Source of the DNA: Thermovirga sp.
GTDB taxonomy: Bacteria; Synergistota; Synergistia; Synergistales; Thermovirgaceae
Assembly (NCBI RefSeq): GCF_017656375.1
Contig: NZ_JACDOB010000010.1
Location: 1-55,244 of the forward strand
DNA length: 55,244 bases
Direction of reading: 5' to 3'
Below, piece after piece: positions 1 to 55,244 of the stretch (positions are counted from its first letter, which is position 1; the number at the start of each line of letters is the position of its first letter). Made by a program: the position numbers and the translations under genes. The notes under the pieces were generated by a model that worked only from the letters and a program-made list of their open reading frames with translations, searched no databases and was not told the origin of the DNA.

Positions 1-49
1 AGGCACGCCGCCAGCGTTCGTCCTGAGCCAGGATCAAACTCTCCAAAAA
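1..49 (-). rRNA. rrs: 16S ribosomal RNA, 5' end only
   Basis: Read on the minus strand, positions 41 to 4 give the universal 16S 5' region (GAGTTTGATCCTGGCTCAG, then GACGAACGCTGGCGGCG). The gene runs off the left edge, so only about the first 49 bases are present. The 5' boundary is placed by analogy with E. coli, where GAGTTTGATC starts at base 9, and may be off by a few bases. A promoter lies about 90 bases upstream. The fragment is too short for a taxonomic assignment. Confidence 0.93.
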
Positions 50-110
50 AATCTTGGCTTTAACTACACAAACTAGACATTGTGCACCGTATTCTATTGA
101 CAAGGTTCAT

Positions 111-133
111 GCCATCGCTAAACTAGCGACGGC
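111..133 (-). other. Stem-loop at the start of the rRNA leader transcript
   Basis: The arms at 111-119 and 125-133 are 9-base inverted repeats with a single G-U pair. On the minus strand the hairpin begins about 5 bases after the -10 box at 138-143, so the rRNA precursor would begin with, or almost with, this stem. It could protect the 5' end, act in processing or play a part in antitermination. The sequence shows only the structure. Confidence 0.5.
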
Positions 134-137
134 GATG

Positions 138-166
138 AATATACCATGCCTTTCATCTTTGTGCAA
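138..166 (-). promoter_or_regulatory. rRNA operon promoter
   Basis: On the minus strand there is TTGCAC (166-161), a 17-base spacer, and TATATT (143-138), a good sigma-70-type match pointing into the 16S gene. It lies about 90 bases upstream of the 16S 5' end, in the short gap before the divergent penicillin-binding protein gene. Confidence 0.75.
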
Positions 167-317
167 CCCCTAATTTAAATGAGCTTTGCATGTAATTCAT
201 CTTAGCTGTTCCCCCTCTGGCGTTTTTCTGGTATCCTTTCTTGTTGTTTTAGTGTTTTGTTTACTTTATTATCGTTATTATCGTCAACCCGGCTCTTATC
301 AGCCAAGGAGGATCTTA

Positions 318-2648
318 ATGTCTAAAAATATGTCTAAAAATAAAAAATCTAAGAAAAATCGTTCTGTATTAGGAACTATTGCTTCTTTTCTGCTACTAGT
401 AATCTTATTTGGTGCAGCAGCCGCTGCAGTAGCTGGCTCTTTATACATAAGAGAGCTATCAGCATCTCTACCCACGGTCGAGGAAATAGCAAGGTATGAA
501 CCGGACCTTTCTACCATAGTCTATGACCGTCACAATCGGATTATCACAAGACTCTTCAGACAGAATCGTACGTGGGTTAATCTTGATGATATTCCTCTCG
601 TCATGAGAAATGCCGTCATCGCAGCGGAAGACAGCGAATTTTACAAGCATAGGGGCGTTGATTTAAGTGCCATTTTAAGGGCCTTCTGGAAAAACTTCAC
701 CAGCGGGCGAGTAGAACAAGGAGCAAGCACCATTACTCAACAACTTGCTCGCAATATGTTTCTGACCCATGAAAAAACGTTGGAACGGAAAATAAAGGAA
801 GCCATTCTAGCAATGCGCCTAGAAAAGATTTTTTCCAAGGAAAAAATTCTAGAAATGTATTTAAATGTAATTTATTACGGCCATGGAGCATGGGGGCTTT
901 ATTCTGCGTGCCAGTTGTATTTCAACAAAGAACCCAAGGACTTAACTTTATCCGAGGCATCCTTGCTGGCCGGCATAATAAAGGCTCCAGAGTACTACAC
1001 TCCCATAAGACATCCAGATAGGGCTGCCATAAGACAGGCATATGTCTTAAGGCGCATGGTGGAACTAGGAATGATAAATCAAAAGGAGGCAGACGCGGCT
1101 AAAAAAATTCACATCAACTTCCATAGTCTCAAAAAACCTTCTTTAATGTTTGACAACGCACCATATTTTGTTTCCTACATCCTTTTCGATCATCTATTAC
1201 CCAAATATGGAAGCGACTTGGTCTACAGAGGAGGTCTCAGAATATACACTACCATTGATCTGGATATCCAGCATGCTGCAGAAGAAAGCATACAGGGCCT
1301 CAAAAGTGAAGGGGCTATTGTTGCATTAGATCCCTACACAGGAGAAATACTTGCCCTAGTGGGAGGCAAGGACTTCAAAAAAAGCAAATTCAACAGGGCA
1401 ACTCAAGCATACAGACAACCAGGTTCAGCCTTTAAGCCTTTTCTTTATGCAGCTGCTTTAGAAAAAGGGCTAAGGCCCGTAGACCACATCTTTGATGCAC
1501 CCATATCATTTGATAACGGCATTGATGAAAATGGCGAAGAAAACATTTGGTCACCAGGTAACTACGGGGGAAAGTATCACGGAGAGGTGACGATCCTTGA
1601 AGCCCTGGTTCACTCTTACAATACAGTAGCAGTAAGGGTTGGACAAATAACAGGTATCCAAAATATCATTAACGTCGCAAGAGATGCAGGATTCACATCA
1701 CCCCACCTCCCCGCAGACTTATCAATCACACTCGGCTCCGCAAGTATCACGCCCCTTGAATTGGCAGCAGCATACTGCGTATTCGCAAACGATGGCTTTA
1801 GAGTTCAACCTTTTGGCATAAAAAAGGTCACTACAGCAGCAGGAGAAGTTCTCGAAAGTTTTGAACCTTTAAAATTCCAGGCTCTTCCTCCAGAAATAGC
1901 AACAAGTATAAGATCCCTAATGGAGGAAGTTGTAAGGTCAGGAACAGGAAAACGCGCAGCGATAGAAGGCTACGAAGTATTTGGGAAAACAGGAACTACC
2001 AACGAATACAGTGATGCGTGGTTTGCCGGAGGAATTCCCAATATGGTATCCGTCGTCTACGCAGGAAATGACGACCACACCAGTCTGGGCAGGCCAGGAA
2101 CTGGAGGTGCCGTAGCGGCTCCAGTCTGGAAAAACTTCGTATCAAAAGCAAAAGAATATCTGCCTAAAGATGTATCCTTCTCTGATACATCCACATATAA
2201 CGTAACTGAAGTGGACATTTGTAAAGAAACCGGCTTCTTAGCGGGACATTCATGCCCAAGCACAAAAATCATTCTTCCTGCAGGCACTGCACCTGAGACG
2301 ACATGCCCCATCCATGGTGAAGGAACATGGAACCTTGCAGCTTCGGATCCTAACGCTCCTAAGCTTTTGCTTTCTCCTAACGATCAAGAAGTCTTAGGAG
2401 TTACAGTTGCGTCTGTGCCAATCTACAGCATAAATCCACCTGAGATAGAAGGGCAACAGCTCGTAGTGTCACCACTTCAAACCCAAGAACCCCTTGTTGA
2501 GGTCAAACGGAAGCAAAAAGAACCCAGCAAAAAGGTCAAGGCCCCTTTACCCAAACAGAAACAAAAACTGCCAAAAGAGAGGTCTCCAGAAGAAGTAGAA
2601 AAGCGTTTCAGAGAACTACTTAAACAATATGGAATTACTGATGAGTAG
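318..2648 (+). CDS. Class A penicillin-binding protein (PBP1A family)
   Basis: Bifunctional peptidoglycan synthase of about 776 residues that polymerises and crosslinks glycan strands on the outer face of the inner membrane. A short Lys-rich cytoplasmic start is followed by one membrane anchor at roughly residues 18-40. Next come the GT51 glycosyltransferase motifs (AAEDSEFYKHRG, EQGASTITQQLARN) and a transpeptidase domain with the active-site SxxK (PGSAFKPF), SYN and KTGTT motifs. The C-terminal tail is rich in Lys and Pro. The ATG at 318 is chosen because AAGGAGG lies 7 bases upstream (305-311); the frame is open back to a TTG at 186, but nothing supports starting there. The gene stands alone on the plus strand and its last 14 bases overlap the 3' end of the convergent dgt-like gene. 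Family membership is certain; whether to call it mrcA/ponA is not settled by sequence alone. Confidence 0.95.
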   Translation: MSKNMSKNKKSKKNRSVLGTIASFLLLVILFGAAAAAVAGSLYIRELSASLPTVEEIARYEPDLSTIVYDRHNRIITRLFRQNRTWVNLDDIPLVMRNAVIAAEDSEFYKHRGVDLSAILRAFWKNFTSGRVEQGASTITQQLARNMFLTHEKTLERKIKEAILAMRLEKIFSKEKILEMYLNVIYYGHGAWGLYSACQLYFNKEPKDLTLSEASLLAGIIKAPEYYTPIRHPDRAAIRQAYVLRRMVELGMINQKEADAAKKIHINFHSLKKPSLMFDNAPYFVSYILFDHLLPKYGSDLVYRGGLRIYTTIDLDIQHAAEESIQGLKSEGAIVALDPYTGEILALVGGKDFKKSKFNRATQAYRQPGSAFKPFLYAAALEKGLRPVDHIFDAPISFDNGIDENGEENIWSPGNYGGKYHGEVTILEALVHSYNTVAVRVGQITGIQNIINVARDAGFTSPHLPADLSITLGSASITPLELAAAYCVFANDGFRVQPFGIKKVTTAAGEVLESFEPLKFQALPPEIATSIRSLMEEVVRSGTGKRAAIEGYEVFGKTGTTNEYSDAWFAGGIPNMVSVVYAGNDDHTSLGRPGTGGAVAAPVWKNFVSKAKEYLPKDVSFSDTSTYNVTEVDICKETGFLAGHSCPSTKIILPAGTAPETTCPIHGEGTWNLAASDPNAPKLLLSPNDQEVLGVTVASVPIYSINPPEIEGQQLVVSPLQTQEPLVEVKRKQKEPSKKVKAPLPKQKQKLPKERSPEEVEKRFRELLKQYGITDE

Positions 2649-3702
2649 AGAATAAATCATTGAAAGGATCATGAGGCCATGGCGCTGGAAGCGCTATCCT
2701 CTTAAAGAGCAACATAGCGTATCTGTCTGTCATGCCTGAAATAAAATCAATCACTGACTGTACGCGGTCAGAGGTGTATTTCTCAGGTATAAAATGAGGG
2801 TTTTCCATAAAAAAATTGAACAAAGTGCTAATTAGATGTTCTACCTTCGGCTCCTCCTCAGAAGCCCTCTTAGCAATATACACATTTTTGTAGAGAAACG
2901 CTCTTAGAGCTTCCACCGCCTCCAAGATTCTTTCGCTCATACCTATCCCATCTGGGCCACTATTATCTATAATATCCTTTACTATGGTCCCTATCCTTTT
3001 GCTATGCCTGTCGCCCAAAGTCTCCGTTACAATAAACGGCAGGTCATCAACTGTTACCATTCCCGCGCGCAAAGCATCATCAAGGTCGTGGTTTAAATAA
3101 GCCACAGAATCTGCCACTCGCACTACCCACCCTTCGAGGGTCATAGGAATATCACTATAAAAACCGTACCTTACATTGATTTGCCCTTTCGAATGCTTCA
3201 ATATGCCGTCTCTGACCTCTTCGGTCAAATTAAGCCCTAAGCCATCCTTTTCCAGCACATCCACTACTCTCAGGCTCTGCTTTGCGTGTGAAAAACCTTC
3301 CTTGCCATGTAATTTAGCCAGTTTATTGAGAACTCTTTCTCCCATATGCCCAAAAGGCGTATGCCCTAGGTCATGCCCCAGTGCTATAGCTTCCACCAAA
3401 TCTTCATTAAGGGAAAGGGCTCTCGCTATCACGCGAGATATTTGGCTGACCTCTAAGGTATGAGTTAAACGGGTTCTATAATGATCTCCCTCCGGCAAAA
3501 GCAATACCTGTGTTTTGTGCTTTAGCCTTCTAAAAGCTTTGCTATGAACAATTCTGTCTCTGTCTCTTTGAAAACAAGTCCTGATAGGACAAGGCTCCTC
3601 AGGCTTACACCTCCCCTTACTCATACGGCTTCTAGTTGCCCAAGGTGCCAACATATTATCTTCCTTAACTTCGTACTGCTCCCTTGCCGTTTTATCTTCC
3701 AT
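2635..3702 (-). CDS. dgt: dGTP triphosphohydrolase-like HD protein
   Basis: A 355-residue HD-domain protein of the deoxyguanosinetriphosphate triphosphohydrolase-like family, which hydrolyses dNTPs to the nucleoside and triphosphate. Family marks are the N-terminal RDRDRIVHSKAFRRLKHKTQV segment, RTRLTHTLEVSQI carrying the first metal His, and the HD pair in GHDLGHTPFGHMGE. The length fits the shorter non-E. coli subfamily. An SD (GGAGG) lies 8 bases upstream of the ATG. It is the last gene of the minus-strand block, separated from ppdK by a terminator-like hairpin whose T-run ends just before this SD. Its 3' end overlaps the convergent penicillin-binding protein gene. The exact dNTP preference cannot be read from the sequence. 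Confidence 0.92.
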   Translation of the reverse strand: MEDKTAREQYEVKEDNMLAPWATRSRMSKGRCKPEEPCPIRTCFQRDRDRIVHSKAFRRLKHKTQVLLLPEGDHYRTRLTHTLEVSQISRVIARALSLNEDLVEAIALGHDLGHTPFGHMGERVLNKLAKLHGKEGFSHAKQSLRVVDVLEKDGLGLNLTEEVRDGILKHSKGQINVRYGFYSDIPMTLEGWVVRVADSVAYLNHDLDDALRAGMVTVDDLPFIVTETLGDRHSKRIGTIVKDIIDNSGPDGIGMSERILEAVEALRAFLYKNVYIAKRASEEEPKVEHLISTLFNFFMENPHFIPEKYTSDRVQSVIDFISGMTDRYAMLLFKRIALPAPWPHDPFNDLFSTHQ

Positions 3703-3716
3703 ATAGGTTCCTCCAG

Positions 3717-3761
3717 ATAAAACAACATGGCTAACAGAGACATTGATCCCTGCTAGCCATG
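3717..3761 (-). terminator. Terminator-like hairpin after ppdK
   Basis: Imperfect 12-base arms at 3726-3737 and 3750-3761 (one mismatch) are followed on the minus strand by TTGTTTTAT. It sits between the ppdK stop and the dgt SD, so it would end most ppdK transcripts or attenuate read-through into dgt. Confidence 0.6.
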
Positions 3762-3773
3762 TATGGGTTACTC

Positions 3774-6425
3774 TTATTCTATAATTCCCAATGCTGCATG
3801 AGCAGCAGCCAAACGAGCTACAGGCACTCTAAAGGGAGAACAGCTCACGTACGCCAGTTCCAGCTTATGGCAGAAGGCTATACTTTTGGGATTTCCACCG
3901 TGTTCGCCGCATATGCCGATTTTTATATCTTCCCTCTGTTTTCTCCCATCATGGACAGCTATCGTCATGAGACGGCCTACACCTTCCCTATCAAGAACAT
4001 GGAAGGGATTCTCTGGAAGCACCCCATCAGTTATATACTGGGCCAGGAACTTGCCTTCAGCGTCATCCCTTGAGTAGCCGAAGGTCGTTTGCGTGAGGTC
4101 ATTTGTCCCAAAGCTGAAGAATTCAGCATACTCGGCAATCTCTCTCGCAACTAACGCAGCCCGAGGCACTTCAATCATTGTTCCAACTGCAAAATCAACT
4201 TCTATGTTCTCTTTTTCAAAAACCTCTTCAGATACCCTTTCTACCATCTGCTTCAGCCGTTTCATTTCTTCCTTGGTACCAACAAGGGGCATCATTATCT
4301 GAGGTTTGACATCTTTCCCTCTGGCTTTAAGCTCACATGCTGCTTCCAAAATGGCGTGTATCTGCATCTCATATATTTCAGGGAATATCATTCCTAGGCG
4401 ACATCCCCTAAAACCTAACATTGGATTGCTTTCCTTCAAAGCTAAGACCCTACTTAATGTTTTCTTGTACTTTCTATATTCCTCCGTATTTTCTTTGCCT
4501 TCTTTTTCCAACTCCTCAAGCTTCAAGTTTAATTCGTGCTCCTTAGGCAAAAATTCGTGTAATGGGGGATCTAGAAGTCTAATTGTCACAGGAAGTCCTT
4601 CCATAGCCTCAAAGATACCTCTAAAATCCTTCGATTGCATTACTTTAAGTTTACCAAGGGCTTCCTTTCTAGCTTGTAAGGTTTCTGCCACTATCATTTC
4701 CTGCATTACTGGCAACCTGTCTGTTTCCATGAACATATGCTCCGTCCTGCAAAGCCCAATGCCCTTAGCTCCAAAATCCCTTGCCCTGCGCGCATCTTGA
4801 GGGGTATCAGCATTGGCCCATACCTGGAGTTTTGCCACCTTATCGGCTAATTCCAGCAACTTTCTAAAATCTCCCGAGAAGGAAGGTTGAACCAGATTAA
4901 CCTCACCTAAGATAACCTCTCCTTTACTACCATCTATGGTGATAATATCTCCCTCCTTCACAACCTTACCGTTTACGACAAACTCCTTGCGCTCTGCAGA
5001 AATTTCCAAAGCCTCACATCCAGAAACACAGGGTTTGCCCAAGCCTCTTGCCACCACCGCGGCATGACTGGTCATACCTCCCCTACTGGTCAAAACGCCC
5101 TGCGCTGCAAAAAGGCCGTGAATATCATCCGGCGTTGTCTCTGGACGCACCAATATAACTTTTTCACCCGAATTACCAAGTCTTTCTGCATAATCAGCGT
5201 CAAATACCACCTTACCCACAGCAGCACCTGGAGAGGCGGGAAGCCCCTTAGCTATAGGCTCATAACTGGCCTCAGGATCTATCTGTTTGTGTAAAAGCTG
5301 TTCTACCTGTTCAGGGTTGACTCGTGACACGGCCTCTTCTAAACTTATCAAGCCCTCTTCATACATATCCACTGCTATCTTCACTGCTGCACGAGCGGTT
5401 CTCTTACCGCTTCTTGTCTGCAAAATATAGAGTTTCCCTCTTTCTATGGTAAACTCAATATCTTGTACATCTTTATAGTGTCTTTCTAGCAACTCTGCAG
5501 TATCAACCAACTCATTAAAGGCCAAAGGAAGCTCCTTCTCCAAATCTTTTATAGGTAACGGAGTCCTTATACCCGCTACGACATCTTCGCCCTGAGCGTT
5601 TATCAAAAACTCTCCATAAAGCTTCTTTTCTCCTGTAGATGGGTTCCTTGTAAAACACACTCCTGTACCACAATCGTTCCCCAAGTTTCCGAAAACCATC
5701 GTAACTACGTTAACGGCTGTGCCTAAGTCGTCTGGAATTTTATTGATTTTTCTATAGGTTTTCGCTCTAGGAGTATTCCAGCTGTTGAATACAGCGATAA
5801 TCGCCATCCTTAGTTGTTCCCACACATCACAGGGGAAAGGAAAACCTTTCTCCTGCAACACTATAGCTTTATATTTGTCGATAATTTTGCTAAGGCCTTC
5901 AGGAGATATCTGATAATCGAATTCAACATTCAATTCTCTCTTGACCTGAATGAGAACGTTCTCAAAGTAACTAACATCAATACCTAAAACAACATCGCCA
6001 AACATTTGAATGAACCGTCTGTAGCTATCCAGCGCGAACCTTTCATCCTTGGACTCTGCCGCAAGCATCTTGACAGTTTCGTCGTTCAACCCCAGGTTCA
6101 AAATAGTGTCCATCATTCCAGGCATGGAAATAGCAGCACCAGAACGAACTGAAACCAAAAGGGGGTTTTCACCACCAAAATTCTTTCCCGTTTTCTTTTC
6201 AAGTTCCCGTACAGCCGATGTAACATCTTCCCAAATCCCACTCAAAAACTGTTCCTGCCTATCTAAGAATTCAAGGCAAGCCTCTGTAGTAATAGTAAAA
6301 CCAGGAGGTACAGGAAGACCTATCCTGGTCATTTCAGCCAGGTTAGCACCTTTTCCCCCCAAAAGATCTTTCATCTCAGCCTTGCCCTCTTCAAACATGT
6401 AAATATATTTCTTACCAGCCCTCAT
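3774..6425 (-). CDS. ppdK: Pyruvate, phosphate dikinase
   Basis: Reversible pyruvate + ATP + Pi to PEP + AMP + PPi, a cytoplasmic enzyme of 883 residues (usual length about 875-900). The N-terminal ATP-grasp domain opens with LLGGKGANLAEM and carries SVRSGAAISMPGMMDT. The swivelling phosphohistidine domain has GGMTSHAAVVARG near residue 455, where His is the phospho carrier and the Thr two residues before it is the known regulatory site. The C-terminal PEP/pyruvate barrel has FGTNDLTQTTFG and the catalytic Cys in GICGEHGG. GGAGGAGG precedes the ATG. The regulator gene lies immediately upstream in the same direction (32-base gap), so the enzyme and its Thr kinase/phosphorylase are probably co-transcribed. 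In anaerobes this enzyme often works as a PPi-linked glycolytic step. Confidence 0.98.
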   Translation of the reverse strand: MRAGKKYIYMFEEGKAEMKDLLGGKGANLAEMTRIGLPVPPGFTITTEACLEFLDRQEQFLSGIWEDVTSAVRELEKKTGKNFGGENPLLVSVRSGAAISMPGMMDTILNLGLNDETVKMLAAESKDERFALDSYRRFIQMFGDVVLGIDVSYFENVLIQVKRELNVEFDYQISPEGLSKIIDKYKAIVLQEKGFPFPCDVWEQLRMAIIAVFNSWNTPRAKTYRKINKIPDDLGTAVNVVTMVFGNLGNDCGTGVCFTRNPSTGEKKLYGEFLINAQGEDVVAGIRTPLPIKDLEKELPLAFNELVDTAELLERHYKDVQDIEFTIERGKLYILQTRSGKRTARAAVKIAVDMYEEGLISLEEAVSRVNPEQVEQLLHKQIDPEASYEPIAKGLPASPGAAVGKVVFDADYAERLGNSGEKVILVRPETTPDDIHGLFAAQGVLTSRGGMTSHAAVVARGLGKPCVSGCEALEISAERKEFVVNGKVVKEGDIITIDGSKGEVILGEVNLVQPSFSGDFRKLLELADKVAKLQVWANADTPQDARRARDFGAKGIGLCRTEHMFMETDRLPVMQEMIVAETLQARKEALGKLKVMQSKDFRGIFEAMEGLPVTIRLLDPPLHEFLPKEHELNLKLEELEKEGKENTEEYRKYKKTLSRVLALKESNPMLGFRGCRLGMIFPEIYEMQIHAILEAACELKARGKDVKPQIMMPLVGTKEEMKRLKQMVERVSEEVFEKENIEVDFAVGTMIEVPRAALVAREIAEYAEFFSFGTNDLTQTTFGYSRDDAEGKFLAQYITDGVLPENPFHVLDREGVGRLMTIAVHDGRKQREDIKIGICGEHGGNPKSIAFCHKLELAYVSCSPFRVPVARLAAAHAALGIIE

Positions 6426-6457
6426 AATAAATGCCTCCTCCCCAGGAATAGCTACAG

Positions 6458-7258
6458 CTACCCCCGTAAATAATCAAGGATTTCTTGAGCTGTCTCTTCG
6501 ATGGCTCTATTCGTAACGTCCAACATCTTACATCCAATGCGCCTCATGACTTTTCTCGCAAACGACAACTCCTCCTCAACCCTTTCCCACTGAGCATATG
6601 TAGATACGTCAGCATCAAGGCCCAATAGGCGAAGCCGTTCTCTTCTTATATTAACCAGCTTCTCTGGCTGCACCATCAAACCAAAAACTTTCTCTGAAGG
6701 AACCTCAAAAAGCTGTTTTGGTGGCTCAATTTCTGGAACCAAAGGTATATTAGCCACCATAAACCCTCTATGTGCCAAATACATACATAAAGGAGTCTTA
6801 CTCGTCCTAGAAACCCCGATTATAACGACATCTGCGTTAAGAAGTTCCTCTGGGCACCTCCCATCGTCACATTTTATTGCAAATTCTATGGCCTTAACTC
6901 TCCTAAAATACTCCTCATCCATCCTCCTTAATAAACCAGGAGTCTCCAACGGAGCATGGCCGATGCGCTTCTGCAATGCATCCAAAACTGGCCCTAAAAT
7001 ATCAATTATATCCAACCCTTTTATGTTGGCTTCTTCAACAAACCACCTTCTCAATTCATGATCCACCAAGGTGCAGACTATTATGGCCTCCACTTTTTCC
7101 GCTTCTTCTATGACTTCTTCTGCTCTATCTCTATTATTTATATAACGAAATCTCTTAAGTCTAATAGAATCCGAAGCAAACTGACTCGAAGCAGCTCTAG
7201 CTACGTGTTCGGCCGTTTCTCCTGTGAAATCTGACACCACGAAAATTGTAGTCTCCAT
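6458..7258 (-). CDS. PPDK regulatory protein (bifunctional kinase/pyrophosphorylase, DUF299)
   Basis: A 266-residue member of the PpsR/RP1 family. These proteins inactivate PPDK or PEP synthase by ADP-dependent phosphorylation of the Thr next to the catalytic His and reactivate it by Pi-dependent dephosphorylation. Visible marks are the N-terminal VVSDFTGETAEHVARA, the P-loop-like GVSRTSKTPLCMYLAHRG near the middle, and the family segment ANIPLVPEI. It lies just upstream of ppdK in the same operon, and PpdK carries the expected T-x-H target, so PPDK rather than PEP synthase is the likely partner. The ATG start gives the standard family N-terminus. Confidence 0.95.
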   Translation of the reverse strand: METTIFVVSDFTGETAEHVARAASSQFASDSIRLKRFRYINNRDRAEEVIEEAEKVEAIIVCTLVDHELRRWFVEEANIKGLDIIDILGPVLDALQKRIGHAPLETPGLLRRMDEEYFRRVKAIEFAIKCDDGRCPEELLNADVVIIGVSRTSKTPLCMYLAHRGFMVANIPLVPEIEPPKQLFEVPSEKVFGLMVQPEKLVNIRRERLRLLGLDADVSTYAQWERVEEELSFARKVMRRIGCKMLDVTNRAIEETAQEILDYLRG

Positions 7259-7298
7259 ACAAGAACATCCTTTCGTCTTATGCCTTCCCCTCCGACTT

Positions 7299-9362
7299 TT
7301 AACCTTTCAGTCTGCTTAAATCCCCAACAGTAGAAAATAAACTTTTTGTCTGTTTCAAAAGTGCCAAGCGATTCTTCCTTATCGCTTCGTCTTGTGCCAT
7401 AACAAGAACGTTATCAAAAAACGCCGACACAAAAGGCTCTAAGCGAGAAAGGATCTTAGTGAGCTCTTCCCAATCATTATGTTCAACAGCGCGAGCTACT
7501 TCATCTTTGATGCCATTTACGCCCTCATATAGCTCTCTTTCTTGAGCTTCAACAAAAAGAGCCTCATTCGGGAATTCGGGCACTTCATCAGCCTTGTCCA
7601 AAATATTATTAACCCGAACCGCTGACGTTACTAACCCTTCAAACCAATCCTTCTTCAGTACTTTAGAAAAGGTCTCTGTAAATCTGTAAGCCTGTAGGGG
7701 GTTAGCCCAAGTAACATCTAAGGCAAGTTCCACTAATTCATGGCCGAACCCTTTCTCTTTCAATTGGAAAAGCAAACGTTGTCGGATAAAATCCAGTACC
7801 TCCGCTATCTGCTCGTCACTCATCTCATGCAAGCCAGCCCCTGCACTAAAAACCTGAATCAGGTCTAAATCTAAGCCCAACCCCCATATTATCTCATTTA
7901 TGCCTCTGGCAGCCCTCCTCAACCCATATGGATCTTGAGAACCTGTAGGCTGAAGTCCAACTTTAAATCCTCCTAATATGGTATCTGCTCTCTCTGCTAA
8001 ACCCACTACTGCTCCCACGACATCCGTAGGCAAAGAATCCCCTACGTATCCTGGCAAATACTGTTCGTACAAAGCAAGGGCAACTCTCTCATGTTCTCCA
8101 CTTTTTTTCGCATATTCCCGACCCATAATACCTCTAAGCTCGGGAAACTCGTAAACCATATTCGTCAAAAGATCTGCCTTGGAAAGATATGCTGCACGTT
8201 CCACAAGGGGTTTCTCTTCTTCCAATCCCAAAAGAGTGCACACATGTGATGCAAGCTCTTTGACTTTGGTCGTCTTATCGTACATAGAACCCAGTTTTTC
8301 CTGATAAACTATATTTTTTAAACCTTCTACCCTGTTCTTCAAAGGCACCTTCAAATCTTCTTTCCAGAAGAATGCAGCATCCGACAACCTGGCTCTAAGT
8401 ACCCTTTCGTTACCCTCTCTTACATTGGCCATGTTAGTGGCTCTATTATTGCTAACACCTATGAAATACGGCTTGAGCTTCCCAGAAGAATCCCTCACGG
8501 GGAAATATCGCTGATGGTGCTTCATCGTGGTAACTAGAACTTCTTCTGGCATCTCAAGAAAAGACTCATCAAAGGTGCCTACAAAAGGTACAGGGTATTC
8601 AACCAGATATAGATTTTCCTCCACCAGCTCTTTGTCTAATTGAGCCTTACCATTTATCTCTTTCTCTAATACAGCAATTCCCATCATCATTTTTTCTTTC
8701 CTCTTCTCAGGATCCACTATTACGTAATTTTCATATAACTTGGAGAAATAATCATCAACTTTTTCTAAATCAAAGGTTTTAGCCCCCATAAACCTATGCC
8801 CCGAAGTCTTTCTATCTGATGTGATGTTACCGTATTTAAAGGACACAACCTCTTCCCCATAAAGAGACAAAATCCACCTAATAGGCCTGGCAAATCTTAT
8901 CATGGAGCTATCCCAATACATGTTTTTAGGAAAGACCAACCTCTTTATTATTTTTTCAAGAATCTCTGGTAAGATTTCTCTTACGTCCTTACCCTCAGTC
9001 CTTCTTACGGCAAAAGCAAAATAGCTCCCTCCTACTTCCCTTTTCTCCAGCTCTTCAACATCTACGCCTTTGCTTTTTGCGAATCCCTTTGCAGCTTTTG
9101 TGGGGTTGCCATACGCGTCAAAAGCTTGTTCCCACGCAGGTCCCTTAAAAGCTTCCACAAAATCTTCCTGTCTTTCACTTAAATCTCTTACATAAATAGT
9201 CAATCTCCGAGGAGTAGCAAAGCTTTGAATACATCCAAACGAAAGCCTCGCCGCACTAAATTCTGTTTTCGCTATCTCTTCTATCTCTTTGACAGCCCAT
9301 GAGACAAATCGAGCTGGTATTTCTTCTGTCCCTATCTCAAACAAAAAATCTTTCGTAATCAT
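7299..9362 (-). CDS. glyS: Glycyl-tRNA synthetase beta subunit
   Basis: A 687-residue beta chain of the heterotetrameric (alpha2beta2) bacterial glycyl-tRNA synthetase, which binds tRNA-Gly. It starts with the family hallmark KDFLFEIGTEEIPARF, has VTTMKHHQRYFPV and YLSKADLLTNMVYEFPELRG (HD-like region), and ends with the anticodon-binding DALR-type domain (VEAQERELYEG ... VMAQDEAIRKNRLALL). Length and ends are standard. It follows glyQ with a 12-base gap, so the two chains are co-expressed. There is no T-box leader in the short gap before glyQ. Confidence 0.98.
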   Translation of the reverse strand: MITKDFLFEIGTEEIPARFVSWAVKEIEEIAKTEFSAARLSFGCIQSFATPRRLTIYVRDLSERQEDFVEAFKGPAWEQAFDAYGNPTKAAKGFAKSKGVDVEELEKREVGGSYFAFAVRRTEGKDVREILPEILEKIIKRLVFPKNMYWDSSMIRFARPIRWILSLYGEEVVSFKYGNITSDRKTSGHRFMGAKTFDLEKVDDYFSKLYENYVIVDPEKRKEKMMMGIAVLEKEINGKAQLDKELVEENLYLVEYPVPFVGTFDESFLEMPEEVLVTTMKHHQRYFPVRDSSGKLKPYFIGVSNNRATNMANVREGNERVLRARLSDAAFFWKEDLKVPLKNRVEGLKNIVYQEKLGSMYDKTTKVKELASHVCTLLGLEEEKPLVERAAYLSKADLLTNMVYEFPELRGIMGREYAKKSGEHERVALALYEQYLPGYVGDSLPTDVVGAVVGLAERADTILGGFKVGLQPTGSQDPYGLRRAARGINEIIWGLGLDLDLIQVFSAGAGLHEMSDEQIAEVLDFIRQRLLFQLKEKGFGHELVELALDVTWANPLQAYRFTETFSKVLKKDWFEGLVTSAVRVNNILDKADEVPEFPNEALFVEAQERELYEGVNGIKDEVARAVEHNDWEELTKILSRLEPFVSAFFDNVLVMAQDEAIRKNRLALLKQTKSLFSTVGDLSRLKG

Positions 9363-9374
9363 CTTAGCGCCTCC

Positions 9375-10256
9375 CTATTCGGTCTTAAATTTACCCATGA
9401 GAGGATATCCCAATGCCTTACGCTGTTCACAGTAAGCAGCGCAACAGCGGCTGGCCAAATTGCGAACTCTCGCGATATATCCCGTTCTCTCCGTAACACT
9501 TATGGCATTACGAGCATCAAGAAGGTTAAACGTATGAGAACATTTCAAAACATAATCGTATGCTGGGAGGACAACTCCCGCGTTAAGAGCCTTTCTTGCC
9601 TCCTCCTCATACATTGAAAACATTTGAAACAACATCCTGGTATCTGCTATCTCAAAATTGTACTTGGAATGCTCGACTTCACCTTGAAAATGAACGTCGC
9701 CGTAACTTACTTCTCCAACCCAATTGAGATCAAAGACACTATCCACTTTCTGTACAAACATAGCCAACCTTTCAATTCCATAGGTCAGTTCTACTGGCAC
9801 TGGGTTCATATCCACGCCACCAACTTGCTGAAAATAGGTAAACTGGGTTACTTCCATGCCATCTAACCACACTTCCCACCCTAGTCCCCAAGCTCCTATT
9901 GTGGGAGATTCCCAGTCGTCCTCCACAAAACGCACATCGTGGTCTTCAGGTTCGATGCCCAAAGCTCTCAAACTTTCCAGATAAATATCCTGAACATCCG
10001 CCGGCGTAGGCTTCAAAATAACCTGATATTGATAATAATGCTGCAACCTGTTAGGATTTTCTCCATAACGCCCATCTGTAGGCCTACGAGATGGTTCAAC
10101 ATAAGCAACCCGCCAAGGCTCAGGGCCAAGGACCCTCAAGGTAGTTGCTGGATTCATCGTACCAGCCCCGACTTCAATATCGTAAGGCTGTTGAATAATA
10201 CATCCTTGATCCGCCCAAAACTTTTCAAGTCGCATTATTATTTCCTGGAAATTCAA
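9375..10256 (-). CDS. glyQ: Glycyl-tRNA synthetase alpha subunit
   Basis: A 293-residue catalytic alpha chain with the class II core. Marks are the N-terminal [37 protein letters not shown] (motif 1 region), [21 protein letters not shown] (motif 2 region), and [21 protein letters not shown] (motif 3 area). It makes glycyl-adenylate and charges tRNA-Gly with the GlyS chain encoded next. The gap from recO is 44 bases and contains no leader structure, so it appears to be read from the upstream phoH-era-recO transcript. Confidence 0.98.
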
Positions 10257-10300
10257 TTTATTCCCTCCTCGCCTATGGAAACTTCATTTTATTTTTCATA

Positions 10301-11044
10301 CTATACAGTTTCTTGTAGTGCCTCTATCAAAAGTTTATTGCACTTTTTTATTACAAGGGAATCTACTAAATCTAACCTTGAACCCCACTCTACAAAATCA
10401 GCCTTTTTAAGAAAGGCCGAATTTTTAAGTACAGTTAGCAAGGTTGAGTCAATAGCTATACCGCCATTTTTACCCACCTTACAATCAGCACAAAGAACAC
10501 CCTCCTTGGTCAAATACCACCATTTGGCTTTCTCCCTCCCACATTCATGGCAGATCCCAATTTCGGGAGCTGTGCCCCAAAGTTTAAGCCATCTCCAAAA
10601 AAATCTCCACTCTGTCAGAGTGGAAGGAATTTTGGGATTTTCAAGAAACTTCATGGACCAATAGAATAAAGCAAGGATATTATCGTTTTCCTGCTGAACC
10701 ATCAACGTTGAACAAAGCACCCTTGCCCATTCCATAGCAAGCCTCAACCGCTTAGGCATTTTCCTCAAAGCCCAAAAATCGTCTTTTACATCTAGGTTCT
10801 TGAGATAAACTCTGCTGGGTGTCCTATATATATCCACTATGCTCCATATCAAGGGATCAGTAGCTCCACCAAATCTAATTTTCCCTCTCCCCGCTCCTGG
10901 AGCAAACACCCATGTAGGGCCATATCGTTTCAAAAAAAAATATATATTCCTATCACCAGAGGAAGTGTCTAACCTTCTCAAGACCACTCCTTTTGTCCGT
11001 ACAGTGCCTTGTCTTTGAGTCTCTACTGTAGCATCAACTAACAT
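10301..11044 (-). CDS. recO: DNA repair protein RecO
   Basis: A 247-residue recombination mediator that helps RecR load RecA on SSB-coated single strands. The N-terminal OB fold begins TKGVVLRRLDTSSGDRN, and the C-terminal part has a four-Cys zinc site (CHECG ... CADC) typical of non-enteric RecO. The ATG directly abuts the era stop, and the order era-recO-glyQ-glyS matches a very common arrangement. The family is weakly conserved, so the assignment rests on zinc site, length and context together. Confidence 0.88.
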   Translation of the reverse strand: MLVDATVETQRQGTVRTKGVVLRRLDTSSGDRNIYFFLKRYGPTWVFAPGAGRGKIRFGGATDPLIWSIVDIYRTPSRVYLKNLDVKDDFWALRKMPKRLRLAMEWARVLCSTLMVQQENDNILALFYWSMKFLENPKIPSTLTEWRFFWRWLKLWGTAPEIGICHECGREKAKWWYLTKEGVLCADCKVGKNGGIAIDSTLLTVLKNSAFLKKADFVEWGSRLDLVDSLVIKKCNKLLIEALQETV

Positions 11045-11986
11045 CTAGAGATATCCCATCCTCCTCAGTTCCCTTTCTGAGTTCCTCCATCCAGGCCTTA
11101 CCTTAACCCATAAATCCAGGTAGGCAGGATAACCAAATTGCTTCTCTATCTCTTCTCTTGCCTTTTTCCCTATCTTCTTAAGCATTCGCCCGCCCTTACC
11201 AATAAGAATTCCCTTTTGACCCTGCCTTTCTACGTAAATATCGGCCCTTATAAACAAGGTATCTCTTTGTGGATACTCCTCCGGGCTCTTAAACTCTTCT
11301 ATCACAACAGCTACAGAATGAGGCACCTCTTGTTCTGTTTCTTCGAGTATCTTTTCTCTTATTATTTCCTCTGCCACAAACTTTTCTGTGAAATCTCCTA
11401 CAAACTCCGGTGGATACAAAAGGTCTCCTTCTGGAAGCATTTTTATTACTGTATCTACAAACTCACCTACTCCTTCACCAGTCAAGGCAGAAAGGATAAC
11501 AGCAGCTTTTATATTAATCTCTTGTCCATATAATGAAACTAATCTTTCCTTTGCTTCTGAAGGATTATCCGCCAAATCTATTTTATTAATTACAAGCACA
11601 ACTGGAGCCTTAGAATTTTTTTTCATTCTTTCTATCATAACGGCATCTTCAGATCCAAGGTTTCGGGTACGAGCATCCACTATGTAACACACAAGATCCA
11701 CTTTTTCCATGACATCACAAAGCTGTTTTTCCATAGCTTTGCCTAAGAGATGTAAAGCTTTGTGCAAGCCAGGCGTATCAATAAACACAATCTGCCCCTC
11801 TGAGGGACGGGTTATAACGTATCTTGTACATTTACGGGTGGTTTGGGGCTTTGGCGACACTATCGAATATTTCCATCCTAATAAAGCATTAATCAAGGTA
11901 GATTTACCTACATTTGGCTTTCCGACAAGCGCAACCATGCCTGATCTAAATTCATCCATGCTCAATTTCAGACACCTCCCATTCAT
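11045..11986 (-). CDS. era: GTPase Era
   Basis: A 313-residue 16S rRNA-binding GTPase needed for 30S maturation. G1 is GKPNVGKSTLINAL, G2 lies in SPKPQTTRKCTRY, G3 is DTPGLHK, G4 is NKID and G5 is SALTGEG. The C-terminal KH domain has the GRGG-like GKGGRMLKKIGKKAR. The first ATG overlaps the cdd stop as ATGA, which suggests translational coupling. A second in-frame ATG nine codons on gives a more usual N-terminus (MDEFRSGMVALVGKPNVGKS) and also has GGGAGGTG upstream, so the true start could be either. Confidence 0.97.
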   Translation of the reverse strand: MNGRCLKLSMDEFRSGMVALVGKPNVGKSTLINALLGWKYSIVSPKPQTTRKCTRYVITRPSEGQIVFIDTPGLHKALHLLGKAMEKQLCDVMEKVDLVCYIVDARTRNLGSEDAVMIERMKKNSKAPVVLVINKIDLADNPSEAKERLVSLYGQEINIKAAVILSALTGEGVGEFVDTVIKMLPEGDLLYPPEFVGDFTEKFVAEEIIREKILEETEQEVPHSVAVVIEEFKSPEEYPQRDTLFIRADIYVERQGQKGILIGKGGRMLKKIGKKAREEIEKQFGYPAYLDLWVKVRPGWRNSERELRRMGYL

Positions 11987-12390
11987 CTACCTTGATTGAA
12001 AGGGAAAGGCAACAGTTCCTCCAAGCGAAGGACCTCAGGGCTACCATCCTTCTCAACAACTATTTTCATCCGCTCATTAAATTCCGTCATAACTTGCAAA
12101 CAAGCTCCACAAGGATAGCAAGGATTCTGTTTAAGGGAATACACCGCTACAGCCAAGGGCTTAGCACATCCTTGAACCCTGGAAGCAGCCAACGCATTTC
12201 GCTCAGCACAGATAGTAAGCCCATAGCTTAAATTTTCTACATTGCAACCAAGAACTATTCGCCCATCTGCACAAAGGACGGCAGCTCCAACCTCAAAATT
12301 AGAATAAGGGCAATATGCTCTAAGAGCTGCCTTTTTTGCTTCCTTCAACAACTTACTATAGTCTATGTTTGTTTGATTTATCTCTTCCAT
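11983..12390 (-). CDS. cdd: Cytidine deaminase
   Basis: A 135-residue zinc enzyme converting cytidine and deoxycytidine to uridine forms in pyrimidine salvage. The catalytic CAERNA motif and the PCGACLQ zinc-ligand pair are both present, and AYCPYSNFEVGAAV is the standard N-terminal segment. Length fits the homotetrameric class. Its start lies 35 bases inside the 3' end of the upstream CBS-domain gene, and its stop overlaps the era start by 4 bases. Confidence 0.97.
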   Translation of the reverse strand: MEEINQTNIDYSKLLKEAKKAALRAYCPYSNFEVGAAVLCADGRIVLGCNVENLSYGLTICAERNALAASRVQGCAKPLAVAVYSLKQNPCYPCGACLQVMTEFNERMKIVVEKDGSPEVLRLEELLPFPFNQGR

Positions 12391-13672
12391 TTGAGTTTAA
12401 GCCATCCTCCTCAGGAGCATCTTCCACCAAAGTTAATCTAGCCTGTCTTATCCTATGTTTACTTACCTCAACAACCTCAATGTCCCAAGGACCATACCTA
12501 AAGTGCTGTCCTTGCTCTGGGAAATGCCCCGAAAGAGAAAGAATTAATCCTCCCAGAGTATCCGCCTCATCCGATTCAAAGTTATAATCTAAAGCCTCAC
12601 TTAAATCCTCCAAATCAATATACCCTTTCACCATGTAACTCCCGTCTTCTTTCTTATTTACCAATGGTGTTTCCCTGTCATATTCATCCTGTATCTCTCC
12701 TACTATTTCCTCCAAAAGGTCCTCCAAAGTTACTAACCCCGCTGTACCTCCATACTCGTCTACCACTATGGCCATATGAACTCTTTTGTTTCGCATAACA
12801 TCAAACAGATCAGCAATTTTCATGGTTTCAGGGACAAACAATGCTTCGCGTTTAAGCTCTTTTACCGGTATGTCCAGCTTTCCTGCCACAATGACACCCA
12901 TAACATCTTTTACGTAAAGTATCCCCGTTATATTGTCCACATTGTCTTCAAACACTGGAACTCTAGAGTGTCCGTAATCCTCAAAGACTTTAACAGCCTC
13001 TCCCAACGTAGTCTCCCCCGCAACCGCCACCATATCAGTTCTAGGAATCATGATTTCATATACCTTTGTCTCTTCAAAAGAAATAACTCCGTGAATCATT
13101 CGCCTTTCCTCTTCTTCTATGGCTCCCGAAGCCTCCCCTATGTTCACCATCTGCTCAATTTCCTCACGAGTAACAAATGTATTTCCCCCTGCTATGTCTA
13201 GTTTAAAAATTGCACCAATAAACTGGACAATGATTCTAACAAAGGATAAAAGGGGTAACACCAAATAGCTAAACAATCTCAGAATAGGTAAAGCAACCAA
13301 CACTATCCTCTCAAAGTGGGAAATTGCCACACTTTTAGGCAGGATCTCTCCAAAGATTACTATGAAGACAGTCATACCCCCTACTGCAATTAAAAGACCT
13401 TTTTGGCCAAATAACAACATACACACTGACGTAGCTACTGCACTGGCTGCTATATTGACAAGGTTATTTCCTATAAGGATAACCGAAAGCACTTTCTGCA
13501 TATCCGCCAAGAGCCACTCAATTGTTTTTTTCTTCTGTGGAAATTTTTCCTCAAGGGCCAGCAGCCTTCCTCGTCCAACTATCGTTATAGCTGTCTCAGA
13601 AGCACTAAAAAAAGCGGAACAGAAAAGCAGGACAGCTAAAACAACAAACCCCGTATAAATATCCTCTACCAC
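12356..13672 (-). CDS. CNNM/CorC (HlyC-like) membrane protein with CBS domains
   Basis: A 438-residue protein with a DUF21 membrane domain (about four hydrophobic segments within residues 1-150, including FFSASETAITIVGRGRL). A CBS pair follows (MIPRTDMVAVAGE ... VDEYGGTAGLVTLEDLLEEIVGEI), then a C-terminal CorC_HlyC domain near YMVKGYIDLEDLSEAL. The family includes Mg2+ or Co2+ efflux proteins, and the hemolysin label is historical. In many genomes a member sits between ybeY and era, as here. The transported ion cannot be read from the sequence. Confidence 0.92.
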   Translation of the reverse strand: MVEDIYTGFVVLAVLLFCSAFFSASETAITIVGRGRLLALEEKFPQKKKTIEWLLADMQKVLSVILIGNNLVNIAASAVATSVCMLLFGQKGLLIAVGGMTVFIVIFGEILPKSVAISHFERIVLVALPILRLFSYLVLPLLSFVRIIVQFIGAIFKLDIAGGNTFVTREEIEQMVNIGEASGAIEEEERRMIHGVISFEETKVYEIMIPRTDMVAVAGETTLGEAVKVFEDYGHSRVPVFEDNVDNITGILYVKDVMGVIVAGKLDIPVKELKREALFVPETMKIADLFDVMRNKRVHMAIVVDEYGGTAGLVTLEDLLEEIVGEIQDEYDRETPLVNKKEDGSYMVKGYIDLEDLSEALDYNFESDEADTLGGLILSLSGHFPEQGQHFRYGPWDIEVVEVSKHRIRQARLTLVEDAPEEDGLNSNGRDKSNKHRL

Positions 13673-13693
13673 AGATATATCAGCCTCCTGAAA

Positions 13694-14188
13694 TTAGCTT
13701 GTTATTTTTTTATATTTATCTATAAGTTTATTTTGCAATGACCACATAAATTCCTTTTCTTTTTCCTCCCTATGATCCAACCCTACAAGGTGCAAAAAAC
13801 CATGTATTACGACCAGCAATAATTCTTCTTCATAACTATTCCCGTTGTTTCCCGCGTTTTCCCTAACTACCTCCGGACACACTAAAACATCTCCTAATTC
13901 TACTACCGGCAAGTGATTTGGAGGCACAAAAACCCCTTCTTCTTCCCACAGCGGGAAGGACAATACATCTGTGGGATCGTCAAATCCCCTATACTTCCCA
14001 TTAACATTCTTTATATAGTCTTTATCTACAAGGCTAAGGGAAAACCTGCACCTTTCCATCTTCTCCATAGTACTTGGCAAATAATTCCACACGTATTCAA
14101 GACATTTTTCAAGCTTTTCCACATCTAAAGCGCAAAGACTCACCACACTATCACTATCCACATCGATTTCTAGTTTCTTACTTGCCAT
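13694..14188 (-). CDS. ybeY: Endoribonuclease YbeY
   Basis: A 164-residue zinc-dependent RNase acting in 16S 3' maturation and ribosome quality control. The metal-site motif HGFLHLVGLDH is intact, and the family segments DVLSFPL and LGDVLVCPEVV are present. The start overlaps the 7TM-HD gene by 11 bases, which suggests coupling. It lies in the common phoH-ybeY-era context that ties it to ribosome assembly. Confidence 0.96.
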   Translation of the reverse strand: MASKKLEIDVDSDSVVSLCALDVEKLEKCLEYVWNYLPSTMEKMERCRFSLSLVDKDYIKNVNGKYRGFDDPTDVLSFPLWEEEGVFVPPNHLPVVELGDVLVCPEVVRENAGNNGNSYEEELLLVVIHGFLHLVGLDHREEKEKEFMWSLQNKLIDKYKKITS

Positions 14189-16211
14189 TCTGCCCCTCCT
14201 CTAATTTACCATCTTCAGGTTCAAGGGAGGTCACTTTTCGAGAGTGATACATATGTCTAAGTGATTTTATAAAACTCTCTTTTATGACTGAAATATCCCT
14301 TAAGGTAAGAGGTGTTTCATCTAGTTGAGATTCCTTTATTTTGGTCTCTATAACGTCACAAACTATGCCTTCGATATCCGGAGCCACACCAGCCTCCTGC
14401 CAGACAGCGCGTACCGCAGCTTCAACTGAATCTGCCAACATTACTATAGCAGTTTCAGCGCTTTTTGGCTTAGGACCTGGATAACAGAATTGAGAAACCG
14501 ACACATAATCGCCTGCCATTTTGGCTTTCTTATAAAAATATTGAAGGCAAGTGGTGCCATGATGCTCTCTAATAAAATCTCTAATTTTTAAAGGCAGTTT
14601 GTATTCCCTTGCCAACTCCAATCCATCCCTCACATGAGAGATTATAACTAAGGCCGACATGGAAGGAGCTAACTCATCATGTACGTTTTCCCCCGGCCTT
14701 TGATTTTCCACGAAAAAGTGGGGCCTCCGTAATTTGCCAACATCATGGAAATAAGCACCAGCTTTAACCAGTAGGGAGTTTAACTCGAGGCTTTCCGCGG
14801 CTACTTCAGCCAGAGTCCCCACCATGAGTGAATGGTGATACGTACCGGGCGCCTCAAGTTGCAAGCGCTTCAAAAGCACATGTGATGGGTGTGTAAGCTC
14901 TACAAGCTTTAACGGCGTCATAGCACCAAACAAAACCTCCCATAGAGACAGGAATACTACTCCAATAACCGATGACAACACCGTCCACAAAACAAAAATA
15001 ACCACAGTTTCCCAATTTATTTGTAAGGAAAAACCGAACATAGCAATCAATACTGCTAAGACTACTAAAACACCAATAGCACAAATTGCTACGAACAGTT
15101 TATCGCGAGTTCTCACCTTGGGTATAAATAAGTACCCGCCGCACGTGCTAGCACTTACAGTAACAAAGCCAAGGATCAAATCCATTAAAGAATAAGCAGG
15201 TGATGCCAAAACACCTAAAATCCCTGCTCCCAAAACAAGATGGAACGCTACGGAAGGCTCCAATATAAGATACAGCCATATAACAAGAGGTAAAACGCCT
15301 ACTCCTACCCCACCTAAATATGTTGTTACGCCTAGGAGTACCCACCCTAAGGCCATAGCCGTCGTAACCATTACTTCGTTTTTAAAGTTAAACAACATTC
15401 CTCGTCTTCTTAAATACCAGCGAATCCACATTCCCCACAAAATAGTCATCAATGCAAGAGAAACAACATATTTCCACGGAAATTTTTCAGGTAAATATCC
15501 TTGCATCACTAGTATTTCCGCTCTTTCCGGCGTTACTATTTCTCCCCTCCAAACTATCACATCTCCGACTTTAAGTCTTTTTTCAACAGGTTCAAATTGC
15601 TCCTTTAGATAATCCCGGTAAGCTTTGACTGATCTAGTATCTAACTCCATTGCCATCTTGAAAATATCCAACAACACCTGATATGCCACGTTTCTTTCAG
15701 AACTATCTAAATGAGATGCTTCTAGCTCAGACCAGATATCCTCTTCTGAGATGCTTATGGGATGAGATTTCAACAATCTTCTGCCGGTGAGGGAGATAAT
15801 TTTAAGCAAATTGTTCCTTTTTTCTTCTGGAAGTACATCAAGCAAATATACTAACTTGCTATCCAACATATTGCTATAATAGCCATTTCCTAAATACTCT
15901 AATTTTTCTGCGACCTCTCTGGCTTTCTCCGGCTCATAAAGGAGCACGCCAAAGGCCCTCTCGCTCCATTGCTCCTTCAGCCAGAGGGCCATATCTTCAT
16001 CCTTATAATCCATCCCATATCGGGCATAAAAAGTCCGAGGCGCAGGTTCACCTACTGCAAAGGAGTTGCTTTTTCCCCGCAGCCACCAACCGCAGGAATA
16101 GATTGAGGATAAAACCACTACCCAAACTGCTAAAAGAGCCAGCAGTTTAAGGTTCGACCTCGTTAAAAAACTGCTTTTCCTATCATCTTCACCGCTGTTC
16201 ATATTTTTCAT
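14178..16211 (-). CDS. 7TM-HD family protein, likely c-di-AMP phosphodiesterase (PgpH-like)
   Basis: A 677-residue membrane protein with an N-terminal membrane segment, an extracytoplasmic 7TMR-HDED-type domain (roughly residues 45-260), a cluster of about seven membrane helices (roughly 270-450), and a cytoplasmic HD domain with GAYFHDVGKLRRPHFFVENQ. Listeria PgpH, the characterised member of this architecture, cleaves c-di-AMP to pApA. The window also encodes CdaA and CdaR, so an enzyme to remove c-di-AMP fits. It overlaps phoH by 23 bases and ybeY by 11 bases. The catalytic HD pair is present; substrate is inferred from family and context. Confidence 0.9.
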   Translation of the reverse strand: MKNMNSGEDDRKSSFLTRSNLKLLALLAVWVVVLSSIYSCGWWLRGKSNSFAVGEPAPRTFYARYGMDYKDEDMALWLKEQWSERAFGVLLYEPEKAREVAEKLEYLGNGYYSNMLDSKLVYLLDVLPEEKRNNLLKIISLTGRRLLKSHPISISEEDIWSELEASHLDSSERNVAYQVLLDIFKMAMELDTRSVKAYRDYLKEQFEPVEKRLKVGDVIVWRGEIVTPERAEILVMQGYLPEKFPWKYVVSLALMTILWGMWIRWYLRRRGMLFNFKNEVMVTTAMALGWVLLGVTTYLGGVGVGVLPLVIWLYLILEPSVAFHLVLGAGILGVLASPAYSLMDLILGFVTVSASTCGGYLFIPKVRTRDKLFVAICAIGVLVVLAVLIAMFGFSLQINWETVVIFVLWTVLSSVIGVVFLSLWEVLFGAMTPLKLVELTHPSHVLLKRLQLEAPGTYHHSLMVGTLAEVAAESLELNSLLVKAGAYFHDVGKLRRPHFFVENQRPGENVHDELAPSMSALVIISHVRDGLELAREYKLPLKIRDFIREHHGTTCLQYFYKKAKMAGDYVSVSQFCYPGPKPKSAETAIVMLADSVEAAVRAVWQEAGVAPDIEGIVCDVIETKIKESQLDETPLTLRDISVIKESFIKSLRHMYHSRKVTSLEPEDGKLEEGQNGK

Positions 16212-17106
16212 AAGCCTGTACTATTTTTTGGACTATTTCGTGCCTCACCACATCACTACGATCCAAAAACACGAAATCAATGCCAGATATTCCTTGAAGG
16301 ACATTCTGAACTATCTTAAGCCCTGATTCCTTGCCAGTAGGCAAATCTATCTGGGTGATATCTCCTGTTATAACTGCTTTTGAACCAAAACCTAATCGAG
16401 TTAAGAACATTTTCATTTGTTCAGGTGTAGTGTTCTGAGCTTCATCCAAAATGATAAAACTATCATTCAAAGTCCTTCCTCTCATGTAAGCAAGAGGAGC
16501 TATTTCTATAACTTTCTTTTCCACGTACTTCATAAAGCGCTCCGGTGAAAACATCTCATAAAAAGCATCGTATAGAGGCCGCAAATAAGGTTCGACTTTT
16601 TCTCTCAAATCACCTGGCAAATAACCTAGGCTTTCCCCTGCTTCGACCGCAGGCCGCACTAGAACGATCCGAGTTATAGATCCTTCCTTAAGGGCTGCAA
16701 CAGCCAAAGCTACGGCCAAGTACGTTTTACCTGTTCCTGCCGGGCCTATCCCAAAGACAACGTCATTTTTCCTTATCGCATCAACATAACGCTTTTGCCC
16801 CTCTGTTTTAGGCCTTATAGGCTTCCCTCTATAAGTCATGCAAATGACATCTTCATACAAAGACAAAAGATCCGTTTGACCTTTCTCCGAAAACACATTC
16901 AACGCGTACGTCATCTCAGCTCTACGCAAGGCATGTCCTTTCCGTACAATTTTGATCATCTCATTAACAAGCTTCGATACCAAAACCACCACATCTTCGT
17001 CTGGTCCCTGTATGACAATCTCTTTGTCTTTCACCAGCAACTGTACGGGGAAGCGTTCTTCCACTATGCGCAAGTTTTCGTCATGTTGCCCTAAAAACCG
17101 CATCAT
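16189..17106 (-). CDS. phoH: PhoH-like ATPase
   Basis: A 305-residue protein counted from the first ATG, with an N-terminal KH-like region and a C-terminal P-loop ATPase domain (GIGPAGTGKTYLAVALAV, then IILDEAQNTTPEQMKMFLTRLG and VITGDITQIDLP). It is thought to be an RNA-linked ATPase or helicase near YbeY. The start is uncertain. No good SD precedes the ATG at 17106, but the frame stays open for 15 codons upstream and encodes VVVIPDEAT, which looks like the usual PhoH N-terminus. A strong SD (GAGAGGTGAT) sits at optimal spacing before an in-frame ATA codon at 17148-17146. See the finding on this start. Confidence 0.95.
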   Translation of the reverse strand: MMRFLGQHDENLRIVEERFPVQLLVKDKEIVIQGPDEDVVVLVSKLVNEMIKIVRKGHALRRAEMTYALNVFSEKGQTDLLSLYEDVICMTYRGKPIRPKTEGQKRYVDAIRKNDVVFGIGPAGTGKTYLAVALAVAALKEGSITRIVLVRPAVEAGESLGYLPGDLREKVEPYLRPLYDAFYEMFSPERFMKYVEKKVIEIAPLAYMRGRTLNDSFIILDEAQNTTPEQMKMFLTRLGFGSKAVITGDITQIDLPTGKESGLKIVQNVLQGISGIDFVFLDRSDVVRHEIVQKIVQAYEKYEQR

Positions 17107-17214
17107 CGTTGCTTCATCGGGAATAACAACTACTGCACTATAAGTTATAAGCTATCACCTCTCTGTTGAAATTAATGAAAGCCTATGGCTATTTTTATCC
17201 TCTTTTTATGCTAT

Positions 17215-17451
17215 TTACATCTCCCTGACAACACTTTTTATCTCTGGGATATCCTTTTTTAAAACAGCCTCTACCTGGGCCCTAAGGGTTTCCTGCGCAA
17301 AGGGGCAACTCCCACAAGCCCCCTGCAGCCTTACCTTCAAAACCCCATTCTGCTCATCAAATTCAACAAACTCAACATCTCCGCCATGACTCTGGAGCGC
17401 CGGCCTTATTTTTTCCTCAATAGTACTTAATATCTGCTTTTCAACTGACAT
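17215..17451 (-). CDS. NifU C-terminal-like iron-sulfur scaffold (Nfu domain)
   Basis: A 78-residue protein consisting only of the Nfu domain, with the cluster-binding GACGSCPFAQETL (CxxC) and the typical LQSHGGDVEFVEF start region. Such proteins carry a 4Fe-4S cluster between subunits and deliver it to target enzymes. The ATG at 17451 is preferred because GGAGGG lies 6 bases upstream; the frame extends 10 codons further to 17481 but that ATG has no SD. It follows oadA in the same direction. Confidence 0.92.
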   Translation of the reverse strand: MSVEKQILSTIEEKIRPALQSHGGDVEFVEFDEQNGVLKVRLQGACGSCPFAQETLRAQVEAVLKKDIPEIKSVVREM

Positions 17452-17505
17452 CTTTTTCCCTCCATTTTCAGTTTCTCTCAATCACGATCATACAGCGGGA
17501 TTATA

Positions 17506-18999
17506 TCATACGGGATATGCAACATTTTCAATAGCCTCTTGGAGGCCAACATCCCTTTTAGTCTCTCTAGCATATTTCCTTACTAAGAAATCTTTAGCAA
17601 CAGCTGGGAAAAGGACATAACTAAGAACATCTTCCGGCTCTACAATCCAGGGTTCCATTACTTCCCTTGCCTTCTCAAGCTCCGGCTCCAAGATTTCCCC
17701 AGGGCGCCCTTTAATAGGCTCATCTTCTCCTATTACAATTTTCTTTATCTCTTCGTCCATCTTCCCTGGAGGCCTCCCATAGAAACCTAAGAAATAGTTT
17801 TTAACTTCTTTTGGCACTACCTTCCATCTATTACCGGTAAGCACGTTTAATGTCGCCTGAGTTCCAACAAGTTGGCTCGTAGGAGTAACAAGAGGTGGAT
17901 ATCCCATCTCTTTCCTGACTTTGGGCACTTCCTCCAGAACATCATGTAATTTTTCTAATGCATTTTGTTCCTTTAGCTGGCTCACAAGGTTAGAGTACAT
18001 TCCTCCAGGAATTTGGTAGATCAACACATTTACATCTACACCCTCTATCCCCATCACCAAGCTGCGATTTTCCTCTTTGACCTTCTTGAAATGCTCAGCA
18101 ATGGGCACCAGCTTTGTAAGTTCTATCCCCGTGTCCATTTCACTACCTTTCAGTGCAGCCACTATTGCTTCTGTAGCTGGCTGACTTGTCCCCATGGATA
18201 GCGGCGATATGGCACAATCGACCACATCTGCCCCTGCCTCTATAGCCGCAAAATAAGCCATAGAGGCCATCCCGCTGGTATAATGGCAATGTACCTGCAC
18301 AGGCAAAGAGGTCTTTTCTTTTATGGCTCGAACTAAATTGGCCGCATCCACAGGGCTCAAGAGGCCTGCCATATCTTTGATACATATGGAATCAGCCCCC
18401 ATATTCTTCATCTCTTGCGAAAGCTTAGCGAAAGAATCTAGGGAATGAACAGGAGATATCGTATAGGAGATACACATCTGTAGATGACAGCCTTCCTTCT
18501 TGATCTGATCCGCCGCAACCTCCATATTCCTTAAGTCATTTAAAGCATCAAACACTCTTATAATGTCCAAACCATTACCTACTGCCCTCTTTACAAACTC
18601 TCGCACGGCATCATCAGCATAATGGCGATATCCCACCAAATTTTGCCCTCTAAGAAGCATCTGCAGTTTGGTTTTCTTGAATCTCTTTCTAAGCTCTCTA
18701 AGACGTTGCCACGGATCCTCATCTAAGAAACGCATGCATGCGTCAAAAGTTGCCCCACCCCACACCTCTAATGAATGATAACCTACCTCATCCATGAGCT
18801 CCGCAACAGGTAACATGTCTTTAGTCCTCATCCTCGTTGCCATTATAGACTGATGAGCATCTCTTAGGGCTGTTTCCGTAATAAACACCTTTTTTTTCTT
18901 TTGCTTCTCAGGCTGAGCCTGCACTTTCTCCTCTTCCGCCACATTTTTCACTAAACTATTATCTTGCTGCTTGTTCGGCCTCTTCTTTCTCGGTTCCAT
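17506..18999 (-). CDS. oadA: Oxaloacetate decarboxylase alpha / pyruvate carboxylase B-type carboxyltransferase, no biotin domain
   Basis: A 497-residue HMGL-like carboxyltransferase. After a Lys/Gln-rich 37-residue N-terminal extension come ITETALRDAHQSIMATRMRT, EVWGGATFDACMRFL, LLRGQNLVGYRHY, VHCHYTSGMA, and a PYC/OADA conserved domain to the end. It would transfer CO2 between oxaloacetate or another donor and biotin. The chain stops shortly after the conserved domain and lacks a biotinyl domain (no MKM motif), so a separate biotin carrier must be encoded elsewhere. No oadB or oadG is in the window. GGAGGTG precedes the ATG. A methylmalonyl-CoA carboxyltransferase 5S role is an alternative. 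Confidence 0.88.
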   Translation of the reverse strand: MEPRKKRPNKQQDNSLVKNVAEEEKVQAQPEKQKKKKVFITETALRDAHQSIMATRMRTKDMLPVAELMDEVGYHSLEVWGGATFDACMRFLDEDPWQRLRELRKRFKKTKLQMLLRGQNLVGYRHYADDAVREFVKRAVGNGLDIIRVFDALNDLRNMEVAADQIKKEGCHLQMCISYTISPVHSLDSFAKLSQEMKNMGADSICIKDMAGLLSPVDAANLVRAIKEKTSLPVQVHCHYTSGMASMAYFAAIEAGADVVDCAISPLSMGTSQPATEAIVAALKGSEMDTGIELTKLVPIAEHFKKVKEENRSLVMGIEGVDVNVLIYQIPGGMYSNLVSQLKEQNALEKLHDVLEEVPKVRKEMGYPPLVTPTSQLVGTQATLNVLTGNRWKVVPKEVKNYFLGFYGRPPGKMDEEIKKIVIGEDEPIKGRPGEILEPELEKAREVMEPWIVEPEDVLSYVLFPAVAKDFLVRKYARETKRDVGLQEAIENVAYPV

Positions 19000-19068
19000 T
19001 TAGGCACCTCCAAGTCATACTGTTCCAATGCTAGCTATTTTATACGTATGTTTATTTTTATTCCACAA

Positions 19069-19872
19069 TTAAATATCGACCTTCGATTTTTGCCACAATG
19101 CCTCCAATTCTTCCAACGAGTATTCCGTCCATTTTTTACCACTTCTTTCTATTGACTCTTCTATAAATTGGAATCTTCTCGTAAATTTATCATTGGCCTT
19201 TTGCAGGCATATCTCTGCATCCTTCTTAAGATGCCTAGCCAAATTAACTACTATGAAGAGCAAGTCTCCCAACTCCTCTTCTATTTTGCTGTCATCTCCT
19301 TTTTCTCTCGCTTCCTCCAACTCTTCTATCTCCTCCTGCAACTTGTCAAAAAGAGGGGCAATCTCCCCTTGAGGCCAATCAAAACCCACTTTTGCCGCTC
19401 TTTCCTGTATTTGCAGTGCTCTAATTAAAGCAGGCAATTTTTTGGGAATCCCAGCTAGTATAGAAGAGTCTTTTCTGCCTTCCTTTCTCTCCTCTTTTTT
19501 TATTTTCTCCCAGTTTTTCCTCACTTCCTCACTACTTTCCACCTCAGTGTTACTAAATACATGAGGATGCCTCCTTATCAACTTTGCTACTAGCTTCTCC
19601 ACAACCGAGCTAAAGGTAAAAATCCTCTTCTCATTGGCAAGTTGAGATATAAACACTACCTGCAGAAGTAGATCGCCGCACTCTTCCTCTATATCCTGGA
19701 CATCCCCTCTATCTATCGCTTCTACAAGTTCATAAGCTTCTTCTATTATAAAAGGTTTAAGAGTTTCCATGGTTTGTTCTCTATCCCAAGGACATCCACC
19801 TGGAGCTCTAAGTCTTTCCATTACCCCCAATAAATTGTCCACCTTATCTCCTAAATCTTTTTTATCTAACAT
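19069..19872 (-). CDS. mazG: Nucleoside triphosphate pyrophosphohydrolase MazG
   Basis: A 267-residue protein with two tandem MazG folds, which hydrolyses NTPs or dNTPs to monophosphate and PPi (house cleaning). The first repeat has RLRAPGGCPWDREQT and EEAYELVEAI ... EECGDLLLQVVF, which are the metal-binding ExxE ... ExxD residues. The second has EEIEELEEA ... EEELGDLLFIVVNLARH. GGGAGG precedes the ATG, 12 bases after the mfd stop. Confidence 0.95.
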   Translation of the reverse strand: MLDKKDLGDKVDNLLGVMERLRAPGGCPWDREQTMETLKPFIIEEAYELVEAIDRGDVQDIEEECGDLLLQVVFISQLANEKRIFTFSSVVEKLVAKLIRRHPHVFSNTEVESSEEVRKNWEKIKKEERKEGRKDSSILAGIPKKLPALIRALQIQERAAKVGFDWPQGEIAPLFDKLQEEIEELEEAREKGDDSKIEEELGDLLFIVVNLARHLKKDAEICLQKANDKFTRRFQFIEESIERSGKKWTEYSLEELEALWQKSKVDI

Positions 19873-19884
19873 TCAAATTCCTCC

Positions 19885-22800
19885 CTAAATACTCAAAAAA
19901 GTTCTAAGTGCCCTATCTAAAAGGAGTAAGCCCCTGTATCCACCGGGTCCTACTATACTACCATCAGATTTATAAAACCACTCGGTGGGAGATAGCTTTG
20001 GCAATATATCCTTACATTCTCCCCACACCAAAGTTTCCTCTTTTGTGCATCTTACACTTACAATATCTAAACGTGGCCCTATGAGCTTAATCCTGGCCGC
20101 TGAGAACAAAAATATCATACTTTCCGGCAACTTCCCGAATCTATCTCTGGCTTCCTTTTCTAAAGCATAAACCTCCTCTAGAGATTCACTTCTCAATAAT
20201 CTGCGGAAAAATGCCACTCTTACCGATGATTGGGGCATAAAGTAAGAGGGGAAAGATAATGGTAACCTTATATCCACATGAGTTTGAGCAAACTCTTGCC
20301 TGCCTTTCAACTTAGCAACCTCTTCTTCCAACATTTTACAGTACAGATGAAAACCTACTCTCTCTATGTGCCCATGCTGGCGAAATCCTAAAATTTCTCC
20401 CCCTCCTCTTATTTGAAGATCTCGCTTAGCCAGCTCGTAGCCCGTCAACTCCTCCCCTAAATCGGCTATCGCTTCCAATCTTTCTCTGGCCTCTTGAGTA
20501 AGTGCCTCCTCTTTGGGATACATAAAAAAGGCGAAAGCTTGCTCCTCCCTCCTTCCAATTCTACCCCTAAGTTGATACAGCTGGGCCAGCCCCAGCTCCT
20601 GAGCATTATCTACGATAAGAGTATTGGCAGAAGGGATATCTAATCCACTTTCCACAATGGTTGTACATACTAGGACATCAATTTTACCTGCCACAAATTC
20701 CTCCATAACGGAATTTAGTTCCCTCTCCTTCATTCGCCCATGAGCAACCCCTATTCTAATTTCAGGCAGAAGCTCTGACAGAAACAAAGTTTTTTGTCTA
20801 ATAGTCTCAACTCTGTTATGAACATAAAAGACCTGCCCTCCTCTGTTTTTTTCTCTAATTATTGCCCGTTTAACTAAAACTGGATTCCAAGAGCCAATGT
20901 ACGTTATAACCGGTTTACGCCTATATGGTTGAGTATTTATTACAGACAGGTCTCTAAGCCCACCTAGGGCAAGATACAAAGTCCTTGGTATGGGAGTTGC
21001 TGTCATTGTTAAGACATGGACACTTGGCTCAATAAACTTAGGCAGCTCCTTGTGAAACACACCAAAGCGGTGTTCTTCGTCTATTATCACTAACCCTAGA
21101 TTTTTAGCTTTTATATCTTTTTGAAGCAGTTTATGGGTTCCTATCAAGATATCGACCTCCCCAGAAGCTAAGCCTTCCTTGATGCGCCTATCCTCCGAGG
21201 GAGGCGAAAACCTGGTAATATGTTCTATATTTACCGGTAAACCTGAACATCTAATCTTAAAGGTCATGTAATGTTGTTGAGAAAGAATCGTCGTAGGGGC
21301 CAACACAAAAACTTGTCTTCCATTTTCCACCATCTTGACGGCTGATCGGATTGCAACCTCCGTTTTCCCTATACCCACATCGCCTACAAGCAATCGATCC
21401 ATGGGCCTATCTGATTCAAGGTCTTTTTTTATCGCCTTTAAGGCTTTATCTTGATCTGGCGTCAATGAAAAAGGACAATCTGATTCAAGCTTCTTTAGAA
21501 TCTCTCCGTCCTTGCCACAAGGGGTGGCTTTTACGGTCTCTCTCTGGGAATACATGGCTACCAACATCTCTGCAGCTTTCTGGGCTCTTTCTTTCGCCTT
21601 CTCCTTAGACTTCTTCCAGGCTCTCCCTTTAAGCCTATCAAGCTTTACCTCCATAGTCTCGGGAACATAATAAGGAGCTATCTTATAAAGCTGCAATAGT
21701 GGAACCATTAGCCGTTTTTTCTCCGCGAACTCCAAAACAACAAAATCTGTGGACATGCCATCCACAGTAAGAGTCTCTATGCCTAAATTCTTTGCTATGC
21801 CGTAATCTTCATGCACCACATACGAAGATTTGATTACTATCTCGTTCCACTCTAAAGGAGGACCTGCATGATAAACCTTACCTTCAGTAGAGGCAGACAA
21901 ACCATACAGCTCCAGATCACTTAAAAAAACTTCCTTAGTAGAATGGTCTATGAAACCACTAGAAAGCTTTCCTTTTGCAACGCACACATTCGGATCATGT
22001 TCAAATAAAGAAACATCCTGAACAGAATGGAAAATGTGTATATTATAATTTTTTCCCCCCCAATATCTGACAAAACCCCTATAAGCTCTAACATCCCCCT
22101 TGAATTGGGGGAGCTCTTCTATCCTTGCCCTAAATTCTGCTAGCTCTATCTTCTTGGCAATCTCTATTGTCATTAGTTCGCTAAAACAGCCTAAAAGTTT
22201 TTCCCAGCTCAATGATGTTGATTTGTTGGCATTTGTATTTTTATAAACTTCCTCAGCAAGCCAGCTCCAGTCACTAGCGTTTTTCTCTATTTCTGCAGGT
22301 TCGTATAGTATCACTTGCGTATTTGAGGGGATTATCTCCTCAATATCAGCTCTTTTCCCGCTATTTAAGCTAAAAAAACAAACTTCCTCTATAACGGAAA
22401 TACTTCTTTGATCATCAGGCTTGAAAAAGCGCACACTTTCTACTACTTCATCAAAAAATTCAATGCGAACAGGATTTTTGCTTGTGGGGCTAAAAACGTC
22501 TACTATACTTCCTCTGCTTACATATTGTCCCGGCAACCAAACGATATCTGTTCTTTCATAACCTTCATTTGAAAGCCACTCCAAAAGTTCTTCTCTGTTA
22601 ACTTGGCTATGCTTTTTTATATGAAACACCTTTTCTGGAAGGATAAAAGGAGCTAGAAGTGACGCAGGCGTAGAAGCCAAATGGCTTTTCCCTTTGCTCC
22701 AGTCTAGGAGGATTTGCCCTCTATTTACCTTTAGCGCCTCGTTTTCAAAACCCTCAGGAGTTAAAGGTAATTCTGGCAAAACTTCAATTTTTTTCTTGCC

Positions 22801-22995
22801 TGCAATAGACATCCAGTCTAGAACAAAATCCTCCCGGGTTCTTTTATCTGGAAAAACAAACAAAACTGGAGGAGATAGCATTCTTGAGATCCAAGCCAAA
22901 GCACTCGTTTTACCTTTTAAGTGTAGGCGAACTCTCCCCTTGCTTTTTTCTGAAGACAATTCACTTAGATCCTTTATGTACCTAAATCTATTCAT
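19885..22995 (-). CDS. mfd: Transcription-repair coupling factor Mfd
   Basis: A protein of about 1036 residues that removes stalled RNA polymerase and recruits UvrA. The UvrB-like N-terminal part contains WLPGQYVSRGSIVDVFSP. It is followed by the RNA polymerase-interacting region (VVHEDYGIAKNLGIETL) and the RecG-like translocase with Walker A GDVGIGKTEVAIRSA, a DEEH box, TMTATPIPRTLYLAL and QLRGRIGRREEQAFAF. The C-terminal TRCF domain is present. The chain is somewhat shorter than E. coli Mfd (1148). The ATG at 22995 has AAAAAGGTG just upstream; the GTG six bases earlier overlaps that SD. A long hairpin fills the gap from pth. Confidence 0.97.
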   Translation of the reverse strand: MNRFRYIKDLSELSSEKSKGRVRLHLKGKTSALAWISRMLSPPVLFVFPDKRTREDFVLDWMSIAGKKKIEVLPELPLTPEGFENEALKVNRGQILLDWSKGKSHLASTPASLLAPFILPEKVFHIKKHSQVNREELLEWLSNEGYERTDIVWLPGQYVSRGSIVDVFSPTSKNPVRIEFFDEVVESVRFFKPDDQRSISVIEEVCFFSLNSGKRADIEEIIPSNTQVILYEPAEIEKNASDWSWLAEEVYKNTNANKSTSLSWEKLLGCFSELMTIEIAKKIELAEFRARIEELPQFKGDVRAYRGFVRYWGGKNYNIHIFHSVQDVSLFEHDPNVCVAKGKLSSGFIDHSTKEVFLSDLELYGLSASTEGKVYHAGPPLEWNEIVIKSSYVVHEDYGIAKNLGIETLTVDGMSTDFVVLEFAEKKRLMVPLLQLYKIAPYYVPETMEVKLDRLKGRAWKKSKEKAKERAQKAAEMLVAMYSQRETVKATPCGKDGEILKKLESDCPFSLTPDQDKALKAIKKDLESDRPMDRLLVGDVGIGKTEVAIRSAVKMVENGRQVFVLAPTTILSQQHYMTFKIRCSGLPVNIEHITRFSPPSEDRRIKEGLASGEVDILIGTHKLLQKDIKAKNLGLVIIDEEHRFGVFHKELPKFIEPSVHVLTMTATPIPRTLYLALGGLRDLSVINTQPYRRKPVITYIGSWNPVLVKRAIIREKNRGGQVFYVHNRVETIRQKTLFLSELLPEIRIGVAHGRMKERELNSVMEEFVAGKIDVLVCTTIVESGLDIPSANTLIVDNAQELGLAQLYQLRGRIGRREEQAFAFFMYPKEEALTQEARERLEAIADLGEELTGYELAKRDLQIRGGGEILGFRQHGHIERVGFHLYCKMLEEEVAKLKGRQEFAQTHVDIRLPLSFPSYFMPQSSVRVAFFRRLLRSESLEEVYALEKEARDRFGKLPESMIFLFSAARIKLIGPRLDIVSVRCTKEETLVWGECKDILPKLSPTEWFYKSDGSIVGPGGYRGLLLLDRALRTFLSI

Positions 22996-23015
22996 TTTCA
23001 CCTTTTTAAATAAAC

Positions 23016-23063
23016 TGTGCGCAAGGGAGAGAAATCACAGTGCTTCTCAGTCCCCCGCGCACA
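23016..23063 (-). other. Intergenic hairpin between pth and mfd
   Basis: Perfect 7-base outer arms TGTGCGC/GCGCACA (23016-23022 and 23057-23063) enclose G-rich/C-rich and GAGAA/TTCTC segments that can extend the stem. On the minus strand it is followed by the weak T-run GTTTATTT and then the mfd SD. It may attenuate transcription into mfd or be an mRNA-stability structure. Confidence 0.45.
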
Positions 23064-23070
23064 AAGAATT

Positions 23071-23646
23071 TTATTCCAAAACAAAAGAATTAGCTACCTG
23101 CATTCCAATATCCCAAGCACCATCTGCGACGTACCTGACAACTTCAATTGCTTTATCGAAAAGTGCTGGCAACTTCTCCTTCTCTTCTTCCGTAAATTCA
23201 GATAAGACGAACTCAGATAACTCCCCTTGAGCTTTTTCATTTCCTATGCCAATCCTCAGACGAGGAACCTCAAAAGTCCCAAGAGAGACCAATACAGACA
23301 TAATACCATTATGTCCACCAGCTGAGCCCTTTTTACGAAGTCTCATTTTCCCGAAAGGTATAGCTACATCATCATAAACTACCAACAAGTCACCAGCATC
23401 ACAACTAAAACCTTCCGGTAAATCCTTTAAAGCCATGCCGCTTCTATTCATATAGGTTGTAGGTTTCATCATGGCTACTTTCCTGTTACCAATATCAACA
23501 GGCCCCCACAGCATGTAGTTTCTGTTATGAACTCTCAGCTTTGCCTCTGTTTCTTCGATCAACCGATCGACGAAAAGCCAACCAACATTATGCCGTGTCC
23601 ACACATATCGGGGACCTGGATTCCCCAACCCTACCACAAGCAGCAA
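23071..23646 (-). CDS. pth: Peptidyl-tRNA hydrolase
   Basis: A 191-residue enzyme that releases peptides from peptidyl-tRNA that has dropped off the ribosome. Catalytic marks are GLGNPGPRYVWTRHNVGW (catalytic His), KPTTYMNRSG (Asn), YDDVAIPFGKMRLR (Asp) and GSAGGHNG. Length is standard. It starts 4 bases after rplY, the usual rplY-pth pairing. Confidence 0.97.
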   Translation of the reverse strand: MLLVVGLGNPGPRYVWTRHNVGWLFVDRLIEETEAKLRVHNRNYMLWGPVDIGNRKVAMMKPTTYMNRSGMALKDLPEGFSCDAGDLLVVYDDVAIPFGKMRLRKKGSAGGHNGIMSVLVSLGTFEVPRLRIGIGNEKAQGELSEFVLSEFTEEEKEKLPALFDKAIEVVRYVADGAWDIGMQVANSFVLE

Positions 23647-23650
23647 AAAA

Positions 23651-24301
23651 CTATTCCCCCTCTTCTTTCTTTCCCTTCTTGATGACTTCTACTTCCGTCT
23701 CTTCTTCCTCAACCTCAGTTTCCTCTACTTCAATCCTTGCAGTAGAGATCATAACTACAGGTGTATTGGGGTCTTGCTCTACCACAGCACTCTCTGGCAA
23801 AGGCAAATCCTTTATGTGAATTACCTCGTCTATACCCAATTTTGATACATCTACAACTATTGATTCAGGAATTTCCTTGGGAAGCACCTCCATCTCTATT
23901 TCGTGCATTAAAATCTCAAGAATTCCACCCTGTTTGACACCCACACACACATCCTTACCTACCACATCAACTGGAACATTAACCATAACTTTATGCCCCT
24001 TGACAAGTTTGAGGAAATCAATATGAAGAATCTCCCCTGTCAAAGGCTCTCTTTGAATTTCCTTCATCAAACACTCTGCTTCTGTTCCATCCTCAAATTG
24101 GCATTCAATTCTTATTGTTTCCCAGTGTGCAGAGTTGGCAAAAGGCCTAATAGCTTTAGCATCAACCATTACAGGAACAGCTTCTTTTAGCTCTGGACCA
24201 TAATATATTCCTGGAATATAACCTTCTTTCCTTATTTTCTTGTTAGCCCCTTTACTTCCTGTTTCTCTTCTTTTCATGGGAATTCTTGCATTAAGAGTCA
24301 T
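23651..24301 (-). CDS. rplY: Large ribosomal subunit protein bL25 (CTC/TL5 form)
   Basis: A 216-residue long-form L25 that binds 5S rRNA. The N-terminal L25 domain (roughly 1-90) begins with RIPMKRRETGSKGANKKIRKE, and the TL5-type beta domain (roughly 95-185) includes ILHIDFLKLVKGHKVMVNVPV. A Glu/Val-rich tail ends in a Lys-rich segment, as in CTC general-stress forms. It lies between prs and pth, the common prs-rplY-pth order. Confidence 0.95.
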   Translation of the reverse strand: MTLNARIPMKRRETGSKGANKKIRKEGYIPGIYYGPELKEAVPVMVDAKAIRPFANSAHWETIRIECQFEDGTEAECLMKEIQREPLTGEILHIDFLKLVKGHKVMVNVPVDVVGKDVCVGVKQGGILEILMHEIEMEVLPKEIPESIVVDVSKLGIDEVIHIKDLPLPESAVVEQDPNTPVVMISTARIEVEETEVEEEETEVEVIKKGKKEEGE

Positions 24302-24342
24302 CTTTCGTTCCTCCTTTTTATACTCTAACTTCTAAACTTCAT

Positions 24343-25311
24343 TTACCTAAAAAGAATACTGACAGAATGGTCTGAATGAATTCTGCTTATGGCTTCAGCA
24401 AAAAGGGGAGCTATCGAAAGCTCCTTTACCTTGCTCAGGCGCTTTTCTTCAGGGATATTCACAGTATCAGTCAAAACTAACATTTCAATGGACGATTTTT
24501 TGATCCTCTCAACAGCGGGACCAGAAAGTACACCATGGGTTGCACACGCATAAACCCTAGAAGCCCCTCTCTCCAAGAGGGCTTCGGCTGCCTGCACTAC
24601 CGTTCCAGCAGTATCAATTATATCGTCAACCACAATGGCTGTTTTCCCACTAACATCCCCTATGATCTCCATAACTTCGCTATAGTTAGCTACTTCATGA
24701 GATCTCCTCTTATCTACAATAGCCAGGTCTGCATTCAAATGTACCGCAAAACGCCTAGCCCTCACAACACCTCCTATATCCGGAGAAACAACAACAAGGT
24801 TATCTTTTTCTATCTCTTCTTTAAGCTGCTGCTTAAAGTATGAGGCCAAAAGGGGCACACCTGTAAGGTGATCTACTGGGATATCAAAGAAACCCTGTAT
24901 TTGTCCCGCATGCAAATCTGCCGCTATGAGCCTGTCCGCGCCTGCTTTTTCAATGAGATTTGCCACTAGCTTAGCTGTTATGGGCTCTCGAGCCTTAGTT
25001 TTTCTGTCCTGCCTTGCATATCCAAAATAGGGAGTAACAACGTTTATCCTGTAAGCAGAAGCCCGACGTAAAACATCAATCATAATCAGAAGCTCCATCA
25101 AATTTTCATTAACAGGATGGCACGTTGGTTGTATAACATACACATCTGCTCCTCTTACACTTTCCTCGACGGATACCCCTATTTCTCCATCTGAAAACCT
25201 AAACAATCTAGCTGCTGCCAGCTTACTACCCAGGCTTTCACAAACCCTCTCAGCAAAAAGGGGATGCGCTGTGCCAGTAAAAACTTTTATTTCTCTCAAT
25301 TTGGACACCAT
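24343..25311 (-). CDS. prs: Ribose-phosphate pyrophosphokinase
   Basis: A 322-residue class I PRPP synthase, ribose 5-phosphate + ATP to PRPP + AMP, feeding nucleotide, His and Trp synthesis. Marks are FSDGEIGVSVEESVRGADV, the ATP-site YFGYARQDRKTKAREPITAKL, the metal-binding DLHAGQIQGFFDIPVDHL, and the PRPP loop VVDDIIDTAGT. It starts immediately after the glmU stop with no gap, the classical glmU-prs pair. Confidence 0.98.
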   Translation of the reverse strand: MVSKLREIKVFTGTAHPLFAERVCESLGSKLAAARLFRFSDGEIGVSVEESVRGADVYVIQPTCHPVNENLMELLIMIDVLRRASAYRINVVTPYFGYARQDRKTKAREPITAKLVANLIEKAGADRLIAADLHAGQIQGFFDIPVDHLTGVPLLASYFKQQLKEEIEKDNLVVVSPDIGGVVRARRFAVHLNADLAIVDKRRSHEVANYSEVMEIIGDVSGKTAIVVDDIIDTAGTVVQAAEALLERGASRVYACATHGVLSGPAVERIKKSSIEMLVLTDTVNIPEEKRLSKVKELSIAPLFAEAISRIHSDHSVSILFR

Positions 25312-26706
25312 TTAAATCTCCTCCCCTCGTTTTTCACGTCTTTTAATCCATCCTTCTATATTCTTCTGCTTCGCCCTGCCTATAGCAAGGTTACCAGGAG
25401 GAACATCCTTAGTTATAACTGATCCTGCACCAGTATAAGCTCCATCCCCTATGGTTACTGGCGCCACCAGCATGGTATCGCTCCCTATAAAACAATTATC
25501 ACCTATTACAGTCTTATTTTTTTTCTTTCCATCGTAGTTACACGTTATAGTTCCAGCTCCTATATTAGTATTAGATCCAACCTCTGCGTCTCCCACATAT
25601 GAATGATGGGGAACTTTGCTTCCTCTCCCTATCTTGGACTTTTTTATCTCCACAAATTTACCTACAAAGGCCTGCTTTTCAATTACGCTACTCTCCCTTA
25701 CATAGGCAAACGGACCTACCGTCGCACCCTCACCTACTGAACTATTTTCCAAAACAACATGCTCTTTAACCACAGCCTTAGGTCCAACCTGCACATTTCT
25801 CAAGACGGAGTAACTTCCTATCTCACTTCCACAAGAGACAAAAGTCTTCCCCCAAAGCTGAACGCTAGGGGCAAGGCGAACATCTGGTTCTATTATTACC
25901 TGGGGGCCAATCCACAAAGATGCAAAATCGTCACATCTAACACCGTTTTCTAGATGTTTTCTAATAATTTTTACGCGCATAGTTTCAGATGCTTCTATGA
26001 GTTGAGAAGGACTATTTACTCCTTTTGCCTCTGAAGGGTCTTCTAAAACCTTTACCCTAACCGCCTTACCCTTCATTGAGAGAAGCTCAATTACATCAGT
26101 CAAATAGTATTCCCCTTGAGCATTATTGTTACTTATTTCCCCTAAAGCCTTAATTAGCGATTCTGTCTTAAACACATATATTCCCGCGTTAGCCAAATTA
26201 ACTTTCTTTTCTTCTTCTGTGGCATCCTTCTCCTCCACTATTCTAACTTTGCCATCAAGTACAATAACTCTACCATACCCTTTCACCTCTGAAGGGCAAA
26301 AAGCCAAAAACGTACCGTCGCTGCATTTCTCTACATGCTCCTCAATAAGGCTTTTCAATGTTTCACTTTCGACCAATGGCACATCCCCAGGCATGATTAC
26401 TACATGGTCATACTTAGAAAACCAACTTGAGGCAATTTGAGCTGCATGCCCTGTTCCAAACTGCTGTTCTTGTGTTATAGCAACTACCTGAGGCCAAGAA
26501 ACCCTCAAGTAACTTTCCACTTCTTCTTTCTTCCATCCTACGATCACCGCTATATCCTGCAAGAAAGGCACACCAGACAGGGCTTTTAAAGGATAATAAA
26601 GTATGGGCTCTTCCAGCAAAGGTATCATAACCTTGGGCCTGGAACTTTTCATGCGGGTCCCCTTACCCGCAGCCAAAACTACCGCTCCTACTGTAGGTTT
26701 TACCAT
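25312..26706 (-). CDS. glmU: Bifunctional UDP-GlcNAc pyrophosphorylase / GlcN-1-P acetyltransferase
   Basis: A 464-residue enzyme catalysing the last two steps to UDP-GlcNAc. The N-terminal uridyltransferase has VLAAGKGTRMKSSRPKVMIP, and the C-terminal left-handed beta-helix has hexapeptide repeats, KIGRGSKVPHHSYVGDAEVG and the acetyl-CoA/active-site NIGAGTITCNYDGKKKNKT. It completes the route begun by GlmS and GlmM in this window. AAGGAGAGG precedes the ATG, and a promoter lies about 60-85 bases upstream, so glmU heads the glmU-prs-rplY-pth-mfd-mazG unit. Confidence 0.98.
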   Translation of the reverse strand: MVKPTVGAVVLAAGKGTRMKSSRPKVMIPLLEEPILYYPLKALSGVPFLQDIAVIVGWKKEEVESYLRVSWPQVVAITQEQQFGTGHAAQIASSWFSKYDHVVIMPGDVPLVESETLKSLIEEHVEKCSDGTFLAFCPSEVKGYGRVIVLDGKVRIVEEKDATEEEKKVNLANAGIYVFKTESLIKALGEISNNNAQGEYYLTDVIELLSMKGKAVRVKVLEDPSEAKGVNSPSQLIEASETMRVKIIRKHLENGVRCDDFASLWIGPQVIIEPDVRLAPSVQLWGKTFVSCGSEIGSYSVLRNVQVGPKAVVKEHVVLENSSVGEGATVGPFAYVRESSVIEKQAFVGKFVEIKKSKIGRGSKVPHHSYVGDAEVGSNTNIGAGTITCNYDGKKKNKTVIGDNCFIGSDTMLVAPVTIGDGAYTGAGSVITKDVPPGNLAIGRAKQKNIEGWIKRREKRGEEI

Positions 26707-26761
26707 TTCAGCCTCTCCTTATTGAAAGCAAAAAAATCAATTTTACGTAACTTGCACTGAC

Positions 26762-26789
26762 ATTATACAAATATAAATTCTTTTAGCAA
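26762..26789 (-). promoter_or_regulatory. Promoter for the glmU operon
   Basis: On the minus strand TTGCTA (26789-26784), a 16-base spacer and a perfect TATAAT (26767-26762) precede glmU by about 55 bases. The -35 box overlaps the T-run of the tRNA-Gln terminator, so the two units are packed end to end. Confidence 0.65.
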
Positions 26790-26829
26790 AAAAACAACAT
26801 TAAATAAGGGGAAGCCCGGGCTTCCCCTT
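26788..26829 (-). terminator. Rho-independent terminator of tRNA-Gln
   Basis: A perfect 24-base palindrome (26806-26829, centre CCCGGG) lies 12 bases beyond the tRNA 3' end. On the minus strand it is followed by TTATTTAATGTTGTTTTTTT. Its perfect symmetry means it may also work weakly on the plus strand. Confidence 0.85.
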
Positions 26830-26841
26830 ATTATTAGACTT

Positions 26842-26916
26842 TGGCTGGGGTGGCTGGACTCGAACCAGCGATCGCGGATCCAAAGTCCGCTGCCTTGCCA
26901 ACTTGGCTACACCCCA
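26842..26916 (-). tRNA. tRNA-Gln (anticodon TTG)
   Basis: A 75-base cloverleaf read on the minus strand. The acceptor TGGGGTG pairs with CACCCCA, followed by G and an encoded CCA. The D arm is GCCAAGTTGGCAAGGC. The anticodon arm GCGGA-CTTTGGA-TCCGC gives anticodon TTG, and the T arm GCTGG-TTCGAGT-CCAGC is intact. The first base is T, as in other bacterial tRNA-Gln. It stands alone with its own promoter and terminator. Confidence 0.97.
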
Positions 26917-26929
26917 AAGTGGCTTTGCA

Positions 26930-26960
26930 ATTATATATTGGATAACCCACTATCTGTCAA
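26930..26960 (-). promoter_or_regulatory. Promoter of tRNA-Gln
   Basis: A perfect TTGACA (26960-26955) is followed by TATATA at 17-base spacing or TATAAT (26935-26930) at 19-base spacing, ending 13 bases before the tRNA 5' end. Position and strength fit a stable-RNA promoter. Confidence 0.75.
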
Positions 26961-27049
26961 GATGTTAGATTTTTTGTTATCATAAATCGGTCACACCTGT
27001 CATTCTATCATTTTTAACGCCTAAGGGGTATTGGAAAAGAGAGAAAACC

Positions 27050-27361
27050 ATGCAGATGATATTTAAAGAGACCTCATCATATACCTACAGTTTTTTGGTT
27101 GTCCTGCCAATATTTTTTTCTGTGGTGATAATATCATCTGTCGCTAGAAAATCTAATTCACCAATATGGAGAAACCTCTTTTGGGGAAGTCTTTTTACTT
27201 TTTTTTCTATCGCTTTTGTTTTGCTTTATAAAATAAAAATGTGGCTAGCTATTGCTCCTGTATTGCCAGCTGCCATAATAACAGCCTTCTTTTTATGCCA
27301 TAAGAGATTTCAAAACAAAAATAGCACCGATAAAATCGAAGCAGGTGTAGAAAATGAATAA
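27050..27361 (+). CDS. Small membrane protein of unknown function
   Basis: A 103-residue protein, not recognised. Three hydrophobic stretches at about residues 14-33, 43-60 and 63-83 predict three membrane helices, followed by a Lys/Asn-rich polar tail of about 20 residues. A purine-rich AAAAGAGAGAAA precedes the ATG as a modest SD; a second ATG two codons on is also possible. The gene overlaps the next one by 8 bases in another frame, which suggests the two are translated together and function together. It lies alone on the plus strand among minus-strand operons. Confidence 0.65.
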   Translation: MQMIFKETSSYTYSFLVVLPIFFSVVIISSVARKSNSPIWRNLFWGSLFTFFSIAFVLLYKIKMWLAIAPVLPAAIITAFFLCHKRFQNKNSTDKIEAGVENE

Positions 27362-28430
27362 CCTATTCTCGAAAAAAGCCAAATCCCTGATTTTAATATG
27401 CATCTGGATATTTATATTTACCTTCACGCCCCATGCAGTTTTAGCTTTTAAAAATCACGGATTTGTCATAAGAATAGAATGTTTCCCAGGAGGCTCTATC
27501 ACGGTACAAAGAGAAACAGAGCCACCCGTTATTCTAGGCAAAGTTGTGCAAATACCTAAAAAAACCAGATGGCCCTCATTCACCGCATCCAAATGGGGCA
27601 CTCCAGGTACGGTAGTAGCCTCTGCAGTAAACGCCTTACACATTCTCGTAAGTTTGGAAGATGGTCATGGCAGAACCATAAGCATATTACCTCAAGGCAC
27701 GATTGCTCCGGCAGCAGGCAAAAATTCATATATTTTAACAACCATCCCCCCTGGCCATGGCATATTCGGCGCATGGGCCCCTACTGTAGGAAGCAAAGTA
27801 AAACCCAACCTAAACAAGCAATATAAAGGCATCCCGAAGGAACCATGGGTCTTGGAAATACGTCAAGAACCTAAAGTTAGCCCATATTTCGTTGAAATAG
27901 AAAACCGCCCAGGGGGAAAGATCACCCTGTGGACCAGAGAAGGCCCTTCGATTTTAGGTAGGGTAATAAAACCTGTCTCAGGAAGCGGGCGCTTTCAAGG
28001 AACTCTTTTTCAGGACAAAGGTAGGATAAGAGCAAATCATCCAGGCGTGATAGATATAAGTACTTCTCCTAAAGGGCAAATTGGAGGCTTCCAGATCTTA
28101 CCTCTAGAACATGCCGCTTCAAGGGAAATGTACTCAGCCTGGAAGCTTACCCAATGGCTGATAGTAGCTCCTTATAAGGGAAAATTCGTGGGCAGTGCAC
28201 CGCTTTTTAGCAGTTACTTTGTTCCCGGACCTGCGCGAGGAGAGAAATTATGGGATCTGTGGTCCACTTACGGCAGGAAACCGCTGGTTTTAGTAAGAAT
28301 AAATGGAGGGAAATGGAGTTGGATGCCAGAAGCTGTGGGGAAAAAAGATTATGCTTTGGCCAGCATCACTCACATACGAATTTATTTCCCTTTTACTGAC
28401 CCACTCCTCTCCGAAGGGACAACACACTAA
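27354..28430 (+). CDS. Exported protein of unknown function with an internal duplication
   Basis: A 358-residue protein, not recognised. A signal peptide is clear: Lys-rich start, hydrophobic core at about residues 11-25, likely cleavage after AVLA (31). Two related halves follow. Residues 37-147 contain FVIRIECFPGGSITV, then PPVILGKVVQIP, then ISILPQG. Residues 179-286 contain FVEIENRPGGKITLW, then GPSILGRVIKPV, then FQILPLE. A shorter C-terminal segment (about 308-347) is rich in beta-type residues. No Cys-based lipobox and no catalytic motif is seen. Beta-rich repeats suggest a periplasmic or surface binding or structural protein. It is coupled to the upstream small membrane protein and ends before a terminator. 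Confidence 0.75.
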   Translation: MNNLFSKKAKSLILICIWIFIFTFTPHAVLAFKNHGFVIRIECFPGGSITVQRETEPPVILGKVVQIPKKTRWPSFTASKWGTPGTVVASAVNALHILVSLEDGHGRTISILPQGTIAPAAGKNSYILTTIPPGHGIFGAWAPTVGSKVKPNLNKQYKGIPKEPWVLEIRQEPKVSPYFVEIENRPGGKITLWTREGPSILGRVIKPVSGSGRFQGTLFQDKGRIRANHPGVIDISTSPKGQIGGFQILPLEHAASREMYSAWKLTQWLIVAPYKGKFVGSAPLFSSYFVPGPARGEKLWDLWSTYGRKPLVLVRINGGKWSWMPEAVGKKDYALASITHIRIYFPFTDPLLSEGTTH

Positions 28431-28441
28431 GCAAACAAGAT

Positions 28442-28487
28442 AAAGGCGGCGGTAAGCGGTAAAAAGCCTCACCCACCGCCTTTTATA
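28442..28487. terminator. Terminator between convergent genes
   Basis: Arms AAAGGCGGCGG (28443-28453) and the near-complement ending CCGCCTTT pair over about 11 bases with one mismatch, followed on the plus strand by TTTTATATAA. It ends the plus-strand pair. Because the flanks are A/T-rich on both sides it may also serve glmS, which ends at 28569 on the other strand. Confidence 0.65.
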
Positions 28488-28568
28488 TAATCTCTACGTA
28501 TAATTACAGCTATCTTTCTTTTACTCTACTACAACACCCTATATGCATACAACTTTCCGCTCTATGCT

Positions 28569-30401
28569 TTATTCCACAGTTACGCTCTTTGCCAAGTTTC
28601 TGGGTTGGTCAATTTCCCTACCAAGCATCTTAGCCATATGAAAAGCAAACAGCTGCAAGGGAACTACCGTTAAAAATGGAGAAAACTCCTCATCAGTCCA
28701 CGGAACCTCAAAATAGTCATCCATGTATTTCGATGCGTGATCATCTCCCTCTGTGCAAATACCCAACACAGGAGCGTTCCTGGCCTTAGCCTCCAGTACG
28801 TTTGAAAGTGTTTTTTCATACATCATATCCTTAGGAACAATTGCCATAACAGGAACTTTAGCATCCAAAAGGGCAATAGGACCATGCTTCATCTCTCCGG
28901 CTGCATAGGCCTCCGCATGAATATAAGAAATCTCCTTTAACTTGAGGGCCCCCTCCAACGCCACAGGGAAAGATATACCCCTTCCTATAAACAGAAAATC
29001 CTTTCGGTCATAATATTTCTGCGCAAGCTTTATTACTTTGTTTTCTTTTTCCAGTATGTTCTCTACTTTGTAAGGTATTTGCAAGAATTCGTTTACCAAA
29101 CGCTCCTCTTCATCTACAGTGATGGAGCTCCGCAAACGTCCTAAATAAAGAGCCGAAAGGAACAAAGCAGCTACCTGCCCTGTGAAAGTCTTTGTAGCAG
29201 CCACACCTATCTCTGGTCCAGCTTTTAAAAGCAAGACGCTATGGACCTCTCTTGCCAGCGTAGACCCTCTAACGTTAGTTATAGCCAGACAATGAGCCCC
29301 TTCTGCTCTGGCCTTTCGCTGAGCGGCAATAGTGTCCGCCGTCTCCCCAGATTGGGAGACAAAAATTGCAAGGGTCTGGGGGTCACACCTCAAGCTTCGG
29401 TACCTATATTCAGATGCTATGTCCACCCTAACCTCCATATCTGTCCATCTTTCAAAAACTCTTTCTGCCACCAGAGCAGCGTAATAAGAAGTACCACAGG
29501 CAACTATATGGACTCTATTCCATTTTTTAGCATCCTCTGGGGTCCAAGCCAAATCACTAGATAAATCAACCTTGCCGTCAGCTATACGCCCTTTCAACGT
29601 CGTTCTCAAGACCATTCCCTGTTCATGGATTTCCTTGTGCATATAATGAGAATGACCAGCTTTTTCAGTCATGTCTACATCCCATTCAACGGTATGGGCC
29701 TCTTTATCTACAACTTCACCCTGGCTGTCCCATACCATGACTCCATCGGGCCTGAGCTCTGCTATTTCCCCTTCTTCCAAATAAATCACCGATCTGGTGT
29801 ATGGAAGAAAAGCTGGAATATCAGATGCACAAAATGTCTCTCCATCACCGACTCCCAAAACCAAGGGAGATCCTCTTCGAACACAATATATCTTTTTATC
29901 CTCCCCTTCTCTAATAACAGCGAGGGCATAAGAACCTGTTAAAGCTTCTTGAAGTTTAACCATTGACTTAACCATATCTTTTGTCTCATCATAATACCTA
30001 GAGAGCAAATGTACTATTACTTCTGTGTCCGTCTCTGATTTAAATACCACTCCATCACGCAAAAGCTGTTCTTTTATGTCCATGTAATTCTCTATAATTC
30101 CATTGTGCACCAAAGCAAGCTGCCCGTTCCCATCGCTGTGAGGATGGGCATTCAGTAGTGTTACACCACCATGAGTAGCCCATCTAGTATGACCTATGCC
30201 TCTCTTTGCGTTAAAGATGTTTCCTTCTACTCGCTTTGCCAAATCCGCTACCTTACCTACTTCTTTGTATATTTCTATACCATCTGCTCCATCAATAGCC
30301 ATGCCTGCCGAGTCATAGCCTCTATATTCAAGACGCCTCAAACTATCCAGTATGACACTTGAGGCATTCTTCTTACCCACATATCCAACAATTCCGCACA
30401 T
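28569..30401 (-). CDS. glmS: Glutamine-fructose-6-phosphate aminotransferase (isomerizing)
   Basis: A 610-residue enzyme making glucosamine 6-phosphate from fructose 6-phosphate and glutamine, the entry to amino-sugar and cell-wall synthesis. The N-terminal glutaminase starts MCGIVGYVG, with Cys2 as nucleophile. The two SIS domains contain IFVSQSGETADTIAAQRKA and HGPIALLDAKVPVMAI, and the chain ends in the conserved LAKSVTVE. The start is fixed by the catalytic Cys2; an SD-like AGGAAGGAG lies about 14 bases upstream. A glmS ribozyme lies directly upstream, so expression is probably lowered when GlcN6P is abundant. Confidence 0.98.
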   Translation of the reverse strand: MCGIVGYVGKKNASSVILDSLRRLEYRGYDSAGMAIDGADGIEIYKEVGKVADLAKRVEGNIFNAKRGIGHTRWATHGGVTLLNAHPHSDGNGQLALVHNGIIENYMDIKEQLLRDGVVFKSETDTEVIVHLLSRYYDETKDMVKSMVKLQEALTGSYALAVIREGEDKKIYCVRRGSPLVLGVGDGETFCASDIPAFLPYTRSVIYLEEGEIAELRPDGVMVWDSQGEVVDKEAHTVEWDVDMTEKAGHSHYMHKEIHEQGMVLRTTLKGRIADGKVDLSSDLAWTPEDAKKWNRVHIVACGTSYYAALVAERVFERWTDMEVRVDIASEYRYRSLRCDPQTLAIFVSQSGETADTIAAQRKARAEGAHCLAITNVRGSTLAREVHSVLLLKAGPEIGVAATKTFTGQVAALFLSALYLGRLRSSITVDEEERLVNEFLQIPYKVENILEKENKVIKLAQKYYDRKDFLFIGRGISFPVALEGALKLKEISYIHAEAYAAGEMKHGPIALLDAKVPVMAIVPKDMMYEKTLSNVLEAKARNAPVLGICTEGDDHASKYMDDYFEVPWTDEEFSPFLTVVPLQLFAFHMAKMLGREIDQPRNLAKSVTVE

Positions 30402-30437
30402 CTATATTTATGACACTCCTTCCTGATTAACTACAAT

Positions 30438-30592
30438 AGAGAGGTTGCCGCTTCCTTTGTCCCACAGATCGCTCCGCGGTTTTGTAAAACGACTTTTTGG
30501 GCTGACCTCTACAACCCCTGGGACACCCGCCGAAACTTCGAAAATCCCAGCCCTCGTCAGCTGACTTGAGCCAGCTCAGGCGCTTGACATTA
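30438..30592 (-). ncRNA. glmS self-cleaving ribozyme/riboswitch
   Basis: Between galU and glmS the minus strand carries the conserved blocks of this class in order. They are AGCGCC at 30584-30579 (expected cleavage between A30584 and G30583), AGCTG ... CAGCTGACGAGG at about 30576-30552 (P1 stem and core), TTTCGGCGGGTG at 30535-30524, a G/C-rich P3 region near 30522-30515, and the conserved GGGACAAAGG at 30463-30454. GlcN6P acts as cofactor for cleavage in known members, and the 5'-OH downstream mRNA is then degraded (in B. subtilis by RNase J). A short open frame here is a shadow of the RNA. Ends are approximate. Confidence 0.93.
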
Positions 30593-30623
30593 TCCAACCT
30601 TATCGTATTCAAATCTTCAATAA

Positions 30624-31523
30624 CTACTCCATAATCTCCTCTTTATATTTGTTCACCTCCTCTAAAATTATTGTTCGCAAAGATTGCTCCCTAAGCGCCA
30701 ATGCCACATTGGTTCTTAACCAAGCTTCACCTGTCCCACAGTCATATCTTTCACCTGAGAAGACAACCCCGTAGACAGGCTCTTCTTCAAGGAGCAATCT
30801 AATGGCATCGGTGAGCTGATATTCCCCTCCTGCACCAAGGGTACACTTTTTTATGTACTTGAATATCTTGGAAGAAAGAACATATCTCCCCATAATGGCA
30901 TAATTGCTTGGCGCATCCTCAGGAGAAGGTTTCTCTACCATTCCCTTTATGGAGAAAAGTCCTTCACCTATAACTTGACCTATCTCTACTATTCCATACC
31001 TACTTGTCTCTGAAGGTGGAACCTCCATCAAGGCTATCACTGAAGCATTTTGGGATTCACATACATCTATGAGCTGCCTTAGCACCGGACAACCTCCTTG
31101 AGGGGGAATCATTATATCGTCAGGCAATATAACCCCAAAAAACGGCTCATCGCAAAAAGCCTCCCCCATCAATACTGCATGCCCTAACCCAAGAGGCTGG
31201 CTCTGACGCACCGAGGCAAACTCTATATCTTTCGAAATACTTTTTACTTTCTCTACCAGGTCCTTTTTACCCCTTTTCTCAAGCTCCTTTTCTAGCTCTA
31301 AGTTGCGATCGAAATAATCTAAAATAGAGTTCTTTCCTCTTGATGTGACAAAAACTATTTTTTCACAGCCTGACAAACGAGCCTCCTCAACACCATAAGC
31401 TATAACTGGTCTATCCAATACGGGCAACATCTCTTTAGGGATCTCTTTGGTTGCTGGAAGGAACCTGGTACCTAAACCGGCGACAGGGAAAAGGCATGTT
31501 TTCACCAAGCTTTTCCTTTTCAT
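30624..31523 (-). CDS. galU: UTP-glucose-1-phosphate uridylyltransferase
   Basis: A 299-residue nucleotidyltransferase making UDP-glucose from UTP and glucose 1-phosphate for glycan synthesis. The N-terminal FPVAGLGTRFLPATKEIPKEMLPV nucleotide-binding loop, VTSRGKNSILDYFDRN, and the GMVEKPSPEDAPSNYAIMGRY segment are those of GalU. It lies 11 bases after glmM and just upstream of the glmS ribozyme, so a galU-glmS transcript would be cut between the two genes. Confidence 0.95.
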   Translation of the reverse strand: MKRKSLVKTCLFPVAGLGTRFLPATKEIPKEMLPVLDRPVIAYGVEEARLSGCEKIVFVTSRGKNSILDYFDRNLELEKELEKRGKKDLVEKVKSISKDIEFASVRQSQPLGLGHAVLMGEAFCDEPFFGVILPDDIMIPPQGGCPVLRQLIDVCESQNASVIALMEVPPSETSRYGIVEIGQVIGEGLFSIKGMVEKPSPEDAPSNYAIMGRYVLSSKIFKYIKKCTLGAGGEYQLTDAIRLLLEEEPVYGVVFSGERYDCGTGEAWLRTNVALALREQSLRTIILEEVNKYKEEIME

Positions 31524-31534
31524 AACAAACCTCC

Positions 31535-32917
31535 TTAAGCTTTGGTAGCAGTTCTAATAATAGCATCTACCACCTTCTTGGCAGAAAGCTCCAACATTGA
31601 ATCTTCCTTAGCCTCCACTAATACCCTAATCAAAGGCTCCGTCCCCGATGGGCGAACTAAAATCCTGCCTACACCCCTCATTTCTTCCTCAATCTCCCTG
31701 ATGACACTCCACAATTCTGGATCTCCCATAACCTTCTCTTTTTTGTCTAAGGGCACATTTTTCAATAACTGGGGGTAACGATGAAACCTATCGATCAAAG
31801 TCGACAGATCTTCGTTAAGATAGCAACAGGCAGTTACAAACGCCAGCGAAGAGAGAAGACCATCTCCTGTAGATGTAAACTTCTTTAAAATTACATGTCC
31901 TGACTGCTCCCCCCCCAGAAAAGCATTATATTTGTCCATCGTCTCTAAAACGTATCGATCTCCAACCTTACATCGGAAGACAGCTATACCTTCCTTCTGC
32001 AACTGCTCTTCAAGAGCCATATTGCTCATTACTGTTGCCACCACTCCAGCTCCAAGGTCATTCGAACTTTTGAGCCATCTTGCAAGAACCCACAACATAA
32101 CATCTCCGTCTATAACACGACCTTTTGAATCTACAATCAACGTTCTATCTGCATCTCCATCAAAGGCGATCCCAAAGTCGTATTTATCCTCACTAACCTG
32201 TTTCGCCAAATTATTCAAATGCATAACACCTGAACGTTCATTTATACTCAACCCATCTTGGCGTACTCCCAAAAAATCTACTTCGCAGCCCATGCTACTG
32301 AAAACCTCCATAGCAGGTGCTACGACAGCTCCATTGGCACAATCAACTAATATCTTCCATTTATCAAAAACTGACCTATCGAAAAGTCCCTTCAGCCATT
32401 CGGCATATTCTTTCCAACCGTCAGAATTTTCCTCGATTTTGCCTATTGATGCACCGGTAGGTCTCCAGTCATCATTAAGGCTATCACCTATATATTCCTC
32501 AACCTCCCCCTCTGACTCATCTAATAGCTTGCTCCCCTCTTCGTCTAAGAATTTAACGCCGTTATATTCAGGAGGATTATGAGAGGCACTAACAACAGCC
32601 CCTCCGCTAGCTCGTAACTTCCTAACCATATAACTCACTCCGGGGGTTGGTATAACCCCTAAAGTCATCACATTTGCTCCTGCTGACACCATCCCTGCTA
32701 TTAGGGCTGACTCTAACATTTTGCCCGAATGCCTGGGGTCCCTCCCGACAACAATCGTTGGCTTGGAATTACCCCTCTTCTCTATGAGATAGAGAACATA
32801 GGCCCTTCCTAACCTCAAAACCATTTCAGGGGTCATAAAACCACGATTAGCAACATCCCTAACTCCATCGGTACCAAAAAGGCACCTTATACTATGTCTT
32901 TTATCCACAATATTCAC
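31535..32917 (-). CDS. glmM: Phosphoglucosamine mutase
   Basis: A 460-residue alpha-D-phosphohexomutase converting GlcN6P to GlcN1P. It has LFGTDGVRDVANRG at the start, the phospho-Ser loop VVSASHNPPEYNGVKF, metal-binding AFDGDADRTLIVD, sugar-binding GGEQSGHVI, and the phosphate-binding RPSGTEPLIRVLVE. It follows cdaR and cdaA, the same order as in Bacillus and Listeria, where GlmM binds and restrains CdaA. Its substrate is the product of GlmS encoded two genes downstream. Confidence 0.97.
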   Translation of the reverse strand: MNIVDKRHSIRCLFGTDGVRDVANRGFMTPEMVLRLGRAYVLYLIEKRGNSKPTIVVGRDPRHSGKMLESALIAGMVSAGANVMTLGVIPTPGVSYMVRKLRASGGAVVSASHNPPEYNGVKFLDEEGSKLLDESEGEVEEYIGDSLNDDWRPTGASIGKIEENSDGWKEYAEWLKGLFDRSVFDKWKILVDCANGAVVAPAMEVFSSMGCEVDFLGVRQDGLSINERSGVMHLNNLAKQVSEDKYDFGIAFDGDADRTLIVDSKGRVIDGDVMLWVLARWLKSSNDLGAGVVATVMSNMALEEQLQKEGIAVFRCKVGDRYVLETMDKYNAFLGGEQSGHVILKKFTSTGDGLLSSLAFVTACCYLNEDLSTLIDRFHRYPQLLKNVPLDKKEKVMGDPELWSVIREIEEEMRGVGRILVRPSGTEPLIRVLVEAKEDSMLELSAKKVVDAIIRTATKA

Positions 32918-32933
32918 CTCTTCGAAACTTATT

Positions 32934-34136
32934 TCACTCCATATTAGCGAACACCTTCACAGTGGGAGGCTCTATCTTTAAAACCTTCACTCCAGGCTTT
33001 AGAAGCTTATATTGCAAAGGGACTCTAATCTCAGTAGATACCAAGTTCGTTACCTCAACATAAAGTTCTACTGGTACAGGCGCCCCTTCTTCTAAAACAG
33101 AAGATATTCCTTCCAACGTAACCGATGCACTCTCTGGTTTTACCCTCCAGGAAGGATAAATGCTTTTCCCCTTAATCACTATAAAAACCTGTTCAAAGGT
33201 CCGTCTCACTAGGTTGGGCTCCACCATCAAATTAACCGTCACCCTATCAGGTGCCAAAACTTTTGCTCCTTTGTAGATTTCAGGCATAGATGCTTTAATA
33301 GTCACATCTTCTTTAATTCCATTGACGTTCACTGGTAAAATTATTTCTTTTATATCTTCTATCACTTCCAAGGGCCCTTCAACAACTGCATTTTTAGGTT
33401 CAATAGTTATATCTTTCATTTTATAATTTCTATCCAGTTTTCCTTCCACTTTTATTTTTATAGGTACTGTTTTTTTAGGAACGCCTTTTATCAAAAAGTA
33501 GCTTACTTTGGCTCTAGATGGCTCTATTATCAACCCAGCACCAGATGTTTCTTGGCTTACCTTTAAAGGCAAAACTAGGCTGTTTCTATCCTTCAACATC
33601 TCAAAAGTTACTTCTGCTTTTACATCAGATATATTTCGCAGGTCATTTTCTGGTCCTTTGACCACAACTTTCTCAGGCTCTATTCGCACTTCTTCCAAAG
33701 TATATCCTGGAGGAAGGCCACCCGAAACTTTCAACTTTATTGGCACTTCCTTACTCTGGGTTTTGATTATATTTATTTCTATACTTGCTGGCGAAATACT
33801 TATCAATTTAAATCCGGATGGTAAAATGACCTTTACTGGCACCACGTGCCTCCCTGGCCCCAGCCCTCTCAAATCTGCTTGGCACGTTATTTCAGACCAC
33901 CTCTTACCCAGGAAAAGCTCTCTGCTTGCAGATACTTGCACCTCAACCTTTCGGACATTGCTATTTATGGCATATTCAGAAGGTACATTAAGATACTCTA
34001 TTGGAAACAAAAAAGTACGTATAACTTCCGAAGTTCTATCGGAAGCTACATAATACCAAATGGCAATTGCCATCAATAAGGAAATCACCTTGAGAAACGT
34101 TCTAGACGAAAGCAGACGATCAATTTCCTTTAGCAT
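32934..34136 (-). CDS. YbbR-domain protein, CdaA regulator-like
   Basis: A 400-residue protein with one N-terminal membrane helix (about residues 12-30, FLKVISLLMAIAIWYYVAS) followed by tandem extracytoplasmic YbbR repeats. Recurring marks are VPIKLKVSGGLPPGYTLEEV, VPIKIKVEGKLDRNYKMKDI and the VVKGPENDLRNI / VVEGPLEVIEDI pairs. In Firmicutes the equivalent CdaR modulates the diadenylate cyclase CdaA. It overlaps cdaA by 17 bases, which suggests coupled synthesis and a membrane complex. Confidence 0.9.
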   Translation of the reverse strand: MLKEIDRLLSSRTFLKVISLLMAIAIWYYVASDRTSEVIRTFLFPIEYLNVPSEYAINSNVRKVEVQVSASRELFLGKRWSEITCQADLRGLGPGRHVVPVKVILPSGFKLISISPASIEINIIKTQSKEVPIKLKVSGGLPPGYTLEEVRIEPEKVVVKGPENDLRNISDVKAEVTFEMLKDRNSLVLPLKVSQETSGAGLIIEPSRAKVSYFLIKGVPKKTVPIKIKVEGKLDRNYKMKDITIEPKNAVVEGPLEVIEDIKEIILPVNVNGIKEDVTIKASMPEIYKGAKVLAPDRVTVNLMVEPNLVRRTFEQVFIVIKGKSIYPSWRVKPESASVTLEGISSVLEEGAPVPVELYVEVTNLVSTEIRVPLQYKLLKPGVKVLKIEPPTVKVFANME

Positions 34137-34977
34137 CTTTGTCTTCCTTCCTGTTCCCTTCTCTAACGGGCCAAAGGGTTTTTAGCTCTTTCTTCAATGT
34201 CTCCCACCAGGGGCTAGAGCCTCTTGAAACAGCAGAAAAATAATGTAGGAGCAACCTTCTAATTTGGTCCTCCCTTAATTTTCTCGACAAGTGGCCATTT
34301 ATAGCTAACGCTATCTCCCCTCTTTCCTCCGAAACTACCAATGCCATAGCATCGGATACTTCTGTTATCCCCAAAGCCGCTCTATGTCTTGTGCCTATCC
34401 ATCTGGAAAGATTGCTGTTTTCAGTTAAAGGCAAATAACAAGCAGCAGCAATAAGCTTCTCCCTATCAAGAATAACCGCCCCATCATGTAAGGGCGTTCC
34501 CGGCCAAAATATAGTAACAATCAAATCTTCTGATATCTCACTGTTGAGCTTAACAGCAGATCGCCAAATATCCTTTAGCCCCGTATTCCTCTGAAAAACC
34601 AAAATAGCCCCTATCTTTTGGCTTCTGAGATATTCCAATGCCCTAGTCACTTCGTCCGTAAGCTGGCCCGCTCGCTCCTCAGCTTGCTTTCTCCTAAGAA
34701 TATTGCCCCTTCCTAGTTCCTCGAGCATACGCCTCAATTCTGGCTGGAATACGATTGGGATAGCTATGACTATGACCCCAAACAGTCTGCCTAATACCCA
34801 AGACAGTGCCTCTAAGTGGACCAATCTTGCCAAAGCTGCTATCGATCCCAGTACTATAAGCCCCTTTACCAATTGCATTGCCCTGGTATCTATGAGGAGC
34901 AAAAGCACCCTATACAAAATAAAAGCTATTATGGCTATATCCAAAAAATCTCGCCAATGAACCATATCAAAAAACAT
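34120..34977 (-). CDS. cdaA: Diadenylate cyclase CdaA
   Basis: A 285-residue membrane-bound synthase that makes c-di-AMP from two ATP. Three hydrophobic segments fill residues 1-80, followed by the DAC domain with the catalytic DGA motif (TPLHDGAVILDREKL) and the RHR motif (GTRHRAALGITEVSD). A short Lys-rich tail closes the protein. GAGGGAC precedes the ATG. The order cdaA-cdaR-glmM is the characterised c-di-AMP module, and a likely c-di-AMP phosphodiesterase is encoded at 14178-16211. Confidence 0.95.
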   Translation of the reverse strand: MFFDMVHWRDFLDIAIIAFILYRVLLLLIDTRAMQLVKGLIVLGSIAALARLVHLEALSWVLGRLFGVIVIAIPIVFQPELRRMLEELGRGNILRRKQAEERAGQLTDEVTRALEYLRSQKIGAILVFQRNTGLKDIWRSAVKLNSEISEDLIVTIFWPGTPLHDGAVILDREKLIAAACYLPLTENSNLSRWIGTRHRAALGITEVSDAMALVVSEERGEIALAINGHLSRKLREDQIRRLLLHYFSAVSRGSSPWWETLKKELKTLWPVREGNRKEDKDAKGN

Positions 34978-35020
34978 GCTGTCCCTCAGCCTTCTTTTCT
35001 GTTTTTATATACACTACCCC

Positions 35021-36094
35021 CTACGAAACAATCCTAATGTTTACATAACGAGATGTGGAAGCCGCTAACATGGCTCCATAGTCCACTTTGAAGCGAATCA
35101 CATCCCCCACTTTAAGCTTATTCTTCATATCCTCCGCATCCATGGTAAGGTGGTCGCTGGATGCTCCTATTATCTCCAATCCTTCCTCCAAAGGAGTTAA
35201 CCCTTCCAATCTTACATCTTGCCTACCGATAGCAGCAATGGCTCTAAATCTTATACCCCGATCCTCAAAATGAGGCACATTTCCGAAGGCATCTGCGCCG
35301 ACCTCTCCTATTGGACTGCTGGGCTTCCTGCGACATTCTACTATTTCCGCACATACTTCTATAGCATCGTCATGTAAATAGGGAATCACTCTGTCTCTAG
35401 TCACATCTGTACCCAGTAAAATAGCCTCCCCTATCCGCAACTGATTTACCTCTGGTGGCATAATGCCATCCTCTACTAGCTTCAAAGAAGAAGTCCCTCC
35501 CCCAGAAACATATTTGAGGGGATTTCCTACCATATTTGCTATCTTCTTTCCTGTTTCCACCAACATAGTCAAATTTTCAGCTGTCGGTATAACACCAGAC
35601 AGGCACCCCAAATTGCTTCCTACACCTGCAAACTTTACAAATTCACATCCTCGAAGAACGTTTCCTATATCTTCCGCCTCATCTGGCCAGATTCCTTCCC
35701 TTAGATCACCAACGTCCACCATGATAATTACTTCACACTGCCTACCTTCTTTTCTGCAGGCTTTCTCCAAAAGAGAGATGGTTTCCTTCATCGAAATCAA
35801 CGTTACATCAGCATACTTGGCAACTAAATCCAATTCGCTCACCATAGGTATGCGTAAAAGCATAAAGGGGCCATCAATGCCAGCTTCTTTCATACTCACT
35901 ATATTTTTCATTCTGCTATCTGCAATGCCTACACATCCTCCCTCCAACATTGCCCTGGCAACTCTGGGATTACCAGATAACCCCTTACTAACTCCCCAAA
36001 CCTCTATGCTGTTTTCTGAGCATAATTGCACTACCTTTCTCGCGTTTTCCTTGATTTTCTCAATATTGATCACAAGCTCTGGAAATTTGAACAT
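35021..36094 (-). CDS. PLP-dependent alanine/ornithine racemase family protein
   Basis: A 357-residue fold-type III PLP enzyme. The N-terminal alanine-racemase barrel has the PLP Lys in EVWGVSKGLSGNP (Lys37), and later YVSGGGTSSLKL and QLRIGEAILLG form the phosphate-binding part, followed by a C-terminal beta domain. It resembles the ornithine racemase (Orr)/YhfX group rather than classical Alr, so the substrate could be ornithine, alanine or another amino acid. It lies between nfo and cdaA in a run of closely spaced genes. The family is firm, the substrate is not. Confidence 0.85.
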   Translation of the reverse strand: MFKFPELVINIEKIKENARKVVQLCSENSIEVWGVSKGLSGNPRVARAMLEGGCVGIADSRMKNIVSMKEAGIDGPFMLLRIPMVSELDLVAKYADVTLISMKETISLLEKACRKEGRQCEVIIMVDVGDLREGIWPDEAEDIGNVLRGCEFVKFAGVGSNLGCLSGVIPTAENLTMLVETGKKIANMVGNPLKYVSGGGTSSLKLVEDGIMPPEVNQLRIGEAILLGTDVTRDRVIPYLHDDAIEVCAEIVECRRKPSSPIGEVGADAFGNVPHFEDRGIRFRAIAAIGRQDVRLEGLTPLEEGLEIIGASSDHLTMDAEDMKNKLKVGDVIRFKVDYGAMLAASTSRYVNIRIVS

Positions 36095-36119
36095 TTATGC
36101 CCCTCCACTTCCTTATTTA

Positions 36120-36962
36120 TTATGCTCCTCTCATTTTTCGCAAAAGAGTCAGATTTCTCACATCTGAACCTTTCTCCTTAGGCGTTTCCAAAATGCAAGG
36201 TACATCCATCCACTTGGGATCGCTGACGATCCTTGAAAAAACTTGTTCCCCTATTTTCCCCTCTCCGATATGCTGATGCCTATCTTTTCTGCTGCCCCTT
36301 TCCTCCTTGGAATCGTTGAGATGCCAACACCCTATTCTCTCCAATCCAAACAATTTTTCCAACTTTTGAACAAGTTTTTCGTATGCATAGGGTGTACGTA
36401 ACTCATAGCCAGAAGCAAATATGTGGCAGGTGTCAACACATATACCGAGCCTGGAAGTCCAATCCAAAGAGCTCAACACCCATTCCAATTCCTCCAAATT
36501 AGCCCCCAAACCATCGCCCGATCCTGCCATTGTCTCAAGTAGAACCCTTACTCTCACTTCCTCACTCCTAGCAAAAACTTCCTCCAATGATCCAGAAAGT
36601 CGCCTTAGTCCCTCCTTAACGCCCGCTCCCCTGTGGGAGCCAGGGTGGAGAACAAGATCCTCTATGCCAAGCTGATCACACCTTTTTATTTCCTGAACCA
36701 ACGATTCTATACTTTTTCTTCTTACACTCTCTTCCCCAGCCAAATTAATCAAATAAGATGCATGAGCCACCACTTTACGGATACGACTTTCTCTCCAAAT
36801 CCGCAAAAACCTATCTACAACGTGATCTGGTAAAGGTGATGAATGCCATTGCAGCTGATTTTTAGTAAATATCTGAATTGCCTCACAGCTCAATAATTCT
36901 CCTCTCTCTATCGCCTTCCATAAACCACCTGCAATGGACATATGGGCTCCTATTAAAGACAT
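36120..36962 (-). CDS. nfo: Deoxyribonuclease IV (AP endonuclease)
   Basis: A 280-residue Zn-dependent AP endonuclease that cuts 5' of abasic sites. It starts LIGAHMSIAGGLWKAIERGE and keeps the metal ligands in LVLHPGSHRGAG, LLETMAG, CVDTCHIFASGYEL, WHLNDSKEERGSRKDRHQHIGEG and CILETPKE. Length is standard. It overlaps the upstream NUDIX gene by 10 bases. Confidence 0.97.
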   Translation of the reverse strand: MSLIGAHMSIAGGLWKAIERGELLSCEAIQIFTKNQLQWHSSPLPDHVVDRFLRIWRESRIRKVVAHASYLINLAGEESVRRKSIESLVQEIKRCDQLGIEDLVLHPGSHRGAGVKEGLRRLSGSLEEVFARSEEVRVRVLLETMAGSGDGLGANLEELEWVLSSLDWTSRLGICVDTCHIFASGYELRTPYAYEKLVQKLEKLFGLERIGCWHLNDSKEERGSRKDRHQHIGEGKIGEQVFSRIVSDPKWMDVPCILETPKEKGSDVRNLTLLRKMRGA

Positions 36963-37621
36963 AGCTCACCTGTATTCATATAATATTTTCTTATTAATCT
37001 CCACAAAATTCGTGCCGTAGCCCCCCATACCATTCTCCTAGAACTTAAATAGAACTCTGGATAAACAGTTACACCTTGTGGCGTTTTCATCCAACGCAAT
37101 TTGGGAGGTAAGGGAAGCTTTTTTATGTCTACCAGCACTGCACTAGCCAATTCCTCTTCGTCTAGGCTTATAGCATCAAACAAATCATCACCATTTATGT
37201 AAGCCAAATAAGGATAAATGACAAAATCGCTGCTATACACATATTCTTTCGGTAACGCTTCTACTACCTCAACCATTTCCTGAGCGATCCCAACCTCTTC
37301 TTCCAACTCCCTTAAAGCTGTATCTAAAGGTGTCATGTCGTTCTTTTCTCTTGATCCTCCAGGAAAAGCCATTTGTCCAGCATGGTGTTTGAGGTTCTTC
37401 CCCTTTTCAACCAAAAGTATCGCGTCTCTGCCGTCTAAATCTTTAACACATGGTATTATAACCGCGCTTTGCCTTCTTTCAGTTTTAGGCAAAGAAGCCC
37501 ACAAAAACACTCCCTCAAGAGAAAGTCCCCTCGAAGACTCCCTTTTATTCTTTATTTTGTCTTGGGTTTTTCTTTCTTGAGAACTCCATTCTTCGATTAT
37601 CAGAAAAGCATTATCTTCCAT
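36953..37621 (-). CDS. NUDIX hydrolase (CoA pyrophosphatase-like)
   Basis: A 222-residue protein with a complete NUDIX box, from GGSREKNDMT to RELEEEVGI. The preceding HHAGQMAFPGG resembles the NudL/CoAse group, which cleaves CoA and related pyrophosphates. The roughly 40 N-terminal residues are polar and have no recognised domain. Its ATG overlaps the pyk stop by one base (TAATG), so translation is probably coupled to pyruvate kinase. Substrate is inferred from similarity only. Confidence 0.85.
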   Translation of the reverse strand: MEDNAFLIIEEWSSQERKTQDKIKNKRESSRGLSLEGVFLWASLPKTERRQSAVIIPCVKDLDGRDAILLVEKGKNLKHHAGQMAFPGGSREKNDMTPLDTALRELEEEVGIAQEMVEVVEALPKEYVYSSDFVIYPYLAYINGDDLFDAISLDEEELASAVLVDIKKLPLPPKLRWMKTPQGVTVYPEFYLSSRRMVWGATARILWRLIRKYYMNTGELCL

Positions 37622-39420
37622 TAGGATTTCCCCAAAAAATCACTAATTTTTTCGCCTTTCGACTCTAAATGCACTCTTCCCCGATATACTATTCCTCTAT
37701 TCCCGTCCACGGTAACTATCATACCATCCTCTAATACTTCCATTGCCCCTTTGGCATTCACAATACAAGGAATCCTCAACTCCAAAGAGAGTATAGCAGC
37801 ATGGCTAGTAAGGCCACCTTCTTCCGCTATTATTGCCGCCGCCCTTTTAGCTGCTTCTATGAAATCTCTGTCGGTCTGCCTACACACCAAAATATTCCCA
37901 TTTCTCATTTTTTCAGAAGCTTCTTCACCGCTAGAAGCTGTAACAATTTTACCGAAGGCCACCTTCTTCATTATTGGTATACCTTTAAGCAGCATCTGTC
38001 CTACAGAAACTACTTCTATGATGTTAGTGGTACCAGAAATACCCACTGGAAGTCCAGCAGTCACAACTACCAAATCTCCCTCTTTTAACATATTCTTTTG
38101 TAACGCAGTCTCAATGCCGGCAGTTATAGCTTCCTCTAAATTTTTCTTCTGAGAAACCAGCAGCGGTTCTACTCCCCACACAAGACCTAATCGCCTATAA
38201 ATCTTCTTCGAGGGAGTAGCTCCAATTATTCTCGCTCTAGGTCTATATTTACTAACTATTTGGGCGGTACTGCCACTTTGAGTCATACATAAAATGCCAT
38301 GAGCTTCCATCTTTCTAGCTATTATCTCCGCTGCATGCCCCACAGCATCTGACACTATCTTGATATCTTCATAAGACCTGTTAGAAGTAATTGACCAAAA
38401 ATAGTGGTCTTTTTCCGTTCTTTCTATTATTCTCGTCATAGTTTCCACAGCTTCAACAGGATACTTGCCCTGTGCTGTTTCTCCAGAGAGCATAAGCGCA
38501 TCCGCCCCATCAAGCACCGCATTTGCCACATCACTGCATTCAGCTCTCGTAGCCCGCGGGTTCCTGATCATGGAATCAAGCATCTGAGTAGCCACAATTA
38601 CAGGCTTTCCAACAAAGCGGCACAAGTTAATAATTCGCTTCTGCTGCATTGGTACTTCTTCTAAAGGGATCTCTACTCCTAAATCTCCTCTTGCCACCAT
38701 GATTCCATCTGAAACTTCTATAATCTCATCAAGGTTATTTACAGCCTGCATTGTCTCTATTTTGGATATTATTTTTAAATCACCATCTAGGTCTTCCAAT
38801 ATTTTTCTTGCCTTCAAGACATCTTCTCTCGCTCGAACAAAGGAAAGGGCAAGGTAATCAGCTCTTTTTGATATGGCCCACTTAATATCATTCACATCTT
38901 TTTCAGTCAGAATGGGTAAACTGTTTAAAGCACCTGGCACTGAAACACCCTTGTGCTCTCCCAATTCCTCACCAACTACTACCTTACATAAAAGTTCCTC
39001 TTCAGATATTACTTTTTCAACTATAAGGTTAATCTTCCCATCATCGATGAATATAGTGCTCCCTGGAGACAATTCGCATATCAAATTCGGGTAGTCCACA
39101 TAAATTTTCTCCTTGGTACCCTCAGTCTGCCTGGTAGTAATTCCTATTAAATCCCCACTTTTTAAAAGTATCGGCTTATGCCCCACAAGGGAGCCAGTCC
39201 TTATTTCTGGTCCCTTTGTATCTATAATTATAGGCAGCGGTCGACCTAATTCTTCTTCTAGTTTCCTAACGTTATCAAAAAGCCGGCCGTGGCTATCATA
39301 GTTTCCATGGCTAAAATTCAGGCGGGCAACGTTCATGCCCGCCTGAACCATATTCTTTAAAACATCATACTCCGAACAAGAAGGGCCAAGAGTACAAACA
39401 ATCTTAACTCTCTTCATCAT
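37621..39420 (-). CDS. pyk: Pyruvate kinase with C-terminal PEP-utilizer domain
   Basis: About 599 residues. The catalytic part has [42 protein letters not shown] and [12 protein letters not shown], then the C-terminal allosteric domain. A third domain of about 100 residues carries [20 protein letters not shown], the swivelling PEP-utilizer fold with the His that is phosphorylated in PPDK. Such extended enzymes occur in Bacillus and relatives. It makes pyruvate and ATP from PEP, opposite in direction to the PPDK encoded in this window. The ATG at 39420 (followed by another ATG) is preferred over the GTG at 39429. It overlaps mtrB by 17 bases. Confidence 0.95.
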
Positions 39421-39655
39421 CTTTCCCACTCTTTATCATTCCATGGGCTGTCAATATCTCTGCCTTCCCTCTTATTTTTACGGCAGAAGTGAATTCCGTA
39501 AACTGGGAAATCCACACTTCCCCTGCGTCCAGCTTCTCTGAGTGGGAAAATCTAGTCTCTTCCCCTCTAGTCAAGCCAATGACAGAAACACCATTCTCTA
39601 AAGCTTTAACCACTATAAAATCCGCCATTACCGAAGGATATTCGTTGCCTTTCAT
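39404..39655 (-). CDS. mtrB: Trp RNA-binding attenuation protein (TRAP/MtrB) homologue
   Basis: An 83-residue protein strikingly like Bacillus TRAP, the tryptophan-activated 11-mer ring that binds (G/U)AG repeats in trp leader RNA. Marks are [46 protein letters not shown]. The RNA-binding residues Glu36, Lys37, Lys56 and Arg58 of Bacillus TRAP correspond to Glu40, Lys41, Lys60 and Arg62 here, all conserved. A few ligand-pocket positions differ (for example His51 of Bacillus is Phe55). The ATG at 39655 is chosen because GGAGGGAGAGG lies just upstream; an in-frame GTG at 39697 would add 14 unlike residues. It lies between dnaE and pyk, away from any trp gene in the window. Confidence 0.9.
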
Positions 39656-39736
39656 GCTTTCCTCTCCCTCCAAATATAGACTCCGCTCATCAACCACCTA
39701 CGGTAATTATAATGTTATTTGGCTATTTTATAAACA

Positions 39737-42700
39737 TTAAACACATAACTCTACGGCTTCATTGTTCAATTTCTCCAAAACTGCCCCCTCTTCAAAATCT
39801 GAATTAACTCTCAACGAACGAGAAACCAACAAGACTTTCTTTCCACCACATAGATATTCAAAAATAACCTTCGTATCCCCACGGCAGCCTTTCAATTCCT
39901 TGCAAAGCTTAAGAATAGTCTTCTCGTCAATGAATTCACCAAACAATTTAATCCTTACCCAAGGGCTCAGCTTAACTGGAGCTTCTACCATGGGGACCAT
40001 TAAGTCAGCTATCAAAGAAAGGCCCTCTTTTACTTGAATTGAGCCGCTAACTAAATAAACTTCTCCCTTTACCGGTTTTCTCTCCATGTTGTTCCAAATC
40101 CCAGGAAAGCATACCACTTCAACTTTCCCATCTGTGTCTTCTAGTTCAATGAAGGCCATCTTGTCTCCCTTACGGGTGTACTTTTCCTGTATTTCCACTA
40201 CAATACCTGCTACAACTGGCTTTATCTTCTCCGACTTCCAATAGGAAAGTTCTTCAAGAGTACAAGTCACATATTTCCCATAATCACTTTTATACTGGTC
40301 ACATGGGTGACCAGAAATATAAAGTCCCGTTGCTTCTTTCTCCATTTCCAAGCGAGAGTGAAAATCAAAATCCTCAACATCGGGTAACTCTGGTTCATCA
40401 TCCACTTCTTCACTCACAAGGTCCAACAGTGAGCGCTGCATACCGTCTGAGGATCTCTTTTGCACAATATCTACAAAGCCAGGCAAAGCTTCCAATAGCT
40501 GTTTTCTATTTGGTGATATGCTATCAAACGCTCCAGCCTTTATGAGGTTTTCCACCACTCCCTTACTTACCACTCTCAAATCCACCCTGTTTAGAAAGTC
40601 CCAAAAAGAGGCAAATGGGCCATCTTTCCTGGCTTTCAATATGGCATCTACCGCCGTAGTTCCTACCTTGGATACCGCTCCTAAGCCGAAAAGTATTTCT
40701 CCTCCGTTAGCTGTAAATGAGTCGCGGGACCTATTTATGTCAGGAGGAGATACATGAATGCCTGAATCTCTCACTGCCCGCACATGTTTTGCCAGTACAT
40801 CCAGCTTGGAATGGACATGGCTTGAAAGAAATGCTGCCATAAATTCTACCGGGAAATGCGCCTTAAGGTAAGCAGTCTGATAACTTATCATCGCATACGC
40901 AGTGCTATGAGATTTATTGAAACCATACCCCGCAAATTCTTGGATAATGTCGAAAATTTGCTCAGCCTTCTTTTCCTCTATTCCTCTCTCCGAACACCCC
41001 TTCAGAAAGCTCTCTCTTTCCTTTGCCATTACTTCCACTTTTTTCTTACCCATGGCCCTTCTAAGAAGGTCTGCTTGTCCGAGGGTATAGCCAGCCAGAA
41101 TTGAAGCACATTGCATGACCTGCTCCTGATACAAAATTACTCCGTGGGTCTCCTTTAAAACATCTTCTAGCAGTGGATGAAGATACGAGGGTTTCTGACG
41201 ACCATGCTTGCATTCTATGTACTGATCGACCATTCCACTACCCAGGGGGCCTGGCCTATACAAAGCCAAAACCGCTATAAGGTCTTCAAAGCAATCAGGT
41301 CTCAATTTTCTTAGTAACTGCCTCATTCCAGAAGATTCCAACTGGAATACCCCTAAAGTGTCGCCATCTGCCAACAGTTGGTAAGTAGCCTCATCATCAA
41401 GAGGAAGGTCATTTACATTTGGTGGTGTTTTACCATTATCTCTAATGTTTTTAAGGGTTTCTTCTATAACAGAAAGGGTTCTCAATCCCAAAAAGTCCAT
41501 CTTGACCAAGCCCAGTCTTTCAATATGCTCCATTGCAAATTGTGTTACGACCTGTTCTTCTCCTATCTTTCTTACTGGGACATAGCTTGTTATCTCATTA
41601 GGTGCTATAACCACCCCGGCCGCATGCTGAGAACAGTGCCTCGCCAGACCCTCTATGCTTGAAGCATAATCCAATAACCTCTTGACGGCGGGATCACTTC
41701 TGTGTAGCTCCATCAACTCAGGGCTTTGTTCCATAGCTTCCGATATGGACGAAGCTCCAGCAGGAACCAGCTTTGCAACTTTGTCCACCTCTGAGTATGG
41801 CATATCTAAGGCCCTTCCAACGTCCCTGATAGCAGCTTTACTCTTCATACGGTCAAAGGTAATTATCTGGGCCACTTTCTCTCTACCATATTTGGCCACT
41901 ATCTGGGCAAGAACTTCATCCCTTCTCTTATCAGATATGTCAGTATCTATATCGGGCATGCTTATTCTTTCGGGATTTAAGAATCGCTCAAAGAGCAGGT
42001 TATAGCGCAATGGGTCTATTTCGGTGATTTGAAGGGCATACGCAACTAAAGACCCCGCGGCGGATCCTCTTCCTGGCCCCACTGGAACCCCTTTAGCTTT
42101 GGCCTCCTGTATTATATCCGCCACTATAAGGAAATAACCTGCAAAACCCATCTGCTCTATTACCCCTAACTCATATTCCAAGCGCTTAACATATTCCTCA
42201 GGAGGGTTTCCCCCTTGGAACCTGCTTTTGAGCCCCTCTCTGGCCCTGCGCTTTAGAGCTTTCTCTAAGGTCTCTCCTTCAGCAAGCCTCACCTCTGGCA
42301 GATGGTAACCAGAAAATTCGATCTTAACAGAACATCTCTCTGCTATATCAACTGTGTTTTTAAGCGCTTCTGGAAGCTCCTTCCCAAATATGCTCCACAT
42401 CTCCTCAGGAGAGCGCAAATAAAAATCATCTGACCCAAAGCGATATCTGTTTGGTGCATTTATAGTTGCATTCGTCTGAACACAAAGAAGAACATCGTGC
42501 CAAGAAGCATCGCTCTTCTCTAAATAATGAGCATCATTAGTAGCAATCAACGGAATGCTCATCTTCTTTGACATTTCCATTAACGCTTTGTTAACCAATG
42601 CTTGCTCAGGAACTTTGTTATACATGATCTCGAAAAAGAAATTATCCTTCCCAAATATATCCCTGTACATGGAAGCCCTGGATTTGGCCTCTTCTAAATT

Positions 42701-43147
42701 GCCTTCAATAATAAGCGAAGGAATTTCTCCTGAAAGACATGCAGATGAGGCAATTAACCCTTTCCCATAGCGGGCAAGCAGATCGTGGTCAACCCTCGGT
42801 TTGTAGTAGAACCCATCGGTGTTAGCTATAGATACAAGCTTTATAAGGTTCTGATATCCTTCCTGAGACTCAGCAAGGAGCAATAGATGATAATTCTTAC
42901 CTTGTCTATCTCTTAATGTGTGCCCTCTAGGATCAACGTAAACCTCACAACCTATAATCGGCTTTACGCCCTTGGACACACAATGTTCGTAAAATTCGAC
43001 GATGCCATACATGGCTCCATGATCTGTTAAAGCGACAGCAGGAGCCCCCCACTCTTTAACTCTATCTGCTAACTTGCCACACCGAATGGCACCATCCAAC
43101 AGGCTGTATTCACTGTGGACATGAAGGTGGACAAAAGGATTATTCAT
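39737..43147 (-). CDS. dnaE: DNA polymerase III alpha subunit
   Basis: A 1136-residue replicative polymerase. The N-terminal PHP domain has FVHLHVHSEYSLLDGAIR and ALTDHGAMYGIVEFY. The catalytic palm has GPGRGSAAGSLVAYAL and the Asp pair in PDIDTDISDKRRDEV near residue 400. The fingers include RPGPLGSGMVDQY and HGVILYQEQVMQ. After the helix-hairpin-helix region comes an OB fold with GDKMAFIELEDTDGKVEVVCFP. Length matches the DnaE1 type. It overlaps dnaX by 8 bases, so the catalytic subunit and clamp-loader subunit are made together. Confidence 0.98.
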   Translation of the reverse strand: MNNPFVHLHVHSEYSLLDGAIRCGKLADRVKEWGAPAVALTDHGAMYGIVEFYEHCVSKGVKPIIGCEVYVDPRGHTLRDRQGKNYHLLLLAESQEGYQNLIKLVSIANTDGFYYKPRVDHDLLARYGKGLIASSACLSGEIPSLIIEGNLEEAKSRASMYRDIFGKDNFFFEIMYNKVPEQALVNKALMEMSKKMSIPLIATNDAHYLEKSDASWHDVLLCVQTNATINAPNRYRFGSDDFYLRSPEEMWSIFGKELPEALKNTVDIAERCSVKIEFSGYHLPEVRLAEGETLEKALKRRAREGLKSRFQGGNPPEEYVKRLEYELGVIEQMGFAGYFLIVADIIQEAKAKGVPVGPGRGSAAGSLVAYALQITEIDPLRYNLLFERFLNPERISMPDIDTDISDKRRDEVLAQIVAKYGREKVAQIITFDRMKSKAAIRDVGRALDMPYSEVDKVAKLVPAGASSISEAMEQSPELMELHRSDPAVKRLLDYASSIEGLARHCSQHAAGVVIAPNEITSYVPVRKIGEEQVVTQFAMEHIERLGLVKMDFLGLRTLSVIEETLKNIRDNGKTPPNVNDLPLDDEATYQLLADGDTLGVFQLESSGMRQLLRKLRPDCFEDLIAVLALYRPGPLGSGMVDQYIECKHGRQKPSYLHPLLEDVLKETHGVILYQEQVMQCASILAGYTLGQADLLRRAMGKKKVEVMAKERESFLKGCSERGIEEKKAEQIFDIIQEFAGYGFNKSHSTAYAMISYQTAYLKAHFPVEFMAAFLSSHVHSKLDVLAKHVRAVRDSGIHVSPPDINRSRDSFTANGGEILFGLGAVSKVGTTAVDAILKARKDGPFASFWDFLNRVDLRVVSKGVVENLIKAGAFDSISPNRKQLLEALPGFVDIVQKRSSDGMQRSLLDLVSEEVDDEPELPDVEDFDFHSRLEMEKEATGLYISGHPCDQYKSDYGKYVTCTLEELSYWKSEKIKPVVAGIVVEIQEKYTRKGDKMAFIELEDTDGKVEVVCFPGIWNNMERKPVKGEVYLVSGSIQVKEGLSLIADLMVPMVEAPVKLSPWVRIKLFGEFIDEKTILKLCKELKGCRGDTKVIFEYLCGGKKVLLVSRSLRVNSDFEEGAVLEKLNNEAVELCV

Positions 43148-44900
43148 TTTCTAGTTCTTCCCCACTTTCCTGTTGAGCTTCTAATATTTCTTCATCTTTA
43201 ACTAGGAGTATCTCTCCATCAACAAGCTGCATAAGTTTCTTCAAATTTTTATCCTGAAAACCCTTTTTATTTTTATTAGCATTCTCTTTGTTGTAAGGAC
43301 GACTCACATTACCCTTCTTTTCTCTGTCAGCCTCACGATGTCTGTCAACTCGTTTTTCTACATTTTCGTTCTTGTTTTCTCGCACTTCGATTTGTGCTGA
43401 AACATAAGTCTTTTCAGAATCATTCTCTAGCTGAAAATCTTCTCCCAAATCAAGAATATGATCCTTTGATCTCAATAAGATCCTAGATCCCTGCCAAAAA
43501 CTTTTTGCTATATCCTTTAACTTCCTGAGGTTTCTGGGGCTCCTCAACAATTCAAAGGCAACTTCATGATCAGGGTGAAAGACTACCTCAATATCCCCAT
43601 CTCTGTAAATAGGTTCAGCGCACGCTAAAGCACAATAGATCAGTATATTATCAGGATAAAAGCATAAAAGAAATTTATCCCAACTGTTTTTGTCTGGTAC
43701 TCTAATTTCTTTTCCAGGACTTATCGTTTTAGGTTCTTCTTGCTTTTTGTGCTCCCTTTGCTCCCTTTTAAACGTTTTTTCCTGTGGCTTTATTTCCTCT
43801 GCCGATCCAAATTCCTCAAAAAAGCCTAAAACAAGCCCAGAAGCAACATCACTTCTCATTCCAAGGTTGGCTCTTGGCATGTTTTCGACACAAAACTTCA
43901 TTATCTTCCACAGATGATCTGGTTTCCAAAAAGGGCTCTCTTCCTTTAGAAAGCTCTTCTCTTCTTTAGAAACAGCTAAAAGATCCCCGCTATTTTCGCC
44001 CCACTTATTGAAAATCCACAAGTCTCTCGCTATTTCATAAAGTCCCTCAAAAAGCCTCTTACTTGTCAAGCCCACATCCAAAAGCTGCTGCAAGAGAAAA
44101 AAGGCTTTTCCCCTATCTGTGCGCAAATTAGCCATGAGCCTTTCCATATCCTTCCGACTCCCTCCGCCTAACAAAGGGTTCATAGAATCAAGGGTCAAAC
44201 CTTTCCCCTCTTCTAGAAAGGCCAAAGCCTGCTCAAGAATGGATAGAGCATCTCGCAGCGATCCATCTGCCTCCCTTGCTATTTCCCACAGGGCGTCATC
44301 CTGTACTTCAACTCCCTCAAGAGAGAGCACGTTTTTAAGGCAACTTACAATATCCTGACTGCCAATTCTATGAAATGGTATGTGCTGACATCTGGATCTT
44401 ATAGTTACAGGGACTTTTCTGGGTTCTGTAGTAGCCAAGACAAATATCACATACGAAGGAGGCTCTTCAAGGGTCTTCAAAAGTGCATTGAATCCATCAG
44501 TGGTAACCATATGAACCTCATCTATAATGTAAACCTTATAAGGAGAGGAGAAAGGAGCAAGAGAAACATGCTCCTTAAGCTCTCTTATATTATCTATTCC
44601 TCTGTGCGATGCCCCGTCTATCTCTATTACATCTAGGCTACTCCCTTCAGTAATAGCTCTGCAACTGCCACATTCGCCGCAAGGTTCTCCTTCTTTCGAC
44701 AAATTAGTACAATTCACTGCCTTGGCCAAGAGCCTGGCAACTGTAGTCTTACCGCTCCCTCTAGGCCCTGAGAAAAGGAAAGCGTGTGGGATTTTCCCAG
44801 AAAGTATCTTGTTTTTGACTACCTGCACAACCGTGCTCTGGCCTATTACCTGTGAAAAATTTTTGGGTCTGTATTTGCGATACAATGTAATATGGGACAT
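43140..44900 (-). CDS. dnaX: DNA polymerase III subunit gamma/tau
   Basis: A 586-residue clamp-loader ATPase. It begins LYRKYRPKNFSQVIGQ and has Walker A FSGPRGSGKTTVARLLAKA, a four-Cys zinc site (CTNLSKEGEPCGECGSC), DEVHMVTTDGFNALLKTLEEPP, and the SRC motif in TIRSRCQHI. The long Lys/Glu/Asn-rich C-terminal half resembles tau. There is no convincing long A-run slippery site for a gamma product. It follows the M48 peptidase gene after 11 bases and overlaps dnaE. Confidence 0.97.
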   Translation of the reverse strand: MSHITLYRKYRPKNFSQVIGQSTVVQVVKNKILSGKIPHAFLFSGPRGSGKTTVARLLAKAVNCTNLSKEGEPCGECGSCRAITEGSSLDVIEIDGASHRGIDNIRELKEHVSLAPFSSPYKVYIIDEVHMVTTDGFNALLKTLEEPPSYVIFVLATTEPRKVPVTIRSRCQHIPFHRIGSQDIVSCLKNVLSLEGVEVQDDALWEIAREADGSLRDALSILEQALAFLEEGKGLTLDSMNPLLGGGSRKDMERLMANLRTDRGKAFFLLQQLLDVGLTSKRLFEGLYEIARDLWIFNKWGENSGDLLAVSKEEKSFLKEESPFWKPDHLWKIMKFCVENMPRANLGMRSDVASGLVLGFFEEFGSAEEIKPQEKTFKREQREHKKQEEPKTISPGKEIRVPDKNSWDKFLLCFYPDNILIYCALACAEPIYRDGDIEVVFHPDHEVAFELLRSPRNLRKLKDIAKSFWQGSRILLRSKDHILDLGEDFQLENDSEKTYVSAQIEVRENKNENVEKRVDRHREADREKKGNVSRPYNKENANKNKKGFQDKNLKKLMQLVDGEILLVKDEEILEAQQESGEELENE

Positions 44901-44911
44901 TATCGGGCCCC

Positions 44912-46000
44912 CTATCTAAAATAATTTGCCATAGGATGCTGTTTTTTTGCATTCTCTAAGGCTGTTATGAGATTGTGTCTAATTTCCTCAAGAGCAGGCA
45001 TACTTTCACATAAGTCCTCACTTCTTAATGCTATGGATTTACCGATCCTAAGGGCTTCCCCTCTTTTTGTCGTCACTACATCCACGTCGTATGGAGCCGT
45101 CTCTAGTTTGAGGTCTTCTTCTATAACACTAGCAAAACGCTCAAAGCTTTTTAAAACAGCAGATAGCGGTGGTCCCCAACAAACTACAACATCATCAACC
45201 CAAAGGTTTAAACGCCCATCTTTTTTCTCAATTCGGGGCCTAAGCAGCCCTAATGGGATCTTTCTATTTATTGGAAGGTTCTCCTCTTTCATAGCTTTAA
45301 GGATGTAATCTATTCGTTCCTCAGTCTTGGGGTGGTCCATGTAAATACCTGGATCTACATATGGCCGCTTAAGCTGTTCCATCTTCAAACGTTCCAACAC
45401 AGTGACGGAAGCAGACGGGGCGTAGCCAGCTTTTACCAGTATATGAAGCCCCCCCAAGTCTGCCTCCCTTTCGAAATCTTTGCTGTAAGCATTCATGATA
45501 GCCACTTGCGCAAGATTGGCTAAAAGCATTGCTGGTCCCTTCCCCTTGGAAGCTACAGCGATAAGAAGAGCACCAATAGTTAACTTTTGGTTCCTAGCAG
45601 CTTGCCTCAAGATGTGATTTTTGTCTGAATGCACAAGCTCATGGGCTACAATAGCCGCCAGCTCATCATCGCTCTTAACAAAATTCATCATCCCACTAGT
45701 AACGTAAATTCGCCCTCCTGGGATAGCAAACGCATTAGGTGCTTTCTCTTCTATGATCTTAATCCTGTAATTTAACTTCCTCTCAACAAAAGGAACGCAC
45801 CGATCAAGAACCATTTCAACTAGAGCAACCTGGTATGGGTCAGATACTACTTCCCAGCGTTGTTCTACCTCCTTGGCCACCTGCTCGCCTAATTTATCCT
45901 CTTTTTCTATGGTTCCACCCAAAGAGGGACCACTCAAAAAACATGTTACCGCAATGGCAACACTAAAAATAAAAGCACAAACTCGCATTAGTCTATTCAA
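44912..46000 (-). CDS. Exported M48 family zinc metallopeptidase
   Basis: A 362-residue protein with a signal peptide (hydrophobic core at about residues 6-22, FIFSVAIAVTCFLSG). The peptidase domain has NAFAIPGGRIYVTSGMM, the zinc motif IVAHELVHSDKNH (HExxH), and the third-ligand region DFEREADLGGLHIL, as in M48C/BepA-LoiP-type periplasmic proteases. A C-terminal domain of about 120 residues is less conserved. It probably degrades or assists folding of envelope proteins. GGAGG lies about 13 bases before the ATG. It is the first gene of the series leading into dnaX-dnaE, although the functional link is unclear. Confidence 0.92.
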   Translation of the reverse strand: MNRLMRVCAFIFSVAIAVTCFLSGPSLGGTIEKEDKLGEQVAKEVEQRWEVVSDPYQVALVEMVLDRCVPFVERKLNYRIKIIEEKAPNAFAIPGGRIYVTSGMMNFVKSDDELAAIVAHELVHSDKNHILRQAARNQKLTIGALLIAVASKGKGPAMLLANLAQVAIMNAYSKDFEREADLGGLHILVKAGYAPSASVTVLERLKMEQLKRPYVDPGIYMDHPKTEERIDYILKAMKEENLPINRKIPLGLLRPRIEKKDGRLNLWVDDVVVCWGPPLSAVLKSFERFASVIEEDLKLETAPYDVDVVTTKRGEALRIGKSIALRSEDLCESMPALEEIRHNLITALENAKKQHPMANYFR

Positions 46001-46025
46001 AGCTCTTATAATCCTCCACCCAAAA

Positions 46026-46053
46026 ACAATTTGCCGTCCTTAAAACAAATTGT
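46026..46053 (-). other. Inverted repeat upstream of the M48 peptidase gene
   Basis: Perfect 8-base arms ACAATTTG/CAAATTGT (46026-46033 and 46046-46053) with a 12-base loop. On the minus strand the stem is followed by TTTTTGGG, so it may be a weak terminator for the phosphatase gene. It could equally be an operator for the peptidase gene. Confidence 0.4.
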
Positions 46054-46081
46054 AATCTATCACACCAGCCATTGGAATACT

Positions 46082-46648
46082 CTACTGGGAGGAAAGAGGC
46101 AAACGATAAGGTGACCTTTTAATTGTCTCAATAACAGGCAGGAGCAAATTCTTTATTGTGGTTGCTATATCAAAATAAATTTCATCACTGTTGCCAATAG
46201 GGTCAGGAATATCTCCATTTTTACATAAGAACATGGAAGCATTTTTACTTGCACTTCCACCGCACTCTAAATAAAGGTCATACAATCTAATCACGTTCCC
46301 TTTAGATCCAGTTATTTCGTTCTTGATAGTATAAACATGGGCATTGGTCATACCCACAAATAAAGTGTCTCCAACTACCGCAATATCTCTAATATTTCTC
46401 GTTCTATGAGTCGAAATATCGACACCAAACCTACTCATGGCCCGAACAGCTTCAGGGGCAGCTGGAAACCTTCCATAAACAGCTGTTCCCGCCGAAAGAG
46501 CATGCCATACCCCATCAAGAGCTTCCATGCGGAAAAGATAATTAGCCAGCCCCTCCGCCATCGGGCTTCGGCAAGTGTTTCCTGTGCAAACAAAAATTAT
46601 AAATTTCCCCTCTTTTGTAGCTAATTCTTCAGCTTTATATCCAATCAT
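46082..46648 (-). CDS. Low-molecular-weight protein tyrosine/arginine phosphatase family protein
   Basis: 188 residues with the phosphatase loop FVCTGNTCRSPMAEG (Cys21 and Arg27 of CX5R) and the general-acid region DIPDPIGNSDEIY near the C-terminus. GVDISTHRTRNI is the usual second motif. Family members dephosphorylate Tyr or, as YwlE, Arg residues. The ATG at 46648 overlaps the pfkB stop as ATGA, so the two are probably translationally coupled; an open frame extends 32 codons into pfkB but has no family similarity there. The phosphatase core looks active. Confidence 0.9.
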   Translation of the reverse strand: MIGYKAEELATKEGKFIIFVCTGNTCRSPMAEGLANYLFRMEALDGVWHALSAGTAVYGRFPAAPEAVRAMSRFGVDISTHRTRNIRDIAVVGDTLFVGMTNAHVYTIKNEITGSKGNVIRLYDLYLECGGSASKNASMFLCKNGDIPDPIGNSDEIYFDIATTIKNLLLPVIETIKRSPYRLPLSSQ

Positions 46649-47577
46649 GAGAGTTTTTCCAGAGTTACTTCTTTCATTAAATCCCCAACCTTTTCCCTGC
46701 TGGATATCCCTTTCTCTATGTGAAGCGCATCCTCCCATGCACATGCCATAGAAAAGCGAATCATGTCCTCAACGTCCATACCTTCAACAAAACCCACCAT
46801 CAAGCCTGCCATAAGGGCTTCTCCGGCGCCAAACATTGACACAAGCCCTTTCCTGCCGAACTCCGCAAGGTACACCCCCTTGGGGGTAAAGAAAACCTCG
46901 CCATAGGCCCTGTACGACGTGGTAGCCCATTCGACACCATATTCATGCACCTTTGAAACCAAAGAAATAAGGTTATCCAAAGAGGTAAGGGAAATACCCG
47001 CCATTTGATTGATAAATCTACGATCTATCTTAGCTATATTAGGCCCTGTCTCCAGAGCCTCCATCAAGGAAGGACCAGCAGCGTCAACCAGTGTAGTAAT
47101 TCCTTTGTTCTTAGCTCGAGATATAAGTTCTCTATATATATCCTGTGGGACTCCAGGAGGAAGCGATCCCCCCATATAAACAAATTTCGCCCTAGTTAGC
47201 ATTCTGTCGTAGTTATTTAAAAACCTGCCAAGGGCACCTTCAGACACATAAGGTCCACTTTCGGTTACACCTGTTTCTACATGGCCTATTTCATCTACTA
47301 TGTACACGTTCGTACGGGTTTCCCCTCGCACATGAACAAAATTAGTGGTAATTCTCTTCTTCCTAAGTTCGTCTCTTATAAATTCACCGTTAAAACCGGC
47401 AAGAAACCCCATTGCAGCGGAAGAATACCCTAACTGGGAAAGTATCAACGATACATTTACTCCCTTACCGCCAGCAGATCTATTAGTTTCACTAGCTCTA
47501 AACCATCCACCTGGTCTGAATTCCGGAACTACGTATTCCTCATCCACTGCCGGATTAAGTGTGACAGTGATTATCAT
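46645..47577 (-). CDS. PfkB-family sugar kinase (1-phosphofructokinase-like) with altered catalytic residues
   Basis: 310 residues. MIITVTLNPAVDEEYVV and SAGGKGVNVSLILSQLG match FruK/LacC-type kinases, and FVYMGGSLPPGVP is typical. The C-terminal signature is changed: the usual GAGD with catalytic Asp reads FGAGEALMAG (Glu253), and the usual KPN..E nucleotide segment reads AKIDRRFINQ (183-190). The protein may therefore be a weak kinase or a binding protein that lost activity. GGAGGGGGG precedes the ATG. It follows trxB and is coupled to the phosphatase gene by a 4-base overlap. Confidence 0.85.
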   Translation of the reverse strand: MIITVTLNPAVDEEYVVPEFRPGGWFRASETNRSAGGKGVNVSLILSQLGYSSAAMGFLAGFNGEFIRDELRKKRITTNFVHVRGETRTNVYIVDEIGHVETGVTESGPYVSEGALGRFLNNYDRMLTRAKFVYMGGSLPPGVPQDIYRELISRAKNKGITTLVDAAGPSLMEALETGPNIAKIDRRFINQMAGISLTSLDNLISLVSKVHEYGVEWATTSYRAYGEVFFTPKGVYLAEFGRKGLVSMFGAGEALMAGLMVGFVEGMDVEDMIRFSMACAWEDALHIEKGISSREKVGDLMKEVTLEKLS

Positions 47578-47655
47578 AACTATCCCCCCTCCCTGTTTCT
47601 AAATCCAGGATAAGGAGCCAAGACATGCTGGCCCCTCATCCCATTAAACCACATA

Positions 47656-48846
47656 TTAGCTAAGTCCAACGAACCTCTTTGCCTCTTCGGCACTGGCCAC
47701 CTTTTCCGCTTTGAGAATTTTACCTTTAGAAAGCTCTAACATCATAGGCATCTCTTCAATTCCTAACTTTTCCGTCATTCTTGAGTTCTTATACCCATCA
47801 ATTAAAACCAAATCCTGTACTTGGGATTTCAACTCTTCTAGTTGGGATGCAAGACCCATTTGGGATTCATCTATACTTGAGTACAGGAATATGAAAGTAT
47901 GCTCCGGCTCAAAAACTTTCTGCCTCAAATGTAACTGTTCAGCAATATAAGCATATGCAGCCATTGCTGCGGTGGCTCCATCTCCAGCAGCAGTTATTAC
48001 TTGCCTCAGATATTTATCTCTCACATCACCTGCTGCAAAAACTCCTTCAACAGATGTCTCCATTCGATCGTTAGTCTTAATCCATCCACCAGGAGCGACA
48101 TCCACCATATCTCCTAAAAATTTCGCGTTGGGCTCCATACCAACAAAAACAAAAACACCAGCAACTGGCAATTCGCTAGTTTCTTGCGTCTTAACATTAT
48201 GAAGGACAAGGTGAGTCACCATATCGTCACCAGCTATCTCCTTAACCACAGTATTCCATATCACTTCAATCTTATCGTTGCTCAATGCCCTTTCCACTGC
48301 TACTTTGTCCGCTCTAAAACTATCTCTGCGATGGATTATATAAACCTTAGAAGCAAACTGGGTCAAATACAAAGCCTCTTCAACAGCAGTATTACCTCCT
48401 CCTATTACAGCAACTTCCTGTTCTTCAAAGAAGGCTCCGTCACATACAGCACAATAGCTTACACCTCTGCCGGTAAACTCTTCCTCGCCAGGAACTCCCA
48501 ACTTCCTGAATTTTGCTCCAGTCGCAACTATTATCGCCTCAGCCTCTATTGTGCCATTGTCCGTCACCACGAATTTTGATCCATCTTTAACTTCTATTTT
48601 TTGGACTTCGGCATCCCTGAATTCTGGTCCAAAGTGCTCTGCGTGTTTCCTAAAGGACTCCGCTAGCTCTGGTCCCGATGCATGAATGACTCCCGTCCAA
48701 TTTTCTATCTCATCAGTCAAGTTTATCTGGCCACCTGGAACGCCTTTTTCCAAGACTAACACATCCAACCCAGATCTTCTTCCATAAATTGATGCAGTAA
48801 GCCCTGCTGGGCCAGCACCTATAACTACTAATTCTCTCTTTTCCAT
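47656..48846 (-). CDS. trxB: Thioredoxin reductase with C-terminal thioredoxin-like extension
   Basis: 396 residues. The reductase part (about 1-308) has the FAD motif VIGAGPAGLTASIYGRR, redox YCAVCDGAFF (Cys132, Cys135), NADPH motif VIGGGNTAVEEALYL and GVFAAGDVRDKYLRQVITAAGDG. Ordinary TrxB ends there. Here residues about 312-396 form an extra domain that reads like a thioredoxin fold: a beta strand (HTFIFLYSS), then IDGYKNSRMTEKLGIEEMPMMLELSKGKIL with the cis-Pro position, but the CxxC site is replaced by SSIDES. GGAGG precedes the ATG, and a promoter lies just upstream. Confidence 0.92.
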   Translation of the reverse strand: MEKRELVVIGAGPAGLTASIYGRRSGLDVLVLEKGVPGGQINLTDEIENWTGVIHASGPELAESFRKHAEHFGPEFRDAEVQKIEVKDGSKFVVTDNGTIEAEAIIVATGAKFRKLGVPGEEEFTGRGVSYCAVCDGAFFEEQEVAVIGGGNTAVEEALYLTQFASKVYIIHRRDSFRADKVAVERALSNDKIEVIWNTVVKEIAGDDMVTHLVLHNVKTQETSELPVAGVFVFVGMEPNAKFLGDMVDVAPGGWIKTNDRMETSVEGVFAAGDVRDKYLRQVITAAGDGATAAMAAYAYIAEQLHLRQKVFEPEHTFIFLYSSIDESQMGLASQLEELKSQVQDLVLIDGYKNSRMTEKLGIEEMPMMLELSKGKILKAEKVASAEEAKRFVGLS

Positions 48847-48876
48847 AACTAATTCCTCCTTTTTATAATTTCTAAC

Positions 48877-48905
48877 ATTAAATTTAATTCCCAGTGTTTC
48901 TTCAA
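48877..48905 (-). promoter_or_regulatory. Probable trxB promoter
   Basis: TTGAAG (48905-48900), a 17-base spacer and TTTAAT (48882-48877) on the minus strand lie about 30 bases before the trxB ATG, in the gap after prmC. The boxes match 4 to 5 of 6 positions each, so it is plausible but not certain. Confidence 0.45.
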
Positions 48906-48917
48906 AGGTTGCTAAAT

Positions 48918-49760
48918 TTATTTTCTTTGAAACACTAGCACTCTATCAAGTCCCGACAAATCTTTCCGCACGCCAACTAAGTTAAATTGCCCTCCATATA
49001 ATTTCGACAATTGCCTCCACTGAAGGGTCGAACCTATTTCCATAACAAGGTGCCCTCCATGGGACAATAGTCTATTAGCCACAGAACATAATAGGTTATA
49101 ATACTTAAGCCCATCAGTTCCACCATCGAGGGCTTCTATGGGCTCATAAAGTCTCACTTCGGGCATTAAATTTTGTATCTCCGTAGTAGGTATGTATGGG
49201 GGATTGCTCACTATTAGGTCAACCCTTTCATAAGCTTCGGGCAAATCCCAAGTTCCATTGGAATGCCACAAGAGAACCCTTTCCAAAACTCCCAAATTCT
49301 TAAAATTCCACCAGGCATAAAACAAAGCCTTGGGCGAGCAATCCACGGCCACGGCCTTACAGGTTGCCTTCTCTGAAAGAATAGCAGCAGCGATACATCC
49401 ACTGCCCGTTCCCCAATCCAGGAAAATTCCTTCTTCAAAGATCTCTAATGCCGCTTCCACCAAAATCTCCGTCTCTGGCCTCGGCACTAAACACCCTGGC
49501 CCTACTTTGAAGGTCAGCCCCCAAAATTCACTCTCACCTGTTATATACTGCAAAGGCTCTCTCTTGACCCTTCTTTCAAGCACTTCTTTAAACTTCGTTT
49601 TTTCGGCTGCGCTGAGCATATGTTCTGGGTAGCCATGAATATACCCTCGCCCTTTCCCAGTTGCCCACTCTAATATAAAGTCGGCCTCAAGAGATGGGTT
49701 AGGAACTCCTATTGATGAGAGTTCCTTAAAAGCCAAAAGCCTGGCCTCCCTAAAATTCAT
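48918..49760 (-). CDS. prmC: Release factor glutamine methyltransferase
   Basis: 280 residues. It methylates the Gln of the GGQ motif in release factors. The N-terminal helical domain (about 1-70) is followed by a Rossmann methyltransferase with FLDWGTGSGCIAAAIL (SAM) and the catalytic NPPY (LIVSNPPYIPTTEI). It starts 3 bases after the stop of prfA, which encodes its substrate. Confidence 0.96.
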   Translation of the reverse strand: MNFREARLLAFKELSSIGVPNPSLEADFILEWATGKGRGYIHGYPEHMLSAAEKTKFKEVLERRVKREPLQYITGESEFWGLTFKVGPGCLVPRPETEILVEAALEIFEEGIFLDWGTGSGCIAAAILSEKATCKAVAVDCSPKALFYAWWNFKNLGVLERVLLWHSNGTWDLPEAYERVDLIVSNPPYIPTTEIQNLMPEVRLYEPIEALDGGTDGLKYYNLLCSVANRLLSHGGHLVMEIGSTLQWRQLSKLYGGQFNLVGVRKDLSGLDRVLVFQRK

Positions 49761-49763
49761 TTC

Positions 49764-50837
49764 TTAGCTCCCCAAGGCTTTTAATTTCTCCGACTGGTCC
49801 GCGAGTATAAGAGCGGAAATCATTTCATCGAGGTCACCGTCCAGCATTTGGTCCAGCTTATACAAGGTCAAACCAATTCTATGATCTGTCACCCTGTTCT
49901 GTGGGAAGTTATAAGTCCTAATTCTCTCTGATCGATCTCCTGTCCCAATCTGTCCCTTACGTTCTGCAGCCAGCTCAGATGCCTGTTTCTGAATCTCGTT
50001 GTCCAAAAGTTTGGCTCGCAACAGTTTAAGCGCTTTTGCCCTGTTCTTAATCTGAGATCTCTCGTCCTGACATGTCACTACTATGCCTGTGGGCAAATGA
50101 GTAATGCGCACAGCAGAATCTGTCATATTTACATGCTGACCACCTGCGCCACTTGCCCTGTAGGTATCTATTTTAAGATCCTCATCTCTTATTTCCACAT
50201 CCACATCTTCGGCTTCAGGCAAAACGGCTACGGTAGCCGTGGAAGTGTGTATCCTCCCACTTGACTCAGTTACAGGAACTCTCTGTACCCGATGCACGCC
50301 ACTTTCATATTTGAGCTGGCTATAAGCCCCCGTACCATCTATTCTGAACACAATTTCCTTGTATCCACCTATACCTGTTTCGTGCATGGTCATTATCTCT
50401 GTAGCCCACCCTTTTCGTTCTGCGAAACGAGCGTACATCCTATATAGGTCCCCAGCGAAAAGGGCTGCCTCGTCGCCACCAGCTCCAGCTCGTATTTCCA
50501 TTATTACGCTCTTTTCATCATTTGGATCCTTAGGAAGCAACAGTAGCCTAAGTTTTTCGCTCAATCTTTCTTCTTCCGGTCCCAGCTCGTTGAGCTCTTC
50601 GTGGGCCATATCGGCAAGTTCCTTATCGCTCGAATGTAATAAGGATCTGGCTTCCGCCATCCTATCAGTTACTTCCTTGTATTGCCTATAGGTTTGGACT
50701 ATTTCTTCGAGAGTTGAATGTTTCTTCGCAAGCTTTTGCAACTCTTTCGGGTCTGAAATATACTGCGGATCTGCAAGTTTTCTTTCTATCTCTTGATAGG
50801 TTTCTTCAACTTCTTTGAGTTTTTTCGATAAATCCAT
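49764..50837 (-). CDS. prfA: Peptide chain release factor 1
   Basis: About 357 residues. It reads UAA and UAG stop codons and triggers peptide release. The N-terminal helical domain starts [18 protein letters not shown], domain 2 has the RF1 tripeptide region ([18 protein letters not shown]), and domain 3 has the catalytic [16 protein letters not shown]. The first in-frame ATG is at 50849; the ATG at 50837 gives the standard RF1 N-terminus and is preferred, though its SD (GAGGG) is close. Both lie inside the 3' end of the DUF1385 gene, so translation is coupled. Confidence 0.96.
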
Positions 50838-51786
50838 TACCCTCACCATCCGGTTCTTGGTTGTAACTTTCTACATCGCATCCTAGGGCCACTTCCAACG
50901 CCCTGATAGCGACAGCCAATTGCTCCATATCTGGTTCCCTTGTCGTAAGATATTGCAACCAAAGAGTTGGTAACATAAAAAGCCTTCCTACTCGTCCGGC
51001 TTTACCACACCACTTTATTATCTCGTATGATATGCCTATTACAAGAGGCAACAACAAAACTCTGGATCCAATTCTCACAATAAGTCCCCTAGTGGGAACA
51101 ACAGAAAAAACTATAATGCTAATTATAACAACCACCAAAAGGAATGATGTTCCACATCTAGGATGAATCCGTGAATAAGTACTAACTTTAGCTGGGGTAA
51201 GCTCCTCTCCGCTTTCATACGCGTTTATAGTCTTATGCTCGGCACCATGATAAGCAAACACTCGCCTAATATCTTTCCAGAGCCCTATGACAGCAACATA
51301 TCCTACAAAAATTGCTCCTCTTATGATTCCTTCAAGTACCTGTCCAACCCCTTCACCTAAACCCCAAAAGCCCACTAGCCAGTCCGACATCAAAAGGGGT
51401 AGAACAACAAAAAAAACTATCACTGCAATAATAGCTATAGCAACAGAGATAATAAATCCACCCTTGCCGATGGACTCTTCCTCTGGAAGAGCTATTTCTG
51501 CCGATAGAGAAAGGGCCTTAGCTCCAGTACAAAGCATTTCCGCCATAACAGCCAGGCCTCTTAATATCGGCAAATTCCAAAACCCTTTATCTGCCCAAGA
51601 CCTGCCAATCCAACTTTTAGTCCAAATGTCTCCTGTCGGAGTCCTCACCGCAAGCCCCCATCGTTTTGGCCCCTTCATGAGAACCCCCTCAAGTACCGCT
51701 TGCCCCCCAACGGGCACTTCACGCTTCAGCCTAAATAACAAAATACAACCAAGCAACCTCGCTAACTGGCTAAAAATCAAGGACAT
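50806..51786 (-). CDS. DUF1385 family membrane protein
   Basis: 326 residues. The family signature [25 protein letters not shown] is at residues 26-50. Hydrophobic helices follow at about 115-140, 150-175 and 220-270, and [23 protein letters not shown] and [16 protein letters not shown] are conserved family blocks with His, Glu and Cys. Function is unknown; a metal-dependent role is suggested by the conserved residues. In many genomes it sits beside rpmE, prfA and prmC, as here. It overlaps thyX by 17 bases at its start. Confidence 0.9.
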
Positions 51787-52474
51787 CCGCCAATACTTCC
51801 TCTACGTTTTTATATGGCTCGCCACACGAAGATACTTCCTTGCATTTTCCATAAACTACACACGAAGGGCCAGCAAGCTTAAAAATCAGGGGAGCTTTTT
51901 CCCTTACCAAAAGCAACATCCTTCTGGCAACCTCTCGAATCTCCCATTGAGCTCGCCTGCACAGCCTTAGGCTAAAGAAATGATGCAGCTCTCTCGCGTT
52001 CATCGTGACCACTATTCGCGTCTTCCAAGAATGAGGCAATACATACCTAGCATCTTCTCGTGGCACACCACGCTCTACAAGCAATTTATAAACTTCAAAG
52101 CTGTTTTGCACTATCTTCATATACTTATCTTTCAAGGCTCCGTCTTTAGTAATGGATGGAGGAACTACAACTTCAGGCTTTTCCATCAATACATACCTTT
52201 GGCTTTGCTGGGAGTAACTTGCAAGTCTATGCCTAACAAGCTGATGAGTACAAACCCTACTTAAGCCATCCATAGCAAAAGTAAAGGCAACATGCTCGAA
52301 AGGAGACATATGGCCAGACTTAACCAGGTGGGCCAAAAGCTTTGCGCTTTGATGGTCGCTCAGCCCCTCCTTTAAATTACAAGCTGACACATCACTGTAA
52401 CAAAGCTTAGCTGAGGCAGCAACAACCCTGTCAGGCTCAGGGGTAAAAGACAAAAGCTCAACGGACACACTCAT
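51770..52474 (-). CDS. thyX: FAD-dependent thymidylate synthase
   Basis: 234 residues. It makes dTMP from dUMP with reduced FAD and methylene-THF. The ThyX motif RHRLASYSQQSQRY is present (usual form RHRxxSxNxxSxRY), with HMSPFEHVAFTF near the N-terminus and NARELHHFFSLRLCRRAQWEIRE near the C-terminus. No strong SD is seen before the ATG; GTGATG lies close upstream. A perfect inverted repeat separates it from rpmE. Confidence 0.96.
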   Translation of the reverse strand: MSVSVELLSFTPEPDRVVAASAKLCYSDVSACNLKEGLSDHQSAKLLAHLVKSGHMSPFEHVAFTFAMDGLSRVCTHQLVRHRLASYSQQSQRYVLMEKPEVVVPPSITKDGALKDKYMKIVQNSFEVYKLLVERGVPREDARYVLPHSWKTRIVVTMNARELHHFFSLRLCRRAQWEIREVARRMLLLVREKAPLIFKLAGPSCVVYGKCKEVSSCGEPYKNVEEVLADVLDF

Positions 52475-52487
52475 GGTTCATCACGTT

Positions 52488-52516
52488 CTAAAGAGGGAGC
52501 TTTGCCCCCTCTTTAG
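52488..52516 (-). other. Perfect inverted repeat between rpmE and thyX
   Basis: Arms CTAAAGAGGG and CCCTCTTTAG (52488-52497 and 52507-52516) with a 9-base loop. The repeat includes the rpmE stop codon. On the minus strand no T-run follows, so it is not a normal terminator. It may protect the rpmE message 3' end or reduce read-through into thyX. Confidence 0.55.
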
Positions 52517-52761
52517 CCCTGTTCCTTTTCTGCAGTTTCTTCCACGGGACGACCAAAACGGGTCCCAGCATACTTGCGCTGGAACTTCTCAACCCTACCG
52601 GCCTCAATAACAAGCGACCCTCTCTTGCCAGTGTAGAAGGGATGGCACGAGGAACAAACTGCAACTTTTATTTCCTTCAAAGTTGACCTCGTCTCAAACC
52701 TGTTGCCACAAGCACAACTTACCTTACAGGGACCATATTCAGGATGAATATCCTTCTTCAA
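52513..52761 (-). CDS. rpmE: Large ribosomal subunit protein bL31
   Basis: About 82 residues starting at a TTG codon: LKKDIHPEYGPCKVSC is the L31 N-terminus and GGAGGTG lies 6 bases upstream of the TTG at 52761. The frame extends to an ATG at 52797, but those 12 extra codons are not L31-like and contain the SD. The zinc-binding set CxC ... CxxC (SCACGNRF, VCSSCHPFYTG) is complete, so this is the zinc-containing form. A short acidic tail follows the conserved region. Confidence 0.93.
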   Translation of the reverse strand: MKKDIHPEYGPCKVSCACGNRFETRSTLKEIKVAVCSSCHPFYTGKRGSLVIEAGRVEKFQRKYAGTRFGRPVEETAEKEQG

Positions 52762-52803
52762 CGAAAACACCTCCACGCTACATACTTTACACCACAAGTT
52801 GTG

Positions 52804-52832
52804 AATGTATCACACCTAAGCTTAAAGCACAA
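52804..52832 (-). promoter_or_regulatory. Possible promoter for rpmE
   Basis: TTGTGC (52832-52827), 17-base spacer and TACATT (52809-52804) on the minus strand, about 45 bases before the rpmE start. A palindrome CACAAGTTGTG (52793-52803) lies between the -10 box and the SD and could be a protein site. Confidence 0.4.
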
Positions 52833-52841
52833 GAGGATATA

Positions 52842-53381
52842 TTACAAGTGCATTACACCAAGACCACATCGCTCGTGATGGGCTACCGCATGATAAGCCG
52901 TATCTCCTAGAACCGCTACAGCTATCCAGCGGTCATTTCTCACTATGCCTATTTTTGCCCCTATACTCGCTTCAAGCATGCTCATGCTTACAAAACCATT
53001 CAAGGCCTCAACCGCAGCATGCATCAACGCATGCATCTCGTTGGATTCCTTCTCCACAACTCCCGCATTCAAAGCCGCACCTACGAGGGCCCTTGTTATC
53101 TTCTGTGGCAACTCTCCAGCCAAACCTCCAACTTCTGTCGCAACCGCTTTCCAGCCACTAGCAATTATCTGCTTCTTCACGCTCTCCTCCTCTTCTTCAT
53201 CGGTAGTGAGAGCAAGCAAAAGGGCAGCTCTTCCAACTTGGCTTCTTTGTTTAAGGTCTATCTTTACACTGAGTTTTACGTACTCCATCTCCTGATTACC
53301 GCAACTTTCTTTTATTTCTTCAGCCTCTTCTTCACGCTCTTGCGGAAGGTCACCAAACCCTATAAAAGTTTTCCAGTCCAT
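52842..53381 (-). CDS. HutP family RNA-binding antitermination regulator
   Basis: 179 residues. The C-terminal 130 residues resemble HutP, the hexameric His- and Mg2+-dependent antiterminator of Bacillus hut operons. Marks are VGRAALLLAL, ASGWKAVATEVGGL, NEMHALMHAAVEALNGF, WIAVAVLGD and the C-terminal CGLGVMHL. The metal/His-binding histidines in the HALxH motif (His117, His121) and in AHHE (His168/169) are conserved. A charged N-terminal extension of about 45 residues is not in Bacillus HutP, and one loop is shorter. GGAGG lies 9 bases before the ATG at 53381. No hut gene lies nearby; it is divergent from a TAXI receptor gene and upstream of rpmE. Confidence 0.85.
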   Translation of the reverse strand: MDWKTFIGFGDLPQEREEEAEEIKESCGNQEMEYVKLSVKIDLKQRSQVGRAALLLALTTDEEEEESVKKQIIASGWKAVATEVGGLAGELPQKITRALVGAALNAGVVEKESNEMHALMHAAVEALNGFVSMSMLEASIGAKIGIVRNDRWIAVAVLGDTAYHAVAHHERCGLGVMHL

Positions 53382-53529
53382 TTTATAAACCTCCAAATAA
53401 ACATACATAGGTTATTTTACATGACATACGGCTTCTGAGCATAGTGGCAATATGCATTTTCGCCCCATTCTAAGAATTATTTTCCTCAATGCTAGTTCTC
53501 ACATATCTACAAGCTATCTAAATCAAGAC

Positions 53530-53558
53530 TTGAAACATATGTCACATAAAATTATACT
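53530..53558 (+). promoter_or_regulatory. Promoter of the TAXI receptor gene
   Basis: TTGAAA (53530-53535), a 17-base spacer and TATACT (53553-53558), close to consensus. The start codon is about 130 bases downstream, leaving a long untranslated leader that contains an inverted repeat and several NAG triplets. Confidence 0.65.
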
Positions 53559-53615
53559 TAAATTGAAATGTAGGCAAATTACATAAATGAAACAACGAAC
53601 AGATTGAAAGGGGGG

Positions 53616-53665
53616 GACTAAAAACTAGTTACTAGAAAAAGCAGTAAGAGGGGAGTTTTAGAGTC
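53616..53665 (+). promoter_or_regulatory. Structured leader of the TAXI receptor mRNA
   Basis: Arms GACTAAAAACT (53616-53626) and AGTTTTAGAGTC (53654-53665) pair with one bulge. The loop and right arm hold TAG at 53626 and 53633 (4-base spacing), CAG at 53642, GAG at 53648 and 53653, and TAG at 53659. A run of seven G precedes the stem. The SD lies 10 bases beyond. It could be a binding site for an RNA regulator such as the divergently encoded HutP homologue; this is speculative. Confidence 0.4.
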
Positions 53666-53691
53666 TAAAAATTAAAGGAGGCGATTTGATA

Positions 53692-54645
53692 ATGAAGAAG
53701 GTTGTGGCATTAGCTTTAGTTCTTGTAATGGCAATGGCCTGTACGGCTTCCGCTAAAACATTTGTTTCGCTCGCTACAGGTGGAACTGGAGGTACATACT
53801 ATCCTGTAGGTGGAGGGATAGCAGATATAGTAAGCAGAAATCTTCCTGATGTTCAAATGACTGCAGAAACAGGAAACGCATCAGTGGCGAACCTCAATCT
53901 TATAGGTACCCACCAGATTGAGATGGGCCTGGTACAAAATGACGTTGCATATTTCGCATACCACGGAAAAATGATGTTCGATAAGCCCTTCAAAAACGTC
54001 CGGGCAATAGCTACTCTTTATCCTGAAACCATTCAAGTAGTGGCCCTCAAGAATGCTGGAGTCAAAACCATAAAAGATCTTCCTGGCAAGAGGGTTTCTG
54101 TTGGGGCTCCAGGTTCAGGAGTTATGGCAGACGTCCAGTTAATATTCCGGACTCTGGGCTACAAATTCTCCGACATGAAGACTGACTTCTTGGACTTTAA
54201 CAACACAGCCCAGCGGATGAAAGATGGCCAGATTGACGTAGGTTTCGTTGTAGCTGGGTTCCCAACCTCAGCGATAATGGATCTTGCAACCATGCACGAC
54301 ATCACCTTGGTTTCCTTTGACGAAGAAACCATAAAGAAGCTTCATGCCGAATATCCATTTTTCGTGAAAAATGTGATACCCGCAGGAACCTATAAAGGCG
54401 TAGACAAAGACACTACCACTGTGGCCGTTCAGGCCATGTGGGTATGCGATGCTGATCTTGACGAGGACACAGTCTACAAAATTACTAAAGCCTTCTGGGA
54501 AAACGTGGAAGACCTATATAAGGTACACTCGAAAGCTAAAATGATAACCCTTGACACTGCTTTACAGGGTATCTCCGTACCAGTACACCCAGGTGCCGCA
54601 AAATATTACAAAGAAATAGGCATGCAGGTACCTGAGATTGAGTAA
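53692..54645 (+). CDS. TAXI family TRAP transporter solute-binding protein
   Basis: 317 residues. After a signal peptide (MKKVVALALVLVMAMACTASA) the protein begins TFVSLATGGTGGTYYPVGGGIADIV, the TAXI hallmark, and has VSVGAPGSGVMADVQLIF and VGFVVAGFPTSAIMDLA. It binds a solute (glutamate or related carboxylates in studied members) in the periplasm for a TRAP permease. AAAGGAGG lies 10 bases before the ATG. No permease gene accompanies it: a terminator follows about 65 bases after the stop, so it is an orphan receptor or is served by a permease elsewhere. Confidence 0.93.
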   Translation: MKKVVALALVLVMAMACTASAKTFVSLATGGTGGTYYPVGGGIADIVSRNLPDVQMTAETGNASVANLNLIGTHQIEMGLVQNDVAYFAYHGKMMFDKPFKNVRAIATLYPETIQVVALKNAGVKTIKDLPGKRVSVGAPGSGVMADVQLIFRTLGYKFSDMKTDFLDFNNTAQRMKDGQIDVGFVVAGFPTSAIMDLATMHDITLVSFDEETIKKLHAEYPFFVKNVIPAGTYKGVDKDTTTVAVQAMWVCDADLDEDTVYKITKAFWENVEDLYKVHSKAKMITLDTALQGISVPVHPGAAKYYKEIGMQVPEIE

Positions 54646-54711
54646 ATTTGCGGTAGCATGCGCCCTTCGTATAAGTAGAAGGTACTGATGGTGAAACTTG
54701 TATGAGTTAAA

Positions 54712-54760
54712 CAACAAAGTCCTTGCCCTGCCAGCTGGCGGGGCAAGGACTTTGTTTATA
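54712..54760 (+). terminator. Terminator of the TAXI receptor gene
   Basis: A long stem with arms beginning ACAAAGTCCTTGCCC and ending GGGCAAGGACTTTGT, loop AGCT, about 18 pairs, followed by TTATATAA. Strong and directly downstream of the receptor gene. Confidence 0.8.
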
Positions 54761-54840
54761 TAAGGGTTCCTCTAATTTTCTTCAGACTCTGCGTCCTGCT
54801 CGGGACTTGCTCTCTACATACAACGAGCATACCGGACTCA

Positions 54841-54874
54841 TAAAAAAAGAAGGCGCCTTAAGGCGCCTTCTTTT
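54841..54874 (-). terminator. Rho-independent terminator of cspA
   Basis: A perfect palindrome GAAGGCGCC-TTAA-GGCGCCTTC flanked by A and T runs. On the minus strand it is followed by TTTTTTTA, 25 bases after the cspA stop. The stretch from 54761 to 54840 holds no recognisable gene. Confidence 0.9.
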
Positions 54875-54898
54875 GCTAGTTTTCGAAGTAAGGTGTTT

Positions 54899-55096
54899 TT
54901 ACAGCTTGACTACGTTTGAGGCCTGAGGGCCTTTATTACCTTGGGTAACTTCGAAAGAGACTTGCTGGCCCTCTGCCAAAGTCTTAAAGCCATCTCCCTC
55001 TATAGCTGAAAAGTGGACAAATACATCAGTTCCGTTATCGGACGTGATGAAACCATAACCCTTAGACTCGTTAAACCATTTTACTGTTCCGTTCAT
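54899..55096 (-). CDS. Cold shock domain protein
   Basis: 65 residues: a single OB-fold RNA/DNA-binding domain with RNP1 KGYGFI and RNP2 DVFVHFSAI. It probably acts as an RNA chaperone. The start is either the ATG at 55096 (standard N-terminus MNGTVKWF, 13 bases after GGAGG) or the TTG at 55102, which has a better 7-base spacing and adds two residues. It is monocistronic, with its own promoter, a 5' leader hairpin and a strong terminator. Confidence 0.95.
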
Positions 55097-55161
55097 TGTC
55101 AAAATATTTCCTCCTAAAGCTTTAAAAAGCGAATATTGGTCGCCGGCTGACCATATGGAGA

Positions 55162-55190
55162 ACAGTACAGGAAAACCATCAACCTGTCAA
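55162..55190 (-). promoter_or_regulatory. Promoter of the cold shock gene
   Basis: A perfect TTGACA (55190-55185), a 17-base spacer and TACTGT (55167-55162) on the minus strand. The leader of about 55 bases contains a small hairpin (TGGTC ... GACCA near 55138-55155) and the SD GGAGG. Positions 55191-55244 show nothing recognisable. Confidence 0.65.
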
Positions 55191-55244
55191 GCAATATTTT
55201 CTACCCACTTGTAGATGTGCCTAAGTTTCGTTCCGACTACTTAG

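Follow-up and report, generated by a model that had tools for sequence, protein, structure and literature searches.

Gene content of the locus and identity of the glmS ribozyme

On its minus strand, the window (the whole 55,244-nt stretch of DNA that we analyzed) carries, in this order, pyk, a nudix gene, nfo, an orr-like racemase gene, cdaA, cdaR, glmM, galU, a glmS ribozyme and glmS. The features of the core locus are as follows.

34120–34977, minus strand: cdaA, diadenylate cyclase (TIGR00159, 233 bits)
32934–34136, minus strand: cdaR, YbbR-domain protein (PF07949, three stretches)
31535–32917, minus strand: glmM, phosphoglucosamine mutase (TIGR01455, 493 bits)
30624–31523, minus strand: galU, UTP--glucose-1-phosphate uridylyltransferase (TIGR01099, 328 bits)
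30651–30663, minus strand: extended Shine-Dalgarno (SD)-like element AGAGGAGGTGAAC, 68–80 nt upstream of ribozyme G1, inside the galU coding end
30437–30595, minus strand: glmS ribozyme (RF00234; cmscan, full model; covariation)
30416–30424, minus strand: probable glmS Shine-Dalgarno sequence AGGAAGGAG (from the sequence; −12.9 kcal/mol with the 16S tail)
28569–30401, minus strand: glmS, glutamine--fructose-6-phosphate transaminase, 610 aa (TIGR01135, 799 bits)

An initial annotation of this DNA had placed glmM and galU directly upstream of the ribozyme on the same strand, which we confirmed; cdaA and cdaR, the c-di-AMP genes, are found there as well. The spacer between the galU stop codon (30626–30624) and ribozyme G1 measures 40 nt; the 41 bases given initially denote the same position under a different counting convention. 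A further 35 nt separate the end of the ribozyme match from the glmS start. Convergent to glmS lies an ORF of 358 aa (27354–28430, plus strand) that matches neither Pfam (E ≤ 10) nor NCBIfam; beyond this ORF follow tRNA-Gln and then GlmU-like and phosphoribosyl pyrophosphate synthetase-like genes. Homologs of this ORF (~47–62% identity, higher in the sister species) are located downstream of glmS in most Synergistales, and downstream of galU in several genomes that have glmS elsewhere.

The proposal that the minus strand encodes a complete glmS ribozyme was borne out by a cmscan search of the window, which returned an untruncated RF00234 match of 100.5 bits (gathering threshold 37; E = 2.2e-22) covering model positions 1–167 of 167. 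This is the only copy in the whole genome. The core AAGCGCC within ATGTCAAGCGCCTGAG sets the cleavage site between A30584 and G30583, the same bond that had been named before. We then aligned 20 Synergistota ribozymes, in which 87.7% of cells were paired and 28 of 39 pairs had changed on both sides. None of 500 shuffles matched the pairing level of this alignment, and shifting the partners by one column gave pairing of ~51%. The catalytic core, A(−1) and GCGCC were invariant across the aligned sequences, and the P2.2 pseudoknot was paired in 100%. A chance or degenerate ribozyme is ruled out by the cmscan score together with the covariation.

The window ribozyme belongs to RF00234 as a typical and well-supported member, placed in a near-classical operon of an uncommon phylum. 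It shares with the family the full-length model match, the invariant core, the P2.2 pseudoknot, the cleavage motif and the position ahead of glmS, and differs in its Synergistota host and a short P1 loop; catalytically, it offers nothing new.

Operon context and distribution in Synergistota

The initial annotation had described the ribozyme as lying outside the classical Firmicutes setting, and this holds for the host but not for the setting. Among named GlmS proteins, the closest comes from a Synergistales MAG (77%), and a GlmS tree puts the window protein within Synergistales, first with its sister species and next with further ribozyme-bearing genomes of the phylum; we assign the host to Synergistota on the basis of these matches. 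The setting is the Bacillus operon with galU inserted. B. subtilis has a cdaA-cdaR-glmM-glmS operon with the ribozyme in the glmS 5′UTR (PMC6171935), and the window has the same four genes in the same order, likewise with the ribozyme ahead of glmS. What differs is galU, which follows glmM and precedes the ribozyme; in S. aureus the corresponding place is taken by mannitol genes and fmtB, which separate glmM from glmS (PMC8537086). The presence of galU in this gap is the only unusual point of the layout, and it is general in Synergistales. An unusual genomic setting is ruled out, as the layout is conserved across Synergistales and near-classical. The suggested link between the GlcN6P level and a c-di-AMP cluster is not novel, since it is already known from the Bacillus and Staphylococcus operons.

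The ribozyme was present in 46 of 61 near relatives and in 63 of 188 genomes of the phylum, 165 of which contain a glmS gene. It was positioned directly ahead of glmS in all 60 loci read, and most of these, including most ribozyme-bearing Synergistales, had cdaA-cdaR-glmM-galU upstream. The exceptions were part of family f4, where galU is missing, and family f10, which has none of these upstream genes. In 40 ribozyme-negative genomes, some with short contigs, glmS was never found adjoining glmM or cdaA; in the ribozyme-negative genome G062, galU precedes glmS. Most of 27 ribozyme-negative cdaA loci retain cdaR and glmM and many retain galU, and in several of them the 358-aa ORF comes right after galU, as if loss or relocation had affected ribozyme and glmS jointly.

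GlmS proteins from ribozyme-negative genomes formed two main groups in our tree, which was built by a quick method and has long branches. One lies near the two Bacillota sequences that the tree contains, which suggests gene replacement, and the other within Synergistales GlmS. Ribozyme-negative genomes of families f3 and f5 carry either a Bacillota-like or a Synergistales GlmS, both away from glmM, an apparent case of gene replacement and relocation. Among the genomes examined, the ribozyme and the operon are common in Synergistales, and where the ribozyme is absent, glmS is found away from the glmM cluster.

A conserved Shine-Dalgarno-like element precedes the cleavage site

The initial annotation missed a conserved SD-like element upstream of the cut: AAGGAGGTGAT-like sequences occur there in nearly all ribozyme-bearing leaders compared. 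We quantified element strength as the energy of the duplex with GAUCACCUCCUUUCU, in 40-nt bins from −1080 to +239 relative to G1. Across 25 genera, whose related genomes are non-independent samples, the bin from −80 to −41 averaged −17.3 kcal/mol, with 96% of genera at or below −14, compared to means of −6.6 to −11.8 kcal/mol in all other bins, including those containing the glmS ribosome binding site (RBS). Dinucleotide shuffles of the element region averaged −10.7 kcal/mol, which rules out base composition as the cause. The element was weak in one genus (f4 g20) and in one species (G047).

Because the motif had first been spotted by eye in the Synergistota data, a separate set was needed, and it consisted of 72 ribozymes from the phylum to which a Clostridia genome belongs (hereafter, the Clostridia phylum). 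Here, 55 of the 72 had an element at or below −14 kcal/mol, 46 of these outside coding sequence; 52 scored better than ~95% of their own dinucleotide shuffles, and one leader contained a perfect AAAGGAGGTGATC element. Three Clostridia leaders (L293, L294 and L319) have two SD-like elements in tandem upstream of the ribozyme. A separate recurring feature of most Synergistota ribozyme loci, absent from the window's genus and from family f6, is a GCG trinucleotide ~10–16 nt upstream of the cut, between the element and the cleavage site.

The window copy gives a duplex energy of −18.0 kcal/mol with the 16S 3′ tail, compared to −12.9 kcal/mol for the glmS RBS. We found no 16S 3′ end in the window's own genome, where it appears to be missing from the assembly; the sister species has the anti-SD tail GGCTGGATCACCTCCTT in three copies, and most relatives checked have it as well. 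The segment AACCUCUCUA (30446–30437, minus strand), just after P4, can pair with the window element at −10.9 kcal/mol, and pairing with this region is not conserved in relatives. We rejected pairing with the ribozyme or leader, in place of 16S, as a general account of the element: the strongest partner is found at varying places, and pairing is clearly better than in shuffles in only 4 of 25 genera.

The element falls within the upstream coding sequence in 18 of 25 Synergistota genera as well as in the window, which raises the question of whether it is a by-product of protein coding. According to this explanation, the locus would hold a canonical ribozyme and nothing else, the element would play no role in decay, its coding copies would reflect a conserved LREVV/LKEVV C-terminus of GalU or GlmM, and the other copies would be an RBS for a leader ORF or a leftover. 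A conserved LREVV-type C-terminus yielding GAGGTG does explain part of the signal, possibly including the window copy. Some leaders, e.g. those of G016, G025, G040 and G039, place an ATG 6 nt downstream of the SD, and small leader ORFs may exist in some leaders with a plausibly spaced start codon. However, galU 3′ ends from ribozyme-negative Synergistota averaged −7.5 kcal/mol and contained the element in 0 of 15 cases, and it was equally strong in non-coding copies and in family f10, where neither galU nor glmM precedes the ribozyme. The element was found in 0 of 30 TPP riboswitch leaders from Synergistota and 0 of 30 from the Clostridia phylum (aptamer start estimated from the CTGAGA motif). 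Upstream of ribozyme-negative glmS genes, the ordinary RBS bin alone stood out.

Start codons point the same way. Their frequency 5–9 nt after the core was near chance (19/55 vs. 13.8 expected; 16/55 vs. 13.6), and the reading frames following the element were not conserved. Plausibly spaced start codons were slightly above chance in Synergistota (10 of 24 genera vs. 6.1 expected), and the window has none at 5–9 nt. At a rate so close to chance, most copies of the element seem unlike ordinary initiation sites. Taken as a whole, the explanation by a canonical ribozyme with a functionless element appears improbable to us.

Promoters and co-transcription

A promoter scan of the minus strand found none in the gap from galU to the ribozyme and nothing promoter-like in 30600–30900. 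This agrees with the earlier statement that the gap has no clear promoter, but the scan overall performed at chance level (14 promoters found vs. 13 expected). Likewise, an alignment anchored on the cut revealed no conserved −10 or −35 box between galU and the ribozyme across genera, with low column information except at positions −1 and −2. We considered GATAAT at 30594–30589 as a candidate −10 box and disfavor it: it has no well-spaced −35, would start transcription at or after the cut, and is missing in the sister species.

These results bear on the possibility that most glmS transcription begins at a promoter of its own within the 3′ end of galU, in which case the ribozyme would split no polycistronic message. 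Besides the absence of a promoter-like site in the window and of conserved boxes in the alignment, the gap of only 40 nt and the conserved gene order argue against it. B. subtilis-type operons can mix promoters, though, and apparent promoters do separate the ribozyme from the upstream gene in family f10 and in f4 g20. With what clearly look like own promoters in some Synergistota relatives, co-transcription cannot be assumed. For the window, we regard a dominant own promoter as rather unlikely.

Where a leader seems to have its own promoter, the SD-like element is located near the inferred 5′ end; this applies to family f10, f4 g20 and some Clostridia leaders, and not to the window. In f4 g20, the weak GGGAGG comes to lie near the inferred 5′ end, judging from a terminator-like repeat and a −10-like sequence, and in some Clostridia leaders TATAAT immediately precedes the element.

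A proposed removable-shield model for the glmS leader

We lean, if only slightly, towards an explanation in which a standard glmS ribozyme is combined with a removable 30S shield; its steps of cleavage, decay, co-transcription, docking and protection are those that we infer. Abundant GlcN6P would bind the leader and trigger cleavage at A30584/G30583. The 3′ product, comprising the rest of the leader and glmS, would thereby gain a 5′-OH end and enter decay by RNase J, while the 5′ product, if co-transcribed, would retain the coding sequences of cdaA-cdaR-glmM-galU. The SD-like element (30663–30651) may act as a docking site for the 30S subunit, in the manner of the STAB-SD of Bacillus cry3A. 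On the uncut message, a docked 30S subunit would stop RNase J that approaches in the 5′-to-3′ direction, e.g. from an end created by endonuclease cleavage within galU, and the shielded glmS mRNA would persist. Self-cleavage would part the shield from glmS, so that the ribozyme would effectively switch mRNA stability.

Several components of this model have precedents. The 5′-OH cleavage product is degraded by RNase J1 in B. subtilis (PMC3997798; PMC11780869), and the STAB-SD of cry3A mRNA is an SD-like sequence that directs no translation, binds 30S and stops RNase J1 (PMC4113751). A search of 41 genomes gave an RNase J match in every one, above the cut-off in 40, with 548.7 bits in the window genome. 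Like the STAB-SD, the element matches the 16S 3′ end beyond chance, seems in most copies not to be placed for initiation, and precedes a gene in a host that has RNase J. Unlike the STAB-SD, it precedes a self-cleaving ribozyme, so that cleavage would detach it from the gene; moreover, the window copy, a candidate 30S site, is in a coding 3′ end. Passage of translating ribosomes over such coding copies, which are those of the window and of 18 of 25 genera, counts against the model. By analogy, the glmS leaders of Synergistota and the Clostridia phylum could constitute a two-part removable-shield switch, in which ligand-induced cleavage detaches a STAB-SD-like element, a generalization that we advance tentatively and would not yet call probable. 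A transcript starting mainly from a promoter inside galU is compatible with the shield model.

The element could instead serve the upstream product. A 30S subunit docked near the new 3′ end, with its 2′,3′-cyclic phosphate, would block 3′-to-5′ nucleases and allow the cdaA-cdaR-glmM-galU mRNA to survive. A position 40–80 nt before the new 3′ end fits this idea, as does the presence of glmM-galU upstream in most Synergistota. Family f10, however, has the element with none of these genes upstream and with an apparent promoter of its own, which leaves no coding product to protect, and we consider a role in upstream protection very unlikely.

If the shield model is true, it would help explain the strong regulation achieved by self-cleavage: an uncut leader is open to 5′ attack or to upstream cuts by other nucleases, and a built-in stabilizer that disappears on cutting would raise the contrast between the two states. 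The model would likewise matter for glmS-activating antibiotic leads and for ribozyme-based gene switches. The ribozyme and operon being near-classical, the SD-like element upstream of the cut is what is new here and the part worth following. We found no description of it in the literature searched, and an earlier report of the element, or of Synergistota members of the ribozyme family, may exist. The one paper in that literature to cover both STAB-SD and glmS, a decay review, treats the two separately.

The leaders of family f10 offer a further comparison. Work by Hambraeus in 2002, cited in PMC3997798, reportedly ascribed stabilization by aprE-type leaders to a 5′ stem-loop together with ribosome binding. 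Leaders of family f10 appear to have a similar order of parts, namely promoter, 5′ stem-loop, SD and then ribozyme, an arrangement that the window, with no clear promoter at this point, does not show. In six f10 leaders (L158, L189, L190, L153, L162 and L191) glmS stands without the operon, and in most of them a promoter (e.g. TTGATA-17-TATACT) is followed by what appears to be a 5′ stem-loop, an SD-like element and the ribozyme.
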